Below are positions 1 to 64,000 of a DNA stretch of 64,000 nt, piece after piece. Both the position numbers and the translations under genes were made by a program. The stretch is from Salinibacterium sp. SWN248 (lineage in GTDB: Bacteria; Actinomycetota; Actinomycetes; Actinomycetales; Microbacteriaceae). Position 1 is the stretch's first letter; the number at the start of each line of letters is the position of its first letter. Location of the stretch: assembly GCF_015864575.1 (NCBI RefSeq), contig NZ_JADYWW010000001.1, positions 62,001-126,000 on the forward strand, in the 5' to 3' direction. The notes beneath the pieces were generated by a model, which worked only from the letters and a program-made list of their open reading frames with translations, was not told the DNA's origin and did not search any database.

Positions 1-167
1 CCGACCGCGAGAAGCAGCAGGATCGACGGTGTCAGCAGCAGGTCCCGAAAACCGTCAGGGCTGAAGAGGAACGTAGGGTTGCGCGCTGTCGCGACAACCA
101 CCACGAGGATGAGCGCGATCATGATTCCGGTCTCGCGCGCCTTGATCAGTTTGCTGAGGACTCTCAT
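1..167 (-). CDS. Sugar (probably rhamnose) ABC transporter permease, N-terminal part only
   Basis: Only about the first 55 residues are in the window; the gene runs off the left edge. The visible part is a short basic head (MRVLSKLIKARETG), a hydrophobic stretch at about residues 15-27 and then ARNPTFLFSPDGF, which is how RbsC/RhaP-type permeases (BPD_transp_2 family) begin. The ATG at 165-167 overlaps the stop of the ATPase gene by four bases (ATGA), so the two are translationally coupled. Substrate is inferred from the neighbouring rhamnose genes; the family also carries ribose and other sugars. Confidence 0.85.
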   Translation of the reverse strand, partial: MRVLSKLIKARETGIMIALILVVVVATARNPTFLFSPDGFRDLLLTPSILLLLAV

Positions 168-1681
168 GAGGCCACCTCCGCGTGGGTTGCGGCGAACATG
201 ACGGACTCAGCCGTGGCATCCGCTCGATCAATTTCTGCCGTGATGCGACCTTCGTGCACCACGAGAACTCGGTCGGCCATGCCCAATACTTCAGGCAGTT
301 CGCTCGAGATCATGATGATGGCGAGGCCCTCAACGGCGAGTTCGGAGAGCAGACGGTGCACTTCGGCTTTCGTACCCACGTCGATTCCACGGGTTGGTTC
401 GTCGACGATGAGCAAGCTCGGGTTAGTGGCAAGCCACTTAGCCAGCACCACCTTCTGCTGGTTTCCCCCACTGAGGGTGCCGACTTCGGTATCGAGCGCC
501 GATGTCTTCACTTCAAGTTTTTGAGCCCAGGTGCGGGCGCTCGCGTTCTCCACGGCACTCGTAATAAAACCGAACTTGGCCAGTGCTGAGCGAATAGCGA
601 GCGTCGCATTCTTACCGACGGATGATTCGAGAACGAGCCCTTGGCGACGACGATCCTCTGGCACGAGCGCAAGCCCGAGGTTCATGGCTGCGGCCGGATT
701 GCGTTTCGGAACGCGCACTCCGTTGATGGTGACGGTGCCCGCCTTGTAGGGATCGACTCCGAAGATGGCTCGTGCGATCTCGCTGCGGCCGGCCCCGACG
801 AGCCCCGCCAGCGCGACGATCTCACCGGAACGAACCGAGAAGCTGATGTCGTGGAACTCGCCCGGCTCGGTGAGCCCGGAGACCACAAGAACTTCGTCTC
901 CGATGGGAGCATCAATCTTGGGGAACAACTCTGCGACATCGCGGCCGACCATTTGACGAACGATCTCGTCTACGGTCGTCTCGGCAATGGGGCTGGTAGC
1001 GATGTAGGCACCGTCGCGCATGATGGTGACGGTGTCGCAGAGTTCGAAGACTTCCTCGAAGCGGTGCGAAATGAAGAGGAGCGCCCGGCCTTCGTCGCGC
1101 AGGCTGCGAGCGACGGCGAAGAGCCGTTCAACCTCAACGCCACTGAGGGCGGCGGTCGGCTCATCCATCACGAGCACTTTGGCGTCAAGGGAGATGGCTT
1201 TTGCGATCTCAATGATCTGCTGATCAGCGATTGAGAGCCCCTGGGTGGGGCGATCAGGATCGATGCGCACTCCAAGGCGTTCAAAAAGGCCGAGTGCTTC
1301 GGTATGCATCCTCTTGCGATCGATGCGCCCGAGCGACTTGACGGGCTGGCGACCCATGAAAATATTCTCGGTCACCGACAGGTCAGGAAAAAGCGTCGGC
1401 TCTTGGTAGATGACAGCGATGCCCGCGCTCTTGGATTGAGCGGTCGAGGTGAAGTCGACGGTTGTGCCTTCGAGAGTGAAGTCGCCGCCATCCCGTTGGT
1501 AGAGACCGGCGATGATTTTCACCAGGGTGGACTTGCCCGCGCCGTTTTCTCCGACGAGAGCGTGAATCGAACCGGGGTGCAGCGCGAGGGTTCCGTCGGT
1601 CAGCGCGACGACAGAACCAAAAGTCTTGGCGATGTGTGAGAGCTCAAGCGTCGGTGCGCTTGGCTTCGTGCTTATCGACAT
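164..1681 (-). CDS. Sugar ABC transporter ATP-binding protein (RbsA/RhaT type, two NBDs)
   Basis: This 505-residue protein has the duplicated nucleotide-binding layout of carbohydrate importers of the RbsA/XylG/MglA group. The first half has a good Walker A (GENGAGKST, about residues 44-52) and Walker B (VLVMDEPTAAL); its signature is the relaxed LSIADQQ. The second half has the degenerate Walker A typical of the family (GLVGAGRSE), a clean LSGGNQQK signature and LLIVDEPTRGIDVG. It would energise uptake of a sugar through the downstream permease. It is the first gene of a leftward operon whose promoter region, with a LacI-type operator at 1715-1728, it shares with rhaM. Assignment to rhamnose is by context. 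Confidence 0.92.
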   Translation of the reverse strand: MSISTKPSAPTLELSHIAKTFGSVVALTDGTLALHPGSIHALVGENGAGKSTLVKIIAGLYQRDGGDFTLEGTTVDFTSTAQSKSAGIAVIYQEPTLFPDLSVTENIFMGRQPVKSLGRIDRKRMHTEALGLFERLGVRIDPDRPTQGLSIADQQIIEIAKAISLDAKVLVMDEPTAALSGVEVERLFAVARSLRDEGRALLFISHRFEEVFELCDTVTIMRDGAYIATSPIAETTVDEIVRQMVGRDVAELFPKIDAPIGDEVLVVSGLTEPGEFHDISFSVRSGEIVALAGLVGAGRSEIARAIFGVDPYKAGTVTINGVRVPKRNPAAAMNLGLALVPEDRRRQGLVLESSVGKNATLAIRSALAKFGFITSAVENASARTWAQKLEVKTSALDTEVGTLSGGNQQKVVLAKWLATNPSLLIVDEPTRGIDVGTKAEVHRLLSELAVEGLAIIMISSELPEVLGMADRVLVVHEGRITAEIDRADATAESVMFAATHAEVAS

Positions 1682-1714
1682 CGTTGTCTACCTCGTTGTA
1701 ATAGATGAGCTTAA

Positions 1715-1728
1715 GTGAAACGATTCAC
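1715..1728. promoter_or_regulatory. LacI-type operator GTGAAACGATTCAC
   Basis: A near-perfect 14-bp palindrome with the central CG typical of LacI-family operators (arms GTGAA / TTCAC). It lies between the leftward transporter operon and rhaM, 34 bases upstream of the ATPase start. Related sites stand at 3301-3313 and 3379-3392 beside the LacI gene. A degenerate half copy (CAGAAACGATAGG) follows at 1736-1748. Confidence 0.7.
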
Positions 1729-1904
1729 TGCTGTTCAGAAACGATAGGTGGCGATCACTGTTCCCGTCAAGTCCAGCCATCGAATTGGGCATACTCTGTG
1801 ATCAGAAATGCCGGAACTGCGGGTATCCTCGAGCCTTTTCGCGGGATAGCGCCGCACGCCCCGCTGCGGCCGAGGGCGCCAACCGATCTACCAGAAGGAA
1901 CAAA

Positions 1905-2243
1905 ATGACTCGCGTGTGCTTCCAATTACAGGTTCGACCAGAGCGACTCGACGAGTACCTCGAGCGCCACACCGCGGTCTGGCCTCGAATGCTCAAGGTG
2001 ATCGCAGCATCCGGGCGCCGCAACTACTCGCTCTTCGTGCGCCAAGACGGAATGCTCATCGGCTACTACGAAACGGACTCCGTAGAAGCGTCGCAGGACT
2101 ACCTCGATCGCAGCGAGATCGCGGCCGAGTGGGAAGCCGAAATGGCCGAGTTCTTTGTCGCGCTCGACGGGCGGCCCGACCAAGTCGCGACGACACTCCC
2201 CGAAGTTTTCAACCTCGAAGACCAGCTCGCCGCCGCGCTCTAG
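1905..2243 (+). CDS. rhaM: L-rhamnose mutarotase
   Basis: A 112-residue protein of the RhaM/YiiL family, which interconverts the alpha and beta anomers of L-rhamnose so that the isomerase receives its preferred form. It matches the family in length and in key positions: Tyr18 and His22 (DEYLERH, catalytic in the E. coli enzyme), the following W (AVWP), and the C-terminal LPEVFNL. The open frame extends further upstream, but the ATG at 1905 follows an AGAAGGAA ribosome site and gives the family N-terminus (MTRVCFQLQV). Its stop codon shares the CTAG tetranucleotide with the stop of the convergent LacI gene. Confidence 0.93.
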   Translation: MTRVCFQLQVRPERLDEYLERHTAVWPRMLKVIAASGRRNYSLFVRQDGMLIGYYETDSVEASQDYLDRSEIAAEWEAEMAEFFVALDGRPDQVATTLPEVFNLEDQLAAAL

Positions 2244-3262
2244 ACAGCGTCGACAGCGCTAGCCGAGGTAGAACGACGCACAACGAGCTCCGGCTGAAAC
2301 TCGACGTGACGCGGAGCAGCATCAGGGTCTGCGACCTCTTCGAGCAGGATCTCAAGCGCAGTGTGCCCGATCATCCCGGCCGGCTGACGGATCGAGGACA
2401 GCGGAACCACTGCGGCTGACGCGAAGTCGATATCGTCGTAACCAATGAGGGCGATGTCCTCAGGAACGCGAACGTTCGACCCCTGCAGCATCAGCGCTTG
2501 CAGCACTCCCATTGCCACCAGGTCGTTCGCCGCAAAGATGGCGTCAGGTTGCTCAGAGCGGGCAGCAATAGCCGCGCCGGCCTTGCGCCCCGCAATCACG
2601 CTGAGCGAGTCGAGCGCGACTACCTCGAGAGAAACACCCGCTCGCGACTGCACTGCACGTTCTGCACCCTCAAGTCGGTCAGCGACCTGGCGGATCGAGA
2701 GTGGCCCACCGACGAACACGATGCGAGTGCGGCCTTCGGCAATCAGATGTTCGACCGCCATACGGCCACCGGCTACGTCATCGACCGTGACCGAGCTAAA
2801 GCTTCGATCGGGGCTTGCCCGGTCTACCAGAACGGCGGGAATGCCGCGCGCACGCAGTGCCCTGAGACGCGCGCTAATGTCACCAATCGGCGAAATCAGC
2901 ACGCCATGGGAGCGCTGCTGCTCGAAGAGTTCTAAATAAGCTTGTTCACGCGCCGGGTCTTCATCGCTGTTGCCGAGAATGACCGAGAGGCCTTCTTGAC
3001 TTGCCCGCGTTTCTGCGCCGCGGGCGACATCCGTAAAGAAGGGGTTGCGCACATCAAGAACGACAAGGCCAACAGTCTTGCTGTGGCCATCGCGCAGTTG
3101 CCGGGCCGCGTCGTTCCGGACGAAACCGAGCGCCTCGATCGCATGCTGGACTTTCGTGACGGTTGCTGGTGCAACTTTCGACGGGTGATTCATCACGTTG
3201 GAGACAGTGCCCACCGACACTCCCGCATGCCTGGCGACATCTTTTACGCTGACCCCGCTCAT
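2240..3262 (-). CDS. LacI-family transcriptional regulator of the rhamnose locus
   Basis: 340 residues. The N-terminal LacI helix-turn-helix and hinge helix are clear (VKDVARHAGVSVGTVSNVMN, then AARQLRDGH), followed by a periplasmic-binding-protein-like effector domain (residues about 60-335). It diverges from rhaI and converges on rhaM. CG-centred palindromes at 1715-1728, 3301-3313 and 3379-3392 are its likely operators, which would place both the importer/mutarotase promoters and the isomerase promoter under its control. The effector is probably rhamnose or a catabolite (inference). The chosen ATG (3260-3262) is preceded by GGGAG. Confidence 0.9.
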   Translation of the reverse strand: MSGVSVKDVARHAGVSVGTVSNVMNHPSKVAPATVTKVQHAIEALGFVRNDAARQLRDGHSKTVGLVVLDVRNPFFTDVARGAETRASQEGLSVILGNSDEDPAREQAYLELFEQQRSHGVLISPIGDISARLRALRARGIPAVLVDRASPDRSFSSVTVDDVAGGRMAVEHLIAEGRTRIVFVGGPLSIRQVADRLEGAERAVQSRAGVSLEVVALDSLSVIAGRKAGAAIAARSEQPDAIFAANDLVAMGVLQALMLQGSNVRVPEDIALIGYDDIDFASAAVVPLSSIRQPAGMIGHTALEILLEEVADPDAAPRHVEFQPELVVRRSTSASAVDAV

Positions 3263-3300
3263 GCACTCCCACTTTCTCAGCCGCGTTGCTGACTAGCTTT

Positions 3301-3313
3301 TTGAATCGTTCAA
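3301..3313. promoter_or_regulatory. Possible LacI operator TTGAATCGTTCAA
   Basis: A 5-bp inverted repeat (TTGAA/TTCAA) around TCG, 39 bases upstream of the LacI start and upstream of the rhaI promoter. It resembles the 1715 and 3379 sites but is one base shorter at the centre, so it may be a weak or autoregulatory site. Confidence 0.5.
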
Positions 3314-3336
3314 TAGTGGCACGAAATCGAACCGCC

Positions 3337-3366
3337 TTGACGAAAACCCACACAAGACCTTATTCT
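3337..3366 (+). promoter_or_regulatory. Sigma-70-type promoter of rhaI
   Basis: TTGACG at 3337-3342 and TATTCT at 3361-3366, separated by 18 bases. Transcription would start near 3373, just before the operator at 3379-3392, the usual place for repressor block. Confidence 0.65.
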
Positions 3367-3378
3367 CGATCTGAACAG

Positions 3379-3392
3379 TTAAAACGATTCAA
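3379..3392. promoter_or_regulatory. LacI-type operator TTAAAACGATTCAA
   Basis: A 14-bp CG-centred imperfect palindrome just downstream of the rhaI -10 box. It shares the core AAACGATTCA with the operator at 1715-1728. Confidence 0.65.
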
Positions 3393-3472
3393 TGAAGAGT
3401 TGATGAGTGAGACATAGCCACTCGCTGCCCGAGTGTGCCCCGTCATCGCTTCGCAAGAACAAAGGACCAGCA

Positions 3473-4639
3473 GTGACCAGCTTCAGCTCAATCGCACCCC
3501 GCCTCGAAGAGCAGGCCATCGAGCTCCCGTCATGGGCCTTCGGCAACTCGGGCACACGATTCAAGGTTTTCGGCACCCCCGGCACTCCCCGCACTCCAGA
3601 AGAGAAAATCGCGGATGCCGCCCAAGTCAACAAGTACACGGCTCTGTCGCCTACCGTTGCCCTGCACATCCCGTGGGACAAAGTCGAGGACTACAGCGCC
3701 CTGCGCTCTTTCGCGCAGGACCACGGCGTTGGCCTCGGAACGGTGAACTCGAACACGTTCCAAGAGGACGACTACAAGTTCGGTTCGCTCACGAACGTCG
3801 ACCCCACGATTCGCCAGAAGGCCATCGACCATCACTTCGAGTGCATCGATGTGATGGACCAGACCGGCTCGCGCGACCTCAAGATCTGGCTCGCCGACGG
3901 CTCCAACTACCCGGGCCAGGCCGACCTCCGCGGGCGTCAGGATCGTCTCGCTGACTCGCTCGAGAAGATTTACGCCCGCCTCGGAGAAGAGCAGCGCATG
4001 GTGCTCGAGTACAAGTTTTTCGAGCCCTCGTTTTACCACATGGATGTTCCGGACTGGGGAACCAGCTACGCCCAAGTAGCAGCCCTCGGCGAGCGCGCTC
4101 TCGTGTGCCTCGACACCGGCCACCACGCGCCGGGTACCAATATCGAGTTCATCGTGATGCAGTTGCTGCGCCTCGGCAAGCTGGGTTCGTTCGACTTCAA
4201 CTCGCGCTTCTATGCCGATGACGACCTCATCGTGGGGGCGGCTGACCCGTTCCAGTTGTTCCGCATCCTGTACGAAGTTGTTCGCGGCGGCGGCTACGGC
4301 GCCGACAGCGGTGTGGCCTTCATGCTCGACCAGTGCCACAACGTCGAAGACAAGGTGCCCGGCCAGATGCGTTCGGTGCTCAACGTGCAGGAGATGACCG
4401 CGCGTGCGCTGCTCGTCGATTCGGATGCTCTGACCGCAGCTCAAGAGGCGGGCGACGTTCTCGGTGCCAACGCCATCATGATGGATGCCTTCTATACCGA
4501 CGTGCGTGCTGACCTTGCTACTTGGCGCGAGTCGCGTGACCTCCCGGCAGACCCGATGGCTGCCTATGCGGCATCCGGCTACCAGCAGAAGATCGCAGAA
4601 GAGCGCGTTGGTGGCGTTCAGGCTGGATGGGGTGCCTAA
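3473..4639 (+). CDS. rhaI: L-rhamnose isomerase
   Basis: Converts L-rhamnose to L-rhamnulose. The 388-residue protein is of the RhaI (Pseudomonas-type) TIM-barrel family, not the E. coli RhaA type. Metal and substrate segments are visible: LEYKFFEPSFYHMDVPDWG, DTGHHAPGTNIEF and FDFNSRFYADDDL. The open frame can be read from ATG 3407, but GTG 3473 follows AAAGGACC and gives the usual family N-terminus, so I use it. It lies alone behind its own promoter, divergent from the LacI gene. Confidence 0.92.
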   Translation: MTSFSSIAPRLEEQAIELPSWAFGNSGTRFKVFGTPGTPRTPEEKIADAAQVNKYTALSPTVALHIPWDKVEDYSALRSFAQDHGVGLGTVNSNTFQEDDYKFGSLTNVDPTIRQKAIDHHFECIDVMDQTGSRDLKIWLADGSNYPGQADLRGRQDRLADSLEKIYARLGEEQRMVLEYKFFEPSFYHMDVPDWGTSYAQVAALGERALVCLDTGHHAPGTNIEFIVMQLLRLGKLGSFDFNSRFYADDDLIVGAADPFQLFRILYEVVRGGGYGADSGVAFMLDQCHNVEDKVPGQMRSVLNVQEMTARALLVDSDALTAAQEAGDVLGANAIMMDAFYTDVRADLATWRESRDLPADPMAAYAASGYQQKIAEERVGGVQAGWGA

Positions 4640-4650
4640 CTAACGGCCCG

Positions 4651-4688
4651 GTGTGAGATTTCGTGGGTTGTAACATGAAATCTCACAC
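4651..4688. promoter_or_regulatory. 12-bp perfect inverted repeat upstream of the DeoR gene
   Basis: GTGTGAGATTTC (4651-4662) and its exact complement (4677-4688) flank 14 bases. There is no T-run, so I read it as an operator for the DeoR gene starting at 4706 rather than a terminator of rhaI, though it could be both. The arm TGTGAGATTTC differs at one base from TGTTAGATTTC in front of rhaEW (5496-5506). Confidence 0.6.
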
Positions 4689-4705
4689 GAACACCGAGGA
4701 GCACC

Positions 4706-5467
4706 ATGGCCACTGTCGGCACCCTGGGCGCACAACAACGCAGAGCGATGCTGCAAGAGCGCCTCAACCACGACGGCGCTCTGCGTCTCGACGACATCGC
4801 AGACGAACTCTCGGTCTCCGCCATGACCGTTCGGCGCGACCTCGACGACATGGAAGCCGAAGGCCTCCTGCGTCGCGTACGTGGTGGCGCGATCTCTATC
4901 GCCGGGCCCCGCCCCTTTGACGAACGCCGGGCAGTGCGCTCCCGCGCCAAGCAGGTCATCGCTAGCAAAGCCGCCGCCCTCATCCCCCAGTCGGGCTCGA
5001 TTGCGCTCGACGCCTCCACCACCACCGGCACCATCGCCAGCACACTTGGCCAACGCGAAGGCCTCTCGGTGGCGACCAACTCCCTCGAAAACTTTGTGGT
5101 GCTGCGAGCGATTCCCGGCGTCACCGGAATGGTGACCGGCGGCGAATCAGAGCCGAACACCGAAAGTCTGGTGGGGCTCCTCGCCTGCCAGGGTGCGGCA
5201 TCCGTTCTGTATTCGCGTTTTTTCTCCTCGGCGAGCGCCGTTGACCCGGTACTCGGCAGCTCGGAGGTTTCGCTGGCGGAGAGCCAAGTGAAGCAAGCGT
5301 TCGCTAGTGCTGCGCGCGAAACGATCCTCTGCGTTGATTCGTCGAAGCTCGATGACCGCTCGATCTCTGTGAGCTTCAATTTGCGCGACGTGGCCATGCT
5401 CATCACTGAACTTGACCCGCGCGACTCTCGTCTCGATGCGTACCGCGAGCACGTTGAGTTGCTGTGA
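4706..5467 (+). CDS. DeoR-family transcriptional regulator (rhamnose catabolism)
   Basis: 253 residues with the DeoR N-terminal winged helix (QQRRAMLQERL, LDDIADELSVSAMTVRRDLD, GLLRRVRGGA) and the C-terminal sugar-phosphate sensor domain (ALDASTTT, VATNSLEN, CVDSSKLDDRS). Such regulators sense phosphorylated sugars, here perhaps rhamnulose-1-phosphate. B. subtilis also controls rhamnose genes with a DeoR-family protein. It stands between rhaI and rhaEW and has a perfect 12-bp inverted repeat in its own leader. Start ATG 4706 follows GAGGAG. Confidence 0.9.
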   Translation: MATVGTLGAQQRRAMLQERLNHDGALRLDDIADELSVSAMTVRRDLDDMEAEGLLRRVRGGAISIAGPRPFDERRAVRSRAKQVIASKAAALIPQSGSIALDASTTTGTIASTLGQREGLSVATNSLENFVVLRAIPGVTGMVTGGESEPNTESLVGLLACQGAASVLYSRFFSSASAVDPVLGSSEVSLAESQVKQAFASAARETILCVDSSKLDDRSISVSFNLRDVAMLITELDPRDSRLDAYREHVELL

Positions 5468-5486
5468 TGCCCCCTTGCGCTCCAGC

Positions 5487-5518
5487 GTAAGTTATTGTTA
5501 GATTTCACAAATACTTAC
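5487..5518 (+). promoter_or_regulatory. Promoter/operator region of rhaEW
   Basis: GTAAGT and ACTTAC (5487-5492 and 5513-5518) bracket TGTTAGATTTC (5496-5506). TTAGAT at 5498-5503 with TTGCGC at 5474-5479 (18-base spacer) can act as -10 and -35. The TGTTAGATT core recurs twice in the GntR/Gfo-Idh intergenic region and, with one change, in the DeoR leader. Confidence 0.5.
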
Positions 5519-5543
5519 AAACGCGACGACACAGGACACTCGG

Positions 5544-7580
5544 ATGACAAACCCCACTGCAGCTGAACTCATCGCACGCTCGAACCGTCTCGGTTCCGAT
5601 CCGCGCGTCACCAACTACGCCGGCGGCAACACGTCGGCCAAGGGCACCGAAACGGATCCCGTGACCGGCGAGCCCATCGAACTCATGTGGGTCAAGGGTT
5701 CCGGTGGAGACCTCGGCACGTTGAAGGAAGCTGGCCTCGCTGTACTGCGCCTTGACCGCCTGCGCTCGATGACCAACGTTTATCCCGGCATCGACCGCGA
5801 AGATGAAATGGTTGCCGCGTTCGACTACACGCTTCACGGTAAGGGTGGCGCCGCGCCCTCCATCGACACCGCCATGCACGGACTCGTGGATGCTGCGCAC
5901 GTCGACCACTTGCACCCCGACTCCGGTATCGCCATTGCGACCGCCAAGGATGGCAAGAAGCTCACCAAGAAGGCGTTCGGCGACAAGGTTGTCTGGGTTG
6001 ACTGGCGCCGCCCCGGCTTCCAGCTCGGACTCGACATCGCTGAGATCAAGGCAAAGAACCCGAAGGCGATCGGCTGCATCCTCGGTGGTCACGGCATCAC
6101 CGCGTGGGGCGACACAAGCGACGAGGCAGAAGCGAACAGCCTCTGGATCATCACCACCGCCGAAGAATTCATCGAGGCTAAGGGTAAGAAGGCCCCGTTC
6201 GGTCGCACCGTCGCCAAGAACGCCGCGCTGCCCGAAGAGGAGCGTCGCACCAAGGCCGCCGCCCTCGCCGCCACCGTCCGCGGCATCGCCAGCCACGACC
6301 GCCCCATGGTCGGCCACTTCACCGACGCGGATGTCGTTCTCGACTTCCTGGCCTCCGCCAATGCCCCCAAACTCGCCGCCCTCGGCACGAGCTGCCCCGA
6401 CCACTTCTTGCGCACCAAGGTGAAGCCACTGCTGCTCGACCTGCCCGCGAACGCCTCGATCGAGAAGAGCATCGAGCGTCTGAAGGAACTCCACGAGGAG
6501 TACCGCAAGGACTACACCGCGTACTACGACAAGTACGCCACCGACGACTCCCCCGAGATCCGTGGCGCCGACCCGCTCATCGTTCTCGTTCCCGGTGTCG
6601 GCATGTTCAGCTACGGCGCCAACAAGCAGACCGCCCGCGTGGCTGGCGAGTTCTACGTGAACGCCATCAACGTCATGCGCGGCGCCGAAGCCCTCTCGAC
6701 TTATGCGCCCATCAGCGATGCCGAGAAGTTCAACATCGAATACTGGGCACTCGAAGAAGCCAAGCTGCAGCGGATGCCGAAGCCCAAGTCGCACGCGACG
6801 CGCGTCGCTCTCGTGACGGGCGCAGCATCCGGAATCGGCAAGGCCATCGCTACTCGCCTCGCAGCGGATGGCGCCTGCGTCGTCATTGCTGACCTCGACC
6901 TTGAGAAGGCCCAGGCCGCTGCCGCCGAAATCGGCAACACGGATGTCGCCATCGGCCTCAAGGTCAACGTGACCGACGCCGCAGCGATCGAGCGCATGGT
7001 GCAGGATGCCGTCCTCGCTTTCGGCGGTATCGACATCGTCGTGAACAATGCGGGCGTTTCGCTCTCGAAGCCCCTACTGGAGACCACCGAGCAGGATTGG
7101 GACTTCCAGCACGACATCATGGCCAAGGGTTCGTTCCTGGTCTCGAAGGCCACCGCGCCGGTTCTCATCGAGCAGGCCATGGGCGGCGATGTCATTTACA
7201 TCTCGTCGAAGAACGCGGTCTTCGCTGGCCCTAACAACATTGCGTACTCGGCCACGAAGGCTGACCAGGCTCACCAGGTGCGACTGCTCGCGGTCGAGCT
7301 GGGCGAGCACGGCGTGAAGGTCAACGGCATCAACCCCGATGGCGTTGTACGCGGTTCGGGAATCTTTGCGGCAGGCTGGGGCGCTAACCGCGCCAAGACC
7401 TACGGTGTTGAAGAAGAAGACCTCGGCAAGTTCTACGCTCAGCGCACGATCCTCAAGCGTGAGGTTCTGCCCGAGAACGTTGCCAACGCCGTCTCGGTGC
7501 TCACGGGCCCCGACCTCAGCCACACCACGGGACTTCACATCCCCGTTGATGCTGGTGTTGCGGCGGCCTTCCTCCGATGA
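5544..7580 (+). CDS. rhaEW: Bifunctional rhamnulose-1-phosphate aldolase / L-lactaldehyde dehydrogenase
   Basis: A 678-residue fusion. Residues 1 to about 410 form a class II aldolase/adducin domain with the zinc-site region AAHVDHLHPDS. Residues about 420-678 form a short-chain dehydrogenase with TGAASGIG cofactor loop, NNAG, and the active-site S (YISSKN) and YSATK. It splits rhamnulose-1-phosphate into DHAP and L-lactaldehyde and oxidises the latter to L-lactate, as in B. subtilis RhaEW. Its stop overlaps rhaB by four bases (ATGA). Confidence 0.93.
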   Translation: MTNPTAAELIARSNRLGSDPRVTNYAGGNTSAKGTETDPVTGEPIELMWVKGSGGDLGTLKEAGLAVLRLDRLRSMTNVYPGIDREDEMVAAFDYTLHGKGGAAPSIDTAMHGLVDAAHVDHLHPDSGIAIATAKDGKKLTKKAFGDKVVWVDWRRPGFQLGLDIAEIKAKNPKAIGCILGGHGITAWGDTSDEAEANSLWIITTAEEFIEAKGKKAPFGRTVAKNAALPEEERRTKAAALAATVRGIASHDRPMVGHFTDADVVLDFLASANAPKLAALGTSCPDHFLRTKVKPLLLDLPANASIEKSIERLKELHEEYRKDYTAYYDKYATDDSPEIRGADPLIVLVPGVGMFSYGANKQTARVAGEFYVNAINVMRGAEALSTYAPISDAEKFNIEYWALEEAKLQRMPKPKSHATRVALVTGAASGIGKAIATRLAADGACVVIADLDLEKAQAAAAEIGNTDVAIGLKVNVTDAAAIERMVQDAVLAFGGIDIVVNNAGVSLSKPLLETTEQDWDFQHDIMAKGSFLVSKATAPVLIEQAMGGDVIYISSKNAVFAGPNNIAYSATKADQAHQVRLLAVELGEHGVKVNGINPDGVVRGSGIFAAGWGANRAKTYGVEEEDLGKFYAQRTILKREVLPENVANAVSVLTGPDLSHTTGLHIPVDAGVAAAFLR

Positions 7581-8974
7581 ACGCGAAAGTTGTCGCCGCG
7601 GTCGATCTGGGTGCGACCAGTGGCCGAGTCATGCTCGGCCACGTGGGTCACAACGAGCTCACGGTTCGCCCCGTGGCACGTTTTCCCAACGGGCCAGTAC
7701 GTCGCGTCGATGGCTTGCACTGGGACATTGATGCGCTCTACTCGAGTGTTCTCGCCGGTTTGGCGGCTGCAGTTCGTGACGAGCCGCAGTTGTCGAGCAT
7801 CGGCGTGGACTCGTGGGCGGTTGACTATGCGTTGATGGCGGGCGGGCAGATGGTTGCTCCTCCCTTCCACTATCGCGACGATCGCACGGCGGCAGGAGTA
7901 GAGCGTGTGCACGCGATTGCCGATCACGCCGAGCTCTATGCCTCCAACGGGTTGCAGTTTCTCCCCTTTAATACGCTGTACCAGTTCGCCGCGGAGCAGA
8001 ACCTTGCCGACGCCGATGGTTTCTTGCTCGTGCCCGACCTCATCAACTACTGGTTGACAGGCCGTCAGGTTGCCGAGCAGACCAACGCCTCGACCACGGG
8101 ATTGCTCAACATTGCAACCGGCGAATGGGATGACGCGCTCATCGAGAAGCTCGGATACTCCCGCAGCCTCTTCCCTGAGTTGGTCACTCCCGGCACGACG
8201 CTGGGACCGGTGCGCGACGAACTTGGCATCCGTGCCGACGTGGTTGCGGTTGGATCGCATGACACGGCATCCGCTGTCGTCGCGGTTCCGGCAACGAACG
8301 ACGACTTCGCGTACATCTCCTGTGGAACGTGGGGTCTCGTGGGCGTTGAGGTGAACTCCCCCGTGCTCACCGAAGCCAGCCGCGCCGCCAACTTCACCAA
8401 CGAGGGCGGCGTCGACGGACGGGTGCGCTACCTGCACAACGTCATGGGCCTGTGGCTGCTGAGCGAATGCGTACGCGAATGGCAGCAGGATGACGCCAGC
8501 GTCGACCTTCTCGAACTGCTGGCTGCGGCATCCGCTCTCACGACGGCGGTGCCGATCTTTGACGCCAACGACCCACGCTTTCTCGCCCCCGACGGCATGC
8601 CGGAGCGCATCGCCGCCTGGTGCACCGAACACGATGTGGCAGCACCGCAATCGCGCGTGGAGTTTGTGCGCAGCATCATCGAAAGCCTCAGCGTTGCTTT
8701 TGTGGATGCCGTACGCACGGCATCAGACCTCTCGGGAAAGTCGGTGTCGGTCATCCACATCGTCGGCGGTGGCTCGCAGAACGAGTTACTCTGCCAACTA
8801 GTGGCAGACCGCAGTGGAATGCCGGTGCTCGCCGGCCCCGTGGAAGCCACGGCGATTGGCAACGTGCTCGTTCAGGCGCGCGCCCAAGGTTTCGTCGAGG
8901 GCTCGTTGGAGGCGTTGCGTTCGCTCGTCACCACCGCGTTCTCGCCCAAGCGCTACCTTCCGCGCTCGCGCTAG
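7577..8974 (+). CDS. rhaB: Rhamnulokinase
   Basis: A 465-residue FGGY-family kinase that phosphorylates L-rhamnulose at O1. The two phosphate motifs are seen: VDLGATSGRVMLG near the N-terminus and YISCGTWGLVGVE near residue 245. The C-terminal IHIVGGGSQNELLCQ is the adenosine loop. It is the second gene of the rhaEW-rhaB operon, overlapping it by four bases, and ends just before a strong 21-bp hairpin. Confidence 0.95.
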   Translation: MNAKVVAAVDLGATSGRVMLGHVGHNELTVRPVARFPNGPVRRVDGLHWDIDALYSSVLAGLAAAVRDEPQLSSIGVDSWAVDYALMAGGQMVAPPFHYRDDRTAAGVERVHAIADHAELYASNGLQFLPFNTLYQFAAEQNLADADGFLLVPDLINYWLTGRQVAEQTNASTTGLLNIATGEWDDALIEKLGYSRSLFPELVTPGTTLGPVRDELGIRADVVAVGSHDTASAVVAVPATNDDFAYISCGTWGLVGVEVNSPVLTEASRAANFTNEGGVDGRVRYLHNVMGLWLLSECVREWQQDDASVDLLELLAAASALTTAVPIFDANDPRFLAPDGMPERIAAWCTEHDVAAPQSRVEFVRSIIESLSVAFVDAVRTASDLSGKSVSVIHIVGGGSQNELLCQLVADRSGMPVLAGPVEATAIGNVLVQARAQGFVEGSLEALRSLVTTAFSPKRYLPRSR

Positions 8975-8987
8975 GGTCCGCGCTTTC

Positions 8988-9046
8988 GTTTAACAACACA
9001 GCGCCTGCCACCGTTCGATTCGGCAGCAGGCGCTGTGTTGTTAAAC
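8988..9046. terminator. Long bidirectional terminator hairpin between rhaB and the Gfo/Idh gene
   Basis: Perfect 21-bp inverted repeat (8988-9008 and 9026-9046) with a 17-base loop, between two convergent genes. The outer arm is A/T-rich (GTTTAACAACACA), so either strand offers a T-containing tail. Confidence 0.85.
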
Positions 9047-9060
9047 CGCGTTACCGCGCG

Positions 9061-10053
9061 CTAGCTTTCGTCGAGCATCGGGTAGGTAAGCCCGATCTGG
9101 CGGCGGATCTCGTCGAGCGTGCGCATGATCTCGATGGTCTCGGTCGGCGACAGAATGTCGTTGGCGATCTCACCTGCAGCGACGAGTCGTTCAAGTTCTG
9201 CGGCCTGGAATTGCATGCCGCGGCCGGTGACGCTGCCGTCGAATTCTTCGACAACGTTCCCCTCGCCATCGAAGCGCGTGTAAGTCGTGGGCGCGTACCA
9301 AGTCTCGTCGATTTCGATGCGGCCTTCGGTTCCGACAATCACGGCGCGTGTGGGGCCGGCGAGGTCGAGCGTTGTCTGCAGCACTGCTTGAGCTTCGGTG
9401 CCGTAGCTGAAGATCATCGACGTCTGGCGGTCGACATCCGTCACTGTCTTGGTGGCGACGGCCACGATGCTCGTGGGAGCGCCGAGGATGTCGTAGGTGA
9501 ATGACACGGGGTAGATACCGAGGTCGAGCAGCGCTCCGCCGCCAAGCAACGGGTTGTTGAGGCGGTGCAGCGGATCCATCGAGATGTTCTGGTTGTGGTC
9601 GGCCATCACACTGCGGATCTTTCCGAGCGCGCCCTCGGCGATGAGCTGGCGGATGCGCACCATGTGTGGCAGATAGCGCGTCCACATTGCTTCGAGCACA
9701 ACAAGGTTCAGTTCGGCTGCCCGGGAGACGACGTTCTCGGCCTGAGCCGCGTTCATCGTGAACGCCTTCTCGACGAGCACATGCTTGCCGGCGTTCAGAG
9801 CCAGCAGCGCGTGCTCTTCGTGGAAGGGATGAGGCGTCGCGACATAGATAGCGTCGACATTCGGGTCAGCAACCAGGTCTTCGTAGCTGCCGTGCGCGGT
9901 CGGGATGCCGTATTCCGCAGCGAACTTGGCGGCCGATTCCGCAGTGCGTGATCCCACCGCAACGACGTTGTGGCCGTGCTCAATGAGGTCACTGGTTTGC
10001 AGGCCCGCGATCCACCCGGTGCCCAGAATTCCCCATGCCACTTGCTTCGTCAT
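9061..10053 (-). CDS. Gfo/Idh/MocA-family NAD(P)-dependent oxidoreductase
   Basis: 330 residues. The N-terminal Rossmann domain starts GILGTGWIAG, and the family lysine motif appears as HVLVEKAFT (residues about 93-101); the C-terminal alpha/beta domain follows. Such enzymes oxidise or epimerise sugars or inositols. A role on rhamnose or another deoxysugar is suggested only by position. The ATG at 10053 has a strong AAAGGAGAT ribosome site; the frame reads 13 codons further upstream, without such a site. It is divergent from the GntR gene across a region with an 11-bp inverted repeat. Confidence 0.88.
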   Translation of the reverse strand: MTKQVAWGILGTGWIAGLQTSDLIEHGHNVVAVGSRTAESAAKFAAEYGIPTAHGSYEDLVADPNVDAIYVATPHPFHEEHALLALNAGKHVLVEKAFTMNAAQAENVVSRAAELNLVVLEAMWTRYLPHMVRIRQLIAEGALGKIRSVMADHNQNISMDPLHRLNNPLLGGGALLDLGIYPVSFTYDILGAPTSIVAVATKTVTDVDRQTSMIFSYGTEAQAVLQTTLDLAGPTRAVIVGTEGRIEIDETWYAPTTYTRFDGEGNVVEEFDGSVTGRGMQFQAAELERLVAAGEIANDILSPTETIEIMRTLDEIRRQIGLTYPMLDES

Positions 10054-10089
10054 GCCATCTCCTTTGTTGTGCACGAAAACATATGAAAT

Positions 10090-10137
10090 CAATCTAACAG
10101 GTGTCTATTTTGCTTTGTCTTACATTCTGTTAGATTG
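10090..10137. promoter_or_regulatory. Divergent promoter/operator region with paired CTGTTAGATTG sites
   Basis: CAATCTAACAG (10090-10100) and CTGTTAGATTG (10127-10137) are exact complements, 26 bases apart, one facing each divergent gene. Each contains TGTTAGATT, which may be an extended -10 (TGN then TAGATT), an operator half-site, or both. The same word stands before rhaEW. Confidence 0.6.
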
Positions 10138-10172
10138 TTTGACAATCCAAGTCAACGAAGAGGGAGCGCACC

Positions 10173-10823
10173 ATGATTGAGAACGCTGCAGTGCTCCCCG
10201 AGACCGTTGCTCAGAAGCTTCGAGCCGACATCATTACCCAGCGCGATGCCCCCGGCTCGGCCATCACGGAGTCGGCCGTCGCTCTGCGGTTCGGCGTTGC
10301 CCGCCCCACCGCGCGCATCGCCATCGACCGCCTGGTCGCCGACGGCATCCTGCGTCGCGAAGCCCACCGGGCCGCGCGCGTTCCCGAGCTCAGCTACGAC
10401 GACGTGCTCGACCTCTTTGACACCCGTTCCATCGTGGAGACCGCCGCGATGGTCGCGCTAGCCGAAGCCGGCGCGATTCCGGCGGAGGCGCTGGCAGCCC
10501 ACCGGGCGCTGACTGCTACCGATGATTTCGCGCACCACGACATCCAATTCCACCGCGCGCTCGTCGCCGGTCAGCCCAGCTCACGCCTCACTCGCCTGCA
10601 CGAACTGCTCATGGGCGAAGTCGAGTTGTGCATTGGGCAGGTTCAATCCGCCCAACTCATTACCGCTCACGAGGTGGCCGAACAACACCAGGGCGTCCTC
10701 GATGCCATCACCGCCGGGGATGTCGCAACGGCAGAACGCCTTACCCGCGACCACATTCTGGGGGCGCGCGATCGCCTCCTCACCCACCTCGACACCGACA
10801 CCAACCTCGACACCAACAACTAA
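10173..10823 (+). CDS. GntR-family regulator, FadR/FCD subgroup
   Basis: 216 residues. The winged helix covers about residues 8-70 ([33 protein letters not shown]). The FCD effector domain has the expected metal-binding pattern: [19 protein letters not shown] and [12 protein letters not shown]. It lies eight bases upstream of the lactate dehydrogenase gene, the arrangement of LldR-type regulators, so L-lactate is a plausible effector (inference). It may also control the divergent Gfo/Idh gene. Confidence 0.88.
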
Positions 10824-10831
10824 GGCAGACC

Positions 10832-12184
10832 ATGGTTAAGCGTCAATTTCCGAACCCCGTAGAGCTCGCGAAGCTCATGAAGTTCAAGGCACCCGAGCTC
10901 AACGGCAAGAAGCGTCGCCTCGACAGCGCGCTCACGATCTATGACCTCAAAGGCATCGCTAAGCGCCGCACCCCCAAGGCCGCCTACGACTACACGGATG
11001 GCTCGGCCGAAGGCGAAATCTCGCTCAGCCGGGCGCGCCAGGCCTTCGAAGACATCGAGTTTCACCCGTCGATCCTGCGCGATGCCTCGAACGTCTCGAC
11101 CACAACCCAGATTCTGGGCGGCACCTCCGCGATGCCCTTCGGCATTGCGCCAACGGGATTCACGCGCCTCATGCAGACAGAGGGCGAGATTGCGGGCGCG
11201 GGCGCCGCAGCGGCAGCAGGCATCCCGTTCACTCTCTCGACGCTCGGCACGACATCCATTGAAGACGTGAAGGCCGCGAACCCGAACGGTCGCAATTGGT
11301 TCCAGCTGTACGTCATGCGCGAGCGCGAAATCTCGTACGGACTCGTCGAACGTGCGGCTGCTGCCGGCTACGACACCCTCATGTTCACCGTCGACACCCC
11401 CATCGCCGGCGCCCGTCTTCGGGACACCCGCAACGGATTCTCGATCCCGCCGCAGCTGACGCTCGGCACGATCGCTAATGCGATCCCCCGCCCGTGGTGG
11501 TGGTTCGACTTCCTCACGACTCCCCCGCTGGAGTTTGCCTCGCTCTCCTCGACCGGCGGTCGCACCGTTGGCGAACTGCTCAACTCGGCGATGGATCCGT
11601 CGATCAACTACGAGGACCTCAAGGTCATCCGCGCCATGTGGCCGGGCAAGATCGTCATCAAGGGAGTGCAAAACCTCGAAGATTCGAAGCGCCTTGCTGA
11701 CCTCGGCGTTGACGGTATCCTGCTCTCGAACCACGGTGGCCGCCAGCTCGACCGCGCGCCCATCCCGTTCCACCTGCTGCCCGAGGTCGCCCGCGAGGTC
11801 GGCAACGACGTCGAAGTGATGGTCGACACCGGCATCATGAACGGTGCGGATGTCGTGGCTTCGATGGCGCTCGGCGCCAAGTTCACGCTCATTGGCCGTG
11901 CCTACCTCTATGGCCTCATGGCCGGAGGCCGCGAGGGCGTCGACCGCACGATCGAGATTCTCTCCAGCCAAATCGTGCGCACCATGAAACTGCTGGAAGT
12001 CACCAGCATCGAAGAGCTCGAGCCCAAGCACGTCACCCAGCTGCAGCGCCTGGCTCCCCGAGCCGTCGCGCCGAGTGCTGCCGCCGCGGTTCCGGCTAAG
12101 CGCGCTGCCCCTCGCACGGCTGCTGCCACGTCGGCTCCGGCCGCAGCGAAGCCCGTCACCAAGAAGGCTGCCGTAAAGAAGTAA
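10832..12184 (+). CDS. lldD: FMN-dependent L-lactate dehydrogenase with Ala/Lys-rich tail
   Basis: 450 residues. The core (about 1-400) is an FMN alpha-hydroxyacid dehydrogenase: FGIAPTGF flavin loop, SNHGGRQLD with the catalytic His, and [11 protein letters not shown] / [12 protein letters not shown] phosphate-binding segments. It would oxidise the L-lactate produced by RhaEW to pyruvate, passing electrons to the respiratory chain. The last 40 or so residues are an Ala/Pro/Lys-rich low-complexity tail with histone-like KKAAVKK, not part of the enzyme fold. The ATG 10832 follows the GntR stop (10823) closely, so the two form an operon. Confidence 0.92.
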
Positions 12185-12296
12185 GGCCACTCGCGCCGCA
12201 GGTTGTGGTGGGCTGCCGCGCGAGTTCTCTACCCCCGCCGAGTCTGGCTTCTGACGTGAGTCAGTCACGACCCGGCGGGGCATAGGGTTGAATACC

Positions 12297-13523
12297 GTGA
12301 CTCAGAACTCCCTCGATACCCCTCCGCCTGTCTGGCGCGCTCCCGGAATGCCAGCCTTGCTGGTGCTGACGGCGGCAGGCTTCGGGGGTTTCGTTGTGCT
12401 GATTCCCGTCGCTCCCTTGTGGGCCATTCAAGGCGGTGCGACAGAAGCAGGCTCCGGTCTCGTCAACGGTTTGTTGCTGCTCGTCACCGTCATGACGCAA
12501 CCCTTTGTTCCACGCCTGCTTGATCATTTCGGCACTGGGCGCGTACTGGCCGCCGGGCTTGCGCTCCTGGGGGCTCCCCCGCTGCTGCTGCTTCTCTCTG
12601 ATCAGCTGGCATGGATTCTCACTATCTCGGCGGTGCGCGGGGTTGGCTTCGGCATCCTGACCGTCACAGGTTCGACCGTGGTGGCAAACCTCGTCGATCG
12701 CGCTCAGCACGGTGCCGCCGTCGGAATCTACGGTGCTGCGATCGCTATTCCGCAAATTCTGCTCGTGCCGACCGCAACGCTGCTTGCCGATTCCGTCGGC
12801 TTTTGGGCCGTCTTCGCCCTCGGTGCGCTCCCCCTCCTCGGCATCAGTTCTGCACCACGCCTTGCACGCATTCTTCGTGGGCAGGCCGCCGAACGCGACC
12901 TTCTGCCGCCCACCGGTTCGACGCCGATCGTGTCGACTGACGGCGGAAGATCTCGGCGACGGATGCTCGCCATCAGCCTTCTACGCCCAATGATGTTGCT
13001 CAGTGGTGTCACCCTCGCCGGTGGCGCACTGCTTACCTTCGCGCCGCAGATGAGCTCCTCGCCGGCAGCAACAGCCGGTGCGCTCGCGCTGTTGACCCTC
13101 AGCGCCGCCGTCACGCGCTGGGCCATCGGTGGGCTCTCCGACCGCTACGGCGCCCACCGCTTTCTGTGGCCGCTCGTCGTCATTTCGGTCGCGGGCCTCC
13201 TCGCGATCGCCCAAGCCGTGCAGAGCCCAGATGCGACCGGCATCCTGCTGTTCCTCGTTGGCATGACCCTCGTTGGCATCGCCTACGGCGGGCTGCAAAA
13301 CCTCACCCTCGTGATCTCGCTCGCCGCCGTGCAACGCAAGCAGTACGGCACCGCTAGCGCCGTGTGGAACATCGGCTTCGATCTCGGAACAGCGCTCGGC
13401 TCCGTGCTCGTCGGAACCCTCGCGACCGCGTTCGGATTCCCGCCCGCCGTTTTGGTCGCAGCCGCAATCTCGCTACTGACCCTGCCACTCGCGTTTATGC
13501 GCAGACCAAAGGTCACCGACTAG
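12297..13523 (+). CDS. MFS transporter
   Basis: About 408 residues with twelve probable membrane segments and loop motifs such as DRYGAHR. It resembles drug/sugar MFS carriers; the substrate cannot be told. Two starts are possible: TTG 12288 or GTG 12297. I prefer GTG, because TAGGGT (12283-12288) lies 8 bases before it, fitting a leaderless transcript, and no good ribosome site is seen. It converges on the GH114 gene with only 18 bases between stops. Confidence 0.85.
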   Translation: MTQNSLDTPPPVWRAPGMPALLVLTAAGFGGFVVLIPVAPLWAIQGGATEAGSGLVNGLLLLVTVMTQPFVPRLLDHFGTGRVLAAGLALLGAPPLLLLLSDQLAWILTISAVRGVGFGILTVTGSTVVANLVDRAQHGAAVGIYGAAIAIPQILLVPTATLLADSVGFWAVFALGALPLLGISSAPRLARILRGQAAERDLLPPTGSTPIVSTDGGRSRRRMLAISLLRPMMLLSGVTLAGGALLTFAPQMSSSPAATAGALALLTLSAAVTRWAIGGLSDRYGAHRFLWPLVVISVAGLLAIAQAVQSPDATGILLFLVGMTLVGIAYGGLQNLTLVISLAAVQRKQYGTASAVWNIGFDLGTALGSVLVGTLATAFGFPPAVLVAAAISLLTLPLAFMRRPKVTD

Positions 13524-13541
13524 CTAACGCGCGGGGCGCGA

Positions 13542-14390
13542 TCAGCAGTGCTCGAAGGTGTACTCGGCTGAGCCGGGCGACGTGAGATCGCGATCCCGCA
13601 GCATCGTGATGGGCGGTGTCGCGGCATCCGCACACACTTCAGTGAACGGGCGTCGCAGCTCATCGGTGTACTCGACGTCGATAACGGCGTCCCCATAAAA
13701 GTCGGTGAAGTCGCCGCACTCTGAGTACTGGTCGCACTCCTCCACGATCGCGAAGTCGAACCCGATGGCGGATGCCGCCTCCCCCAGCAGCTCGGCCGAG
13801 TTCTTCTGGGCTACCGCGAGTCCGCTGCTGTGGCCGAGCTGCACGAACAGCGTCGCCATTGCCACCGCCTGCTCGCGCTCAAGAACCCCGTCGGAGCGCG
13901 TGTAGCTGTCGAGGTTATCGAACTCGACTGCTGCGAAATCCTTACCTGCGCAGCTCTCAATCAGCGACGCCATCCGCTCGGCGATAGCGTCGCGATTGCT
14001 GGCGGTTCGGATGTCGAGCAGCGTTTCATCCGGCCAGTTCGCATCGATAACCGGGTCACCTTCGGCATCGTGCAGCAGCAGGTCGCTCGGCCACGACTCC
14101 CCCGGTTGCGACTGGAAACCGTTGAGGTAACAAATGGAATAGGCGCCGGCGAGCGGTTCTTCGCTGGCGTCGCGCACGACGACGGTGACGGCAGCGTCGG
14201 GCTCGTACGCTCCGCCGAGCTGGTAATCCGCGATGGCGCCCGCGGCGAAAAGGCCCGGCGAGGCGATAGCGGCGGGAGGGGCGCTGGGCTCAGTTGTTAG
14301 CGGAGCTGAGGCCGAGCATCCGGCCAGCACGACGAGCACGGCCGTGACACAGAGCGCAGGCAGCAAGGATCGCCGCGCGCGCACTGTCAT
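13542..14390 (-). CDS. GH114 endo-alpha-1,4-polygalactosaminidase-like lipoprotein
   Basis: 282 residues. An N-terminal signal ends in the lipobox LAGC (Cys25), so the mature protein is probably a membrane-anchored lipoprotein. The rest matches glycoside hydrolase family 114: YQLGG at the start, ICYLNGF, W(P)DETLLDIR, the acidic AVEFDNLDSY, AQKN, and EECDQYSECGDF. Known members cleave polygalactosamine exopolysaccharide, so a role in remodelling or degrading matrix is plausible. The frame continues upstream of ATG 14390, but that start gives the clean signal peptide and lies 7 bases after TAAGCT, a possible leaderless -10. Confidence 0.88.
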   Translation of the reverse strand: MTVRARRSLLPALCVTAVLVVLAGCSASAPLTTEPSAPPAAIASPGLFAAGAIADYQLGGAYEPDAAVTVVVRDASEEPLAGAYSICYLNGFQSQPGESWPSDLLLHDAEGDPVIDANWPDETLLDIRTASNRDAIAERMASLIESCAGKDFAAVEFDNLDSYTRSDGVLEREQAVAMATLFVQLGHSSGLAVAQKNSAELLGEAASAIGFDFAIVEECDQYSECGDFTDFYGDAVIDVEYTDELRRPFTEVCADAATPPITMLRDRDLTSPGSAEYTFEHC

Positions 14391-14400
14391 GCCGTCGAGC

Positions 14401-14658
14401 TTAGGCCGCTCCGGTGCGACGCGAGATGTACGTCGCACGCATGTGGGAGCGGTGAGGTGGCAACTCTGCCCGAATGAGCGCGAAGCTCGAAACGATTGCC
14501 AGCAGAGCAGAAAGACCCAACACCAGGGTCGGAAGCGGCGGGATGCCCGCGGCTACGTCAAGCCCGGTGCCGGCCACGATCAGCCAGACGGCGGCTGCCG
14601 CAGCGGCGGTAAGGCTCGCCAGAAGAACCACTACCCACCCGAATACTTTCCTGTTCAT
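14401..14658 (-). CDS. Small two-TM membrane protein, unknown
   Basis: 85 residues with two hydrophobic segments (about 7-29 and 38-62) and a basic C-terminal tail (HRSHMRATYISRRTG). I do not recognise the family. It starts at ATG 14658 after GGGGGC and ends 11 bases upstream of the GH114 lipoprotein ATG, so the two may be co-transcribed. Confidence 0.6.
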   Translation of the reverse strand: MNRKVFGWVVVLLASLTAAAAAAVWLIVAGTGLDVAAGIPPLPTLVLGLSALLAIVSSFALIRAELPPHRSHMRATYISRRTGAA

Positions 14659-14801
14659 AATTGCCCCCGTGCTTTCAGCTCTGCCTGGTTAATGCGACTG
14701 TGTAGCGTGAGCGAAAGCCTGAGGCTTTCTCTCTACTTGAACGCTAGACCCCAAATGGGGGCCAATCTAGTCGTCATTAAGGCGGACTAGCTTGTGTCGC
14801 T

Positions 14802-15638
14802 CTAGGCGAGACGAAGCAGTCGAGCGCGCAACTCTTTAGGCGTCGATTCGGGCATTGCTGAGGAGAGTTCGCTGCGCTGGGGTAGCGCTCCGCCTTCGGA
14901 GACAATCGTGATGGCGCGGGCGAGGCTGCCACGGCCGACGTGCACGAGGGCGTTGTCATCGGCGTGCATTTCGAGCAAGAGGGCGACTTCGCGGGAGGCG
15001 TTGCGGGCGGTCGGCAACCACGGCAGGGAGACTTTCCACGCGGTGAAGAAAATCAGCACGATGTCGTGGCGCAGACGAACATGGGCACGTTCATGCTCGA
15101 TGACCGCTTGAAGTTCTTCTTCGTCGAGCAATTGCAGCAGCCCAGCGCTCAGCACAGTGATGGAGGTGAGTGCGCCGGGGAGGCAGTACGCGACGGGAGC
15201 GGGGGTGTTGATGACTCGCGTGCCGGGGCGATCAGACATCGGTTCGCTCAGCAGGGTGATGAGTTGGGAGTGCCGCGCGCGTTCACGCTCCGCGTAGACG
15301 ACGGTGACGAGGAGATTGAGCAGCAGGTGCGCGGTGAGGAAGAGAGCTCCCGAGAGGGCGAGTAACGACCACACCGAGGAGCCTTCGGGGAGTTCGTTGT
15401 GGGTGACGAAGCGCCACATGCCGGTTGCGGCATCCGGAAGGTCGGTTGCGAAAGTCGCCGCACCGAGCAGCACGAGTGAGACGATCATGCTGAAACCACC
15501 GACGAGCGCGACAAGTTGCCACACCAGCAGACCGAGGGTGGGGCGACGGTAGGCCCAGGTTGCTCCGGCCAGCAGTGCGGGCAGAGGCCACGCCAGCAGG
15601 ATTGCGATGAGGCCGAGCGTGATCGCGGCGGCTACCAC
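14802..15638 (-). CDS. M56-family membrane metalloprotease (BlaR1-like sensor)
   Basis: 278 residues with membrane segments near 5-27, 36-62 and 88-115 and the zinc motif HERAH at 182-186 (EHERAHVRLRHD), followed by another hydrophobic stretch. M56 proteases of this short type lack the penicillin sensor of BlaR1 and are thought to cleave the partner BlaI-type repressor. The gene begins two bases after the BlaI stop, so the pair is one operon. BlaI-type palindromes lie in front of the pair and of the divergent cydA. Confidence 0.9.
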   Translation of the reverse strand: MVAAAITLGLIAILLAWPLPALLAGATWAYRRPTLGLLVWQLVALVGGFSMIVSLVLLGAATFATDLPDAATGMWRFVTHNELPEGSSVWSLLALSGALFLTAHLLLNLLVTVVYAERERARHSQLITLLSEPMSDRPGTRVINTPAPVAYCLPGALTSITVLSAGLLQLLDEEELQAVIEHERAHVRLRHDIVLIFFTAWKVSLPWLPTARNASREVALLLEMHADDNALVHVGRGSLARAITIVSEGGALPQRSELSSAMPESTPKELRARLLRLA

Positions 15639-15640
15639 GG

Positions 15641-16003
15641 CTAGCGTCCGGCGAGAATGCGGCGGAGGGTTTCGGCTTCTTCGTTCGTGACCTGCCCGAC
15701 GAAGCGCTCAAGAACAGCGGTGCGGTCGTTGGCCCCGCCCAGCACTTCGTGCATGAGGTCGGCCATGTGTTCAGCACGAACAGAGGCGGCGCGGTAGCGG
15801 TGGGGGCGCACCTCTCGTTCACGCACCACGAAGTTTTTCTTTTCGAGACGGGAAAGAACGGTGAGCACCGTCGTGGCAGCGAGCTCGCGGCCCGACGATT
15901 CAGGGGATGCGAGTGCGGCCTGCAGGTCGTAGGCCGAGAGGCTTTCGCTATTCGCCCACAGCAGGTCCATCACGCTGCGTTCGAGTTCACCAAGGGAATT
16001 CAT
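15641..16003 (-). CDS. BlaI/MecI/CopY-family repressor
   Basis: 120 residues with the family winged helix (LGELERSVMDLLWAN, TTVLTVLSRLEKKNFV) and dimerisation tail. It is encoded just upstream of the M56 protease and divergently from cydA. The 120-base gap to cydA holds two perfect palindromes built from GTAGAA/TTCTAC half-sites, very like the TACA/TGTA-type operators of BlaI proteins. It is therefore a candidate regulator of cytochrome bd as well as of its own operon. In Mycobacterium tuberculosis BlaI is also linked to respiratory (ATP synthase) genes. Confidence 0.92.
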   Translation of the reverse strand: MNSLGELERSVMDLLWANSESLSAYDLQAALASPESSGRELAATTVLTVLSRLEKKNFVVREREVRPHRYRAASVRAEHMADLMHEVLGGANDRTAVLERFVGQVTNEEAETLRRILAGR

Positions 16004-16021
16004 GAGCCAATTCTACCCTAA

Positions 16022-16038
16022 GTAGAAATAATTTCTAC
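16022..16038. promoter_or_regulatory. BlaI-type operator 1
   Basis: GTAGAAATAATTTCTAC, a perfect 17-bp palindrome 18 bases upstream of the BlaI start. A further half copy, GTAGAAATG, follows at 16044-16052. Confidence 0.75.
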
Positions 16039-16063
16039 GAGGGTGTAGAAATGTATCCACAGC

Positions 16064-16084
16064 AGTTCTACAGAATGTAGAACT
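16064..16084. promoter_or_regulatory. BlaI-type operator 2, proximal to cydA
   Basis: AGTTCTAC (16064-16071) and GTAGAACT (16077-16084) form an 8-bp perfect inverted repeat around 5 bases, 40 bases before the cydA start. Confidence 0.7.
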
Positions 16085-16124
16085 AGAGCGCCGTCACACA
16101 GCAGCAGCAGCAGAAAGGTCCGGA

Positions 16125-17723
16125 GTGGATCCCCTAGAAATCGCCAGATGGCAATTCGGAATCACCACCGTCTACCACTTCATCATGGTTCCGCTCACGC
16201 TCGGCCTCGGCCCTGTCGTGGCGCTCATGCAAACCCAGTGGGTGCGCACGGGCGACGAGAAGTGGCTGCGCATGACCAAGTTCTGGGGCAAGTTATACCT
16301 CATCAACTTCATCATGGGTGTGGCCACCGGCCTCGTTCAGGAGTTCCAATTCGGCATGGCCTGGAGCGAGTACTCCCGCTACGTCGGTGACGTCTTCGGT
16401 GCCCCTCTCGCCATGGAGGGACTGCTCGCCTTCTTCTTCGAATCCGTCTTCCTCGGACTCTGGATCTTCGGCTGGGATCGTCTCGGCAAGAGGCTTCACC
16501 TCGCGACCCTCTGGATCGCCGTTGCCGGTTCCGTCGTCTCCGCCTTCTTCATCATCGTGGCCAACTCGTGGATGCAGCACCCGGTTGGTGTTGAGCTCAT
16601 CGACGGTCGCCCCGTCATGACCGACATCTGGGCCGTGCTCACCAACAACACCGCCCTCACCGCCTACGCGCACACCGTCACCGGTGCGATCGCTGTCGGC
16701 GCGGGCTTCGTCGTCGGCATCTCCTGGTACCAGCTCTGGCAGCGTCGTCGCGACAACATCGACACCGTGGATGCCACGGGCCGTGTCGTCATCGGCGAGA
16801 ACCTCAGCATCCCGGGCCGCGATCGCAAGGACCACTCGGTCTGGCTCACGAGCATCCGCGTCGCTGCGGTCATCGCGATCATCGGATTCGGCGGAGTCGC
16901 GATCACGGGCGACTTGCAGGCCAAGCTCATGTTCGAACAGCAGCCGCTCAAGATGGCCGCAGCCGAGGGTGCCTGCCACGATGGCACAAGCTTCTCGGTG
17001 CTGTCGATCGGAAACTTGGGTTCTGAGAACTGTGAAGATGTTGTCGCGATCATCGAGATCCCCGGCATCCTGTCTTTCTTGGCTCACGGTGACTTCGACA
17101 CCAATATCAAGGGCGTAAACACGCTCATCCCCGAGTACCAGGCGCTCTACGGCACCAACCTGCCGGATGACCCGCTGTACGGCGAGCGTGCCGGCCAGGA
17201 GATCAACTACCTGCCCATCATGGAGGTCACCTACTGGGGCTTCCGTCTGATGATCGGCTTCGGAATGCTCGCGGCAGCGTTTGCCGCCCTGACCCTGTGG
17301 ATTGTTCGCAAGGGAACCGTTCCGCAGTCCAAGTTCCTCATGGGAACCGCTCTGCTCAGCATTGCCGCCCCCTTCGGCGCCAACATCGCCGGCTGGGTCT
17401 TCACCGAAATGGGCCGCCAGCCCTTCGTGGTCGTGCCCAACCCCACGCCCGGCGGAGTTGACGGCGTGTACATGTTCACCGCGGCTGCCGTCTCCCCCGG
17501 AGTCAGTGGCGAAGAGATCATCTTCTCGCTCGCGACGCTCGCTCTCGTCTACGCCTTCCTGCTGGTCTTCGAGGTCAAGCTGCTCATCAAGTACGTGCGC
17601 GGTGGCGTTGCCTCAGCGATGCCCGAGCTCGGGCATCCCGAAGGCGACAGCGGCGATGGCAGCGACCCAGACGATCCCAACAAACCAGACAAGCGCGACG
17701 ACGTTCTCGCGTTCGCCTACTAA
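16125..17723 (+). CDS. cydA: Cytochrome bd ubiquinol/menaquinol oxidase subunit I
   Basis: 532 residues, the haem-bearing subunit that oxidises quinol and reduces oxygen to water. Haem ligand positions are seen as His18 (TTVYHFIMVPLTLG) and His183 (TAYAHTVTGA), the conserved AMEGLLAFFFE (Glu98) and the GRQPF motif near the quinol end. The C-terminus carries an extra acidic Asp/Pro/Lys-rich tail. GTG 16125 is used as start, after AAAGG. First gene of cydA-cydB-cydDC, with BlaI-type operators in the leader. Confidence 0.96.
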   Translation: MDPLEIARWQFGITTVYHFIMVPLTLGLGPVVALMQTQWVRTGDEKWLRMTKFWGKLYLINFIMGVATGLVQEFQFGMAWSEYSRYVGDVFGAPLAMEGLLAFFFESVFLGLWIFGWDRLGKRLHLATLWIAVAGSVVSAFFIIVANSWMQHPVGVELIDGRPVMTDIWAVLTNNTALTAYAHTVTGAIAVGAGFVVGISWYQLWQRRRDNIDTVDATGRVVIGENLSIPGRDRKDHSVWLTSIRVAAVIAIIGFGGVAITGDLQAKLMFEQQPLKMAAAEGACHDGTSFSVLSIGNLGSENCEDVVAIIEIPGILSFLAHGDFDTNIKGVNTLIPEYQALYGTNLPDDPLYGERAGQEINYLPIMEVTYWGFRLMIGFGMLAAAFAALTLWIVRKGTVPQSKFLMGTALLSIAAPFGANIAGWVFTEMGRQPFVVVPNPTPGGVDGVYMFTAAAVSPGVSGEEIIFSLATLALVYAFLLVFEVKLLIKYVRGGVASAMPELGHPEGDSGDGSDPDDPNKPDKRDDVLAFAY

Positions 17724-17741
17724 GCAGAAGGGCAGCTACTC

Positions 17742-18803
17742 ATGGATCTTCCTACACTCTGGTTTATCGCGATCGCCGCTTTGTGGATCGGCTACCTCCT
17801 TCTCGAAGGCTTCGACCTCGGTGTCGGCATGCTGTTGCTCTTCAGCACCCGCAAAGACCGCGAACGTCGCCTCATGCTCAATGCCATCGGCCCGGTCTGG
17901 GACGGCAACGAGGTCTGGCTCATCACGGCCGGAGCCGCCACGTTTGCTGCATTCCCGTTTTGGTATGCATCCCTCTTCTCGGCGCTCTACATCCCGTTGA
18001 CGATCGTGCTTGTGAGCCTGATCTTCCGCGCGGTTGCCATTGAATACCGCGGCAAGGGTTCCACCGACAAGTGGCGCATGTGGTGGGATCGCGCTCTCGG
18101 GCTCGGCTCGCTCGGTTCCGCTTTCGGCATCGGTGCAGCGCTCGCGCTGACCACCACGGGCCTGCCGATCGACGCCAACGGTGACCGCGTCGGCGGTGCC
18201 TTCGCTTGGTTCACTCCCTATGCCGTCCTCGGCGGACTCGCGGTGGTCGGCTTTGCGCTCGTGCACGCTTCCGTCTTCCTCGGACTCAAGACCGATGGCG
18301 ACGTGCGCGTTCGTGCCCGCAAGTTCGTCGTGCGCTGGAGCCCCGTTGCTCTGCTACCGATCGTGGCGTGGGTGCTGATCATTCAGTTCCAGAACGGCAC
18401 TCTCATCACGTGGGCGCTCGTGGTTGTCGCGGTGGTTGCGGTCGTCTTCGGCTGGATCAGTGCGCGAGCCGGGCGTGAAGGCTGGGCCTTCGTGGGTATC
18501 GCAGCGTTCTTGGTCGCTGGTGCGTCATCCATCTTCGCCGCGGTCTACCCGGTGGTGCTGCCGTCGACGATTGACCCCGCGTTCAACCTGACGATTTCCA
18601 ACGCGGCGAGTGGCGAATATACGCTCGGCGTGATGAGCGTCGTGACCGCGTTTGGGCTGCCGCTGGTGTTCGTCTACCAGGGCTGGACCTACTGGGTGTT
18701 CCGCAATCGCCTGAGCGACAAGCACATCCCCGAGGCTCACATCGTGAAGCCCGCGGTTGCCCCCGCTTCGTCAGCCAGCGCCTCCTCGTCTTCAGCTAGC
18801 TAG
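17742..18803 (+). CDS. cydB: Cytochrome bd oxidase subunit II
   Basis: 353 residues, polytopic; begins with the family signature LPTLWFIAIAALWIGYLLLEGFD region and has the GPVWDGNEVWLI motif. It pairs with CydA in the membrane. The C-terminus ends in a Ser/Ala run. Follows cydA after 18 bases with AGAAGGGCAG as ribosome site. Confidence 0.97.
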   Translation: MDLPTLWFIAIAALWIGYLLLEGFDLGVGMLLLFSTRKDRERRLMLNAIGPVWDGNEVWLITAGAATFAAFPFWYASLFSALYIPLTIVLVSLIFRAVAIEYRGKGSTDKWRMWWDRALGLGSLGSAFGIGAALALTTTGLPIDANGDRVGGAFAWFTPYAVLGGLAVVGFALVHASVFLGLKTDGDVRVRARKFVVRWSPVALLPIVAWVLIIQFQNGTLITWALVVVAVVAVVFGWISARAGREGWAFVGIAAFLVAGASSIFAAVYPVVLPSTIDPAFNLTISNAASGEYTLGVMSVVTAFGLPLVFVYQGWTYWVFRNRLSDKHIPEAHIVKPAVAPASSASASSSSAS

Positions 18804-18809
18804 GGCACG

Positions 18810-21800
18810 ATGGAGGGCATGAGAGCCAAACTCCAGGAACGACTTGCGGCAGGCTTCGGCCCGGGCGGTGTGCACACACTGTTCGGGCTGGGTTTGCTGG
18901 CTTCCCTCAAGGGGTTGGCCCTCGTGCTTATGGCCGAGGCTGTCGCTCGCGGTGTCGTCGGCGTTATCGAAGCGGATGCCGCAGCCTGGCAATTTGCGAT
19001 CGTTCTGGGTATTGCAGCCGGCCTTCTCCGCGCGGCTACCGCCTGGGCTACAGAGAGTTTCGCGACCCGCGCCGCGTTAGGCGCCAAGGAGTCTCTGCGC
19101 CACGAACTCGCGGAGCGAGTACTCACCGGCTCCGACGCCCGCTCGGGCGCGAGCACCGCGATTGCGACCGTGGGGCTCGACGAGCTCGACAACTACTTTC
19201 GCGTGGTGCTGCCGGCGATCGTCACGACCGCAACGGTTCCGCTGTTGATTGGCGCCCGCATCCTCTCGGTCGACTGGGTGAGCGCGCTCATCATCGTGTT
19301 AACCGTTCCGCTTGTGCCGGTGTTCATGATTCTTGTGGGCGGGCACACTCGGGAGCGTGCTGATGCCGCCAGCGCAAGCCTCGAACGCCTCTCGGATCAT
19401 TTGGTTGAATTGGCCCGCGGCCTTCCGGTTCTCGTTGGCCTTGGTCGCGTCGGCGAGCAGTCGAAGGCGCTGCGATCGATCTCCGCCGAGAACCGCACCA
19501 AGACGATGGAGACCCTGCGCACTGCATTTCTCTCCGCTCTCGTTCTTGAACTTATCGCCACCATTTCGGTCGCGGTCGTTGCTGTTTTCGTCGGCGTTCG
19601 ACTCGTGGATGGTCAGCTCTCCCTCACCGTCGGCCTCATCGCTCTCGTGCTCGCGCCCGAGTGTTTCGCACCCTTCCGCGAGTTGGGTGCCGCGTTCCAC
19701 TCCTCCGAGAATGGACTCACCGCTCTGCGCCGCGCCCGCGCGATCATCGATGCGCCGCGCGCTCGGGAGCACCGCCAAAGTGCTGGTGGTTTCCGGGTCG
19801 TGAACCTCACGATCGCGTATGAGGGTCGTGCCGTTCCCGCGGTCGACGAGCTCAGCTTTCGCGCCGCCCCCGGCACCATCACCGCTCTGGACGGACCAAG
19901 CGGCAGCGGAAAATCCAGTGTTCTCGAGGTGCTCGCGGGCAATCGCGAGCCCAGCGGCGGCAGTGTGTGGGGCATCGACGTTTCCCGCGTGGCGTGGGTT
20001 CCGCAGCATCCGCACACCGTTGCTGACACCGTGCTCGACGAACTTCGCCTGTACAGCAGCGACGAGAAAGCGATCAAGTCGGTGCTGCTCGACCTCGGCC
20101 TCACCGGTGTCGCGGATGCCGACCCTCGCCAGGTAAGCCCCGGCGAGTTGCGCCGCATTGCCGTCGCGCGCGGACTGCTGCGCGTCGAAGCGGGCGCCAC
20201 CCTGTTGCTGCTCGATGAGCCGACCGCTCACTTGGATCCGGCATCCGCTGCCCGCGTTGAAGCCACGATTGCTGAGCTGCGCGGTCGCCCCGTCACCGTG
20301 CTGGTTGCTTCGCACGAAACGGGAATCGCCGCGTTGGCCGATCAGGTTGTTGCAGTGGGCGCTTCGGGCGGGACCCGCGCTGTCGAGGCTCGCATTGACC
20401 CGCTGACCGTTGACGGCGACGTGGATGTTGACGCTCTCGACGCGCCGCGAACCACCCGCGCGACTCTCGCCAGCCTGCTCGAGTTTGTGCGCCCCACCCT
20501 CGGAACCCTCGTCGGAGCGATCGCTCTCGGCACCGGCGCAAGCCTCTTCGCTCTCTCCCTCACCGCCCTCTCGGGCTGGTTGATTGTACGGGCCAGCGAG
20601 CAGCCGCCGATCATGTTCTTGCTCGTCGCCATTGTGGGCGTGCGGTTCTTCGGAATCGGTCGCGCGGCGCTACGCTACGCCGAACGCCTCGCCACCCACC
20701 GCGCTGTGCTCGGTTCGGTCATCGAGCTGCGGGTTGCCCTCTGGAACGGTCTGGGTGCTCGCGCTCTGGGCTCGCGCGCTCTCGCCAATGGCGGAGTCGC
20801 CCTCGATTACCTCGTTGCGGCCTCTGACCGGGTGCGCGATCTCGTTCCCCGCGTCGTGCTGCCGCCCGCCGTTGCCTTGGGCACCTCGCTCGCCGCGCTC
20901 ATTGCGGTCGGCCTGCTGCACGCTCCCGCGGTTCCCGTGCTGCTCGCCGGTCTCGCCGTCGGGCTCGTGGCGGCGCCCATCATTGCCGTGATCGTGGACC
21001 GCTCGGCCGCCAACGGCATCGCCGAAGTGCAGTCGCGCGTCGTGCGCGCCTTCGCCGCCATGACCGGTGCCGCGGCTGACCTGCGCGCCAACGGTGTTGG
21101 TGGGCGGATGCTCGCCCGCCTCGATCACATCGACGCCGAAGCCGGAGCACTCTCCCGCCGCAGCGCCCGCGCCCTCGGAATCGGCAACGCCGTCGTCGTG
21201 CTCGCCTGCTCGGTGACCGCCGTCGCGATGCTGCCCGTCGCCGCGCCCGCCGTTATCGCCGGCACCCTCCCGATCGGCATCGTCGCGGTGCTCGTGCTCA
21301 TCCCCATCGGTCTCGTCGATTCCCTCATCGCGTTCGTCGACTCCGTGCAGCAGTGGCCGGCGCTGAGTGCCGCGCTGGCGAAGGTGCGCGGGGTTACGGC
21401 GGGGGTTGAGCGTGCGGATCGTGCTGGCGGTGCTGCTTCCGGCGGCGCTGCTGCGGGAACGCGCCGCAGTAACCGAGCGCAGGCCGGAGCCGCGAGCGCA
21501 GACCGACCACTCGGTGACGTGACTGTTCTCGAACTGAGTGAGCTCGACATCCGCTGGCCTTCGAGCCCGACGCTGGCGTTCTCGGGCGCGACCGCTCGGG
21601 TTGAGCGCGGCGAGTGGCTTGTCGTGGAGGGTCCGTCGGGCGCGGGCAAGTCGACGTTGTTGGCGGCGCTGCTCGGCTACCTTCCGGCGGCCGCAGGTTC
21701 GTGGAGCCTCAATGGGGTGGATGCGCGCGAGCTCTCGCCCGAGCAATTGCGCGCGGCGGTGACGTGGTGTCCGCAGGAGTCGCACCTCTTCGATTCAACG

Positions 21801-22193
21801 ATTCGTGCGAACCTGCTGTTGGGTCGCGCCCACGACGATCAGCCGACCGAGCAGGAGCTCATTGCAGTGCTGCGCCAGGTGGGTCTTGGCCCGCTCTTCG
21901 ATTCGCTCGACCGCGGCCTCGACACTCGAGTGGGCTCAGCGGGCGAAAGCCTGTCGGGCGGTGAGCGTCAGCGCTTGGCCGTTGCCCGCACCCTGCTCAC
22001 GCGGGCAGATGTCGTGCTGCTCGATGAGCCGACCGCCCACTTGGATGCCGCGAGCGCCGAGCAGCTCATCACCGACCTGCGCACAGCTCTCGCCGACAAG
22101 ATCGTGGTGCTCGTGAGCCATCACGATGATGAGCGTCGCGACGACGATGTGAGCTTGCGACTCGGGGTGCGCGAGCAGGTTGCTTCGTTGTAA
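18810..22193 (+). CDS. cydDC: Fused CydD-CydC thiol ABC exporter
   Basis: One 1127-residue chain carries two complete ABC half-exporters. The first (about 1-535, CydD) has membrane helices, Walker A GPSGSGKSS, signature SPGELRR and LLLLDEPTAHLD. The second (about 545-1127, CydC) has its own membrane domain, Walker A GPSGAGKST, LSGGERQRLAVAR and VVLLDEPTAHLD. The CydDC exporter moves cysteine/glutathione-type thiols out of the cytoplasm and is required for cytochrome bd assembly. The head-to-tail fusion is common in actinobacteria. It starts six bases after cydB; ATG 18819 is an alternative start. Confidence 0.95.
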   Translation: MEGMRAKLQERLAAGFGPGGVHTLFGLGLLASLKGLALVLMAEAVARGVVGVIEADAAAWQFAIVLGIAAGLLRAATAWATESFATRAALGAKESLRHELAERVLTGSDARSGASTAIATVGLDELDNYFRVVLPAIVTTATVPLLIGARILSVDWVSALIIVLTVPLVPVFMILVGGHTRERADAASASLERLSDHLVELARGLPVLVGLGRVGEQSKALRSISAENRTKTMETLRTAFLSALVLELIATISVAVVAVFVGVRLVDGQLSLTVGLIALVLAPECFAPFRELGAAFHSSENGLTALRRARAIIDAPRAREHRQSAGGFRVVNLTIAYEGRAVPAVDELSFRAAPGTITALDGPSGSGKSSVLEVLAGNREPSGGSVWGIDVSRVAWVPQHPHTVADTVLDELRLYSSDEKAIKSVLLDLGLTGVADADPRQVSPGELRRIAVARGLLRVEAGATLLLLDEPTAHLDPASAARVEATIAELRGRPVTVLVASHETGIAALADQVVAVGASGGTRAVEARIDPLTVDGDVDVDALDAPRTTRATLASLLEFVRPTLGTLVGAIALGTGASLFALSLTALSGWLIVRASEQPPIMFLLVAIVGVRFFGIGRAALRYAERLATHRAVLGSVIELRVALWNGLGARALGSRALANGGVALDYLVAASDRVRDLVPRVVLPPAVALGTSLAALIAVGLLHAPAVPVLLAGLAVGLVAAPIIAVIVDRSAANGIAEVQSRVVRAFAAMTGAAADLRANGVGGRMLARLDHIDAEAGALSRRSARALGIGNAVVVLACSVTAVAMLPVAAPAVIAGTLPIGIVAVLVLIPIGLVDSLIAFVDSVQQWPALSAALAKVRGVTAGVERADRAGGAASGGAAAGTRRSNRAQAGAASADRPLGDVTVLELSELDIRWPSSPTLAFSGATARVERGEWLVVEGPSGAGKSTLLAALLGYLPAAAGSWSLNGVDARELSPEQLRAAVTWCPQESHLFDSTIRANLLLGRAHDDQPTEQELIAVLRQVGLGPLFDSLDRGLDTRVGSAGESLSGGERQRLAVARTLLTRADVVLLDEPTAHLDAASAEQLITDLRTALADKIVVLVSHHDDERRDDDVSLRLGVREQVASL

Positions 22194-22254
22194 CCTCGAG
22201 TGAGGACGAGTCACATTTAGAGGTGGCTCGAGGGGCTCGACGGGATGGGGACCA

Positions 22255-22806
22255 GTGACGACATCGGCACCTGAACAGCGCACCGATAGTGTTCCGATCC
22301 CAGCGAACACCCACCCGCACCGAAATATCAAGGACATCGCCGCCATCCTCGGCTGCGTTGCGGTGGCATTGGCTCTGGGCACTGCGCTCGTAGTGTTGGG
22401 AACTCCCTATTACGGCTCGACTGGCTCGGAGTTGCTGCACGCTTTCGCCCGCGCCACTTCAGTGGGCCTCCCGGTAGCGGCCCTGTTCGGCGTGCCATTG
22501 TGGTTGTGGCTGAGCACACGGGTTCCCGCTCGAGCACTCCCCATCGCGCTATTCATCGCGCTAAGTCCGCTCGTCGGGATCGTGCCCGGTCTCGCGGTCT
22601 TGGTGACGGGGCTCATTTTCAACCTTGACACTCCCGTGTTCCTGGGCATGTTCATGATCGCGGCGGGAGCGTGGACCGCCCCGATCGCGACTGCGCTGTA
22701 CTACCTGGTTCTGGGCAAGCGTCCGAGTATCGCGATCTCGCTCGGCGGCGTCGCTATCGTTCTTGCGCTCGTGGGCTGGGTGAGTATCGCGATCAACGGC
22801 GGCTAG
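22255..22806 (+). CDS. Hypothetical membrane protein
   Basis: 183 residues with a polar head (about 1-28) and probably five hydrophobic segments covering residues 30-180, ending SIAINGG. No family recognised. GTG 22255 follows GGGGACC. It lies 61 bases after cydDC on the same strand and could be a tail member of that operon. Confidence 0.65.
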   Translation: MTTSAPEQRTDSVPIPANTHPHRNIKDIAAILGCVAVALALGTALVVLGTPYYGSTGSELLHAFARATSVGLPVAALFGVPLWLWLSTRVPARALPIALFIALSPLVGIVPGLAVLVTGLIFNLDTPVFLGMFMIAAGAWTAPIATALYYLVLGKRPSIAISLGGVAIVLALVGWVSIAINGG

Positions 22807-22922
22807 CACTCTCGACGGGCGGCTACTCTCCGCCCTCTTCGGCGAAGAGCTCGCTTACACGTGCCATAGTCGCTCCATCTACTAGTCACAGCCGTCATGA
22901 AAAACGCGGGAAGGAGAGCAGC

Positions 22923-23087
22923 ATGAAACGCAGGACGCAACCTCTCGTGGTTCTCGTGACTGTTCTGGCGATCATCATTCTCGCGGCCGGGCTCCTCGTT
23001 ACTTCAGGGGTCTTCGGCCTCGTACTCGACACCGACAACGCATCGGTTGGCCATGGTACGGTCAAGCCTCATGAGCATAACTCGTAA
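22923..23087 (+). CDS. Small single-TM protein, unknown
   Basis: 54 residues: basic start KRRTQ, one strong hydrophobic segment (about 8-36), then a short tail rich in His (GHGTVKPHEHNS). It has an excellent ribosome site (AAGGAGA, 8 bases before ATG 22923), which is the main reason to accept it. Its end overlaps the next gene by 17 bases in another frame. Confidence 0.5.
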   Translation: MKRRTQPLVVLVTVLAIIILAAGLLVTSGVFGLVLDTDNASVGHGTVKPHEHNS

Positions 23088-23460
23088 AAAAGGGATGTGG
23101 ATCGGCGTAAGCGTCGTCGTCACTGCATTCGTGATCGTGTATTTGCTGCGTCTCGCATATCTGACCGTTGCCATTTCAGAGTGGGAAGTTCCGCCGACTT
23201 CCTCGATCGCCCTCCCTCAGGGAAGTGAGATCGTTGCGGTCGACGAAAAGTGCGCCTCGGGCGGATGCTGGTCTCTAATCTCGGTGAGGCCACCGGACGG
23301 GATGACACCCGACGAGCTCTCCAGCGAGCTAGGAACAACGCCGCGAGAGTACATCGCAGGTTCGTTCTGGACTCCGTTCACCACCGAGCTAAGTTCCGAA
23401 GTTCAAGGTCAGCTTCTCGTCATCACCGCGGGCTACGCGCCCGATAGCTACATCCCCTGA
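23071..23460 (+). CDS. Hypothetical membrane-anchored protein
   Basis: 129 residues from ATG 23071: basic head SITRKKG, one membrane helix (about 9-31) and an external domain containing the pair of cysteines in KCASGGCWS. Family not recognised. TACGGT at 23057-23062 lies 8 bases before the ATG, fitting a leaderless start inside the preceding small gene. Converges on the acyl-CoA dehydrogenase homologue. Confidence 0.6.
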   Translation: MSITRKKGMWIGVSVVVTAFVIVYLLRLAYLTVAISEWEVPPTSSIALPQGSEIVAVDEKCASGGCWSLISVRPPDGMTPDELSSELGTTPREYIAGSFWTPFTTELSSEVQGQLLVITAGYAPDSYIP

Positions 23461-23470
23461 GCCCTCGCGC

Positions 23471-24574
23471 CTAACTCCCAAACAGGTCGCTAGCGACCGT
23501 CTTGTACACCGATTCCGGGTTCGAGGGGTGGTAAATGCCGGCGAGTACATCACGTTGCAGGCGCGAGAGTTCGCTCGTGCTGCGGAAGGCTCCTCCCCCG
23601 GCTGAGCGCATGACCTGGTCGACGACGTGGCGTGCGGTTTCGATGCTGCGGTGCTTCACCCCGGTCAGCTTGCGGAACCACCCAGCCCCGTGATCCACGA
23701 GTCCATCAACGTCATCGACGATGCTGTGCAGCTGGGGTTCGATCGCATCGAGCGCAAGGGCGGCATCCGCCATGCGCCAGCGCAGATCCGGATGCTCGGA
23801 GTACGCCTCTCCGCTGATGGCCGAGCTGCGCTGCTGCAGTGCTTCGACCCCGAGCTCGAGGGCGCGGTCGGCGAGGCCCGCATAGACGGAGGCGATGAGC
23901 GGCAAGAAGTTGGCGAACACCGCGAAGATGAACGGATCGGCGTTGGGGCCGACGGGCAGCACGCGGGCGACGCGATTCGCGGGAACGAAGGCGCCATCCA
24001 ACACCGTCGTATGGCTTTGGGTGGCGCGCATGCCGAGGGTGTCCCAGTCGCCGAGCGAACACCAGCCGGGCTCATCGCGAGAGATGAAACCATGCACGAG
24101 GGTTTCGGTGCCATCGTCGGCGGTGTGCTTGCCGAAGAGGCCCAGCTGGGTCCACGCCGGAGAGAGTGAGGTGAAGATCTTGGTGCCCGTGAACGCGTAA
24201 CCGCCCTCGACGGTTTCGGCGGTGGTGAGGGAGTCCCCCATGACGAGATCGTTGCCGGGTTCGCTCAACCCGAAGGCGAAGACTTCGCCGGCTTCGGCAT
24301 CCGCCAACAGCCAGTCGAGGCTCGAGTCGCCGCGTTCGCGCAGAGCCCAGGCGACGCCGATCCACACGAGGTGCATGTTGATGGCGAGTGCCGTGGCGGG
24401 AGCGTATGCGGCGAGCAGGCGCTGGTCATCCGACAGCTCACGCAGACTGCGCGGCTTCAGGTAGCCGACGGCACGCAACTCTTGCAGGTCTTCGGTGAAG
24501 AAGATGTTCTCGCGATCGTAGCGTTCGGCGCGCGAGCGGATGCGATTGAGCAGTGCTGGGGTGAGTACCGTCAT
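23471..24574 (-). CDS. Acyl-CoA dehydrogenase family protein
   Basis: 367 residues with the ACAD fold: FGLSEPGNDL (FAD/substrate loop), GGYAFTGTKIFTS, and WDTLGMRATQS. The usual catalytic glutamate region is not clear, so this may be one of the family's oxygenase or non-CoA members. It starts 9 bases beyond the AbiEii stop. The hexamer TAGCGT (24581-24586) lies exactly 6 bases before its ATG and overlaps the end of the AbiEii gene, so it probably has its own leaderless transcript. Confidence 0.83.
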   Translation of the reverse strand: MTVLTPALLNRIRSRAERYDRENIFFTEDLQELRAVGYLKPRSLRELSDDQRLLAAYAPATALAINMHLVWIGVAWALRERGDSSLDWLLADAEAGEVFAFGLSEPGNDLVMGDSLTTAETVEGGYAFTGTKIFTSLSPAWTQLGLFGKHTADDGTETLVHGFISRDEPGWCSLGDWDTLGMRATQSHTTVLDGAFVPANRVARVLPVGPNADPFIFAVFANFLPLIASVYAGLADRALELGVEALQQRSSAISGEAYSEHPDLRWRMADAALALDAIEPQLHSIVDDVDGLVDHGAGWFRKLTGVKHRSIETARHVVDQVMRSAGGGAFRSTSELSRLQRDVLAGIYHPSNPESVYKTVASDLFGS

Positions 24575-24583
24575 GGGTTCACG

Positions 24584-25525
24584 CTACCGCGCCGCGGCCT
24601 GCTCTATCTCTTTAACCCACTCGTTGAGCGTAGCCAGAGCCTCTTCGAGGCTCGCCTTGATCGCGGCTTGATCGGCCGGCTTCTGCCATCCTTCTGCCCA
24701 ACTTTTCCATGTCGTGATTTCGGGCGGCCACCTACGAGGCGTGAACCCGAGTTTCTCCGCTTCAGCCGCGCGCGCTTCAAAAACGTCCTCGGCAGCTGCC
24801 TTCACCGTGGAAAGTTCACTACCGGCGGGAAAGAAGGCGTCACGAAGCAAAAGCAAGTCGACCACGTCGCGAACCCGGTCGTTGAAGAATGGTTTGCCGC
24901 CGCCTTCTGGGGTTGGGTCATCGGGATCGGTGCAGGCGTGGAGTTTCTGCGCGACCTGGTAGGCCATTGTTATTCCCGCAATCTCGTCGGGAATACCTAG
25001 ATCCAAAGCGCTGAGGTCGGGAGCCGTAAAACGCTCGTCGCCCTCCCCAATCTTGCCTTCGGAAAATGACACTTCAACTTTGATTTTGCGGAACACCTGT
25101 CCGCGGATCTTAAGTTGGATGTGAAACCGCCGAGGCTTGTTAGTCGTGCGTGCGTTCTCAACTGTCTCAATCTCAGTTCGGGTCAACTCGAACGGCTCCC
25201 ACGGCTCCGCGAGGACTGAATCGAGTGCGGACTCGAAGTCCGCTATCGCACCCCGGTAGACAGTGTCCACGTCCTTTGTCGCACGCGCACCAATTTCAAG
25301 ACGATGTTCGAGATAAGCGCCACCCTTGATCAGAAATTCTGGGCGACCATCGGCGCCCAGAGCCCTTTGCAGCACCGCCATCACGATCACGGAGCCAGCG
25401 AGCCAGCCAAGACGGTCAACCGCCTGATCGGTCTTTTTCGCAGCCGCATTAAGAAACGAATTGAGAGCCGCTGTGTTCTTGGGCAGGGCGTCACGCGGCG
25501 GCAACCCTTCGAAGGTGCTCTTCAC
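24584..25525 (-). CDS. AbiEii/AbiGii-type nucleotidyltransferase toxin
   Basis: 313 residues of the MNT-like AbiEii superfamily. The signature KGGAYLEHR followed by ATKDVDTVY gives the nucleotidyltransferase motif I (K, G-G, D-x-D). Later conserved segments are QVAQKLHACT and NDRVRDVVDLLLLR. AbiEii-type toxins transfer nucleotides to RNA (for MenT, tRNA) and act in type IV toxin-antitoxin and phage-abortive systems. Overlaps the antitoxin gene by four bases. Confidence 0.9.
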   Translation of the reverse strand: MKSTFEGLPPRDALPKNTAALNSFLNAAAKKTDQAVDRLGWLAGSVIVMAVLQRALGADGRPEFLIKGGAYLEHRLEIGARATKDVDTVYRGAIADFESALDSVLAEPWEPFELTRTEIETVENARTTNKPRRFHIQLKIRGQVFRKIKVEVSFSEGKIGEGDERFTAPDLSALDLGIPDEIAGITMAYQVAQKLHACTDPDDPTPEGGGKPFFNDRVRDVVDLLLLRDAFFPAGSELSTVKAAAEDVFEARAAEAEKLGFTPRRWPPEITTWKSWAEGWQKPADQAAIKASLEEALATLNEWVKEIEQAAAR

Positions 25526-26055
25526 AGGTTGCTCTCTAGCTCGATCAGCTCTTCCGCGGTCAGCTGCCCGCGTGCGCGCGCGGTCTCGATTGCCTGATGC
25601 AGAAGATGCCGGGGAACCTTTGTCTCAATTCCTTGTTCGATTGCCGCGAGCACCGTGACTACGGGGATTCCCTCCCACCAACTTCGTTCGCGTGGGGAGA
25701 GGTGGTCGCTATGGAGTTGCACACCGGCAATGTTGCGGCGCACTCGCGTCTTCCCGATGTTGACGTGGATGATGTCGGGATTGATATCGCAGAGGTCGTG
25801 CACCAGCAAGGCCGTGTCGTGCGACAGGATCGCGTCGGGAGCACCGGTGGCGAGCACAGCACGCATGTAGTCATCGCGTTCAGTGTGAGGCAGCTCAGGG
25901 AACCGGTAGAGCCCGTGCGAGACGCGTTCCAGCTTTTCTCGTGATGCCAACTTGGCCAGCTCCACAGCCGAGAAACCCAGCTCTCGTGCATCCTGAGTGG
26001 TCACGAATCCGTACTGCGTTGTAGCGATTGGCCAGAGCTCTGTTCGCAAGGTCAT
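25522..26055 (-). CDS. AbiEi-type antitoxin / transcriptional regulator
   Basis: 177 residues. The N-terminal winged helix (YGFVTTQDARELGFSAVELAKLAS...GLYRF) is the type IV antitoxin (AbiEi_4) domain, followed by the DAILSHDTALLVHDL and HxxxxRR-like middle region of the family. AbiEi represses its own operon through inverted repeats; an exact 11-bp repeat stands right upstream (26069-26098). Ribosome site GGAGGAACC before ATG 26055. Confidence 0.9.
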   Translation of the reverse strand: MTLRTELWPIATTQYGFVTTQDARELGFSAVELAKLASREKLERVSHGLYRFPELPHTERDDYMRAVLATGAPDAILSHDTALLVHDLCDINPDIIHVNIGKTRVRRNIAGVQLHSDHLSPRERSWWEGIPVVTVLAAIEQGIETKVPRHLLHQAIETARARGQLTAEELIELESNL

Positions 26056-26068
26056 GGTTCCTCCGTGC

Positions 26069-26098
26069 CAAAACTATACCAAAATTAGTATAGTTTTG
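26069..26098. promoter_or_regulatory. AbiEi operator: 11-bp inverted repeat over the -10
   Basis: CAAAACTATAC (26069-26079), 8 bases, then its exact complement (26088-26098). On the minus strand TATAGT (in the proximal arm) can be the -10 of the abiE operon, so bound AbiEi would block it. This is the only strongly A/T-rich patch in the neighbourhood. Confidence 0.75.
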
Positions 26099-26108
26099 AC
26101 ACTCCGCA

Positions 26109-26381
26109 TCACCTGGCCTTCAGCTGAATAGTGGGGTGCGGTTTTTGGCGCTCGACCCACAGGTCGTACGCGGTCTGCATGCCGAGCCACAGCTCAGCGC
26201 TGGTGCCGAGCAAGATTCCGAGGCGGACCGCCATATCGGCGGTGACGGACGCATGACCATTACGGATGCGCGACAGCGTCGCCCGCGTGACGCCAAGTCG
26301 ACGGGCGGCTTCAGCGAGGCTGGTGTCACCGAGATAATCTTCCAGCAACATGCCGGGGTGGGGTGGGTTGTGCATGCTCAC
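26109..26381 (-). CDS. HigA-type antitoxin (XRE), no HigB beside it
   Basis: 90 residues that match HigA addiction-module antitoxins from end to end: MHNPPHPGMLLEDYL, the helix-turn-helix EAARRLGVTRATLSRIRNG, and GTSAELWLGMQTAYDLW. A HigB toxin normally lies directly upstream, but there the HicB gene is found after only 32 bases, and no HigB-like frame is visible on either side. It may be an orphan antitoxin/regulator or part of a hybrid hicA-hicB-higA operon. Start GTG 26381 (ATG 26375 also possible). Confidence 0.85.
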   Translation of the reverse strand: MSMHNPPHPGMLLEDYLGDTSLAEAARRLGVTRATLSRIRNGHASVTADMAVRLGILLGTSAELWLGMQTAYDLWVERQKPHPTIQLKAR

Positions 26382-26413
26382 TATTCCCGCCCCTTTCGAA
26401 ACCGCGTCCGGCG

Positions 26414-26827
26414 CTAAGCGCTTTTCTGCAACTCGTCTGTGTACTCAGCCTTGCTGAGTTGCTGCACGCGCTGGGGCGAAAGGCCCAACACGATTCCGGC
26501 ATCCTTGTAGGTGAGTCCGTCTGCGCGGAGGCTAGCGACTGCTCGCCTCGCAAAGATGGCCGCTTGAGCACTCTCTTTGCGGGCGGTAGCCTCGAGGCTC
26601 TTTGCCCGCTCCCACGCTTCGCGCGCCTCACCGGGGATCTCGACATCGAGTTGGACGTCGAATGTGTTGGGTTCGACATCGAGCCAGAGCCCGATGATTT
26701 CTCGGGCGACCTCTTCGACTTCCGAGGCGTTGCGCGCTTGGCCAACAGCGTCGAGCTCGGGAACGCTCACGAGCCACCAACGGCCATCTTTACGCGCTGA
26801 GACACCGTATGTCTTCTGGTCTGACAT
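26414..26827 (-). CDS. hicB: HicB-like antitoxin with C-terminal helix-turn-helix
   Basis: 137 residues. The first part is a HicB-like fold (YGVSARKDGRWWLVSVPEL, then SEVEEVAREII). An acidic, Ala-rich helix links it to a C-terminal helix-turn-helix of the sigma-region-4 kind (LTYKDAGIVLGLSPQRVQQL). It follows the HicA toxin gene by 9 bases, the normal hicA-hicB order, and should both neutralise HicA and bind the operator. Confidence 0.8.
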   Translation of the reverse strand: MSDQKTYGVSARKDGRWWLVSVPELDAVGQARNASEVEEVAREIIGLWLDVEPNTFDVQLDVEIPGEAREAWERAKSLEATARKESAQAAIFARRAVASLRADGLTYKDAGIVLGLSPQRVQQLSKAEYTDELQKSA

Positions 26828-26836
26828 GACTTTCCC

Positions 26837-27046
26837 CTATCGCCAGTTCTGCGGGATCTCCGGCAAATTCTTCATCAACTGCCCAACGACTCCGGCGCTC
26901 ACTTCTCCATGACGCGGAATCACTGCTTTTATCGACCCATCAGGCAGTCCCCACAGTTCGTGGCTGCCTTTTGCGTCGCGCAGGAATACCCAACCGTTCG
27001 CTCTCACTACCTTGATCACATCGCGGTACTTCTGCGGCTTCGGCAT
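26837..27046 (-). CDS. hicA: HicA-type mRNA interferase toxin
   Basis: 69 residues of the HicA family (double-stranded-RNA-binding-like fold). The motif AKGSHELW carries the catalytic histidine, and VIPRHGEVSAGVV is the conserved second half. HicA cleaves mRNA and slows growth. The frame allows TTG 27049, but ATG 27046 lies exactly 6 bases after TAGAGT (27053-27058), so a leaderless start there is more likely. Confidence 0.88.
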   Translation of the reverse strand: MPKPQKYRDVIKVVRANGWVFLRDAKGSHELWGLPDGSIKAVIPRHGEVSAGVVGQLMKNLPEIPQNWR

Positions 27047-27195
27047 CAACTTACTCTAGCCCCTCTTGATTTTTCCATCAAGCCCCGCTAGAGAAAATAT
27101 TTACATGCTCTACTTTCACGCAACGGGACGAGGGTACCCGTCACTCACACTCGGCGCTCCTTAGCGCGACGACCGGCACGATAAAGCTCCCGAGG

Positions 27196-27585
27196 CTACG
27201 CCGGAATAACCGAAAGCACGTTCCCAGCGGGATCCTTGAACCACGCAATCTCAGCCCCGTGCCCGCGCATGATGCCCTTCGCGTCGGTACCCATGCTGCC
27301 CAGGAGATCACCGTCGCTATAGATCTTGGTGACCACGCCACGCTCGTTGAGCGCATCGACAGCAGCTTCGACATCCTCCACCGCAAAGTTCAGGATGGTG
27401 AAGCTCGCTGGTTCGTGGTTCTCTTTGGGGTAAATTGTCACCTCGGCGCCGCCCGGGAGCGTGAGGCGCAGAGTGCCCATCCCGCCATCGACGACCGCGA
27501 GGCCGAGGCTGTCACGGTAGAAGGCCGCAGCGGCATCGAGATCGTTGACACTGAATCCAGAGAATGCGTTCTTCGGAGCGAACAT
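27196..27585 (-). CDS. VOC (glyoxalase/dioxygenase) superfamily protein
   Basis: 129 residues, one VOC fold with paired beta-alpha-beta modules: FSVNDLDAAAAFYRDSLGL at the start and AWFKDPAGNVLSVI at the end. Function is undetermined; members include glyoxalases, antibiotic-binding proteins and dioxygenases. ATG 27585 gives the family N-terminus and follows AAGGAT; the frame extends only seven codons further. Confidence 0.85.
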   Translation of the reverse strand: MFAPKNAFSGFSVNDLDAAAAFYRDSLGLAVVDGGMGTLRLTLPGGAEVTIYPKENHEPASFTILNFAVEDVEAAVDALNERGVVTKIYSDGDLLGSMGTDAKGIMRGHGAEIAWFKDPAGNVLSVIPA

Positions 27586-27718
27586 CGTGCACCATCCTTG
27601 TCGCAATTAGCGCGCACCAATGGGGCGCTGGGGCTAGCGTGCGTTCACAGTCCACACCCGCCGCGAGTCAGGCGCAACCCTCAGTCGGCGCCCATCGACC
27701 CCGAACGGCAACGACCGC

Positions 27719-28084
27719 CTAGACCCCGGAGAACCGTGCGATCGCGACGAAGAGAGCGAGCAGCAACAGCACCGCGTTCACGGGGAGCGTCTTGAACTCA
27801 CCACGGCGAACGTGCAACACCACAGCGACGACCTGCACGAGCACGAGGCCCACGGCAGCAATCGGAGTCAGGATGGGCAGGATGCCGATGAGCGCCGGCA
27901 GGATCAGCCCGAGAGCGCCCAGAACCTCCACGGCACCGATCGCGCGCAGCATGCCGAGCCCACCGCGTTCAGCCCACGGGAACGTCACGAAGGCTTCGTC
28001 TTTCGCGATTCGCACTTTCTGGCCGCCAGCGGCGAGGTAGGCGAGGGCGAGGAGTCCGGAGGCGATCCATACGGCAATGATCAT
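27719..28084 (-). CDS. DoxX-like membrane protein
   Basis: 121 residues, four membrane helices, with the DoxX family features ASGLLALAYLAAGGQK and AVEVLGALGLILP. DoxX-like proteins are often tied to thiol or oxidative stress control. It diverges from an HxlR-type regulator, which often governs such genes. Confidence 0.85.
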   Translation of the reverse strand: MIIAVWIASGLLALAYLAAGGQKVRIAKDEAFVTFPWAERGGLGMLRAIGAVEVLGALGLILPALIGILPILTPIAAVGLVLVQVVAVVLHVRRGEFKTLPVNAVLLLLALFVAIARFSGV

Positions 28085-28113
28085 TGATGCTCTTTCTGAG
28101 TTGGTTATGATTA

Positions 28114-28126
28114 GTGCCTAAGGCAC
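28114..28126. promoter_or_regulatory. Palindrome in the DoxX/HxlR divergent region
   Basis: GTGCCTAAGGCAC, perfect 6-bp arms around one base, within TGAT...ATCA outer arms. A likely HxlR operator controlling both genes. Confidence 0.55.
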
Positions 28127-28191
28127 GATCAGTAACCTAGACTGGTTCGAGCAGCCTCACAAAAGGCACACCGAGGTAACCAAGGAGCAGA

Positions 28192-28611
28192 ATGCCCAAC
28201 CGCGAGCTCGATGAAATGTGCCGTTCCAACGATGGCATTGTCGTGCGCGAAACCTTCGACCGCATCGGCGATAAATGGACGCTGCTCGTCGTCGGCATGT
28301 TGGCCGAAGGCCCACTCCGGTTCACTCAGCTGCGCCATCAGGTTCCGGGAATCTCGCAGCGCATGCTCACCCGCACTGTTCGCCACCTCGAACGCGATGG
28401 ACTCCTCACTCGCACCGCCTACCCCGAGGTTCCCCCACGCGTCGAATACGAACTCACGGCACTCGGGCAAGGACTCCTCCCGCCGGTACGCGCTCTCGCC
28501 GAGTGGGCGCTCGCTAGCTCTCTTCAGGTTGAAGAGCATCGGCGTGCCTACGACCACTCAGAAGCGCAATCGCCCGCAAACACCACCGCAACCGCAGCCC
28601 CACGCACCTAA
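28192..28611 (+). CDS. HxlR-family regulator
   Basis: 139 residues. The winged helix covers about 8-105, with the family core DRIGDKWTLLVVGMLAEGPLRF, QRMLTRTVRHLERDGL. Cys10 (DEMCRS) is at the position used for redox or electrophile sensing in HxlR/YodB-type proteins. The tail is Ala/Thr-rich. Start ATG 28192 follows AAGGAG. Divergent from doxX and upstream of an MFS gene. Confidence 0.9.
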   Translation: MPNRELDEMCRSNDGIVVRETFDRIGDKWTLLVVGMLAEGPLRFTQLRHQVPGISQRMLTRTVRHLERDGLLTRTAYPEVPPRVEYELTALGQGLLPPVRALAEWALASSLQVEEHRRAYDHSEAQSPANTTATAAPRT

Positions 28612-28707
28612 CCCTCAGCATGCAAGAGCCGAGTACGATTTTGGCTAAGCGTTGCGGCAGAAGCAGCAACGTCACGCGCTAGCCCAACGGTGGCTTCGAA
28701 GGGTTGA

Positions 28708-29976
28708 GTGGTTGTGGTTTCCTCTGACGTGAACGTAGTTCGCACGGGTCGCCGTTCGCCGGCACGGTGGTTGCCGTGGGTGAGCGTCGTCGCTGCCGCG
28801 GGCGTGATCTCGGTGATGACCGCTCCGGGCCAAACCGCCGGAATCTCCGTCTTCACCGACCCTCTCATTTCCGAGCTCGACGTCTCCCGCACCGGCATCT
28901 CGGTCAGCTACTTCTTTGGCACGCTCGCCGGCGCCTCGGCTCAACCGTTCATCGGCCGCGCTCTCGACCGCTTCGGCGCCCGCTACGTCACGATCGTCAT
29001 CGGCGCCCTCTTCGCGGGCGTGCTGCTCGCCCTCAGTTTCGTCGACGGCATCGCCGGTCTCACCGCCGGCTTTGTGGGGGTGCGGATGCTCGGCCAGGGC
29101 GCCCTCAGCCTCGCTGCCACCACGGCTGTCGCCCGCGCCATCACCCATCGCCGCGGTCTGGCGCTGGGCATCACGGCCGCCATCGGATCCGCCGGAATCT
29201 CCCTCGCCCCCGTCGGCCTCGAACGGCTGATCTCGGCCTTGGGCATCCACGCCGCCTGGCGCTGGGAAGCCGCGATCGTGCTTGCCGTCGTCGTACCCCT
29301 CGCGTTCATCCTGCCGAAGCGCCGCCGGGTCGTTGCCAGCGACGACGATCTCTCGACGGCACAGATCGTCATCCAGAAGGAATCGTGGATGCTCGGCGAA
29401 GCAGCCCGCACCGGCATGTTCTGGGTCATCGCGGCCTCCCTCGCCGTCTCGGGCATGCTGAGCACCGGCCTTGCCTTCCACCAGATCGCGATCCTCGGCG
29501 AGCGCGGGCTCACCCCGTTCGAAGCGGCCGCCAACTTTCTGCCGCAAACCGTCACCGGCATTGCCGCGACTCTGGTCGTCGGAGCATTCGTTGACCGTGT
29601 GAGCCCCAAACTCTTCGTCGTCTTCTCGATGCTCACGCTCGCGGGTTCGCTGCTACTGCTCTCCGTAGTCGGCCCTGACGGCACCGCCGTTCTTTACGGC
29701 CTCGTGCTCGGCGCTGCCGGCGGCACTCTACGCGGGATGGAGGCGGCCGCTTATGTGCGCTACTACGGCACCGCGCACATCGGCTCCATTCGCGGCGTCA
29801 CGACCGCGATCGCTCTGGGCTCCACCGCTCTCGGGCCCATCGCCCTCGCCCTTGCCGTCGACGTGAGCGGCAACTTCACCGAGCCCGCCGTCTGGTTTGC
29901 GAGCCTGCCGATAGCCGTCGCGGTGCTCGCGCTCTTCGTGCGCCCACCGCAGCGCCGCGCGAGAATAGAACCATGA
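28708..29976 (+). CDS. MFS transporter
   Basis: 422 residues, twelve hydrophobic segments, with the loop DRFGARYV after helix 2 and the APGQTAGISVFTDPL opening seen in nitrate/oxalate-like and cyanate-type MFS carriers. Substrate unknown. Several GTG codons (28708, 28714, 28729) could start it. It overlaps the DUF385 gene by four bases (ATGA). Confidence 0.82.
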   Translation: MVVVSSDVNVVRTGRRSPARWLPWVSVVAAAGVISVMTAPGQTAGISVFTDPLISELDVSRTGISVSYFFGTLAGASAQPFIGRALDRFGARYVTIVIGALFAGVLLALSFVDGIAGLTAGFVGVRMLGQGALSLAATTAVARAITHRRGLALGITAAIGSAGISLAPVGLERLISALGIHAAWRWEAAIVLAVVVPLAFILPKRRRVVASDDDLSTAQIVIQKESWMLGEAARTGMFWVIAASLAVSGMLSTGLAFHQIAILGERGLTPFEAAANFLPQTVTGIAATLVVGAFVDRVSPKLFVVFSMLTLAGSLLLLSVVGPDGTAVLYGLVLGAAGGTLRGMEAAAYVRYYGTAHIGSIRGVTTAIALGSTALGPIALALAVDVSGNFTEPAVWFASLPIAVAVLALFVRPPQRRARIEP

Positions 29977-30416
29977 GCACAAGCAACCGCCTTAGCGACC
30001 TCGGCATGAAACTCATGAACGGCGTGCACCGCGCGATCCTTGGCGTCTCTGGCGGTCGCCTGGGCTGGACTCTGGGCGGCATGCCCTCACTTGAGCTTCA
30101 CACCACCGGGCGGGTGTCGGGCATCCGCCGCTCAACCATGCTGACGGCGCCCGTGCACGGGAAGGGCCGCTGGGTGATTGTGGCCTCGAAGGGCGGCGAC
30201 GACCGCGACCCGCTCTGGTACCGCAACCTGCAGGCGAATCCGGATGCCGAAATCACAACAGTACGCGGGCGCACTATCCCCGTGCGCACCCACACTGCGG
30301 ATGCCGCCGAGAAGGCCGACTTGTGGCCGCAGATTGTGGCCGTGAATTCTCGCTACGCCGAGTACCAGACCAAGACGACGCGCGATATCCCAGTCGTCAT
30401 TTGCGAAGAGCGCTAA
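29973..30416 (+). CDS. Deazaflavin (F420)-type nitroreductase family protein (DUF385)
   Basis: 147 residues of the Ddn-like split-barrel family: LGGMPSLELHTTGRVSG, WVIVASKGGDDRDPLWYRNLQANP. These actinobacterial proteins use F420H2 to reduce quinones or nitro compounds, or bind F420. Translationally coupled to the MFS gene and followed by a terminator hairpin. Confidence 0.88.
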   Translation: MSTSNRLSDLGMKLMNGVHRAILGVSGGRLGWTLGGMPSLELHTTGRVSGIRRSTMLTAPVHGKGRWVIVASKGGDDRDPLWYRNLQANPDAEITTVRGRTIPVRTHTADAAEKADLWPQIVAVNSRYAEYQTKTTRDIPVVICEER

Positions 30417-30445
30417 GCGCGAGAACGCTCCACCTCAGCGGAAAC

Positions 30446-30480
30446 ACGAATGGCCCGCGCTCGTGGCGCAGGCCATTCGT
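30446..30480. terminator. Terminator hairpin between convergent genes
   Basis: ACGAATGGCC (30446-30455) and GGCCATTCGT (30471-30480), 10-bp perfect stem, 15-base loop, then TCTGTTC. Confidence 0.7.
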
Positions 30481-30505
30481 TCTGTTCAGTGCGCCAGGCG
30501 CATCT

Positions 30506-30565
30506 CGCCGCGTAGCGGCGAAGCTATAGGTACCGTGTCGCTAAGCGACGAAGCTAGAGGTACCG
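30506..30565. repeat. Tandem hairpin-plus-tail repeat, two units
   Basis: Unit 1: hairpin CGCCGC-GTA-GCGGCG then AAGCTATAGGTACC. Unit 2: hairpin GTCGCT-A-AGCGAC then GAAGCTAGAGGTACC. The period is 30 bases. The stems differ in sequence but both pair, while the tails agree except for one base. A weaker third tail (CGAAGTTCCAAGGTG) overlaps the stop of the dimethylargininase gene. A similar piece occurs at 62659-62684. Confidence 0.6.
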
Positions 30566-30571
30566 CGCTGT

Positions 30572-31408
30572 CTACCGGCGAAGTTCCAAGGTGCAGCACT
30601 TCACGCCGCCGCCGCCGAGCAGCAGCTCGGAGAGGTCGACGCCGATGGGGTTGTAGCCGCGTTCCTTGAGCTGGCGCTCGAAGTCTTTGGCGCGCGAGGC
30701 GATGACGACGTTGTAGCCGTCGCTGTAGGAGTTGAGTCCGAGCACTGCCGCATCCTCTTCAGTGGCGAGGATGGCGTCGGGGTACAGTGCACGAAGCTTT
30801 TCGAGGGAGGGCTCGTCGAAGGCGCTCTCCAGGTAGGCGATGTTGGTCTCGTCGAGCTTCGCGATCGCCGTGTCGACGTGGTAGAAACTCGGGTTAATGA
30901 GGTTGAGGGAGACAACGTTGCGGCCCGAAAGCTCTGCAAGCTCCCGGTGGCTTTCGACCGAAGTGCGGAAGCCCATGCCTGCAAGGATGTTGTCGCCGAC
31001 AAGGAGGAAGTCGCCCTCACCCTCATTAACGTTCTCGGGGGAAGCAACCTCGAGGCCGTTGGCGCCGAACCATTCCATGTAGGCGGGGCCTTCAGCTTTG
31101 CGCTCGTCGTAGGTGAAGAGGGCGCCGTAGGCCTTGCCGTCGATCACAAATCCGCCATTGGCGGCGTAGACCATGTCGGGGAGGCCATCGATGGGGTCGA
31201 TGAGTTCGACGGTAAAGCCGAGGTCGATGTAGGTGTCGTACAGGGTTTGCCACTGCTTCACAGCGAGGCTCGTGTCGGTGGGGTCGTTAGGGTTCATCCA
31301 CGGGTTGATGCTGTACGTGACCGTGAAGAAGTCGGGACGGCACATCAGCACTGTCTTCGGGATTGCCTGGCGAGCAGGTGTGGTCGAGTCGGTGTCAGTA
31401 GTCGTCAT
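30572..31408 (-). CDS. Dimethylargininase-like amidinohydrolase
   Basis: 278 residues of the guanidino-group-modifying superfamily (pentein fold). Active-site elements are EGEGDFLLVGD (acidic), NPSFYHVDTA (His) and the C-terminal GGGGVKCCTLEL (nucleophile Cys). The sequence is closest in layout to DDAH, which turns methylated arginine into citrulline, but arginine or other guanidino substrates cannot be excluded. It diverges from an Lrp/AsnC regulator. GTG 31429 is an alternative start seven codons upstream. Confidence 0.85.
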   Translation of the reverse strand: MTTTDTDSTTPARQAIPKTVLMCRPDFFTVTYSINPWMNPNDPTDTSLAVKQWQTLYDTYIDLGFTVELIDPIDGLPDMVYAANGGFVIDGKAYGALFTYDERKAEGPAYMEWFGANGLEVASPENVNEGEGDFLLVGDNILAGMGFRTSVESHRELAELSGRNVVSLNLINPSFYHVDTAIAKLDETNIAYLESAFDEPSLEKLRALYPDAILATEEDAAVLGLNSYSDGYNVVIASRAKDFERQLKERGYNPIGVDLSELLLGGGGVKCCTLELRR

Positions 31409-31512
31409 AGACTCCAGTGTTTCACGCACCTATCCGCAATGTCTCGGCAATATGCGCACTATTTGCGCGCAAACACTGGTAATTGCACAACAATTCACCG
31501 TACTGTGGGCAG

Positions 31513-31950
31513 ATGGACAAGCTGGACGCTGGAATCATCGACATGCTCCGCCTCAACGCCCGCGCAGGCTACGGAGATATTGGAGACGCGGTGGGTCTCT
31601 CTGCCTCCGCCGTTAAACGTCGCGTCGATCGCCTCGTCGCCAATGGCACCATCCGCGGCTTCACCGTGCAGGTCGATCCGGCGATCGACGGCATGGGCAC
31701 CGAAGCGTATGTTGAGCTCTTTTGTCGCGGCAACGTGGCTCCGCACGAACTGAAGCGAATCCTCAGCGCAATCCCTGAAGTGGTGGATGCCGGAACAGTC
31801 AGCGGATCGGCCGACGCAGTCGTGCATATGCGCTCGCGCGACATCCACTCTCTTGAGATCGCTCTTGAGCGGCTGCGCACCGCCACGAACATCGACAACA
31901 CCCGCAGCTCTATCGTGTTGTCGCGCCTGATTCACCGTCGTTACGAGTAG
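31513..31950 (+). CDS. Lrp/AsnC-family regulator
   Basis: 145 residues: helix-turn-helix (LDAGIIDMLRLNARAGYGDIG, SASAVKRRVDRL) and an AsnC ligand-binding domain (EVVDAGTVSGSADAVVHM). Probably senses an amino acid and controls the divergent dimethylargininase gene. TACTGT (31501-31506) lies 6 bases before ATG 31513, so a leaderless mRNA is likely; the frame extends ten codons upstream of this start. Confidence 0.9.
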   Translation: MDKLDAGIIDMLRLNARAGYGDIGDAVGLSASAVKRRVDRLVANGTIRGFTVQVDPAIDGMGTEAYVELFCRGNVAPHELKRILSAIPEVVDAGTVSGSADAVVHMRSRDIHSLEIALERLRTATNIDNTRSSIVLSRLIHRRYE

Positions 31951-32078
31951 CAGTCTGCCTCGTTGTCGTTCTTGGCAATCTCTTAGATTTGCGCCGTGAA
32001 ATCGACGCAAAACGACGAAATCCGTTCCGTAACACGATCTTAACCATGTAAACCGTTGCGTCTCACCCGTTTTTCCGG

Positions 32079-32114
32079 TTGACTACACCCACAGTCGCGA
32101 ATAAGTTTTCGCGA
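32079..32114 (+). promoter_or_regulatory. Promoter and overlapping operator of the potABCD operon
   Basis: TTGACT (32079-32084), 17-base spacer, TAAGTT (32102-32107). An inverted repeat TCGCGAA (32095-32101) / TTCGCGA (32108-32114) exactly flanks the -10 hexamer, so a regulator bound there would occlude it. GGAGG follows at 32119-32123. Confidence 0.8.
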
Positions 32115-32134
32115 TCTTGGAGGTACGTAGCGTC

Positions 32135-33376
32135 GTGACAGAGTCATCCCAGAACACAGCCCCCGCCGGTTCAGCCGCAGTGGGTTCCAGTGCACAAACG
32201 ACGAATGCTAGCGAGCCTGAGGGTTCCGTCGTCCTCGAGGGTGTGACCAAGAAGTTTGGTGGCGCTGTCGCTGTCGACAACATCAGCTTGCACGTGCGTC
32301 CGGGAGAGTTCCTCTCCTTGCTCGGCCCTTCCGGTTGCGGAAAGACAACAACCTTGCGCATGCTCGCCGGCTTCGAAGAGCCGACCTCGGGCAGCATCCG
32401 CATCTCTGGTCAGGATGTTGTGGGCATTCCTCCCCACAAGCGCAACGTCAACACGGTGTTCCAGGCCTACGCTCTCTTCCCGCACATGAGCGTTGCCGAG
32501 AACGTGGCCTACGGGCTTCGCCAAAAAGGCACCCCCAAGTCTGAAATCCGCGAACGCGTCACCGAGTCACTTGATCTCGTGCAAATGCGCTCATTCGCCG
32601 ATCGCAAGCCCACCCAGCTTTCGGGTGGCCAGCAGCAGCGCATCGCGTTGGCCCGGGCCCTCATCAACCGCCCTGCCGTTCTCCTTCTCGATGAGCCGCT
32701 GGGTGCCCTCGACCGCCAGTTGCGCGAAGAAATGCAGATCGAGCTCAAGCTTCTGCAGTCGCGCCTCGGCATCACCTTCATCTTTGTCACGCACGATCAG
32801 GGCGAAGCACTTTCGATGAGTGACCGCATCGCGATCATGCGCAAGGGACGCATCGAGCAGCTGGATGACGCGGACTCGATCTACGATTCGCCCGCGAGCG
32901 CCTATGTTGCCGGCTTCATTGGCCAACAGAACTTCATCCCGGGCACGATGACAAGCAGCCTCACCGTCATGGAATCGCCGTTCGGCATTATTCATGCGGC
33001 CGAGCCGCACGACGACGTTGACCCCGGGATGGCAGCGCAGGCCGCCGTGCGACCCGAGGCTGTGTCCGTAGCGCTCGCCTCGGCATCCGCAAGCTCAGCC
33101 CCCACGGCAGAGAATCAGATTCCGGGCACCGTTATTGGTGTCTCGCACCAGGGCGAGACCCTGCAGTTTCTCGTCTCTATTGGTGAAGACCAGACGTTGC
33201 TCTCGCGGGTTCCGCGCCCGAATGCGCCCCGACTGGCGATTGGTGACTCCGTGCTCTGCACGTGGGACACCGCATCCGTTCATGTTTTCCCGAGTGAGCA
33301 GGCGACTCAGGCTCAGGCCGACATTGCTCGTGCGGTCTCCAACCCAGCACCACCAACAAGTTCAATTTCCCTTTAG
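32135..33376 (+). CDS. potA: Spermidine/putrescine-type ABC transporter ATP-binding protein
   Basis: 413 residues. After a 25-residue Ser/Ala-rich head comes a standard ABC domain: [37 protein letters not shown] and the H-loop THDQ. The C-terminal third is a TOBE domain, as in PotA/FbpC. GTG 32135 is taken as start; TTG 32117 is in frame but overlaps the ribosome site. First gene of potA-D-B-C plus two catabolic genes. Confidence 0.9.
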
Positions 33377-33389
33377 AAGGAGCAGCCCG

Positions 33390-34571
33390 ATGTCCCACGA
33401 AACTCCCATTCGCATTCTTGCGTCAACGTCAGCAACGAAGATCATCAAGAGCCAGTTGAACCGCCGCCGTTTCCTCGCGCTTTCTGGCGCGGCAGCGAGC
33501 GCTGCGGCACTCGCGGCCTGCAGCACCGATTCAGGGTCTAGCTCTTCGCCGCAGGCTACCGGTGGCGCACTCGAGGGTTCGCTCTCGGTCTACAGCTGGG
33601 GCGACTACGACGACCCCGACCTGGTCACCGAGTACACCGATGAGCTCGGCCCCACGGTCACGTTCGACGCCTTCAACTCGAATGAAGAGCTCATCTCCAA
33701 GCTTGTCGCTGCACGAGGCACCAGTGGCTACGACATCGTCGTTCCCACCGGCCCGTTCATCCCGCAGATGATCGAGAACGGCTTGCTCAGCAAGCTCAAC
33801 CTCGACCTCATCCCGAATATCGCCGACATGGATCCCGACTTCCTTGGTCGCGACTGGGACCCCAACAACGAGTACTCCATCTGCAAGGCCTGGGGCACGA
33901 CTGGTTTCGTTTACGACAAGACCAAGATCACTCGCGAACTCACCAACTGGGCTGACTTCATCGACGCGGCCCAGAACGAGGCCAGTGGCAAGACCTCGGT
34001 GCTCGACGACCCCGCTCCCCTTCTCGGTATCTACTACTGGGCTAACGGAATCGACTGGAATACCACCGACGAGGCCGACCTTGCTGCCGCGGAAGAGTTC
34101 CTGACCACTCAGCTCGCCCCGCACATCTCCGCATTCGACTCCTACCCCGGTGGAGCCGCCATCCCGCAGGCGCAGCACATGCTCATGCAGTCGTGGAACG
34201 GTGACGCTCGCATCGGCATCATGGAGAGCGACAACCCCGACCGCTGGCAGTGGGTGCTTGGTTCGCCTGACACGGAACTGTGGATGGATAACTGGGCTAT
34301 CGCTGAGGGTGCACCCAACCCTGAAGCGGCTCACGCCTTCATTAACTACGTGCTCACACCAGAGGCATCGCTGCGCGAACTCGACTACATCGGCTACCAC
34401 ACCGGCGGAACGGGCATCGAGGACACAGCGCGTGCCGAGGGCCTCGAAATGCTCGACCTCGTGTTCTTCGATGAGGCCCAGGTCAGCACCATGCACACTC
34501 AAACCATCGGCGAGGCACAGCAGCGCATCGTTGAAATTTGGGACAAGACGAAGGCGTCGGCCGGCGCCTAA
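33390..34571 (+). CDS. potD: Extracellular polyamine-type solute-binding lipoprotein
   Basis: 393 residues. The signal carries a twin-arginine motif (NRRRFLALSG) and a lipobox (LAAC), so it is probably exported by Tat and anchored as a lipoprotein. The mature part is a PotD/PotF-type binding protein (LSVYSWGDYDDPD, YDIVVPTGPF, CKAWGTTGFVYDK, NYVLTPEA). The ATG follows AGAAGGAGC. Confidence 0.92.
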   Translation: MSHETPIRILASTSATKIIKSQLNRRRFLALSGAAASAAALAACSTDSGSSSSPQATGGALEGSLSVYSWGDYDDPDLVTEYTDELGPTVTFDAFNSNEELISKLVAARGTSGYDIVVPTGPFIPQMIENGLLSKLNLDLIPNIADMDPDFLGRDWDPNNEYSICKAWGTTGFVYDKTKITRELTNWADFIDAAQNEASGKTSVLDDPAPLLGIYYWANGIDWNTTDEADLAAAEEFLTTQLAPHISAFDSYPGGAAIPQAQHMLMQSWNGDARIGIMESDNPDRWQWVLGSPDTELWMDNWAIAEGAPNPEAAHAFINYVLTPEASLRELDYIGYHTGGTGIEDTARAEGLEMLDLVFFDEAQVSTMHTQTIGEAQQRIVEIWDKTKASAGA

Positions 34572-34594
34572 CCCGCGACCATCCGGAATTTACT

Positions 34595-35545
34595 ATGACC
34601 ACTACCGTTGAAGGCCGAACGGCCCCACCGCGAAAGGCGCCCTCGAAGCGCCCTCGCTGGTTGAAGCTGCCCAGCTTTGCCCTCGCCATCCCGGCGTGGG
34701 CTTGGCTGTTCGCCTTCTTCGTTGCGCCCGTCGCGCTGGTGGTCTGGTTTAGTTTCGGATACAAGCCGGGCATTTTCGGAACCCACGCCAACGACGTGCT
34801 GTCTTTTGACCGCTACGCCGAGGCGTTGTCTCCGACGTTCTTTACAACGTTCCAGAACACACTGTGGGTGGGGGTGGTCGGCACCCTGATATGCCTGGCC
34901 ATCTCCATCCCGTTTGCATATTGGCTCGCCTTTAAGGCTCCGGTCGCACGACGTGGCATCCTGCTCGCGATGGTCATGATTCCGTTCTGGACGAACTTCC
35001 TGGTTCGCACCATCGGATGGCAGATCATCCTGGCGCCGAGTGGAATCCTTTCGGACGCCCTTCAGTCGATCGGCATGCTGAACGAGCCCCTCGAAATTCT
35101 TTACACCCGCACCGCCGTGCTGATCGGTGTGGTCTACAACTACTTGCCGCTCATGATCCTGCCCATGTTTGTGGCATTCGACCGCGTATCGCTCCCGATG
35201 CGTGAAGCAAGCAAAGATCTTGGTGCTGGCCGCTGGTCGACCTTCATGAACGTGACCCTGCCGTTGGCCAAGCCGGGCATCATCGTCGGCATCCTGCTTG
35301 TGTACATCCCACTCATGGGTGACTACATCACGGCAACGGTGCTCGGTGGAGCAAAGGGAAACATGGCGGGCCAAATGGTCGCCAACCAGTTCCAGACCGC
35401 TCAGAACTGGGCGCTGGGATCAGCAATGGCTGTTGTGCTCGTGCTCACGATTCTCACCACGGTGGGAATCGCCGCGCTTGTCACGTGGCTTGCGGCATGG
35501 CCCCTGCGCGCCAATCAAAAACTCGTGTTGGGAGACAAGTCATGA
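34595..35545 (+). CDS. potB: Polyamine-type ABC transporter permease 1
   Basis: 316 residues, six membrane helices after a basic head. The cytoplasmic EAA loop is EASKDLGAGRWSTFMNVTLPLAKPG. PotB family. Start ATG 34595; its stop overlaps potC by four bases. Confidence 0.92.
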   Translation: MTTTVEGRTAPPRKAPSKRPRWLKLPSFALAIPAWAWLFAFFVAPVALVVWFSFGYKPGIFGTHANDVLSFDRYAEALSPTFFTTFQNTLWVGVVGTLICLAISIPFAYWLAFKAPVARRGILLAMVMIPFWTNFLVRTIGWQIILAPSGILSDALQSIGMLNEPLEILYTRTAVLIGVVYNYLPLMILPMFVAFDRVSLPMREASKDLGAGRWSTFMNVTLPLAKPGIIVGILLVYIPLMGDYITATVLGGAKGNMAGQMVANQFQTAQNWALGSAMAVVLVLTILTTVGIAALVTWLAAWPLRANQKLVLGDKS

Positions 35546-36384
35546 AGCGACTCGCCCTGACAGATATTTCGCTCAAAGTATGGGCCGTGATCGTCTTCGC
35601 GTTCCTCTTTGCGCCCATCGCCGTCATCATCATCTACTCGTTCAACGAGGGCCGCCTTTTGGTCTCGTGGGATCAGTTCGGTTTCGGTTCGTTCGCGGCG
35701 ATCGTCACAAAACCAGCGATTACGGATGCCGTGCTGGTGTCGATCCAGACCGGTTTCATTGCGGCGCTCATTGCGACCGCTCTCGGAACAATGGCGGGCG
35801 TTGCACTGGCTCGTCGGGCCGGCAAGTGGGCACCCGCGTTCCTGATTCTGCTCGTGCTTGTCACCGTCACCCCTGAAATCGTGGATGCCGTTTCACTCTT
35901 GCCGTGGATGGTCTTCCTCGGTCAGGATGTCGGCCTCAGCATGTTCGATAACGGAATCGTGCGACTCGTCGTTGGTCACTCCCTGTTCGCCACCGCTGTT
36001 GTTGCCTACATTGTGCGCTCGCGCCTCGTCGGAATCGACGAGAGCTTGGAGGAGGCCGCTGCCGACCTTTACGCTCCCCCGTTCAAGCGCTTCACGCAGA
36101 TCACTCTCCCGCTCGTGATGCCGGCTGTACTCGCCGGTGGCCTTCTCTCGTTCACCCTCAGCCTCGACAACACGATCGTTTCTGCCTTCGTGCAGGTATC
36201 GGGTTCAACCCCGTGGCCCGTCTACGTGCTGAGCGCTGTGCGCACCGGGCTCCGCCCCGAGATCGCCGCCGTCTCCACGATCATGCTGCTGCTCACGCTC
36301 GCGGCACTCGGTCTCGTCGCCTACGTCTTGCGTCGCGCTGGCGACTCGGCCACCGACATCGCCAAGACTGTGGGTGGCGGCTAG
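35542..36384 (+). CDS. potC: Polyamine-type ABC transporter permease 2
   Basis: 280 residues, six membrane helices, EAA loop EEAAADLYAPPFKRFTQITLPLVMP, PotC family. The YSFNEG element after helix 1 is typical of the group. Translationally coupled to potB. Confidence 0.92.
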   Translation: MKRLALTDISLKVWAVIVFAFLFAPIAVIIIYSFNEGRLLVSWDQFGFGSFAAIVTKPAITDAVLVSIQTGFIAALIATALGTMAGVALARRAGKWAPAFLILLVLVTVTPEIVDAVSLLPWMVFLGQDVGLSMFDNGIVRLVVGHSLFATAVVAYIVRSRLVGIDESLEEAAADLYAPPFKRFTQITLPLVMPAVLAGGLLSFTLSLDNTIVSAFVQVSGSTPWPVYVLSAVRTGLRPEIAAVSTIMLLLTLAALGLVAYVLRRAGDSATDIAKTVGGG

Positions 36385-36439
36385 GTCGCTCCCCCGCTCC
36401 TGACCGCAGCAGTTCGAACGAACCAGAAGGTGCACGACC

Positions 36440-38101
36440 ATGACGTTTGCTGACCTCGTTTTTACCGGTGGCCCCGTCTTCACGGCTACCGGCGATGAAC
36501 CGTGCCGCGGAAGCGTGGCCGTGCGCGACGGCCGCATCATCGCTGTCAGCAGCGTCGACGCCGACATCCAGCCCTTCATCGGTCCCGCTACCGAGGTTGT
36601 TGACCTTGATGGCAAGCTCCTTATTCCCGGATTTCAGGATGCTCACGTGCACGCCGTGTGGGGTGGGCTCGACCTCATCCGCTGTGATCTCTCCGGGGAC
36701 TCAACACGCGATGAGTATGTAGCGCGGCTGAAGAACTATGCCGCGGCGAACCCTGAGCTCGAGTGGATTTTGGGCGGTGGCTGGAACATGTCGGCCTTCC
36801 CCGGTGGCACGCCAACGGCATCCGATCTTGATCTGGCTGTTGCCGACCGCCCCGCGTTCATTCCGAACCGCGACGGCCACGGTGCCTGGGTGAACTCGCG
36901 CGCGCTGGAGATTGCCGGCATCACCGCCGAGACGCCCGACCCCGCCGATGGCCGCATCGAGCGCGACGCCGACGGCAATCCCACCGGCACGCTGCACGAG
37001 GGCGCGATGTCGCTCGTGAACACGCTGCTGCCCGAAACGTCGCCCGAAGATTACAGTCGCGCGCTTCTGATCGGGCAAGAGTATTTGCACTCCCTGGGCA
37101 TCACCGCGTGGCAAGACGCCATCTTGGGCGGCTATGGGGATGCCGGCGATGCCACTCCCGCGTACATGGCGGCGGCCGAGTCTGGTGAGCTGACCGCGCG
37201 CGTGGTCGGTGCCCTCTGGTGGGATCGCACGCGTGGGCCCGAACAGATTCCCGAGCTTGTGATGCGCCGGGACAAGAACGCCACCGGTCGCTTCGCCGCG
37301 ACGAGTGTGAAGATCATGCAAGACGGCGTCGCCGAGAACTTCACCGCCGCGATGCTCGAGCCCTACCTCGATGGTTGCGGCCACCACACCGACAACTCCG
37401 GCATCTCGTTTGTGGATGCCGCCCAGCTCATCTCGAACGTCACTGAACTCGACGCCCTCGGCTTCCAAGTGCACTTCCACGCCATCGGCGACCGCGCCGT
37501 GCGCGAGTGCCTCGACGCGGTTGAGGCAGCGCGAGCGATCAACGGCCCCAACGACAACCGTCACCACATTGCGCACCTTCAGGTCGTGCATCCGGATGAC
37601 ATTCACCGCTTCGCTGAGATAGGCGTGACCGCCAACCTGCAGTCGTACTGGGCCGCGCTCGAGCCGCAGATGGTCGACCTGACACTGCCATTCTTGGGCG
37701 ACCCGCGCAGTTCCTGGCAGTACCCGTGGGCCGACCTGCACCGCGCCGGAACGCACTTGGCGTCCGGCAGCGACTGGTCGGTGTCGAGCCCTGACCCGAT
37801 GGCGGCCATCCATGTTGCCGTTAATCGCAGGGCAGCTCCCGGCCACGAAGAGGGCGACTACGACGCGTTCTTGCCCGAGCAGAGCATTGATCTGCTCACC
37901 GCGATGACCGCCTACACCGCCGGTTCAGCGTTCACCAACCATCTCGATGCGACGGGCACGATCGCGGTCGGCAAGCTTGCCGACCTGGTCGTTCTCGATC
38001 GCAACCCCTTCGCGGGTGCCACGGCCGACATCGGCCGCACCCGCACCGAGCAGACGTTCGTCGAAGGCGAGCGCGTGTACCGCGCGCCCGCCCAACCATA
38101 A
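36440..38101 (+). CDS. YtcJ-type amidohydrolase
   Basis: 553 residues of the amidohydrolase 3 family. Metal and active-site segments: FQDAHVHAVWGGLD (HxH), VKIMQDGVAENF, HFHAIGDRAV, HHIAHLQVVH and ASGSDWSVSSPDP. It would hydrolyse a C-N bond of an amide, imide or formamide; the substrate is unknown. Position inside the polyamine-transport operon suggests an imported nitrogen compound (inference). Confidence 0.88.
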   Translation: MTFADLVFTGGPVFTATGDEPCRGSVAVRDGRIIAVSSVDADIQPFIGPATEVVDLDGKLLIPGFQDAHVHAVWGGLDLIRCDLSGDSTRDEYVARLKNYAAANPELEWILGGGWNMSAFPGGTPTASDLDLAVADRPAFIPNRDGHGAWVNSRALEIAGITAETPDPADGRIERDADGNPTGTLHEGAMSLVNTLLPETSPEDYSRALLIGQEYLHSLGITAWQDAILGGYGDAGDATPAYMAAAESGELTARVVGALWWDRTRGPEQIPELVMRRDKNATGRFAATSVKIMQDGVAENFTAAMLEPYLDGCGHHTDNSGISFVDAAQLISNVTELDALGFQVHFHAIGDRAVRECLDAVEAARAINGPNDNRHHIAHLQVVHPDDIHRFAEIGVTANLQSYWAALEPQMVDLTLPFLGDPRSSWQYPWADLHRAGTHLASGSDWSVSSPDPMAAIHVAVNRRAAPGHEEGDYDAFLPEQSIDLLTAMTAYTAGSAFTNHLDATGTIAVGKLADLVVLDRNPFAGATADIGRTRTEQTFVEGERVYRAPAQP

Positions 38102-38135
38102 AGCTCGCCGCCACGGCGAGAGAGGAAAGTGCCCC

Positions 38136-39563
38136 ATGGGCAAGATAGTGTTCGAAAGAAATGTGCCAGCGGCATCCGTGATCAGCCACTCCCTTGAGGG
38201 TTCGATGCACAAGCCGTTCTGGATTGACGATGTGAAGGATGCCCGCACCTTCCCCGCGCTGGCTGGCGATGTAACCGCCGACCTCGCCATTGTGGGAGGA
38301 GGATATCTCGGCCTCTGGACCGCGGTGCTCGCCAAGCAACGCAACCCCGATGCGCGCGTCGTGCTGCTCGAAGCCCGCGAACTCGGCTGGGCAGCGTCGG
38401 GCCGCAACGGCGGTTTCTGCGAAGCGAGCCTCACCCACGGCGAAGAGAATGGTCTGAGCCGCTGGCCGAAAGAGTACGAACAGCTCGATCGCCTGGGCCT
38501 GCAGAACCTCGATGAGATCGAGGCGACCGTGAACTCGTTGAAGCTTGATGTCGACTTTGAGCGCACGGGCTCGCTCGACCTTGCGATCGAAGAGCACGAG
38601 ATCGAGTGGCTGAAAGAGGCAGAGACCAACGACGACACTGTCTTTCTCGACGAGGCTGCCATTCGGGCCCAGGTCAACTCGCCCACCTACCTCGCCGGCG
38701 TCTGGAACAAGCGCATCAACGCGCTTGTCCATCCCGCGAAGCTGGTTCGTGAACTGGCTCGAGTCGCGAGCGAACTCGGTGTCGAGATTTTTGAGAACTC
38801 ACCGGTTCGTGAGGTCGAGACATCCGGTGGCCCAACGGATGCCGCAGTCGTGCACACCAAGAAGGGTCGCGTTCACGCGGCCAGGGTTGCGCTCGCGACT
38901 AACGCTTTTCCGTCGTTGCTGAAGCGTGCGCGCCTGCACACGGTTCCCGTCTATGACTATGTGCTCATGACGGAACCCTTGAGCCCCGAGCAACTCGCGT
39001 CGATCGGCTGGTCGAACCGTCAGGGTCTTGCCGACATGGCGAACCAGTTCCACTACTACCGCCTCAGCGCTGACAACCGCATTCTGTTCGGCGGCTATGA
39101 CGCGGTTTACCATTACGGCCGCAAGGTTCGCGATGAGTATGAGAACCGTCCGGAGAGCTTCGAGCGCCTCGCAAGTCATTTCTTCACGACGTTCCCGCAG
39201 TTGGAGGGCCTCAAGTTCAGCCACCGCTGGGCAGGCGCCATCGATGCGTCGACTCAGTTCAGCGCGTTCTTCGGCCTCGCTCGCAATGGGCGTGTGGCGT
39301 ACTCGGCTGGCTTCACGGGGCTCGGTGTCGGGGCGACTCGCTTCGCCGCGCAGGTGATGCTCGACAAGCTCGACGGCCTCACGACGGAGCGCACCGAGCT
39401 GGAGATGGTGAAGAAGATGCCGCTTCCGTTCCCACCCGAGCCGATTGCCTCCGTGGGCATTCAGGCCACGCGCTGGTCGCTCAATCGTGCCGACCACAAC
39501 CAGGGTCGCCGCAACGTGATTCTCAAAACATTGGATGCGCTGGGGCTCGGTTTCGACTCCTAG
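38136..39563 (+). CDS. FAD-dependent amine oxidoreductase (DAO/PuuB type)
   Basis: 475 residues. The FAD Rossmann motif IVGGGYLGLWTA is near residue 50 and GWAASGRNGGFC near 85; the C-terminal region has SAGFTGLGVG. This is the DAO family, close to gamma-glutamylputrescine oxidoreductase (PuuB) and similar enzymes that oxidise amines imported by PotABCD-like systems. ATG 38136 follows GAGGAAAG; ATG 38205 is a shorter alternative. A weak GC-rich hairpin (39599-39605 / 39621-39627) follows. Confidence 0.87.
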   Translation: MGKIVFERNVPAASVISHSLEGSMHKPFWIDDVKDARTFPALAGDVTADLAIVGGGYLGLWTAVLAKQRNPDARVVLLEARELGWAASGRNGGFCEASLTHGEENGLSRWPKEYEQLDRLGLQNLDEIEATVNSLKLDVDFERTGSLDLAIEEHEIEWLKEAETNDDTVFLDEAAIRAQVNSPTYLAGVWNKRINALVHPAKLVRELARVASELGVEIFENSPVREVETSGGPTDAAVVHTKKGRVHAARVALATNAFPSLLKRARLHTVPVYDYVLMTEPLSPEQLASIGWSNRQGLADMANQFHYYRLSADNRILFGGYDAVYHYGRKVRDEYENRPESFERLASHFFTTFPQLEGLKFSHRWAGAIDASTQFSAFFGLARNGRVAYSAGFTGLGVGATRFAAQVMLDKLDGLTTERTELEMVKKMPLPFPPEPIASVGIQATRWSLNRADHNQGRRNVILKTLDALGLGFDS

Positions 39564-39642
39564 CCAGGCGTTCGTGCGGCCGGTGCTTTCGCGGCTCCGG
39601 TCGCGCAACAACCCGCGCCCCGCGACCGCACCTGTCAGTCAC

Positions 39643-39681
39643 CTGTAATAACTTGCACACTTATGTGCAAGTTATTACAGT
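39643..39681. promoter_or_regulatory. 17-bp perfect inverted repeat over the TetR promoter
   Basis: Arms 39643-39659 and 39664-39680 are exact complements (CTGTAATAACTTGCACA) with a 4-base centre. The right arm runs into TACAGT (39676-39681), which lies 6 bases before the TetR start codon. A textbook autoregulatory TetR operator on a leaderless promoter. Confidence 0.85.
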
Positions 39682-39687
39682 GGCGGA

Positions 39688-40413
39688 ATGACCACTTCCG
39701 CTCCCCGTCGCCCGCGACAGGACGCAGTCGATAACCGCGCCGGCATTCTCAGTGCCGCCACCGCCGCTATTGCCCACGATCCCCAGGCGTCGATCAACAC
39801 CATCGCCCGCAGCGCCGGGCTCTCTCGCCGCGCTCTCTACGGCCACTTCGCCGACCGCAACGCACTTCTCGCCGAGATCATCGATGCTGGCGCCAAACGT
39901 TTCAACCGCATCGCCCTCGACGTCACCGACGCCAACGCCCAAGTCGCGCTTGCCCGCCTCACCTCACTGCTGTGGCAACAGGCCGCCCACGTGCAGGTTG
40001 CCGCCTCCATCGCCCTCGATGACGCTCACCTCGAAGCCACCGGAAAAGCACTCGCACCGCTACGGCATGCCGTTGCCGCCATCCTTCAGCGCGGCCAGAA
40101 TGACGGCACACTGCGCACCGATGTGGATGTCACCACCCTCGCCCGCCTTGTCGAAGAAGCAGCGCGCGCCGCCATCACTCGCGTCGATGCGTCTCTGCCC
40201 GAAGCTCGTTCCCTCGCCGTGCGCACGACGCTCAGCATGGCTGGCCTCTCATGGCGCGAGACGGTAGCGCTGCTCGAGGCGCATCCCGATATTCTCGGCG
40301 CTCCGGCCGCTGATGGCGCTGCCCCCGCCGACACCGCTCCGGCTGCTGGCGATGCTGCGACGGCTGGCGATGCTGCGACCGGCGATACTCCCGCGGCTGG
40401 GGCCAAACGCTGA
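39688..40413 (+). CDS. TetR-family regulator with low-complexity tail
   Basis: 241 residues. Helix-turn-helix at about 20-60 (STIARS-like: INTIARSAGLSRRALYGHFADRN). The ligand domain ends near 200 and is followed by an Ala/Gly/Asp/Thr-rich tail built of GDAAT repeats. Leaderless start after TACAGT. Its stop overlaps the next start by one base, tying it to the ABC-like and YhgE/Pip genes. Confidence 0.9.
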   Translation: MTTSAPRRPRQDAVDNRAGILSAATAAIAHDPQASINTIARSAGLSRRALYGHFADRNALLAEIIDAGAKRFNRIALDVTDANAQVALARLTSLLWQQAAHVQVAASIALDDAHLEATGKALAPLRHAVAAILQRGQNDGTLRTDVDVTTLARLVEEAARAAITRVDASLPEARSLAVRTTLSMAGLSWRETVALLEAHPDILGAPAADGAAPADTAPAAGDAATAGDAATGDTPAAGAKR

Positions 40414-41120
40414 TGCGCGTCGAGCTGAGCGGAGTGACGAAGGGTCACGACGCCGAAGACTTGCCTGCGACATCCACCACCTTTGACAGCGGCACAGTCA
40501 CGCTGGCTGTTGCCGAGACCGAACAGCGCCCGACCGTGCTCGGCCTTATTGCCTCTGGTCGCATGCGGCCAGACTCGGGCACCGTCACGATCGATGGTCG
40601 AGCGGATGCCCGTGCACTCCGCCGGAGCGTTGCTCTCGTTGATGCGCCCGGTGTTTCTGACCCGGATGCCGGAGTGCCGCTCGTCGGTGTCGTCGCCGAA
40701 GAGCTCATGTTCGCTGGCCGTCGCGCTGACCCGCTCTCGGCCCGACGCTGGCTCGACGCGGCGGGCTTTCGTTCCCTTGCCTCGACCGCGATAGCCGACA
40801 TTGAGCCGATCACGAGACTGCGGGTGCTGTGCGAGCTGGCCGTTCTGCGGCCCCACGTCGAAGCCCTCGTCGTGACCGCACCTGACCGCCACGGCGGTCA
40901 ACCCCTCGACTGGTGGGCCCTCTTGGGCGAGTTTGCCGATCGCGGCCTCGCCGTTCTCGCGGTCGCCGGTCGTGCCTCCGAATGGGCCATTACCCACGCC
41001 GATGTGATCGAGCGTGCCGAATCTGCCGAAGCATCTCTGCGCAACAGCCTGGGAGCTTTCGACGAACGTAGCGCTGCCTGGGCCCAAAGTGGCGGCGGCG
41101 TAGGAGTAGACAACGTATGA
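40413..41120 (+). CDS. Degenerate ABC ATPase-like protein lacking Walker motifs
   Basis: 235 residues. The order of elements follows an ABC nucleotide-binding domain (VELSGVTKGH start, LIASGRMRPDSGTVTIDGR, the later EPITRLRVLCELAVLRPHVEALVVTAP and an H-loop-like end). Yet there is no Walker A (AETEQRPT replaces GxxGxGKST), no LSGGQ and no Walker B DE. It is thus unlikely to hydrolyse ATP. It overlaps TetR by one base and the YhgE/Pip gene by four, so it is probably a structural or regulatory partner of that membrane protein. Confidence 0.7.
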   Translation: MRVELSGVTKGHDAEDLPATSTTFDSGTVTLAVAETEQRPTVLGLIASGRMRPDSGTVTIDGRADARALRRSVALVDAPGVSDPDAGVPLVGVVAEELMFAGRRADPLSARRWLDAAGFRSLASTAIADIEPITRLRVLCELAVLRPHVEALVVTAPDRHGGQPLDWWALLGEFADRGLAVLAVAGRASEWAITHADVIERAESAEASLRNSLGAFDERSAAWAQSGGGVGVDNV

Positions 41121-42976
41121 AGGTTCCCGCAATGATCGCCGCTGAACTGCGGCGACTCACTTCGTCACGCATGGCGATGCTCGCCTTGCTCGCGCTCATG
41201 GCCGTGCCCGTGCTCTATGGCGGCGTGTACCTCTGGGCCAACCAAGACCCCTACGGCAGCTTTGCCGAAGTGCCGGTCGGGTTGGTCGTCAACGACGATG
41301 GCGTGCCCGCAGACGGCGATGACGAGGCTGTGAACTACGGCCAGCAAGTCGCCGACGATCTGCTCGAGGGCAATGACTTCGAATGGCACGTGCTTTCCCC
41401 CGGCGACGCTGAGACGGCGCTGGCCGACGGCGATGTCGACTTCACGGTGACTATTCCGCACGATTTCTCGGATGCCCTCACCTCCATCGCAGACACCGAT
41501 CCCCATCAGGCTGAGATCGACCTCGAAACCAACGATGCCAACAACTACTTGGCGTCCACGATCGGCAAACAGGCCGTCGAACAGATCCGGCGGTCGGTAG
41601 CGGAACTCGTGGGAGAAGAAGCGGCCGGCACTCTGCTGACGGCGATCTCTGACATCCGGTCGGAGCTGTCGGATGCCGCCGATGGCGCGTCCCAACTTCT
41701 CGACGGCTCGCACGACGCCGTCTCTGGTGCTGGTGAGCTCTCGGATGGCGCGAGCACTCTGACTTCGGGACTGACCGAGCTCAGCACCGCCACCGACACC
41801 CTCGCGAGCGGAGCCGACCAGGTCGCCGCCGGAGCAGCCCAGGTCGCCGCCGGCAACACCGAGCTTGCCGGGTACGCCGATCGTGCAGGCACGGCGGCCC
41901 AAGGCATCGCAGATGCCCTCCCCACCGCTCGCGCCGACCTCGTGACCGCGCTTACCGAGCAGGGGCTCGACGCGACTGAGATTGATGACGTGCTCACGGC
42001 ACTCGACCCGCTCAGTGATCGCATCGCGGAGGGCAATGGCACCGTGCAGTCCGCGGTGTCTCAGGTCGATGAACTTGCCGCCGGCGCGAACACGCTCGCG
42101 GGTAGCGCAGCTCAGCTCGCCTCGGGGGCACAGCAGATTGCCACAGCGACCGGCTCCGCAACATCCGGAGCATCAACACTCAGCGATGGAGTGAGCACCC
42201 TCAAAGACGGCCTCGGCACTCTCGCCGACGGCACCGCCGAACTGCGCGACGGCCTCGCGAGCGGCGTCGAGGAACTGCCCAACTCGAGCGAAGCACTGCG
42301 TGCCCTTCAGGCCGAAACGATTGCTGACCCGGTCGCGGTTGAGACCAGCGCCGTGACGACCGCCGGCAACTATGGTGCCGGCCTTGCCCCATTCTTCACG
42401 GCTCTGGCGGGCTGGATCGGCATCTACGCCCTCTTCCTCATTGTGAAGCCCGTCTCCAAACGGGCCGTGACCGCTCTGCGATCACCGATTCGCGTGACCC
42501 TGGCCGGCTGGCTCACGCCCGCCATGCTCGGTGCCCTTCAAATGGTGGCGCTGTTTGGCGTGCTTGCTATCGCTCTCGGCTTCAACTTCACGCATCCCGT
42601 CGGCACCCTCGGGGTGATGATCACCGCGAGCTTCACCTACGCGGCCATCATTCTGGCCCTCAACATCTGGTTCGGCTCCGTCGGTCAATTCTTGGGGCTC
42701 GTACTCATGGTGCTGCAACTCGTGACCGCGGGTGGCACCTTCCCGTGGCAGACCCTGCCCGCTCCTCTTGCCGCACTGCACCACGTTCTGCCGATGGGCT
42801 ACGTCGTGGATGCCATGCGTCAATTCATGTACGGCGGCGACATCGCCCGAGTCGGCACCGACGCCCTCGTGCTCGGCGCCTGGCTCGGTGGCGCGCTCAT
42901 CCTTTCTGCCATCGGAGTGACACGCATGACCCACCGCCGCACCCTGCGCGATCTGCAGCCCAGTCTCATAGGCTGA
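41117..42976 (+). CDS. YhgE/Pip-family ABC-2-type membrane protein
   Basis: 619 residues. One N-terminal membrane helix (about 15-37), a long extracytoplasmic region with Ala/Ser/Gly-rich heptad-like repeats (DGASQLLDGSH..., LASGADQVAAGAAQVAAG), then five or so C-terminal helices of the ABC-2 permease type. The family includes the phage infection protein Pip and type VII secretion-like export components; its exact role is unsettled. Co-translated with the degenerate ATPase-like protein. Confidence 0.9.
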   Translation: MKVPAMIAAELRRLTSSRMAMLALLALMAVPVLYGGVYLWANQDPYGSFAEVPVGLVVNDDGVPADGDDEAVNYGQQVADDLLEGNDFEWHVLSPGDAETALADGDVDFTVTIPHDFSDALTSIADTDPHQAEIDLETNDANNYLASTIGKQAVEQIRRSVAELVGEEAAGTLLTAISDIRSELSDAADGASQLLDGSHDAVSGAGELSDGASTLTSGLTELSTATDTLASGADQVAAGAAQVAAGNTELAGYADRAGTAAQGIADALPTARADLVTALTEQGLDATEIDDVLTALDPLSDRIAEGNGTVQSAVSQVDELAAGANTLAGSAAQLASGAQQIATATGSATSGASTLSDGVSTLKDGLGTLADGTAELRDGLASGVEELPNSSEALRALQAETIADPVAVETSAVTTAGNYGAGLAPFFTALAGWIGIYALFLIVKPVSKRAVTALRSPIRVTLAGWLTPAMLGALQMVALFGVLAIALGFNFTHPVGTLGVMITASFTYAAIILALNIWFGSVGQFLGLVLMVLQLVTAGGTFPWQTLPAPLAALHHVLPMGYVVDAMRQFMYGGDIARVGTDALVLGAWLGGALILSAIGVTRMTHRRTLRDLQPSLIG

Positions 42977-42980
42977 GCCC

Positions 42981-43337
42981 ATGACCGAACCCGCAGCACT
43001 CCTCAGCCCCGGCACGCCCCTCGCGGCGAGCGCCGTGCCCGTCGCCCACGAAGCCCTTGACGCAGACGAGGTGGTGGAGGGCACTCCCACCGCGGGTTAC
43101 GCCGTGCTCGACACCCTCGGCGACAGTGAGATCGGCATCTGGGAAATGACGGTAGGCACCGCAACAGACACCGAGGTCGATGAGGTCTTTGTGGTCATTA
43201 GCGGGCGCGCCAGCATCCACTTCGCTGCGGATGATCGCACCGTCGTTGTCGGCCCCGGCGATGTTGTGCGGCTCACCGACGGCATGCAGACCACCTGGAC
43301 GATCACCGAAACGCTGCGCAAGATCTACATCAGCTAG
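42981..43337 (+). CDS. Cupin-domain protein
   Basis: 118 residues, one RmlC-like cupin (cupin_3): GIWEMTVGTATDTEVDEVFVVISGRASI and VGPGDVVRLTDGMQTTWTI. Function undetermined. It follows the YhgE/Pip stop by 4 bases and may be part of that operon. Confidence 0.8.
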   Translation: MTEPAALLSPGTPLAASAVPVAHEALDADEVVEGTPTAGYAVLDTLGDSEIGIWEMTVGTATDTEVDEVFVVISGRASIHFAADDRTVVVGPGDVVRLTDGMQTTWTITETLRKIYIS

Positions 43338-43382
43338 CTCGCGCGCGCCGCCAAGCACGGCTGCGTCGCGTACCGTAGGAGC

Positions 43383-43751
43383 ATGATCACACGCCGGGAA
43401 GTTGCACTCCGCCTCGACATTCCTTTGGAGATGGCGAGACGGCATGACCTCCCGAATCGCATGTCGGATGCCGAGTTCGAAGAGCTACAAGCCAACCCAC
43501 CAGCGTGGCTGGTTCAGTCGCTCGCCAACCGCACCGGCAAGCGCCCCGTCTGGATGCAGCTCACCTGCACGGTCTGCGGCTTCACGGAGGCAGCCCGCCC
43601 CAAGAAGTGGTGGCCAGCATTCACGTACCTGACGTGCGATTGGCATGACGCAGATGAGCTGCCCGCTCCCGCTGAGGGCGTGTTCCGCTCCGAGGTCGAC
43701 GGCATTGGCAGTCGCTTCGTCGGCATCGTCGACGAAGCCGTTAAGTCCTGA
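43383..43751 (+). CDS. Hypothetical protein with CxxC
   Basis: 122 residues. Basic N-terminal part (MITRREVALRLDIPLEMARRH), then QLTCTVCGF and a third Cys in TYLTCDWHD, a possible small zinc site. Not recognised. TACCGT (43371-43376) lies 6 bases before the ATG, though AGGAG is also present, so initiation may be leaderless or SD-led. Confidence 0.65.
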   Translation: MITRREVALRLDIPLEMARRHDLPNRMSDAEFEELQANPPAWLVQSLANRTGKRPVWMQLTCTVCGFTEAARPKKWWPAFTYLTCDWHDADELPAPAEGVFRSEVDGIGSRFVGIVDEAVKS

Positions 43752-43786
43752 GCTGACTCCCCGGCGGCGTTCGCGCGGGCACTGAA

Positions 43787-44974
43787 CTACTTCGTCGGTA
43801 GTGGTTTCGCTGCGCCGGCGAGCACGAGTGCCACCACAATCGGCACTCCGATCGCGAGCAAAGCGCCCCTGATTCCGACGGCGTCACCGAGGAAGCCCAG
43901 TAGTGGTGGTCCGGCAAGGAATGCCACGTAGCCGATAGTGGCAACGACAGACACTCTGGCCGCAGCGTGTTTGGGGTCGTCGGCTGCTGCCGACATCCCC
44001 ATCGGGAAGGCGAGCGCGGCCCCGACCCCCCAGAGGGCGACCCCGATCAGGGCGAGCCAGAGGGTGGGCGCGAGCACGAAGATGGTGAGACCGATAGCGG
44101 CGGCGGCCATGCTGCCCCGCAGCACCGGAACGCGACCGAAGGCATCGATCGCCCGGCCGCCGAAGAAACGCATGGCCGTCATCGCGAGCACAAAGGTAGC
44201 GAACATGAAGGCACCGTTCGCTTCGGTGACCTCGAGTCCGTCGACGGCGGCCTTGGCGATCCAGTCGTTTCCGGCACCCTCCGTGAGGGTCGCGCCAAGC
44301 ACGACTACTCCGATCAGCAGGGTACGGCGGTCGGTCCAGGCGCTGCGCACTTTCGGCGAAGCAACGTCGTTCTCGGGCTGAGCTGGCTCCGGGATGCGCG
44401 GCGCAAAGTAGCGCGGCAGCCATTGCGTCGCCACCGCTACGACTACGGCGATGACAAAGAGATGCGCCGGCAGTCCCACGCCGAGGTTGGCGAGGCCCGC
44501 GCCGATGATGGCGCCGAGGAATGCTCCCCCGCTGAAAGCGGCGTGCAACTGCGGCATGATGGTGCGCCCCAGCCTGTGTTCAACGTCGGCGCCCTCGATA
44601 TTGATGGCGACGTCCCAGAGCCCAATTCCGATGCCAAAAACGAAGAGAGAGATTGCGGTGCCGACGGTGGTCTCAGCAGAAAGCGAGAGCGCAATGCCTG
44701 CCCCGGCGAGGGCGGCAAACAATCCCCCGGCGCGCACCGTGTTGGCGGCGCCGATCCGCTCGGTGATGTAGCCCGCCGTCGGGAGGGCGACAAGAGAACC
44801 CACCGCGAGGCACAGCAGCAGTCCGCCCATCTGGCCCGGCGTGAGGCCCAGCGTCTCGGTGACGGCCGGAATACGGGCCGCCCAGCTGGCAAACACCAAC
44901 CCGTTAATTCCAAAGACGACGAAGGTCGCAATCGTGGCAGCGCGAAGGCGAGCCGGAGTGGCAGGAGCGGTCAT
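43787..44974 (-). CDS. MFS transporter (YbjJ-like)
   Basis: 395 residues, twelve hydrophobic segments. Motifs: NGLVFASWAARIPAV at helix 1, TAGYITERIGAANTVRAGG, and GLWDVAINIEGADVEH in the middle, as in YbjJ-type carriers. Substrate unknown. Convergent with the preceding gene. Confidence 0.87.
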   Translation of the reverse strand: MTAPATPARLRAATIATFVVFGINGLVFASWAARIPAVTETLGLTPGQMGGLLLCLAVGSLVALPTAGYITERIGAANTVRAGGLFAALAGAGIALSLSAETTVGTAISLFVFGIGIGLWDVAINIEGADVEHRLGRTIMPQLHAAFSGGAFLGAIIGAGLANLGVGLPAHLFVIAVVVAVATQWLPRYFAPRIPEPAQPENDVASPKVRSAWTDRRTLLIGVVVLGATLTEGAGNDWIAKAAVDGLEVTEANGAFMFATFVLAMTAMRFFGGRAIDAFGRVPVLRGSMAAAAIGLTIFVLAPTLWLALIGVALWGVGAALAFPMGMSAAADDPKHAAARVSVVATIGYVAFLAGPPLLGFLGDAVGIRGALLAIGVPIVVALVLAGAAKPLPTK

Positions 44975-45007
44975 GGGCCAATTCTCTCAGCAACCCTCCT
45001 CCGCGAA

Positions 45008-45517
45008 TTACGGCAGCGGCATTGGCGAGATGTCGACGTCTACCGCCCCGAACGGGAAGGGGAAGAAGAACGTGCCGCCACCATCCCAGTCCATAATCGG
45101 AATCAGCGAAAACCAGACGTAACTGATGATCAGGGATGCGACCGCCAGAATGACGATGCCGGCGGCGGCACGGTCGAGATAGCGCACCGCGTCTGCAACC
45201 GTGTTCGCCCGGCGATGCACTGCGCGAATCGCAAGAATCGTGATGACAGCGATAGCGATGTAGATAATGCCGCTGGGCCCCAGAGTGAGAGAGATGCACT
45301 GCGGCACACCGTCGGTGACGTTGCCGTCCGCATCGAGTACGTCGCCGTCTCCGTTGAATCCGCCAGCACAATACCCTTTGCCCGCCGTAAGAAACGCGCC
45401 GTAACCGAACGCCGCGAGCGCCGCCGTGGTGATCAGTCGCTGGATGCGCGCCACGATTATCTTGGCCTGCGACAAGTCGGTCGACTCCACCGTCTCGGTC
45501 ATCGACTCCTGGGACAT
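45008..45517 (-). CDS. Small membrane protein, copy A of a tandem pair
   Basis: 169 residues: polar acidic head (SQESMTETVESTDLSQAK), three membrane segments (about 27-46, 82-102, 120-145), and an extracellular loop with two cysteines (KGYCAGGFNGDG...VPQC). The C-terminus ends in a Phe/Pro-rich stretch and GAVDVDIS. Family not recognised. Strong ribosome site (GAGGAGG) before ATG 45517. Closely related to copy B directly upstream. Confidence 0.75.
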   Translation of the reverse strand: MSQESMTETVESTDLSQAKIIVARIQRLITTAALAAFGYGAFLTAGKGYCAGGFNGDGDVLDADGNVTDGVPQCISLTLGPSGIIYIAIAVITILAIRAVHRRANTVADAVRYLDRAAAGIVILAVASLIISYVWFSLIPIMDWDGGGTFFFPFPFGAVDVDISPMPLP

Positions 45518-45550
45518 GGGAACCTCCTCGCGTTAATTCGTGGTCCCCCT

Positions 45551-45580
45551 AGGCTAGGGCGAAAGTCGAGAAAAAGTCGA
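45551..45580 (-). promoter_or_regulatory. Promoter of membrane protein copy A
   Basis: On the minus strand TCGACT (45575-45580), 18-base spacer, TAGCCT (45551-45556). The spacing and flanking sequence are conserved in front of copy B, which supports it being functional. Confidence 0.65.
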
Positions 45581-45681
45581 GCGCATCGATCAACTAACTC
45601 AGCTCTCGCAGCGCGGAGGTTCGTTGGGGCCGAGCACGACGACTCGATGCGCCGAAATCTTGAGGTCTACCGCGCCGAGGG

Positions 45682-46143
45682 TCACGGGAAGAGGAACGTG
45701 CCGCCGCCATCCCAGTCAGTGCTCGGAAGCAGCGAGAACCAGGCATAACTGATGACCAAGGATACGACCGTCAGAATGACAATGCCTGCGGCGGCACGGT
45801 CGAGATAGCGCATCGCGTCCGCAACCGTGCTTGCACGGCGCTTCACTGTGCGGATCGCAATAATTGTGGTGACAGCGATCGCGAAGTAGATGACGCCGCT
45901 GGGCGCCTGAGCCAGAGAGACGCACTGCGGCACGCTGACGACGACGTTGCGGTCCGCGTCGACAAAGCCGCCTTCGCCATTGAGCGCGGCCGCACAAATC
46001 CCCTTGCCCACGAGAAGAAATGCCCCGTAGCCGACCGTCGCGAGCGCCGCCGTGACAATAAGTTGTTGGGTACGCGCCACAATCACCTTGGCCTGCGACA
46101 GGTCGGCCGACTCCGCCACCTCGGTCATCGAGTCCTGTGACAT
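45682..46143 (-). CDS. Small membrane protein, copy B, C-terminus truncated by frameshift
   Basis: 153 residues, collinear with copy A (SQDSMTEVAESADLSQAK head, KGICAAALNGEGG...VPQC, DRAAAGIVIL) up to GGGTFLFP. There the frame hits TGA. In another frame the DNA goes on with LGAVDLKIS (down to a stop at 45599), matching copy A FGAVDVDIS, so a one-base indel has cut off the tail. The long upstream frame to 46251 is rejected because ATG 46143 aligns with copy A and follows GAGGA. Confidence 0.75.
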   Translation of the reverse strand: MSQDSMTEVAESADLSQAKVIVARTQQLIVTAALATVGYGAFLLVGKGICAAALNGEGGFVDADRNVVVSVPQCVSLAQAPSGVIYFAIAVTTIIAIRTVKRRASTVADAMRYLDRAAAGIVILTVVSLVISYAWFSLLPSTDWDGGGTFLFP

Positions 46144-46186
46144 GAGAAAATCCTCGCGATCGAACGTAAGCCCCTTCCCCGGCCTT

Positions 46187-46216
46187 AGGTTAGGCCGAAA
46201 GCCGAGAAAATGTCGA
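46187..46216 (-). promoter_or_regulatory. Promoter of membrane protein copy B
   Basis: On the minus strand TCGACA (46211-46216), 18-base spacer, TAACCT (46187-46192), equivalent to the copy A promoter. Confidence 0.65.
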
Positions 46217-46287
46217 GCGACTAACGGGCAAGCGACAATTAATCGCCTCAAACTTGGACAGCCATAGTGCAGTCAGACATGTACTGA

Positions 46288-46303
46288 GTAGGGGCAACCC
46301 TAC
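46288..46303 (+). promoter_or_regulatory. Leader hairpin with GCAA tetraloop
   Basis: GTAGGG-GCAA-CCCTAC, a 6-bp stem closed by a GNRA loop, 15 bases before a small open frame. It could be a leader element or a small RNA part. Confidence 0.4.
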
Positions 46304-46318
46304 GAAGCGGAGAACGTG

Positions 46319-46444
46319 ATGGACCGAATAACAGAACTGCTCAACGCGAGCGCACAGCTCAGTAAACGCCGTTCCGCCCAGCCGCGTTCTGCGATGCGGG
46401 GCGCAACGCGGGCCCCCACCGGCGCCACTTATCGGAATGCTTGA
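46319..46444 (+). CDS. Possible 41-residue small protein
   Basis: ATG 46319 follows GCGGAGAAC. The product, MDRITELLNASAQLSKRR then an Arg/Ala-rich tail ending TYRNA, has an amphipathic start and a strongly basic remainder. It fills the only room between the duplicated membrane genes and the next convergent gene, whose end it overlaps by 16 bases. No homology known to me; may be spurious. Confidence 0.3.
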   Translation: MDRITELLNASAQLSKRRSAQPRSAMRGATRAPTGATYRNA

Positions 46445-46857
46445 CGAGCGAAGATAAGGCTTTCCTCGATAATCGACACCACGGCATCCACCTCGTTGAT
46501 TGATCGCGGCCCGTAGATAAGAAACTCTGTGCCGAAGTCCTCATACTGGTGCGGCTCACCCCACCCCAATCTGGCGAGCTCGTGGCCCCTCTCAGCCGGG
46601 AGGCACAGATGAAGACTCGTGTCAGAGACCCCATGGAGGTGGACAGGCTCCAGGCGCTGGCCGGGTGCTAGCGACGTCTCGGGGGCGCGCTCGGGGTGCT
46701 TATCGCCGAAAAACACCGCACGCGAGGATGCCGGAGAGACTTGGCTGTGGCCTTCAACGACGTGAGGTAGAGCGAAGGTTCGCTGCACCAGCAGCCCCCA
46801 AAGTTCCGGCGTCGAACACTGAGTGAGTTGGGTTTGTGGGCCGACGCTGGACACCAT
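46429..46857 (-). CDS. Luciferase-domain (DUF5519-like) protein
   Basis: 142 residues. The second half has the pattern of the small luciferase/phospholipase-domain proteins: VHLHGVSDTSLHLCLPAERGHELARLGWGEPHQYE, then IYGPRSINEVDAVVSIIEESL. Biochemical role unknown. The frame is open back to 46962, but that overlaps the upstream gene; ATG 46857 is the sensible start. Probably co-transcribed with the preceding small gene. Confidence 0.65.
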   Translation of the reverse strand: MVSSVGPQTQLTQCSTPELWGLLVQRTFALPHVVEGHSQVSPASSRAVFFGDKHPERAPETSLAPGQRLEPVHLHGVSDTSLHLCLPAERGHELARLGWGEPHQYEDFGTEFLIYGPRSINEVDAVVSIIEESLIFARQAFR

Positions 46858-46901
46858 GGGGCGCTCACCGACGCGCGGCACGACAAGCACGGGCCGTCTC
46901 C

Positions 46902-47105
46902 CTACTCGGTGTATTCGATCGCCGCGAGAAGCTGGATGTTTTGCGAAAAGATGCCAGCCCACATGCTGGTCGAGCGCTGTGTCAGCGCCGTGACGCGAAC
47001 GTCGGGATATTCGGCCAGCTTCTCCCGCAGTGCCGCCGCCGCGGCCTCCATGTCAGTGCCGGGGACGGTGACGGTGATCAACTGGCGACCCAAAAAATTA
47101 GACAT
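46902..47105 (-). CDS. Hypothetical small protein
   Basis: 67 residues, predicted alpha/beta (QLITVTVPGTDMEAAAAALREKL, DVRVTALTQ, IQLLAAIEYTE). Not recognised. TAACCT (47112-47117) lies exactly 6 bases before ATG 47105, a leaderless start. The downstream luciferase-domain gene begins 44 bases after its stop. Confidence 0.6.
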   Translation of the reverse strand: MSNFLGRQLITVTVPGTDMEAAAAALREKLAEYPDVRVTALTQRSTSMWAGIFSQNIQLLAAIEYTE

Positions 47106-47616
47106 ACGCTCAGGTTACGTGAGCGATAGTCGCAACGCTAGGCACCCCATAGCCCTCGGTGAACCGTTTTGTCTACCCACCCAGAAGGCGAGCGGGCAGC
47201 CACGGGTAGACCAGTTTGTCCACCGTGTTAGCGGAGCCCGGCGCCATGAACCGCTCCAAACCGCGAAATTGCCTCCCAGATCACCCTCACTGCGGCCCTC
47301 GCATTTCTTGCGTGTAGACCACTTGCGGGCAGCTAAGAGTCTTCTGAGAAAAAACCACTTAGAAAACATCCCCGGAATTCCGGAGTTTCGCTCGATACCA
47401 CTTTCTGTGGCTCTTTTGCCCTCGGCACCTCGCCGATAGTGTTTCGCCGTATCGCGGGTGGCCGATCACCACGCGTCGATTCGCTTTACCCGGATCACCC
47501 TGCACGACCCGGATTACCCTGCACGACCCGTCTTACCCGATTCACTAGCCTTACCCGGCTTACCTGCACGGCCCGATTTACCCTTTCACCCTCCGAACTC
47601 GAATCTGGAGAGTTTC
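47106..47616. other. 511-base intergenic region upstream of the cell-wall-binding protein
   Basis: No convincing gene on either strand. It contains an 8-bp inverted repeat GTCTACCC/GGGTAGAC (47171-47178 and 47204-47211), a perfect palindrome CCGGAATTCCGG (47372-47383), and a run of degenerate 18-19-bp direct repeats (47491-47573) close to the next start. Probably a long regulated leader. Confidence 0.6.
47491..47573 (+). repeat. Degenerate 18-19-bp tandem repeats in the leader
   Basis: CGGATCACCCTGCACGACC (47491-47509) is followed directly by CGGATTACCCTGCACGACC (47510-47528), one base different; a third, CGGCTTACCTGCACGGCC, is at 47556-47573. They are rich in C on the plus strand and poor in G, as an unstructured leader would be. 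Confidence 0.6.
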
Positions 47617-50388
47617 ATGTTGTTGACCCATAAATTTCCGCCAGCCCAAAAACGGTTTGACTCCGTTGCGGCACACACGAAGAAGCCGCTTGCGGTCGCA
47701 TCCACGATGCTGTTAGCGATCGGTATCTCTGTAACCAGTGCGATTCCTGCCACCGCATCGCCCGCCCCAGCGGGCACCACCGAGGTGTGCAGCGCAGTAA
47801 CCCAGGGCCCGGTCGCCACTAACCAGATCTCGCAGGGCTGGACATTCGCCGACACTCGCGCCACTGGCCACAACGACTTCACCGCGGCTGGCCTCCACGT
47901 CTGGACCGAGGGTGCAATCTCCTCCGACAAGGCCGCCGCCTACAAGAGCGTCGACATTGCTCTCACGGATGTCGGCATCCCCGCCTTGCACCTGGGCGCA
48001 ACGACAGGAACTCAACCAAGCCTTCAGCTGATCACTGACTTCAACAACGATGGCACCGCTGACGGAATCCTCGTCGGCGAACCCGCGGCGTACCCGGGCG
48101 GCGGATACTGGGTTCCCAACAGTGCAGCAACCTTCGTGAAAGATGCCGCACCATCACATGCTGGCGGCCACGGAAGCGCTAACCACGGAACGCTCGACGA
48201 ATGGCTCGTGCCGTTCCCCGATGCTCGCGTGCTGCAGATCGGCTACAGCCTTGGCTCGGGCGTTCATGGGGATGCCATCATCGAATCCGTCGAGGTCGGC
48301 TGCGTCAACTACGCCTTTGGCATCGACGACGCCTATGCCGCCACCACCACTGTTCAGGTGACGGATGTCGACATCGCGCCGTTCGAGGACAGCAATCCGG
48401 TCTCGCCGACGTACAACTACGACACCTGGCATGAAGGTTACAACAACGCCACCCGGGCCTACTCAACCGAGGCAGATGGTCTTCACTTCGGAGACCCCAC
48501 GCCGTCGCAAGTCATGTTGGGAACCCCCGGCGCTGTCTCCGCAGTTGAGTTGGAAGCACTCTTGACGAGCGCAAGCATCACTGCGCTCAACGGCAACGTG
48601 ACCTTTCAGGTTCCGGTGACGTACGGCACGAACAACACCTTCACGACCCTCCGTTCCGAGTTCCTCGCCGTCGGCGCCGAGTCACACTTCTCGGTCTCCG
48701 ATAACTGGAACTCCAGCAAACCGTTCAAGAACAACAACGGCACTACGTACACTCCGTCGAATGCACCCACGATCGCCGACATCGTCGCGTTCATGGGAGC
48801 GCAGGGCAACATCACGCTGCTCGGCTTCGGAGTGCAGGCAAGCCACGCTGCCATCGTGCAGGATCTCGTCTTCAATGACACGAAGTACACCTTCGCTCCG
48901 ACGGGTCTCGAAGCAACCACGAAGCATGTCTACGTTCTCGAAAACGAGATTGCACTGTTTGAAGACAGCGATCCAGCTTCGTCGGGTTACAACTACACCG
49001 ACTGGCACGAGGGCTACAACAACGCGACTCAGTCGTTCTCCGTCGAGAATGATGCCCTGAAGCTGGGCGACCCGTCACACTCTCAAGCCCTCAAGGGCTT
49101 GGAGACACCGCTCGACGGTAGCGAGCTGTACACCCAGCTCACCGAGCACGCTGCGATTACCGTCGACAGCGGCACCGTCACCTACCAGGTCGCGTTCACT
49201 CACGATGGCCCCATCGGCTGGGGCACGCTGCGGTCAACCAGCTTGAGCGCGGGCACCCACACGTTCTCGCTCTCCGACTCGTGGGTCTCGAGCAAGGCAA
49301 TCGGTAGCTCCATCAGCGCGAACACGATGTACCCGCTGGGCGACATCCTCGATGCCTTGATCGAGCAAGGCGACGCAAAGGCCGCGGGCTTCGGTGTCCA
49401 AGCCGATCACGCCGCACAGATCTCGAGCATCACGTGGGGAGACACCGAGTACACGTTCGGCCCCAAGCCGCCGCCCGTTGTTCCGACCGTGACGCGCCTT
49501 GCCGGTAGCAACCGCTACGAGACCGCCGCTCGAATCGCTCAAGAGTGGACCAGCGCATCCGTCGTCTACATCGCGACCGGACGCGGCTTTGCTGACGCTC
49601 TGAGCGCGGGCCCCGCTGCAACATTCAACAACGCACCGCTGTTGCTGACGGACCCGAACTCGCTGAGCTCCGCCACGAAGGCAGAGCTCGTGCGACTGCA
49701 GCCCAGTCAGATCATCATCGTCGGTGGCTCTGGTGCAGTATCGGATGCCGTGAAAGCCAAGATCGGGATTCTCTCGTTCGCCTCCACCGTCACGCGCATC
49801 GGCGGAATCGACCGCTTCGAGACATCACGGATGCTCGCTGAAGCAACGTTCCCCGCCGGAACCGTCAACTCTGCCTACGTGGCCAACGGCTACAACTTCC
49901 CGGACGCGTTGACGGCGAGCCCCGCGGCCGGCGCCTTCAACGGCCCCGTGCTGTTGATTCGCGGAAGCGCGAGTACAGTCGACTCCACCACTCTGGCATT
50001 GCTCCACACGCTTGGCGTGGACACCGTCAAGATTGCGGGAGGCGGCGGCGTTGTCACCGACAGCATCGTGACCCACTTGGGCACAGAGTTCCCCGACGTC
50101 ACCCGCAACGGTGATGCCAACCGCTACTCAACCGCCGTCGCCATCAACGTTGACCAGTTCACCTCGGTATCAACGGTGTATCTGGCAACAGGAGGCAACT
50201 TCGCGGATGCTCTGGCCGGAGCCTCCCTTGCTGGCTCGCAGAACGCGCCGCTGTTCCTCAGCCGCGCGAACTGCATCCCGCACTACGTGATGACTGCCAT
50301 TACCGACCTAGGCGCCACGAACGTTGTGCTGCTGGGCGGCACAGGGGTGCTCGGTTCCGGAGTAGCAAACCTCACGGTCTGTAGCTAG
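47617..50388 (+). CDS. Secreted protein with duplicated novel domain and three CWB2 repeats
   Basis: 923 residues. A signal peptide (residues about 1-48, ending PATASPAP) is followed by a long beta-rich part. This contains two clear copies of a module of about 175 residues, starting IAPFEDSNPVSPTYNYDTWHEG and IALFEDSDPASSGYNYTDWHEG and ending with DLVFNDTKYTF / SITWGDTEYTF, and a more distant first copy (GWTFADTRATGHNDF). The C-terminal 300 residues are three cell-wall-binding type 2 repeats (VTRLAGSNRYETA, VTRIGGIDRFETS, VTRNGDANRYSTA), which hold S-layer-like proteins on the wall. The ATG 47617 follows GGAGAG; the upstream in-frame start at 47458 would add 53 residues with no signal character. 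Confidence 0.9.
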   Translation: MLLTHKFPPAQKRFDSVAAHTKKPLAVASTMLLAIGISVTSAIPATASPAPAGTTEVCSAVTQGPVATNQISQGWTFADTRATGHNDFTAAGLHVWTEGAISSDKAAAYKSVDIALTDVGIPALHLGATTGTQPSLQLITDFNNDGTADGILVGEPAAYPGGGYWVPNSAATFVKDAAPSHAGGHGSANHGTLDEWLVPFPDARVLQIGYSLGSGVHGDAIIESVEVGCVNYAFGIDDAYAATTTVQVTDVDIAPFEDSNPVSPTYNYDTWHEGYNNATRAYSTEADGLHFGDPTPSQVMLGTPGAVSAVELEALLTSASITALNGNVTFQVPVTYGTNNTFTTLRSEFLAVGAESHFSVSDNWNSSKPFKNNNGTTYTPSNAPTIADIVAFMGAQGNITLLGFGVQASHAAIVQDLVFNDTKYTFAPTGLEATTKHVYVLENEIALFEDSDPASSGYNYTDWHEGYNNATQSFSVENDALKLGDPSHSQALKGLETPLDGSELYTQLTEHAAITVDSGTVTYQVAFTHDGPIGWGTLRSTSLSAGTHTFSLSDSWVSSKAIGSSISANTMYPLGDILDALIEQGDAKAAGFGVQADHAAQISSITWGDTEYTFGPKPPPVVPTVTRLAGSNRYETAARIAQEWTSASVVYIATGRGFADALSAGPAATFNNAPLLLTDPNSLSSATKAELVRLQPSQIIIVGGSGAVSDAVKAKIGILSFASTVTRIGGIDRFETSRMLAEATFPAGTVNSAYVANGYNFPDALTASPAAGAFNGPVLLIRGSASTVDSTTLALLHTLGVDTVKIAGGGGVVTDSIVTHLGTEFPDVTRNGDANRYSTAVAINVDQFTSVSTVYLATGGNFADALAGASLAGSQNAPLFLSRANCIPHYVMTAITDLGATNVVLLGGTGVLGSGVANLTVCS

Positions 50389-50405
50389 TCCTCCGAGAAC
50401 GAATA

Positions 50406-50446
50406 AGAGTGAGTGCGGCCCGCGAAATGCAGGCCGCACTCACTCT
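50406..50446. terminator. Terminator hairpin after the cell-wall-binding gene
   Basis: 15-bp perfect inverted repeat (50406-50420 and 50432-50446), 11-base loop, between convergent genes. Confidence 0.8.
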
Positions 50447-50486
50447 GTGGTTAATACGTCAGGTTCTCAGATCCACGTGAGCTCGA

Positions 50487-51584
50487 TCACAAACGCGCAA
50501 TCGGATGCCAGCGCAGCGTTCGCTCATCCCGCATCCAGCTCGTCTCCGAGAACTCACCGCGCACGACGTCGGTCAGCCAATAGGTCTCGTCCGGGTTCCA
50601 CCCGGCGATGACGCTCGCGACATCATCGTCGACAGGGATGGCAATGCCCGCCGAGGAAAGGTAGGCGGCGACAGAAAGGTGCACCGCGTCGTAGTCGCGG
50701 GCGACCAGCGACCAGTTCGGCATCATCCATTCTCCGATGCGGCCCGTCGTTTGGTACCAGTCATGACGTCGACCCGCCGTGACACTGAGCGGATAGGAGC
50801 GGCACAGTTCGGCCCAGGATTCGGAGCCGAGAATCTCGAAAACCCGCACCGTCGGCGCATAGTGCACACGCTGGGCATCGGCCGGTTCGCTGTCGAGACG
50901 ATCCTCAACCAACCACACGCCAACGGGCCCTGCCTCCGGCACAGCGCGCGTTGTCACCGCAGGATCGTCCGGCGGCCGAGACCACCACGTGCCCGACAAG
51001 GCCGCGGTGGCATCGCTCGGGCGATCGCGAACCGCAATCCGTTCTTCTTCCACCGCTGCGGTATGCCACTGCTTGAGCGCCAGTGCAGCCACGGGCGGCG
51101 GCGGCCGCTGAAGGAAGAGATCCCGGAACGTGACAGCCCACTGCTCGGTGGCAATAGACGAACTCAACCATGTCGCCGAGGGCGATGCCACAGTGTGCTC
51201 AGCGATGCGCTGGAGTGGGGTGGCGAGCCGGGCATCCGACAACAACTCGTCGGAGCCATCAGGCTCTTGCCAGTAGCGCGCACTGTCGACCGAGATGGCG
51301 AGAGCTTCGAGAAGATCTGCGGAACTCAAGTCGGTGAGCGGGATCGCGTTGAGAGCGTCCACAATTTCCTCAACCGAAGGCTCAGGAAGGGGCCTTGGGG
51401 CGCCCCAGCCGAACATGGTTCCGCCCTGGCCCCGCGCAGTCTCTAGGTTGTAAGTCGCATAAAAAAGCAGCTCCCCGAGCGCGGCAACCTGAGGAATATC
51501 GCTGCGCGGATCGAGGCACGCCACGGCCAGGCAGAGACGGCGACCGCGTGGTCCCGAGAGCAGAGTGCGAGCATCCAGAGGCAT
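50487..51584 (-). CDS. Conserved hypothetical protein
   Basis: 365 residues, no signal peptide or membrane segment; rich in Trp and acidic residues (SGTWWSRPPDDP, WMMPNWSLVARDYDAVHLS, IAGWNPDETYWLTDVVRGEFSETSW). The end looks like a compact domain that recognises a time- or position-dependent state, but I know no function. TAGCCT (51591-51596) lies exactly 6 bases before ATG 51584, so the mRNA is probably leaderless. Confidence 0.7.
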   Translation of the reverse strand: MPLDARTLLSGPRGRRLCLAVACLDPRSDIPQVAALGELLFYATYNLETARGQGGTMFGWGAPRPLPEPSVEEIVDALNAIPLTDLSSADLLEALAISVDSARYWQEPDGSDELLSDARLATPLQRIAEHTVASPSATWLSSSIATEQWAVTFRDLFLQRPPPPVAALALKQWHTAAVEEERIAVRDRPSDATAALSGTWWSRPPDDPAVTTRAVPEAGPVGVWLVEDRLDSEPADAQRVHYAPTVRVFEILGSESWAELCRSYPLSVTAGRRHDWYQTTGRIGEWMMPNWSLVARDYDAVHLSVAAYLSSAGIAIPVDDDVASVIAGWNPDETYWLTDVVRGEFSETSWMRDERTLRWHPIARL

Positions 51585-51695
51585 GGCATCAGGCTAAGCG
51601 GCAGGACCCGCAAAGTGAATAGTCGCAACGCCCACACCTCCCGCGGCCCGTTGAAAGCCCTTACATTTGCTGCCACCCGTGGCTAGCCTGAGGTT

Positions 51696-52007
51696 ATGAA
51701 CGAACACGAGCACGCGAAAGGCGAGGATGAAACGTCTGGCCCTGGAGGCTACGTCGGATTCATCGATTGGCTGAACGAAAAACTGTTTCCGATTCTGGGC
51801 ATACCTGACCTGGGGCCATACGAGGCAGTCGTCGAGAAGGTTGCGGATGCAGTGTGTCCCGTGTGCGGGCGGCCGATATCTGAGCACTTCATCGACCATT
51901 CCACACCGAACACAATTCTCAACTGCCCCATTGAGCACAAACCGCAGCCGGTGGATAACTCACCACTGAACGAACTCGGGATGGACATCCCTTCCACCGA
52001 CAACTAA
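51696..52007 (+). CDS. Hypothetical small protein with CxxC
   Basis: 103 residues, acidic; NEKLFPILGIPDLGPYE then VADAVCPVCGRPISEHFIDHS, a likely zinc-binding patch (Cys-x2-Cys, His, His), and a further Cys. Not recognised. TAGCCT (51684-51689) stands 6 bases before the ATG. Divergent from the preceding gene, 111 bases apart. Confidence 0.65.
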   Translation: MNEHEHAKGEDETSGPGGYVGFIDWLNEKLFPILGIPDLGPYEAVVEKVADAVCPVCGRPISEHFIDHSTPNTILNCPIEHKPQPVDNSPLNELGMDIPSTDN

Positions 52008-52048
52008 TCCGGTCGATGGTGCGCTAGCACTGTCTTACAGTGGGGATT

Positions 52049-53023
52049 ATGGCATCCGATATTTCCTCGCGGCCGGCGACAGCACAGCCCATCGTGACCC
52101 TCACGATCAATCCTGCCCTCGACATCAGCACGTCGACTCCGCGGGTAATCAAGGATCACAAGATGCGCTGTGGCCCCAGCCGGATCGACCCTGGCGGGGG
52201 CGGCGTCAATGTGGCGCGTACGATCCATAAACTCGGCGGCGGCGCGCTCGCCATTTACGCTGCGGGTGGACTCACCGGGGCTACCTACCGCCAGTTGCTC
52301 GAGGCGGAAGGCGTGCCCAGTCTCGCGGTGCCCATCGCCGGCACAACGCGGGAGAGTTTCACTGTTGACGAGAACGAGTCGAGTGAGCAGTTTCGTTTTG
52401 TGCTGCAAGGCCCTGAGTTTTCTGAAGCCGAGTGGCGAAGCTGTCTCGCAACCCTCGAAGGCTCGATCATTCCCGGGGGCTACGTCGTGGCTAGCGGCAG
52501 CCTGCCGCCCGGAGTGCCCACAGATTTCTACGCCCAAGTCGCGCGCCTGGCTCACCGCCGCGGTGCACGCTCGATCGTTGACACCTCTGGCGAGGCGCTC
52601 ACGGATGCCCTCGCCGAGGGCGTTTATCTCGTGAAGCCAAGCCTGCGCGAACTGAGCGAACTTGTCGGCAGAGAGCTCACCAGCGAGCAGAGTGAAGTGG
52701 ATGCCGCCGCCGAGCTCGTCACGCGCGGCTCCGCTCAGCTCGTTGCTCTCACTCTGGGCGAAGCAGGCGCTGTGCTTGCATCGGCTGCTGGCGTCATCCG
52801 CTTACCAGTTCCTCAGGTGCGAGTACAGAGTGCCGTTGGTGCGGGCGATGCGTTTCTTGGGGCGTTCGTGTGGCGACTGTCACAGGGGCGCGATCCGGAG
52901 ACTGCGTTTCGTTCTGCCGTTGCGGCAGGCAGCGCAACGGCAGCGAAGCCAGCAACCGAGATGTGTGCCCTCACCGAGGTGGAGGCCCTCGAAAAGCTCC
53001 TCCCCGAGGCCACGCGTTACTAG
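52049..53023 (+). CDS. pfkB: 6-phosphofructokinase/1-phosphofructokinase family kinase (PfkB)
   Basis: 324 residues of the ribokinase/PfkB family, similar along its length to E. coli PfkB: LTINPALDIS, MRCGPSRIDPGGGGVNVAR, ASGSLPPGV, LVKPSLRELSELVGRELT and the catalytic SAVGAGDAFLGAF. It phosphorylates a hexose phosphate, probably fructose-6-phosphate. TACAGT (52036-52041) is 7 bases before ATG 52049, a possible leaderless start. Confidence 0.9.
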   Translation: MASDISSRPATAQPIVTLTINPALDISTSTPRVIKDHKMRCGPSRIDPGGGGVNVARTIHKLGGGALAIYAAGGLTGATYRQLLEAEGVPSLAVPIAGTTRESFTVDENESSEQFRFVLQGPEFSEAEWRSCLATLEGSIIPGGYVVASGSLPPGVPTDFYAQVARLAHRRGARSIVDTSGEALTDALAEGVYLVKPSLRELSELVGRELTSEQSEVDAAAELVTRGSAQLVALTLGEAGAVLASAAGVIRLPVPQVRVQSAVGAGDAFLGAFVWRLSQGRDPETAFRSAVAAGSATAAKPATEMCALTEVEALEKLLPEATRY

Positions 53024-53071
53024 TTGTGAATAGCCCCGGTTGCCTCAGAACCCCGTGTGAGAGAATCAACC

Positions 53072-53467
53072 ATGGCTGAATCGTGGCGTCGCACACCGAC
53101 CGAAAGTCCTGTCACTTTTGAGATCGACACTGCGGCATCCGTTCCTCCGTTTGAGCAGATCAAAGCTCAAGCTATCGCTCAGATCACGAACGGTGAGCTT
53201 CTTGCTGGCACCAAGCTTGCGACTGTGCGCCAACTGGCCACCGACCTTGGCATCGCGCCCAACACGGTGGCGCGGGCCTACCGCGAGCTCGAGGCCGACG
53301 GTTTTCTGCACTCGCGTGGCCGCAACGGCACCGTCGTAAAAGCCCAGCCCGGCGATGCCGCAGCGCTTCTCCAACTTGAGGCCCGGGCCTACGCCAACCG
53401 CGCAGCCGAGCTCGGCATCAGCACGGACGAAGCACAGCGTTTCGTCGCTATCGCCCTCAAGGGTTAG
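53072..53467 (+). CDS. GntR-family regulator, YtrA subgroup
   Basis: 131 residues: a GntR helix-turn-helix (PPFEQIKAQAIAQI, LATVRQLATDLGIAPNTVARAYRELEADGFL) and a short helical tail (LGISTDEAQRFVAIAL), the YtrA layout. YtrA-type regulators usually govern ABC transporters, but none is directly adjacent on this strand. It is 48 bases downstream of pfkB. Confidence 0.9.
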   Translation: MAESWRRTPTESPVTFEIDTAASVPPFEQIKAQAIAQITNGELLAGTKLATVRQLATDLGIAPNTVARAYRELEADGFLHSRGRNGTVVKAQPGDAAALLQLEARAYANRAAELGISTDEAQRFVAIALKG

Positions 53468-53477
53468 TCAGCCAGAA

Positions 53478-54098
53478 CTACCGCAGCACTCCAAGTTCGC
53501 GCGCCTTCGACACCGCAGCGGTACGCGACGACACATTCAGCTTCGAAAAAATGTGCACCAGATGCGACTTCACCGTCGTCTGCGACACAAACATTTCTCC
53601 CGCGATCGCCGCGTTCGACATCCCGGCGGCAACGCGCTCAAGCACTTCAATCTCGCGCTTGCTCAGGCTCACCTGCGGCGCCCGCATCCGGTCCAGCAAC
53701 CGGCCAGCGATCACGGGAGCCAAAGCGCTCTCGCCCGCAGCCGCAGCACGAACCGCAGCGATCAACTCATGGGGCGGCGCATCCTTCAGTAGATACCCAC
53801 TGGCACCGGCTTCTACGGCACCCAGGATGTCGCCATCGGTGTCGTAGTTGGTAAGAACCAACACATACGGGGCAGCGTCGAGCGCGCGGATGCGGCGCGT
53901 GACATCCGCGCCTGACTCCAGCTCGCCGAACTGCAAATCCATCAAAATCACACTCGGGTTCGCCGACTGAACGAGCGCAAACGCATCATCGGGAGTCGCA
54001 GCCTCCCCCACAACAGTGAGGTCAGTTTCGTGTTCGAGCAGGGCGCGTAACCCAGCGCGAACGACCGGATGATCGTCGGCAATCGCCACCCGGATCAC
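53478..54098 (-). CDS. NarL/LuxR-type response regulator
   Basis: 206 residues: receiver domain (IADDHPVVRAGLRALLE, phosphoacceptor Asp in SVILMDLQFG) and a LuxR helix-turn-helix (SKREIEVLERVAAGMSNAAIAGEMFVSQTTVKSHL). It is coupled to the kinase gene by a four-base overlap and probably controls the divergent ABC transporter genes. Confidence 0.93.
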   Translation of the reverse strand: MIRVAIADDHPVVRAGLRALLEHETDLTVVGEAATPDDAFALVQSANPSVILMDLQFGELESGADVTRRIRALDAAPYVLVLTNYDTDGDILGAVEAGASGYLLKDAPPHELIAAVRAAAAGESALAPVIAGRLLDRMRAPQVSLSKREIEVLERVAAGMSNAAIAGEMFVSQTTVKSHLVHIFSKLNVSSRTAAVSKARELGVLR

Positions 54099-55309
54099 GC
54101 CGACTCCCCCGTCGATGGGCTCAGCATCAGATCGACCGTCACGGTGGTGCCGGCGCCAGGCCGAGAGTTCACGGTCAACGTGCCACCCAGTTGCTCGACC
54201 CGTTCGCGCGTAGCCGTCAGCCCGAAGGAGTCAGTGACGCCGCGCGCCGACGCCGCCTTCACCCGTTCGGGATCAAAACCTCGGCCGTTGTCGGCAATGG
54301 AAAGCCGAACATCCGAATTGTCACGCTCGATGGAGATCGTGGCCTGCGTTGCCTCAGAGTGCTGCACGACATTCGCCATCGCCCCCTGAGCAATCCGCAG
54401 CAGCGCGGTCTGCACGGGCATCGGAAGGTCGAGCGCATCGGCAACTCGCACCCGGATCTCGCGCTCGGGCGACTGCCACTGGGTATCCGCGAGCCGGCGC
54501 AGCGCAGCACCAATACCCTGCTCCACGAGGGCCGCCGGAGCGAGCTCGCGAATGAAGTTTCGGGTGTCAGCCAGGTTGGCGGCGGCAGTCTCGCGGGCAA
54601 GACGCACATGCTCAAGGCCCGCAGCGTTCGGGTCGGCACGCTCGGCAGCATGCAGCAATAGTTGGATGCTCGACAGCCCCTGCGCGACCGTGTCATGAAT
54701 CTCGCGCGCAAGTCTCGCTCGCTCCGCCAGCACCCCGGATTCACGCTCAGTGTGCGCCAGCTGGTCCCGCGTCTCGAGGAGTTGCTTCACCAACAGTTCG
54801 CGTTCCGCAGCCTCGGCCGCGAGTGATTTGTAGCCAAGACCGATCACGATCGCGACACCCGCGCCGACGAGCGGCCCGACGACTCCGCCAACAGTCCATT
54901 CGCTGTGAAGACCGAGCGCCGCAATCGCCAGCAACGTGGAACCCAACACCGCGAGGGTGCGCCAGCCGCGAGGCAACAAGTGTAGATAGAGAAAGAACAG
55001 GGGGAACACCAGGTAGGCAGCATCCGGGCTCAACCACACCAGCACGAGCCATTCTGCCGACAAGACCAGCGCCCACAGGTACGCCGTCACCGACTGCGCG
55101 CTCGCCCCCGAACTCATCGCGTGCCGCGCCAGATAACCGCCGAAACCGTAAGTGATGAGCAACAACGCCGCGAGCGCAACCACCGCCACCATGTTCGGGT
55201 TGCCATCGACAAGAGCACGCACCACCACGAGCACAGTCAAAGCAACAAAGAGGATGTGCAAACTGGTGCGCAACCCCACAAAAACGGGGGTCAACGCAGT
55301 GTGGCTCAT
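54095..55309 (-). CDS. NarL-family sensor histidine kinase
   Basis: 404 residues. Five or six N-terminal membrane helices (about 10-150), then HisKA_3 with the phosphorylated His in LAREIHDTVAQGLSS, and a HATPase domain (DNGRGFDPERVK). The sensor part is the membrane itself, as in LiaS/VraS-type kinases that watch envelope stress. TAGGGT (55316-55321) lies exactly 6 bases before ATG 55309. Partner of the adjacent LuxR regulator. Confidence 0.92.
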   Translation of the reverse strand: MSHTALTPVFVGLRTSLHILFVALTVLVVVRALVDGNPNMVAVVALAALLLITYGFGGYLARHAMSSGASAQSVTAYLWALVLSAEWLVLVWLSPDAAYLVFPLFFLYLHLLPRGWRTLAVLGSTLLAIAALGLHSEWTVGGVVGPLVGAGVAIVIGLGYKSLAAEAAERELLVKQLLETRDQLAHTERESGVLAERARLAREIHDTVAQGLSSIQLLLHAAERADPNAAGLEHVRLARETAAANLADTRNFIRELAPAALVEQGIGAALRRLADTQWQSPEREIRVRVADALDLPMPVQTALLRIAQGAMANVVQHSEATQATISIERDNSDVRLSIADNGRGFDPERVKAASARGVTDSFGLTATRERVEQLGGTLTVNSRPGAGTTVTVDLMLSPSTGESA

Positions 55310-55471
55310 AATTCGACCCTACTGCCGTGCACGACTGCTTCTATCCATCGAAAGGATGATTGTGCCCTCCGCACTACGCGTCACGAAAGGTACTCTCCCG
55401 GCCGATGCCCTACCGCACCCACGAGAGGAGGCTAGTTACTGTCGCATTCGTCGACGCCGAAAGGACTCCCC

Positions 55472-56545
55472 ATGTTTGTTGCCTGGCGCGATCTGCGCTT
55501 TGCCCGCGGACGATTCGTGCTCATCGGCACCGTCGTCGCCCTCATCACTTTGCTGGTTGGATTCCTGAGCGGCCTCACCGGTGGGCTCGCTGCCCAGAAC
55601 ATTTCGGGGGTGTTGTCACTGCCCGCCGACCAACTCGTCTTCGCGACCCCGAGCAGCAAGGGTGCCGATGAGGCAAGCTTCTCTGACTCCAACGTCACCG
55701 AGAAGCAGGCGAAAATCTGGGCTGCTGCGACCGGCGTCGAGTCCGCAAACCCGATCGGTGTCTCGCAGACGAAAGCCGAGTCGCCCGAATCCAGCACCGC
55801 CATTGCCATCTTCGGTGTCGTCGCAGACTTCGATGAAACTGCCCCCAGCGGTGACGGCAAGGTTGGTCTCTCGGAGGATGCCGCCACCGGCCTCGACGTC
55901 ACCACCGGCGACACCATCACGATCGCCGGCACCGATTACACGGTCGAGAAGGTCAGCGGCAACTGGTGGTACAACCACACCCCCGTCGTGCAGATGACCC
56001 TCGAAGACTGGCAGGGCTACTCCGCCACGACCGGCAACCCCGATGCCTACGCCACCGCCATTGCGGTCAACGGCGACGCCGACTGGGATGCCATCAACAC
56101 CGAAGCAGATACCCTCAGCAACTCGGTGCTGTTGTCGCTCACCGCGGTCAGCTCGTTCCGCTCGGAGATCGGTTCGCTGCTGCTCATGGTCGCCATGCTG
56201 TTCGGCATCTCGGCTCTCGTGATCGGTGCATTCTTCACCGTATGGACGATGCAGCGCAAAGCCGACATCGCCGTCCTCAAAGCACTCGGAGCATCCACCC
56301 CGTCCCTCGTTCGCGACGCTCTCGGGCAGGCCCTCATCGTGCTGCTGATCGGGGTCGGAATCGGCATCGGCATAACCGCCATTCTCGGGGTGCTCATGGG
56401 TAGCGCGCTGCCGTTCATCCTGAGCCCGTTCACCACTCTGTTGCCCGGAGTCATTATGATCGCGCTCGGCCTTGCCGGCGCTGCGTTCGCCCTTCGTTCC
56501 GTCACCACCGCCGACCCCCTCACCGCCCTTGGGAGCACCCGATGA
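55472..56545 (+). CDS. FtsX/MacB-like ABC transporter permease
   Basis: 357 residues with four membrane segments: one near residues 15-37 and three at the C-terminus (about 225-350), enclosing an extracellular domain (residues about 40-220). This is the FtsX/MacB/LolC topology. Such permeases act in peptide resistance, lipoprotein handling or cell-wall enzyme control. Coupled to the ATPase gene by a four-base overlap and divergent from the two-component system. Confidence 0.9.
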   Translation: MFVAWRDLRFARGRFVLIGTVVALITLLVGFLSGLTGGLAAQNISGVLSLPADQLVFATPSSKGADEASFSDSNVTEKQAKIWAAATGVESANPIGVSQTKAESPESSTAIAIFGVVADFDETAPSGDGKVGLSEDAATGLDVTTGDTITIAGTDYTVEKVSGNWWYNHTPVVQMTLEDWQGYSATTGNPDAYATAIAVNGDADWDAINTEADTLSNSVLLSLTAVSSFRSEIGSLLLMVAMLFGISALVIGAFFTVWTMQRKADIAVLKALGASTPSLVRDALGQALIVLLIGVGIGIGITAILGVLMGSALPFILSPFTTLLPGVIMIALGLAGAAFALRSVTTADPLTALGSTR

Positions 56546-57249
56546 TTCAGATCAACAACGTCACGCTCACCTTCCCCGACGGCGACGGCCGCGTCACTGC
56601 GGTCGATCACGTCACCCTCAGTGCCCGCCCCGGCACGGTCACCGGCATCACCGGGCCGAGCGGTTCCGGCAAGTCGAGCCTGCTCGCGGTCGCGGCGACC
56701 CTCATCCGGCCCGACTCCGGTCAGGTCATGATCGATGATGTGGATGCCGCCCAATTGTCAGCTGCGGAAGCCACCGTGCTGCGCCGCGACGCCATCGGTA
56801 TCGTCTTTCAGCAAGCCAACCTGTTGCCGTCACTGACCGCGCTCGAACAACTCGCCGTGATGAACGAATTGGGTGCGCCGCACAGCCGCGGCCGCCGTGC
56901 CGCCGTGCGCACACATGCCGCCGACCTGCTCGCTTCGGTCGGTCTTGGCGATCAGATGCACAAGCGTCCGCACCAACTTTCAGGAGGTCAGCGTCAGCGC
57001 ATCAACATCGCGCGGGCGCTCATGAACGACCCGAAAGTGCTCCTCGTCGATGAACCGACCAGTGCCCTCGACCAGGAGCGCGGCGCGAGCATCATCGAAC
57101 TCATCCTGCGTCTCACCGACGAACGCAACACGTCAACGCTGCTCGTGACCCACGACCTCGTTCACCTGCCACGGATGCACGCCGTCGTGAACATGGTCGA
57201 TGGGGCTCTCACCACAGTGCGCAGCGAAGAACTCGCAGCCACGCACTAG
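56542..57249 (+). CDS. LolD/MacB-type ABC transporter ATP-binding protein
   Basis: 235 residues, one ABC domain: GPSGSGKSS, Q-loop GIVFQQANLLPSLTALE, QLSGGQRQRINIARAL, VLLVDEPTSALD, VTHD. Partner of the preceding permease; the pair probably answers the neighbouring two-component system. Confidence 0.93.
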   Translation: MIQINNVTLTFPDGDGRVTAVDHVTLSARPGTVTGITGPSGSGKSSLLAVAATLIRPDSGQVMIDDVDAAQLSAAEATVLRRDAIGIVFQQANLLPSLTALEQLAVMNELGAPHSRGRRAAVRTHAADLLASVGLGDQMHKRPHQLSGGQRQRINIARALMNDPKVLLVDEPTSALDQERGASIIELILRLTDERNTSTLLVTHDLVHLPRMHAVVNMVDGALTTVRSEELAATH

Positions 57250-57270
57250 CAACCACCCGGCTCGTGTGAG

Positions 57271-58083
57271 CTAGTGCCCGATCTGGTCGGAGTCAGCACC
57301 CGACCCCGGCACATCGATTGCCGCGATCGCTTCGAGGTCGCGCGAGTCGAGTTCGAAGTCGAAGACCGCAATGTTGTCGGCCAGCCTGTCGGGGTTGGCC
57401 GACTTCGGGATTGCGACGAGGCCATTTTGCAGGTGCCAGCGCAGCGCGATCTGAGCCGCTGACCGCTCGTGCTTGGCCGCAATCTCCAGCAACACGGGCT
57501 GGTCGAGGATGCCCTTGATGGGGCTCCACGCTTCCGTGACGATTCCGCGGGAGTCGTGATAGGCGCGCTCCGTCAGGCGAGCGTTGGTCGGCGAGAGGTC
57601 GACCTGGTTCACGGCCGGAACGGTAGCGCCAGCATCCGCCAGCACCTCAAGGTGGGTCGGCTTGAAGTTGGAGACACCAATCGACCGCGCAAAACCGTCG
57701 GCTTGCAGCTTCTCGAAGGTGCGCCAGGTCGAGAGAAATTCGCCGCGGCCGGGCAGGGGCCAGTGGATCAGCAGCAGGTCAACGTAGTCGAGGTCGAGGC
57801 GCTCAAGGCTGCCACGAAGACCCTCAATCGCAAGGTCGTCGCCCTGAAATTCGCCATCAAGTTTGGTGGTCACAAAGAGTTCGTCGCGGTCAATGCCACT
57901 GCGACGGATGCCCTCGCCCACGCCCGCTTCGTTGCCGTATCTCACGGCCGTATCGATGTGGCGGTACCCCAGCTCGATGGCGGTCGGAACCACGACAGCA
58001 ACTTCAGCATCGCTGAGCGGCCACGTGCCGAGACCAAGCTGGGGGATGCTGTGGCCGTCGTTGAGAGGAATCGAGGGGATCAT
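57271..58083 (-). CDS. Aldo/keto reductase
   Basis: 270 residues, (beta/alpha)8 NADPH-dependent oxidoreductase: GYRHIDTAVRYGNE (Asp and catalytic Tyr), FVTTKL (Lys), LLLIHWPLPG (His), and a final NADPH-binding IPKSANPDRL. The substrate is unknown; members commonly reduce 2,5-diketo-D-gluconate and methylglyoxal. TAGCCT (58090-58095) lies 6 bases before ATG 58083. Confidence 0.92.
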   Translation of the reverse strand: MIPSIPLNDGHSIPQLGLGTWPLSDAEVAVVVPTAIELGYRHIDTAVRYGNEAGVGEGIRRSGIDRDELFVTTKLDGEFQGDDLAIEGLRGSLERLDLDYVDLLLIHWPLPGRGEFLSTWRTFEKLQADGFARSIGVSNFKPTHLEVLADAGATVPAVNQVDLSPTNARLTERAYHDSRGIVTEAWSPIKGILDQPVLLEIAAKHERSAAQIALRWHLQNGLVAIPKSANPDRLADNIAVFDFELDSRDLEAIAAIDVPGSGADSDQIGH

Positions 58084-58110
58084 CCTCTTAGGCTAAACGA
58101 CGCTCAGGAC

Positions 58111-58148
58111 GGTGCGCGGGGACTCGCTGTAACGAATCCCCGCACACC
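58111..58148. terminator. Terminator hairpin downstream of putA
   Basis: GGTGCGCGGGGA (58111-58122) pairs with TCCCCGCACACC (58137-58148), 12 bp with one mismatch and a 14-base loop, 11 bases after the putA stop in the direction of transcription. Confidence 0.7.
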
Positions 58149-58159
58149 CTGTGAGTTCT

Positions 58160-61100
58160 TTAGACCTCGAGCGCGGCCATGGCCAGATCGGGGTTTCCGA
58201 AGCGGTGTGCTGTGATCGACAGTGACTGCTCTTGCAGGAAGATCAGCAGTTCAACGCGACCGGATGTCGTGACTTCGCCCGACCACACCGCGACGTCAGG
58301 GTTTCCGCCAACGGCTTCTGCGATATCGACAGGGGAACCACCGATGAGGCGCACGCGGCTGGTCTTCAACTCGCCCTTGGCCGCACGCTCGTTCCAGCGA
58401 GCATCCGACTCAACACGAACCTGAGCAACCGAGACGCCGGCATTTGCCGACTCGAACGATTCGGTGAGCAGCGACGGCAACGGGATAGCGGAGCTGATGT
58501 GAATGGTTGCGCCGATACGAGCGGCACCGGCGATCATCCGCACCAGGTGGCCCATCGGTTCGCCCTCTGACAGGCGAATGGTGACGGGTACCGGGCGGTA
58601 GCGGAAGACGTTGCGCTCAACGCCGAGATCTGAGACATCACGGCTGACGCCGAACTCTGTCTCCCACGCGCGCTGGTCGCTTTCGGCGGCACGGCGAACA
58701 CGGTCGAACTCATCGAACTCCATGCCCGACTGTGCCTTCTTGATAACCGAAGAGACCTGGTCGCTGAGACCGCGGACCTGAATGTCGCGAGCGGCGGGCT
58801 GCTCGACAGCCTTCCACTGTCCGAGTGTCATCAGGTAGTTGGGTCCACCAGCCTTGGCGTGGCAGCCAACGGCTGAACGCTTCCACCCACCGAAGGGCTG
58901 GCGGCGAACAATGGCGCCCGTGATTCCACGGTTGACGTAGGCGTTTCCAGCCTGAACTTCATCGAGCCAGCGTGCAACCTCGGTGGGATCGAGCGAGTGG
59001 ATGCCGGCAGTCAGTCCGTAGTCCACGGCGTTCTGCATCTCGATCGCTTCGGTGAGGTTCTTAGCGCGCATCACACCGAGAACGGGCCCGAAGTATTCGG
59101 TCATGTGGAACTCGCTGCCGGGGACAACACCGGTGCGAACTCCGGGAGTCCACTGCTTGCCTTCGTCATCGAGCTGACGTGGCTTTACGAGCCAGCTCTC
59201 ACCGGGAGCGAGAGTCGTGAGTGCACCAAGCAGCTTGCCCTGAGCAGGCTCAACGATCGGGCCCATCATGGTGAGAGGGTCCTGAGGGAGACCAACGCGC
59301 AGAGTGCGCACCGAGTCAACAAGCTGACGCTCGAAACGTTCGCTCTTACCAACCGAACCGACCAAGATCACGAGCGAGGCTGCCGAACACTTTTGCCCAG
59401 CGTGGCCGAAGGCGCTCTTGGTGACGTCGGCGACGGCGAGATCGAGGTCTGCGCTCGGCGTCACGATGATGGCGTTCTTGCCACTGGTCTCCGCGAGAAT
59501 CGGTAGGTCATTGCGCCAAGAACGGAACATGGCGGCAGTTTCCCACGCCCCCGTCAGGATGACGCGGTCAACAGCGGGGTCGGCAATCATGACGCGACCG
59601 AGTTCACGATCCTTCAGATCAACGAAGGCGAGCACTTCACGCGGCACGCCCGCTTCCCAGAGCGCTTCGACCATTACGGCGGCGCTGCGCTGCGAAAGCT
59701 TCGCTGGCTTGATGATGACGCCACTGCCCGAGGCGAGCGCCGAAAGCACGCTGCCGGCGGGAATGGCAACCGGGAAGTTCCACGGCGGAGTAACGATGAT
59801 GAGCTTTGACGGCACGAACGTGGCATCGTCGATCGCTTCAAGGTCGAGAGAGCGCTCGGCGTAGTAGTGCGCGAAGTCAATCGCTTCGCTGACCTCTACG
59901 TCACCTTCGGCGATCGTCTTACCGGCTTCGGTAGCCATAACCTCGATGAGGCGGGCTCGCGAGGCTTCGATCGCGTCGCCGGCGCGGTGCAAGATCGCGG
60001 CGCGTTCTGCGGCGGGCATGCCGCCCCAGTTCGCTCCGGCAGCCGTAACGGACTCGAGGATGCCCTTCATCTGCTCTGGGGTACTGACAGCACCAGCCTT
60101 AACAGTGTCAATGCCGAGTTGGGAGTCGCCGCTGCGCGCCAGGATCGCACGACCCCACGTGCGGTTTTCGCCAATGGCCTGGTCAGTATCTGCGACGTTG
60201 TTGAACGGGCGGTCGCCGATGAGCGCGGCGGGCTGGTTGCGGTCCTGCACCCGGTTGGATACCTGTGCTGGTGCATCGAGGTTCGCGAGCGACGCCAAGA
60301 AGCGGTCCTGCTCGCGCACGAAGATGTGTTCGTTGCTGGAGAGCTCGAAGAGGCCCGACATGAAGTTCTCGGTGCTGGCGTTCTCTTCGAGGCGGCGCAC
60401 GAGGTAGCTGATGGCCGAGTCGAACTCGCTCGGCTGAACGACGGGCGTGTACAGCAGCAGGCTGCCGACATCCTTCCTGACTGCTTCGGCCTGGCCGGTA
60501 GCCATTCCGAGAAGCATTTCGAATTCGATGCCCTCAGTGACGCCACGCTCTTGAGCGAGGTGCCACGCGAATGCGATGTCGAAGAGGTTGTGGCCGGCAA
60601 CACCAATGCGAACAGCATCGATGTGCTCGGGGGTGAATGCCCAATCGAGCACGCGCTTGTAGTGAGTGTCACTGTCTTGCTTGGTTCCCCACGTAGCCAT
60701 CGGCCAGTGGTGAGTTACCGCGTCAACGTGTTCCATCGCGAGGTTGGCGCCCTTAACGACGCGCACCTTGATGTTGGCGCCGCCGCGAGCGCGACGAGCC
60801 GTTGACCAGCGGGTCAGTTCCTGCAGTGCGGTGAGGGCATCCGGCAGGTACGCCTGAAGCACGATGCCCGCTTCAAGCTCAAGCAGTTCTGGCTGGTCGA
60901 GAAGCTTCTCGAAGACCGCGATCGTGAGGTCGAGGTCTTTGAACTCTTCCATATCGAGGTTGATGAACTTCTTCGACGGCGAGCGCAAGGCAAGCAAGTA
61001 GAGCGGGGTGAGGCGGTCGACAACACGGTCGACAGTCTCATCGAAAGCCCACATGGAAAGCTGCGACACGACTGACGAAACCTTGATGGAGACGTAGTCA

Positions 61101-61636
61101 ACGTCATCCCGGTTCAGGAGGGCGCGGGTGCCGGCAAGACGGTTATCTGCCTCGTCATCACCGAGCACGGCTTCACCGAGCAGGTTGAGGTTCAGGTTTA
61201 CACCTTCGCGACGAAGGTGAACGAGGGCCTTGTCGAGCTTGGCCGGAGTCGCATCGATGATGAGGTGGCCAACCATGCCGCGGAGCACGCGGCGAGCGAT
61301 CGGAACGATGATCCACGGAAGCAGGGGCGCGAAGCCACCGCCGACGAGGATGGCGAAGCGGAGGTACCACGGCAGGAACGCCGGGATGATGTGGGTGAGG
61401 CGCTCGAGGTTGCGGCCGGCGACACGCAAATCTTCGGGGCGAACCACGGTGTCGATGAAGCCGAGAGTGAACTCGAGTCCGTTCGGATCTTTCAGTACGC
61501 CAGCGAGGCGCGTGGCGCTCGCATCGGTCGGAAACTCTTCACTTTCAGCCAGCCAGCGACGAACGGTGGCTACCGTTTGGTCGGCAATCTGCTGGTGTGA
61601 AGCATCGAGGTTGTCGGTAGAAGTTGACATGCTCAC
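58160..61636 (-). CDS. putA: Bifunctional proline dehydrogenase / L-glutamate-gamma-semialdehyde dehydrogenase
   Basis: 1158 residues. The N-terminal part (about 20-450) is the FAD proline dehydrogenase barrel (WYLRFAILVGGG, LNLNLLGEAVLGDDEA, NIKVRVVKGANLAMEH). The middle (about 500-980) is an aldehyde dehydrogenase with catalytic Glu in ILAETSGKNAII and Cys in FGHAGQKCSAAS. The last 150 residues are the C-terminal extension typical of actinobacterial PutA. It converts proline to glutamate. GTG 61636 has GGAGG 9 bases upstream; ATG 61630 lies 7 bases after TATTCT and is an alternative leaderless start. Confidence 0.96.
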   Translation of the reverse strand: MSMSTSTDNLDASHQQIADQTVATVRRWLAESEEFPTDASATRLAGVLKDPNGLEFTLGFIDTVVRPEDLRVAGRNLERLTHIIPAFLPWYLRFAILVGGGFAPLLPWIIVPIARRVLRGMVGHLIIDATPAKLDKALVHLRREGVNLNLNLLGEAVLGDDEADNRLAGTRALLNRDDVDYVSIKVSSVVSQLSMWAFDETVDRVVDRLTPLYLLALRSPSKKFINLDMEEFKDLDLTIAVFEKLLDQPELLELEAGIVLQAYLPDALTALQELTRWSTARRARGGANIKVRVVKGANLAMEHVDAVTHHWPMATWGTKQDSDTHYKRVLDWAFTPEHIDAVRIGVAGHNLFDIAFAWHLAQERGVTEGIEFEMLLGMATGQAEAVRKDVGSLLLYTPVVQPSEFDSAISYLVRRLEENASTENFMSGLFELSSNEHIFVREQDRFLASLANLDAPAQVSNRVQDRNQPAALIGDRPFNNVADTDQAIGENRTWGRAILARSGDSQLGIDTVKAGAVSTPEQMKGILESVTAAGANWGGMPAAERAAILHRAGDAIEASRARLIEVMATEAGKTIAEGDVEVSEAIDFAHYYAERSLDLEAIDDATFVPSKLIIVTPPWNFPVAIPAGSVLSALASGSGVIIKPAKLSQRSAAVMVEALWEAGVPREVLAFVDLKDRELGRVMIADPAVDRVILTGAWETAAMFRSWRNDLPILAETSGKNAIIVTPSADLDLAVADVTKSAFGHAGQKCSAASLVILVGSVGKSERFERQLVDSVRTLRVGLPQDPLTMMGPIVEPAQGKLLGALTTLAPGESWLVKPRQLDDEGKQWTPGVRTGVVPGSEFHMTEYFGPVLGVMRAKNLTEAIEMQNAVDYGLTAGIHSLDPTEVARWLDEVQAGNAYVNRGITGAIVRRQPFGGWKRSAVGCHAKAGGPNYLMTLGQWKAVEQPAARDIQVRGLSDQVSSVIKKAQSGMEFDEFDRVRRAAESDQRAWETEFGVSRDVSDLGVERNVFRYRPVPVTIRLSEGEPMGHLVRMIAGAARIGATIHISSAIPLPSLLTESFESANAGVSVAQVRVESDARWNERAAKGELKTSRVRLIGGSPVDIAEAVGGNPDVAVWSGEVTTSGRVELLIFLQEQSLSITAHRFGNPDLAMAALEV

Positions 61637-61757
61637 GAGAATAGGCCTCCGAACGGGGATTGGGCTGGAACTCTCAGTGTGCGCCCGGGAGTGCCTTTAG
61701 CAAAAGCGACGGAAATCGCACGGTTTCAGTTAGAATTAGTTAACGATTGGCGGAGAA

Positions 61758-62651
61758 ATGCTCGACGTAAGACGGCTGCGACTTTTGCGAGAACTCAAGC
61801 TTCGCGGCACCATCGCCGCAGTGGCAAACGCCCTCAGTTACACGCCGTCTGCAGTGTCTCAACAGCTCGCCCTTCTCGAAGAAGAAGCGCGGGTTCCGCT
61901 GCTCGTCAAAGCGGGTCGACGGGTGCAACTCACCCCCGAAGCCGAGCTGCTTGTTGAGCACACCGTTGCCCTCCTCGAACGCCTCGAACTCATGGAAGCG
62001 GAGATCCATTCCTCTCTCACCGAAGTGCGCGGAAAAGTACGTCTCGCTGTATTCCAATCGGCAGCGCTCGGCATCATTCCGCAAGCGCTCAGCATCATCG
62101 CGAACGAGCACCCCCAGCTGCGCATCGAGATGACCCAGCGCGAGCCCGAAAGCGCCCTCTTCGAAACCTGGACGCGAGAGTTCGACCTCGTGATCGCGGA
62201 ACAGTATCCCGGCCATGCCGCACCCCGGCATCCCGACCTCGACATGCTCCCCCTCTATGCCGACGAACTCTCGCTCGCTGTTCCTCACGAGAGCGGAATC
62301 ATGAGTCTCACCGACACCACCCAGAGTGCCTGGGTGATGGAACCCCGAGGCACCGCATCCCGCCACTGGGCAGAACAGCAGTGCCGCCGCGCGGGGATAG
62401 AGCCCGACGTGCGCTACGAAACCGCTGATCTTCAGGCCCACATCCGTCTCGTTGAATCAGGCCACGCGACCGCGATCTTGCCCGGTCTGGTCTGGGGAAC
62501 GCGCACGCCAACCGTCGCCCTGCGGCCGATGCCCGGCCTTCCCCGACGCACCGTCTTTACGTCGGTGCGAGACTCGAGCGTCAGCCGCCCATCGATTGTG
62601 GCGTGCCGAGAAGTACTCGAGCGGGTCGTTCTCGCGCTCGCGCCGGAGTAG
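61758..62651 (+). CDS. LysR-family regulator
   Basis: 297 residues: LysR helix-turn-helix (LDVRRLRLLRELKLRGTIAAVANALSYTPSAVSQQLALLEEEA) and a periplasmic-binding-type effector domain. It diverges from putA over 121 bases that contain GTTAGAATTAGTTAAC with a repeated AGTTA, so it may control proline catabolism. Ribosome site GGAGAA before ATG 61758. Confidence 0.9.
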   Translation: MLDVRRLRLLRELKLRGTIAAVANALSYTPSAVSQQLALLEEEARVPLLVKAGRRVQLTPEAELLVEHTVALLERLELMEAEIHSSLTEVRGKVRLAVFQSAALGIIPQALSIIANEHPQLRIEMTQREPESALFETWTREFDLVIAEQYPGHAAPRHPDLDMLPLYADELSLAVPHESGIMSLTDTTQSAWVMEPRGTASRHWAEQQCRRAGIEPDVRYETADLQAHIRLVESGHATAILPGLVWGTRTPTVALRPMPGLPRRTVFTSVRDSSVSRPSIVACREVLERVVLALAPE

Positions 62652-62679
62652 CCCCGTCCGCTTCAGCGACGAAACCTAG

Positions 62680-63699
62680 CTACGCAGAATCGCGGATGAC
62701 GAGCTCAGTGTCGAGGGTCGTCACGGTGTCGACCGGTCGGTTTTCAATCAGGCCGACAATCATTTCGGCCATGCGTCGGCCCATCTCGACGGAGGGTTGG
62801 CGCACTGTCGTCAGCGGCGGAGTCGCGGTGCTCCCATAGTTGTCGTCGTCGAAACCGACCACAGCGATGTCGGCGGGCACCGAGAGCCCGGCTTCACGGA
62901 TGGCCGAGTAGGCGCCGATGGCCATCTGGTCGTTGGCGGCGAAGATTCCGTCGATGGGCTCACCGCGGGCAAGCAGCCGACGCATTGCCTCTGCTCCGGA
63001 GGGCGGCGAGAAGTCGCCGACTTCCACCAGGTCACTCGTGAGGCCGTGCTTGCCAAGGGTGGCGTGAAAAGCCGACAGGCGGTCAACGCCAGGGGGCATG
63101 TCTTGCGGGCCAGCGATCGTGGCCAGCTTGGTGCGACCGGAAGCGATCAAATGCTCAACGGCGGTGCAGGCACCAGCGAAGTTGTCGACATCCACGTAGT
63201 AGTTGTCGCCACCCACGTCGCTGAGCGGACGCCCGCCAAACACGACAGGCAGGGTGCGGCTGAGCTCAGAGTAGGAGTGGTCGCCGGTGTGGTGCGAGAC
63301 CACCAGAGCGCCATCAACGTTGCCGCCGAGGAGGTAGCGCCGCGTCTTGTGTGATGCGGCCCCTGACTCGATGATCATGTTGAGCGTGTAATCAGTGTCT
63401 TCGAGATACAGCGCAACGCCCTGAACGACCGCCGCGAAGAAGGGGTCGTCGAAGACCTTCGCCGCCGATTCCGGAACCACCATCGCGATGGCCTGCGTCT
63501 TGCGGCTCACGAGCGAACGGGCAGCGCGATTGGGCACGTAGTTGAGCTCTTCGATGGCGGCCTGAACGATAGTTGCTACATCCGCGCTCACCTTGGGAGA
63601 ACCGTTGACCACGCGAGACACGGTGGCGCGCGAAACGCCCGCCTGTGCCGCCACCATTTCGAGTGTCGGCATGGCCCCGCTGCGCAGTTTCTCCGCCAC
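62680..63699 (-). CDS. LacI-family regulator (beside a beta-glucosidase gene)
   Basis: 339 residues from GTG 63699. Helix-turn-helix MPTLEMVAAQAGVSRATVSRVVNGSPKVS, hinge AARSLVSRKTQ, then a sugar-binding effector domain. The start is uncertain: GTG 63699 (VAEKLRSGAMPT...) or ATG 63672. The frame open to 63891 would overlap the GH1 gene and is rejected. It is 41 bases downstream of that gene on the same strand, and probably regulates beta-glucoside use. Confidence 0.88.
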   Translation of the reverse strand: MAEKLRSGAMPTLEMVAAQAGVSRATVSRVVNGSPKVSADVATIVQAAIEELNYVPNRAARSLVSRKTQAIAMVVPESAAKVFDDPFFAAVVQGVALYLEDTDYTLNMIIESGAASHKTRRYLLGGNVDGALVVSHHTGDHSYSELSRTLPVVFGGRPLSDVGGDNYYVDVDNFAGACTAVEHLIASGRTKLATIAGPQDMPPGVDRLSAFHATLGKHGLTSDLVEVGDFSPPSGAEAMRRLLARGEPIDGIFAANDQMAIGAYSAIREAGLSVPADIAVVGFDDDNYGSTATPPLTTVRQPSVEMGRRMAEMIVGLIENRPVDTVTTLDTELVIRDSA

Positions 63700-63740
63700 G
63701 AGCTCGCTCTCTATTAGAAGGTCTTGCCTAACCCTAACGA

Positions 63741-64000
63741 TCAGGAGGCCTTCTTCGTGGCAGCGATATGCGCTGCGTATTCCGTGGCGCTGCGCTTGGG
63801 GATGCGCTCTTGAGTGTCGTAATCGACGTACACAATGCCGAAACGTTTGTTGTATCCCCACGCCCACTCGAAGTTGTCGAGGAGCGACCACACGAAGTAA
63901 CCGCGCACATCGGCACCATCTGCAATGGCATCCGCCACAGCCTGGATGTGTTGCGCAACGTAGCTCGCACGCTGGGGGTCGTCGATCGTGTCGCCCTCAC
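63741..64000 (-). CDS. GH1 beta-glucosidase, C-terminal part
   Basis: Only the last 86 residues are in the window; the gene begins beyond base 64000. The region ends with the family C-terminus: [16 protein letters not shown], the aglycone-site [20 protein letters not shown] and [20 protein letters not shown]. It would hydrolyse beta-glucosides such as cellobiose. Confidence 0.93.

What the first reader, a model, noticed from the sequence alone, without database searches (positions are those of the whole stretch)
15641..16127. BlaI/M56 protease pair positioned to control cytochrome bd
The 121-base gap between blaI and cydA holds a perfect 17-bp palindrome and a second 8+5+8 inverted repeat made of the same GTAGAA/TTCTAC half-site. 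No beta-lactamase gene is near. The design suggests a proteolytic switch that senses a membrane or respiratory signal and derepresses cydAB-cydDC.
Basis: partly seen in the sequence, partly recalled or inferred. Interest (0 to 1): 0.7.

Follow-up and report, generated by a model that had tools for sequence, protein, structure and literature searches.

The report
Repressor-protease switch for cytochrome bd oxidase
In this actinobacterium a repressor and a membrane protease, relatives of a known antibiotic-resistance switch, sit back to back with the genes of a backup respiratory enzyme, and the DNA sites between them are so well kept in relatives that the switch very probably controls respiration rather than antibiotic resistance.

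Summary
The 121-base gap between blaI and cydA holds three dyads, TTCTAC-N5/6-GTAGAA. None of 5000 shuffles of the gap holds a dyad. In the family, 75 of 77 strong BlaI relatives are divergent from a cydA; 70 of those 75 gaps hold an exact dyad; 76 of 77 have the protease nearby. In 50 genomes 100 of 134 exact N5 dyads lie in this gap. cydA genes standing away from blaI carry a dyad (up to 1 mismatch) in 7 of 23 cases when a BlaI was found elsewhere in the genome and 0 of 59 when none was. A DNA-only search of 394 class genomes hit 28; 22 have a hit beside cydA. In three genera further dyads sit before ctaC-ctaD, atpB or pta; distant BlaI pairs sit beside copper genes. So BlaI most likely represses cydABDC and itself, and the protease relieves this when copper-dependent respiration fails. 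The sites are well supported; binding, proteolysis and signal are inferred. A BlaI-cytochrome bd link is in print for M. tuberculosis; I found no description of this dedicated module.

The parts
14802..15638 (-). M56/M48-type membrane metalloprotease gene (278 aa, BlaR-like, no penicillin-binding sensor domain), starts 2 nt after blaI
   Evidence: Pfam M48 37 bits (cut-off 20.3), M56 24.4 bits (cut-off 31); HERAH 182-186, E223, ADD conserved in relatives
15641..16003 (-). blaI, BlaI/MecI/CopY-family repressor, 120 aa
   Evidence: PF03965 E 7e-20, over cut-off; only solved chain matched at E 0.01 is 2g9w; the only PF03965 hit of the genome
16011..16027 (.). dyad 1, TTCTAC-N5-GTAGAA; overlaps TAGAAT, the likely -10 of a leaderless blaI transcript
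16033..16050 (.). dyad 2, TTCTAC-N6-GTAGAA; overlaps the -35-like hexamer of blaI
16125..17723 (+). cydA, cytochrome bd oxidase subunit I
   Evidence: PF01654 E 5e-150
17742..18803 (+). cydB, subunit II
   Evidence: PF02322 E 3e-98
18810..22193 (+). cydD-cydC fused in one 1127-aa protein
   Evidence: TIGR02857 and TIGR02868 over cut-off on residues 25-516 and 555-1105

Best explanation
The gap is a shared, auto-regulated operator region. BlaI dimers bind the TTCTAC-N5/6-GTAGAA dyads, which lie about two helical turns apart, and so shut off both the leaderless blaI-M56 transcript and the divergent cydA-cydB-cydDC operon. When respiration through the copper-dependent aa3 oxidase becomes insufficient (copper shortage, inhibitor, low oxygen or a related membrane signal), the M56 protease is activated and cleaves BlaI; cytochrome bd, which needs haem but no copper, is then made. 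Shown here by computation: the genes, the dyads, their conservation, their link to cydA near and far from blaI, the overlap with a likely blaI promoter. Inferred: binding by BlaI, cleavage by M56, and the signal.
For: (1) 68 of 107 BlaI hits in 199 family genomes lie within 700 bp of a listed cydA row, all 68 divergent; of the 77 loci with strong BlaI hits, 75 have a divergent cydA, 70 of these an exact dyad in the gap, and 76 of 77 a protease hit. (2) 158 exact dyads in 75 gaps, spacer 5 in 136 and 6 in 22; 62 of 88 centre-to-centre distances are 21-25; six permuted half-site pairs, up to 1 mismatch, give 0 of 77 here. (3) cydA genes without adjacent BlaI: dyad (up to 1 mismatch) in 7 of 23 where one search found a BlaI elsewhere in the genome, 0 of 59 where it found none, Fisher p 6e-5; by genus 4 of 16 against 0 of 32, p 0.009. 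(4) A DNA-only search for a dyad plus a third half-site hits 28 of 394 class genomes; 22 of the 28 have a hit beside cydA, among them a distant family whose CydA is only about 30% identical. (5) 77 of 82 tree rows from cyd-linked loci of this family, f2 and Geodermatophilaceae plus three others make up... see full report; in short most cyd-linked BlaIs form one clade (85 rows, support 99/83) in which two cydA lineages interleave, so regulator and dyads stayed while cydA was exchanged. (6) In two genomes of genus g7 BlaI lies outside that clade and the dyad reads TACTAC-N5-GTAGTA in the same gap: operator and regulator changed together. (7) TANNNT lies 4-9 nt before the blaI start in 49 of 75 loci, 5.9 expected. 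(8) Signal: dyads before ctaC-ctaD in four genomes of two genera, atpB in three genomes of two genera, pta in three genomes of one genus; sister BlaI pairs or their dyads beside PCuAC, DyP peroxidase, CopC and YcnI genes.
Against: In genus g17 (two genomes) a BlaI-M56 pair of the clade stands without cydA beside it; the one cydA fetched there has no dyad. Salinibacterium soli and Arthrobacter H14 keep pair and dyad without cydA in the fetched stretch. In 16 of 23 genomes with a non-adjacent cydA and a BlaI elsewhere, that cydA has no dyad at up to 1 mismatch. Dyads outside the gap are not clearly above chance over all 50 genomes (34 against 25 for the reversed pattern; in three genera 21 against 5, in the rest 13 against 20), so the wider regulon is not a family-wide rule, and in the own genome no respiratory gene was found to have one. 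The cydA -10 could not be placed. Pfam's M56 score is under its cut-off. Nothing here measures binding, cleavage or a signal.
Confidence: 0.72

Rival explanations
1. The signal is cell-wall or beta-lactam damage, as proposed for the mycobacterial BlaI/BlaR pair; cytochrome bd is induced as part of that stress response.
For: In M. tuberculosis a sensor-less BlaR and BlaI are linked to beta-lactam exposure, and cydAB rises under amoxicillin-clavulanate (PMC5473688, passages). The only solved chain matched is 2g9w, recalled to be the mycobacterial BlaI.
Against: No beta-lactamase or penicillin-binding domain among the 18 proteins scanned at the locus; sister pairs sit beside copper genes and extra dyads before oxidase and ATP synthase genes.
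Confidence: 0.2
2. BlaI regulates only itself and its protease; cydA is a chance neighbour and has its own regulator.
For: The likely blaI promoter lies right in dyads 1 and 2; pairs with a dyad but no adjacent cydA exist (Salinibacterium soli, Arthrobacter H14).
Against: Three dyads reach across the gap; dyads occur at cydA genes far from BlaI and are absent at the 59 cydA genes in genomes where no BlaI was found; the DNA-only search lands on cydA.
Confidence: 0.06
3. The dyads belong to another regulator of respiration (for example a redox or oxygen sensor), and blaI is just one of its targets.
For: Dyads also lie before ctaC, atpB and pta in some genera, which suits a general respiratory regulator.
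Against: Dyads also stand before some copper-linked BlaI pairs, are missing at cydA in the 59 cases without a found BlaI, and change together with a divergent BlaI.
Confidence: 0.05
4. BlaI is released by direct binding of a metal or other ligand, as CopY is, and the M56 protein is not its protease.
For: BlaI and CopY are related (PMC7253601, passages); NCBIfam's CopY model gives a weak hit (29.9 bits, cut-off 122).
Against: The BlaI sequence holds no cysteine, hence no CopY-type CxC motif (sequence); a protease hit lies in 76 of 77 loci and its HExxH and glutamate are invariant in 76 of 76.
Confidence: 0.05

Closest known systems
Mycobacterial BlaI/BlaR (Rv1846c/Rv1845c)
   Same: The only solved chain matched is 2g9w, which I recall to be Rv1846c (one search names it only 'conserved hypothetical protein'); BlaR there lacks the sensor domain (PMC5473688, passage); BlaI there represses Rv1303, co-transcribed with ATP synthase genes (PMC12565901, passages), and is said to bind the cytochrome bd promoter (PMC5473688, passage, citing Sala 2009, which I did not read).
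   Different: There the pair also serves a beta-lactamase gene; here it is bound to the cyd operon with three dyads in a shared gap and no beta-lactamase found nearby. I have no dyad data for Mycobacterium.
Staphylococcal BlaI-BlaR1 / MecI-MecR1
   Same: Repressor and membrane metalloprotease as a pair, repressor family PF03965, operators with TAC...GTA arms (PMC7593790 and PMC7253601, passages).
   Different: BlaR1 has an extracellular beta-lactam sensor domain; this 278-aa protein has none. Arms are 5-6 bases apart here against TACA-NN-TGTA (4 between TAC and GTA).
CopY/CopR copper repressors
   Same: Related repressors, paired operators, copper theme in sister pairs.
   Different: CopY binds metal through CxC motifs (PMC7253601, passage); this BlaI has no cysteine and has a protease partner.

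Membership tests
BlaI/MecI/CopY repressors (PF03965) | profile score over the curated cut-off | tested here: met
   71.9 bits against 22.6
BlaI/MecI/CopY repressors (PF03965) | operator with TACA-NN-TGTA core | tested here: not met
   arms TTCTAC/GTAGAA with spacer 5 (136 of 158) or 6 (22 of 158), so TAC and GTA are 5-6 apart, not 4; consensus. That BlaI binds these dyads is itself inferred
CopY copper sensors | C-terminal CxC metal site | tested here: not met
   no cysteine in the 120 aa (sequence)
BlaR1/MecR1 (M56) | membrane zinc protease with HExxH and downstream E | tested here: met
   H182, E183, H186, E223, D227 invariant in 76 of 76; four hydrophobic regions in the window's protein
BlaR1/MecR1 (M56) | Pfam M56 score over cut-off | tested here: not met
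   24.4 against 31; M48 37 against 20.3; at E 0.001, 14 of 21 aligned proteins match M56 and 21 of 21 M48
BlaR1/MecR1 (M56) | extracellular penicillin-binding sensor domain | tested here: not met
   278 aa, no such family at E 0.001
BlaR1/MecR1 (M56) | cleaves the partner repressor | not testable with these tools
beta-lactamase regulatory locus | beta-lactamase or PBP2a gene as target | tested here: not met
   none among 18 scanned proteins
cytochrome bd operon cydABDC | CydA, CydB and CydD/CydC in one direction | tested here: met

The most novel reading that the evidence does not exclude
The BlaI-M56 pair of Actinomycetes is in origin a sensor of failing copper-dependent respiration: it derepresses copper-free cytochrome bd, and in some genera also aa3 oxidase, ATP synthase, acetate-overflow and copper-acquisition genes; the beta-lactamase switch is a side branch of the same kind of system.
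Probability: 0.38. Interest if true: 0.82.

Novelty: new variant of a known kind. Interest (0 to 1): 0.66.

Why it matters
How actinobacteria switch to cytochrome bd when the main oxidase fails is open. In M. tuberculosis copper deprivation of chalkophore-deficient cells, or oxidase inhibition, raises cydABDC and ATP synthase genes (PMC12140626, passages); a text search of that paper for BlaI, BlaR, regulator, sense and repressor showed no named regulator of this response. A dedicated, conserved repressor-protease module with defined DNA sites in harmless relatives makes that question testable, and moves the BlaI family from antibiotic resistance to respiration.

Tried and rejected
An early reading that the own genome has exact dyads only in this gap was wrong, because the listing was cut short; searches show one more, at G000:C1:1484237, conserved in two sister genomes, before a TetR gene and overlapping what looks like another palindrome, perhaps that TetR's own, so I do not count it as a BlaI site. 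Dyads before adenosine deaminase genes in genus g53 overlap a TAGAAT close before the ATG and may be promoter-like chance. A family-wide wider regulon was rejected: overall, outside-gap dyads are near control level (34 against 25). A cydA -10 after the last dyad was sought and not found (6 of 74 against 14.9 expected); TACNNT inside a dyad in the cydA sense is only mildly enriched (48 of 74 against 34.7). Control half-sites at the 82 distant cydA regions: five of the six permuted pairs 0, one pair 1 of 82. Literature searches for the pairing (PMC full texts under open licences only) showed no paper on it in Microbacteriaceae: searches returned none, one paper seen only in the listing, twenty-one papers (20 listed), of which I read passages of four (PMC5473688, PMC5874750, PMC7924339, PMC8765290).

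Full report
What is there. The window is part of a 3.05-Mb genome (G000) close to Salinibacterium: the nearest named relatives are 93-94% identical in BlaI. blaI (15641-16003, -) and an M56/M48-type membrane protease (14802-15638, -, two bases further on) point away from cydA, cydB and a fused cydD-cydC (16125-22193, +). The 121-base gap holds six copies of one half-site, forming three inward dyads TTCTAC-N5/6-GTAGAA at 16011, 16033 and 16066. Dinucleotide shuffles of the gap gave no dyad in 5000 trials.

Conservation beside blaI. A protein search with this BlaI in 199 genomes of the family gave 107 hits in 103 genomes; CydA was found in 153 of 199 (150 rows were listed and usable, further rows were not listed). 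By coordinates 68 of the 107 hits lie within 700 bp of a listed cydA, all 68 divergent. I took the DNA of 77 loci: all 76 hits of at least 50% identity plus one of 47% that is adjacent to cydA. 75 of 77 have a divergent cydA, 76 of 77 a tblastn hit to the protease, and 70 of the 75 gaps an exact dyad. The five gaps without an exact dyad are L055, L089, L108, L121 and L123; the first four have two dyads with one mismatch each, the last carries TACTAC-N5-GTAGTA. Six permuted half-site pairs, up to one mismatch, were found in none of the 77 stretches. The 158 exact dyads have spacer 5 (136) or 6 (22); 62 of 88 neighbouring dyads lie 21-25 bases apart, centre to centre, about two turns of the helix. 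All 21 named loci have an exact dyad, and 19 of 21 an adjacent cydA, among them Leifsonia, Cryobacterium, Mycetocola, Okibacterium and four Geodermatophilaceae; some of them are the same genomes as G handles (for example equal contig lengths for L057 and G082). The two without are Salinibacterium soli (L066) and Arthrobacter H14 (L070), which have pair and dyad but no cydA in the fetched stretch. Genus g17 has the pair, no exact dyad and no adjacent cydA.

Link to distant cydA genes. Of the 150 listed cydA rows, 82 have no adjacent BlaI; I fetched 1.3 kb around the start of all 82. Seven hold a dyad with at most one mismatch (two of them exact), and all seven are in genomes in which one search found a BlaI elsewhere (E up to 1e-10): 7 of 23 against 0 of 59, Fisher p 6e-5. 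Counted by genus it is 4 of 16 against 0 of 32, p 0.009. In genus g73 cydA has three dyads (one with a mismatch in G072) and the blaI found lies elsewhere. A search for a dyad followed within 30 bases by a third half-site, using DNA alone, in 394 genomes of the class found 28 genomes, the own one included. In 22 of the 28 a hit lies beside a cydA: 4 of 5 in the family, 3 of 3 in f2, 14 of 15 in f25, 1 of 1 in f48, and none of the other four; in three of those four (G214, G491, G355) a BlaI-like gene is in the locus instead. Four f25 proteins tested are CydA by Pfam although only about 30% identical to the window's. In six f25 genomes (G416, G317, G391, G307, G516, G346) no BlaI hit is on the same contig or, in G307, within 500 kb; these are mostly drafts, and the G346 site is 649 bases from a contig end, so distance is shown surely only for G307 and over several kilobases for G416. 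G366's BlaI is about 2 kb away.

History. In a tree of 125 BlaI rows (few columns, so many forks are open) most cyd-linked ones, from this family, f2 and Geodermatophilaceae, fall in one clade of 85 rows (support 99/83; 82 cyd-linked, the two g17 rows and Arthrobacter H14); the f25 rows and the two g7 rows lie outside it. Two cydA lineages (63-100% and 40-44% identical to the window's) interleave in it; the tree needs 6 and 4 changes of these labels, starred branches force 3 each over the whole tree. So the regulator and its sites stayed in place while cydA was exchanged. (This is what point 5 of the evidence field means.)

Promoter anatomy. The only promoter-like match between 15900 and 16250 is blaI's: a -35-like TAGAAA overlapping dyad 2 and a -10-like TAGAAT overlapping dyad 1, six bases before the ATG, so a leaderless message (9 of 12 consensus bases; 0.2 expected in shuffles). 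In 49 of 75 relatives a TANNNT stands 4-9 bases before the blaI start, 5.9 expected. Binding at dyads 1 and 2 would thus directly shut off blaI. The cydA promoter could not be fixed.

Wider set and signal. In 50 cyd-linked genomes there are 134 exact N5 dyads, 100 in the gap and 34 elsewhere; the reversed control pattern gives 25, so sites elsewhere are near chance level overall, but in genera g2, g8 and g41 they are 21 against 5, in the rest 13 against 20. I looked at 32 of the 34 (one to two members of most classes tested by Pfam, the others judged by eye): ctaC-ctaD 4 (G007, G090, G153, G040), atpB 3 (G085, G148, G040), pta 3 (G001, G085, G148), a flavohaemoglobin-like gene 2 dyads, an MFS transporter (NarK-like by eye) 2 dyads, an unnamed membrane protein 2, TetR 3, adenosine deaminase 3, one each of pyrophosphatase, radical SAM, MarR, ArsR-like regulator, PdxS, DUF1254 and an amidase-like protein, and three unclear. 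After G007 had shown the ctaC site I included the two other g8 genomes; both have it, G090 with another spacer in diverged flanks. The more distant BlaI pairs of the family, a separate part of the tree, in part sit beside copper genes: PCuAC and DyP peroxidase in G128 (Pfam; a CopC-like gene follows, by eye; similar neighbours in G131, G181, G083 and G059, by eye). Exact dyads stand before PCuAC-DyP in G013, before a gene pair ending in CopC in G172, and beside a DUF1775/YcnI gene in G163. Many other distant pairs (about half of the 30 fetched) have no copper gene that I recognised in about 1.5 kb on either side, and 16 of the 30 no dyad at up to 1 mismatch. G083 has its BlaI beside the PCuAC-like gene and a one-mismatch dyad at its distant cydA. 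Cytochrome bd needs no copper whereas aa3 does; in M. tuberculosis copper deprivation of chalkophore-deficient cells raises cydABDC, qcrABC and ATP synthase genes, and oxidase inhibition cydAB and ATP synthase genes (PMC12140626, passages), and a copper-starved sigC mutant raises cytochrome bd and ATP synthase genes (PMC7924339, passages). I therefore favour failing copper-dependent respiration as the signal, with moderate confidence.

The protease. HExxH, E223 and D227 are invariant in 76 of 76 relatives, and so is Cys152 in an AYC-L/V-PG-like motif upstream of the active site; two f25 proteins checked have it, four of four PCuAC-linked ones checked lack it at that place, and two other distant ones have a cysteine one place earlier (aligned by eye). 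Pfam scores the window's protein better as M48 than as M56; BlaR1 chains are only marginal hits of the family profile (E 0.04 and 0.1). It has no penicillin-binding domain, like mycobacterial BlaR (PMC5473688, passage).

What is known. For M. tuberculosis one paper states that BlaI binds promoters of cytochrome bd and ATP synthase genes, citing Sala 2009 (PMC5473688, passage; Sala 2009 not read), and another shows BlaI binding and lowering Rv1303, co-transcribed with ATP synthase genes (PMC12565901, passages). So a BlaI-respiration link is in print; the dedicated blaI-M56/cyd module, its dyads and its spread were not found in the searches named. I therefore call it a new variant of a known kind.

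Noticed in passing
window 24584-26055 (-): AbiEii nucleotidyltransferase toxin with its AbiEi antitoxin gene just upstream, an ordinary type IV toxin-antitoxin pair.
   Followed up: no
window 18810-22193 (+): CydD and CydC are fused in one 1127-aa protein.
   Followed up: partly
window 14802-15638 (-): In the own genus the protease ends at about 278 aa and lacks the C-terminal hydrophobic stretch that the other aligned relatives have; Cys152 near the active site is invariant in the cyd-linked proteases.
   Followed up: partly
L123 and L140 (genus g7), blaI-cydA gap: Variant operator TACTAC-N5-GTAGTA with a BlaI from outside the main clade: a natural change of operator specificity.
   Followed up: partly
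L348, L349, L350 at 1501 (genus g53): An exact dyad close before adenosine deaminase in three species, arms kept while the spacer varies; it overlaps a TAGAAT -10-like hexamer.
   Followed up: no
G000:C1:1484237 (L324): Fourth exact dyad of the own genome, conserved in two sister species, before a TetR gene and overlapping another palindrome.
   Followed up: partly
window 13542-14438 (-): GH114-family glycoside hydrolase-like gene downstream of the protease.
   Followed up: no
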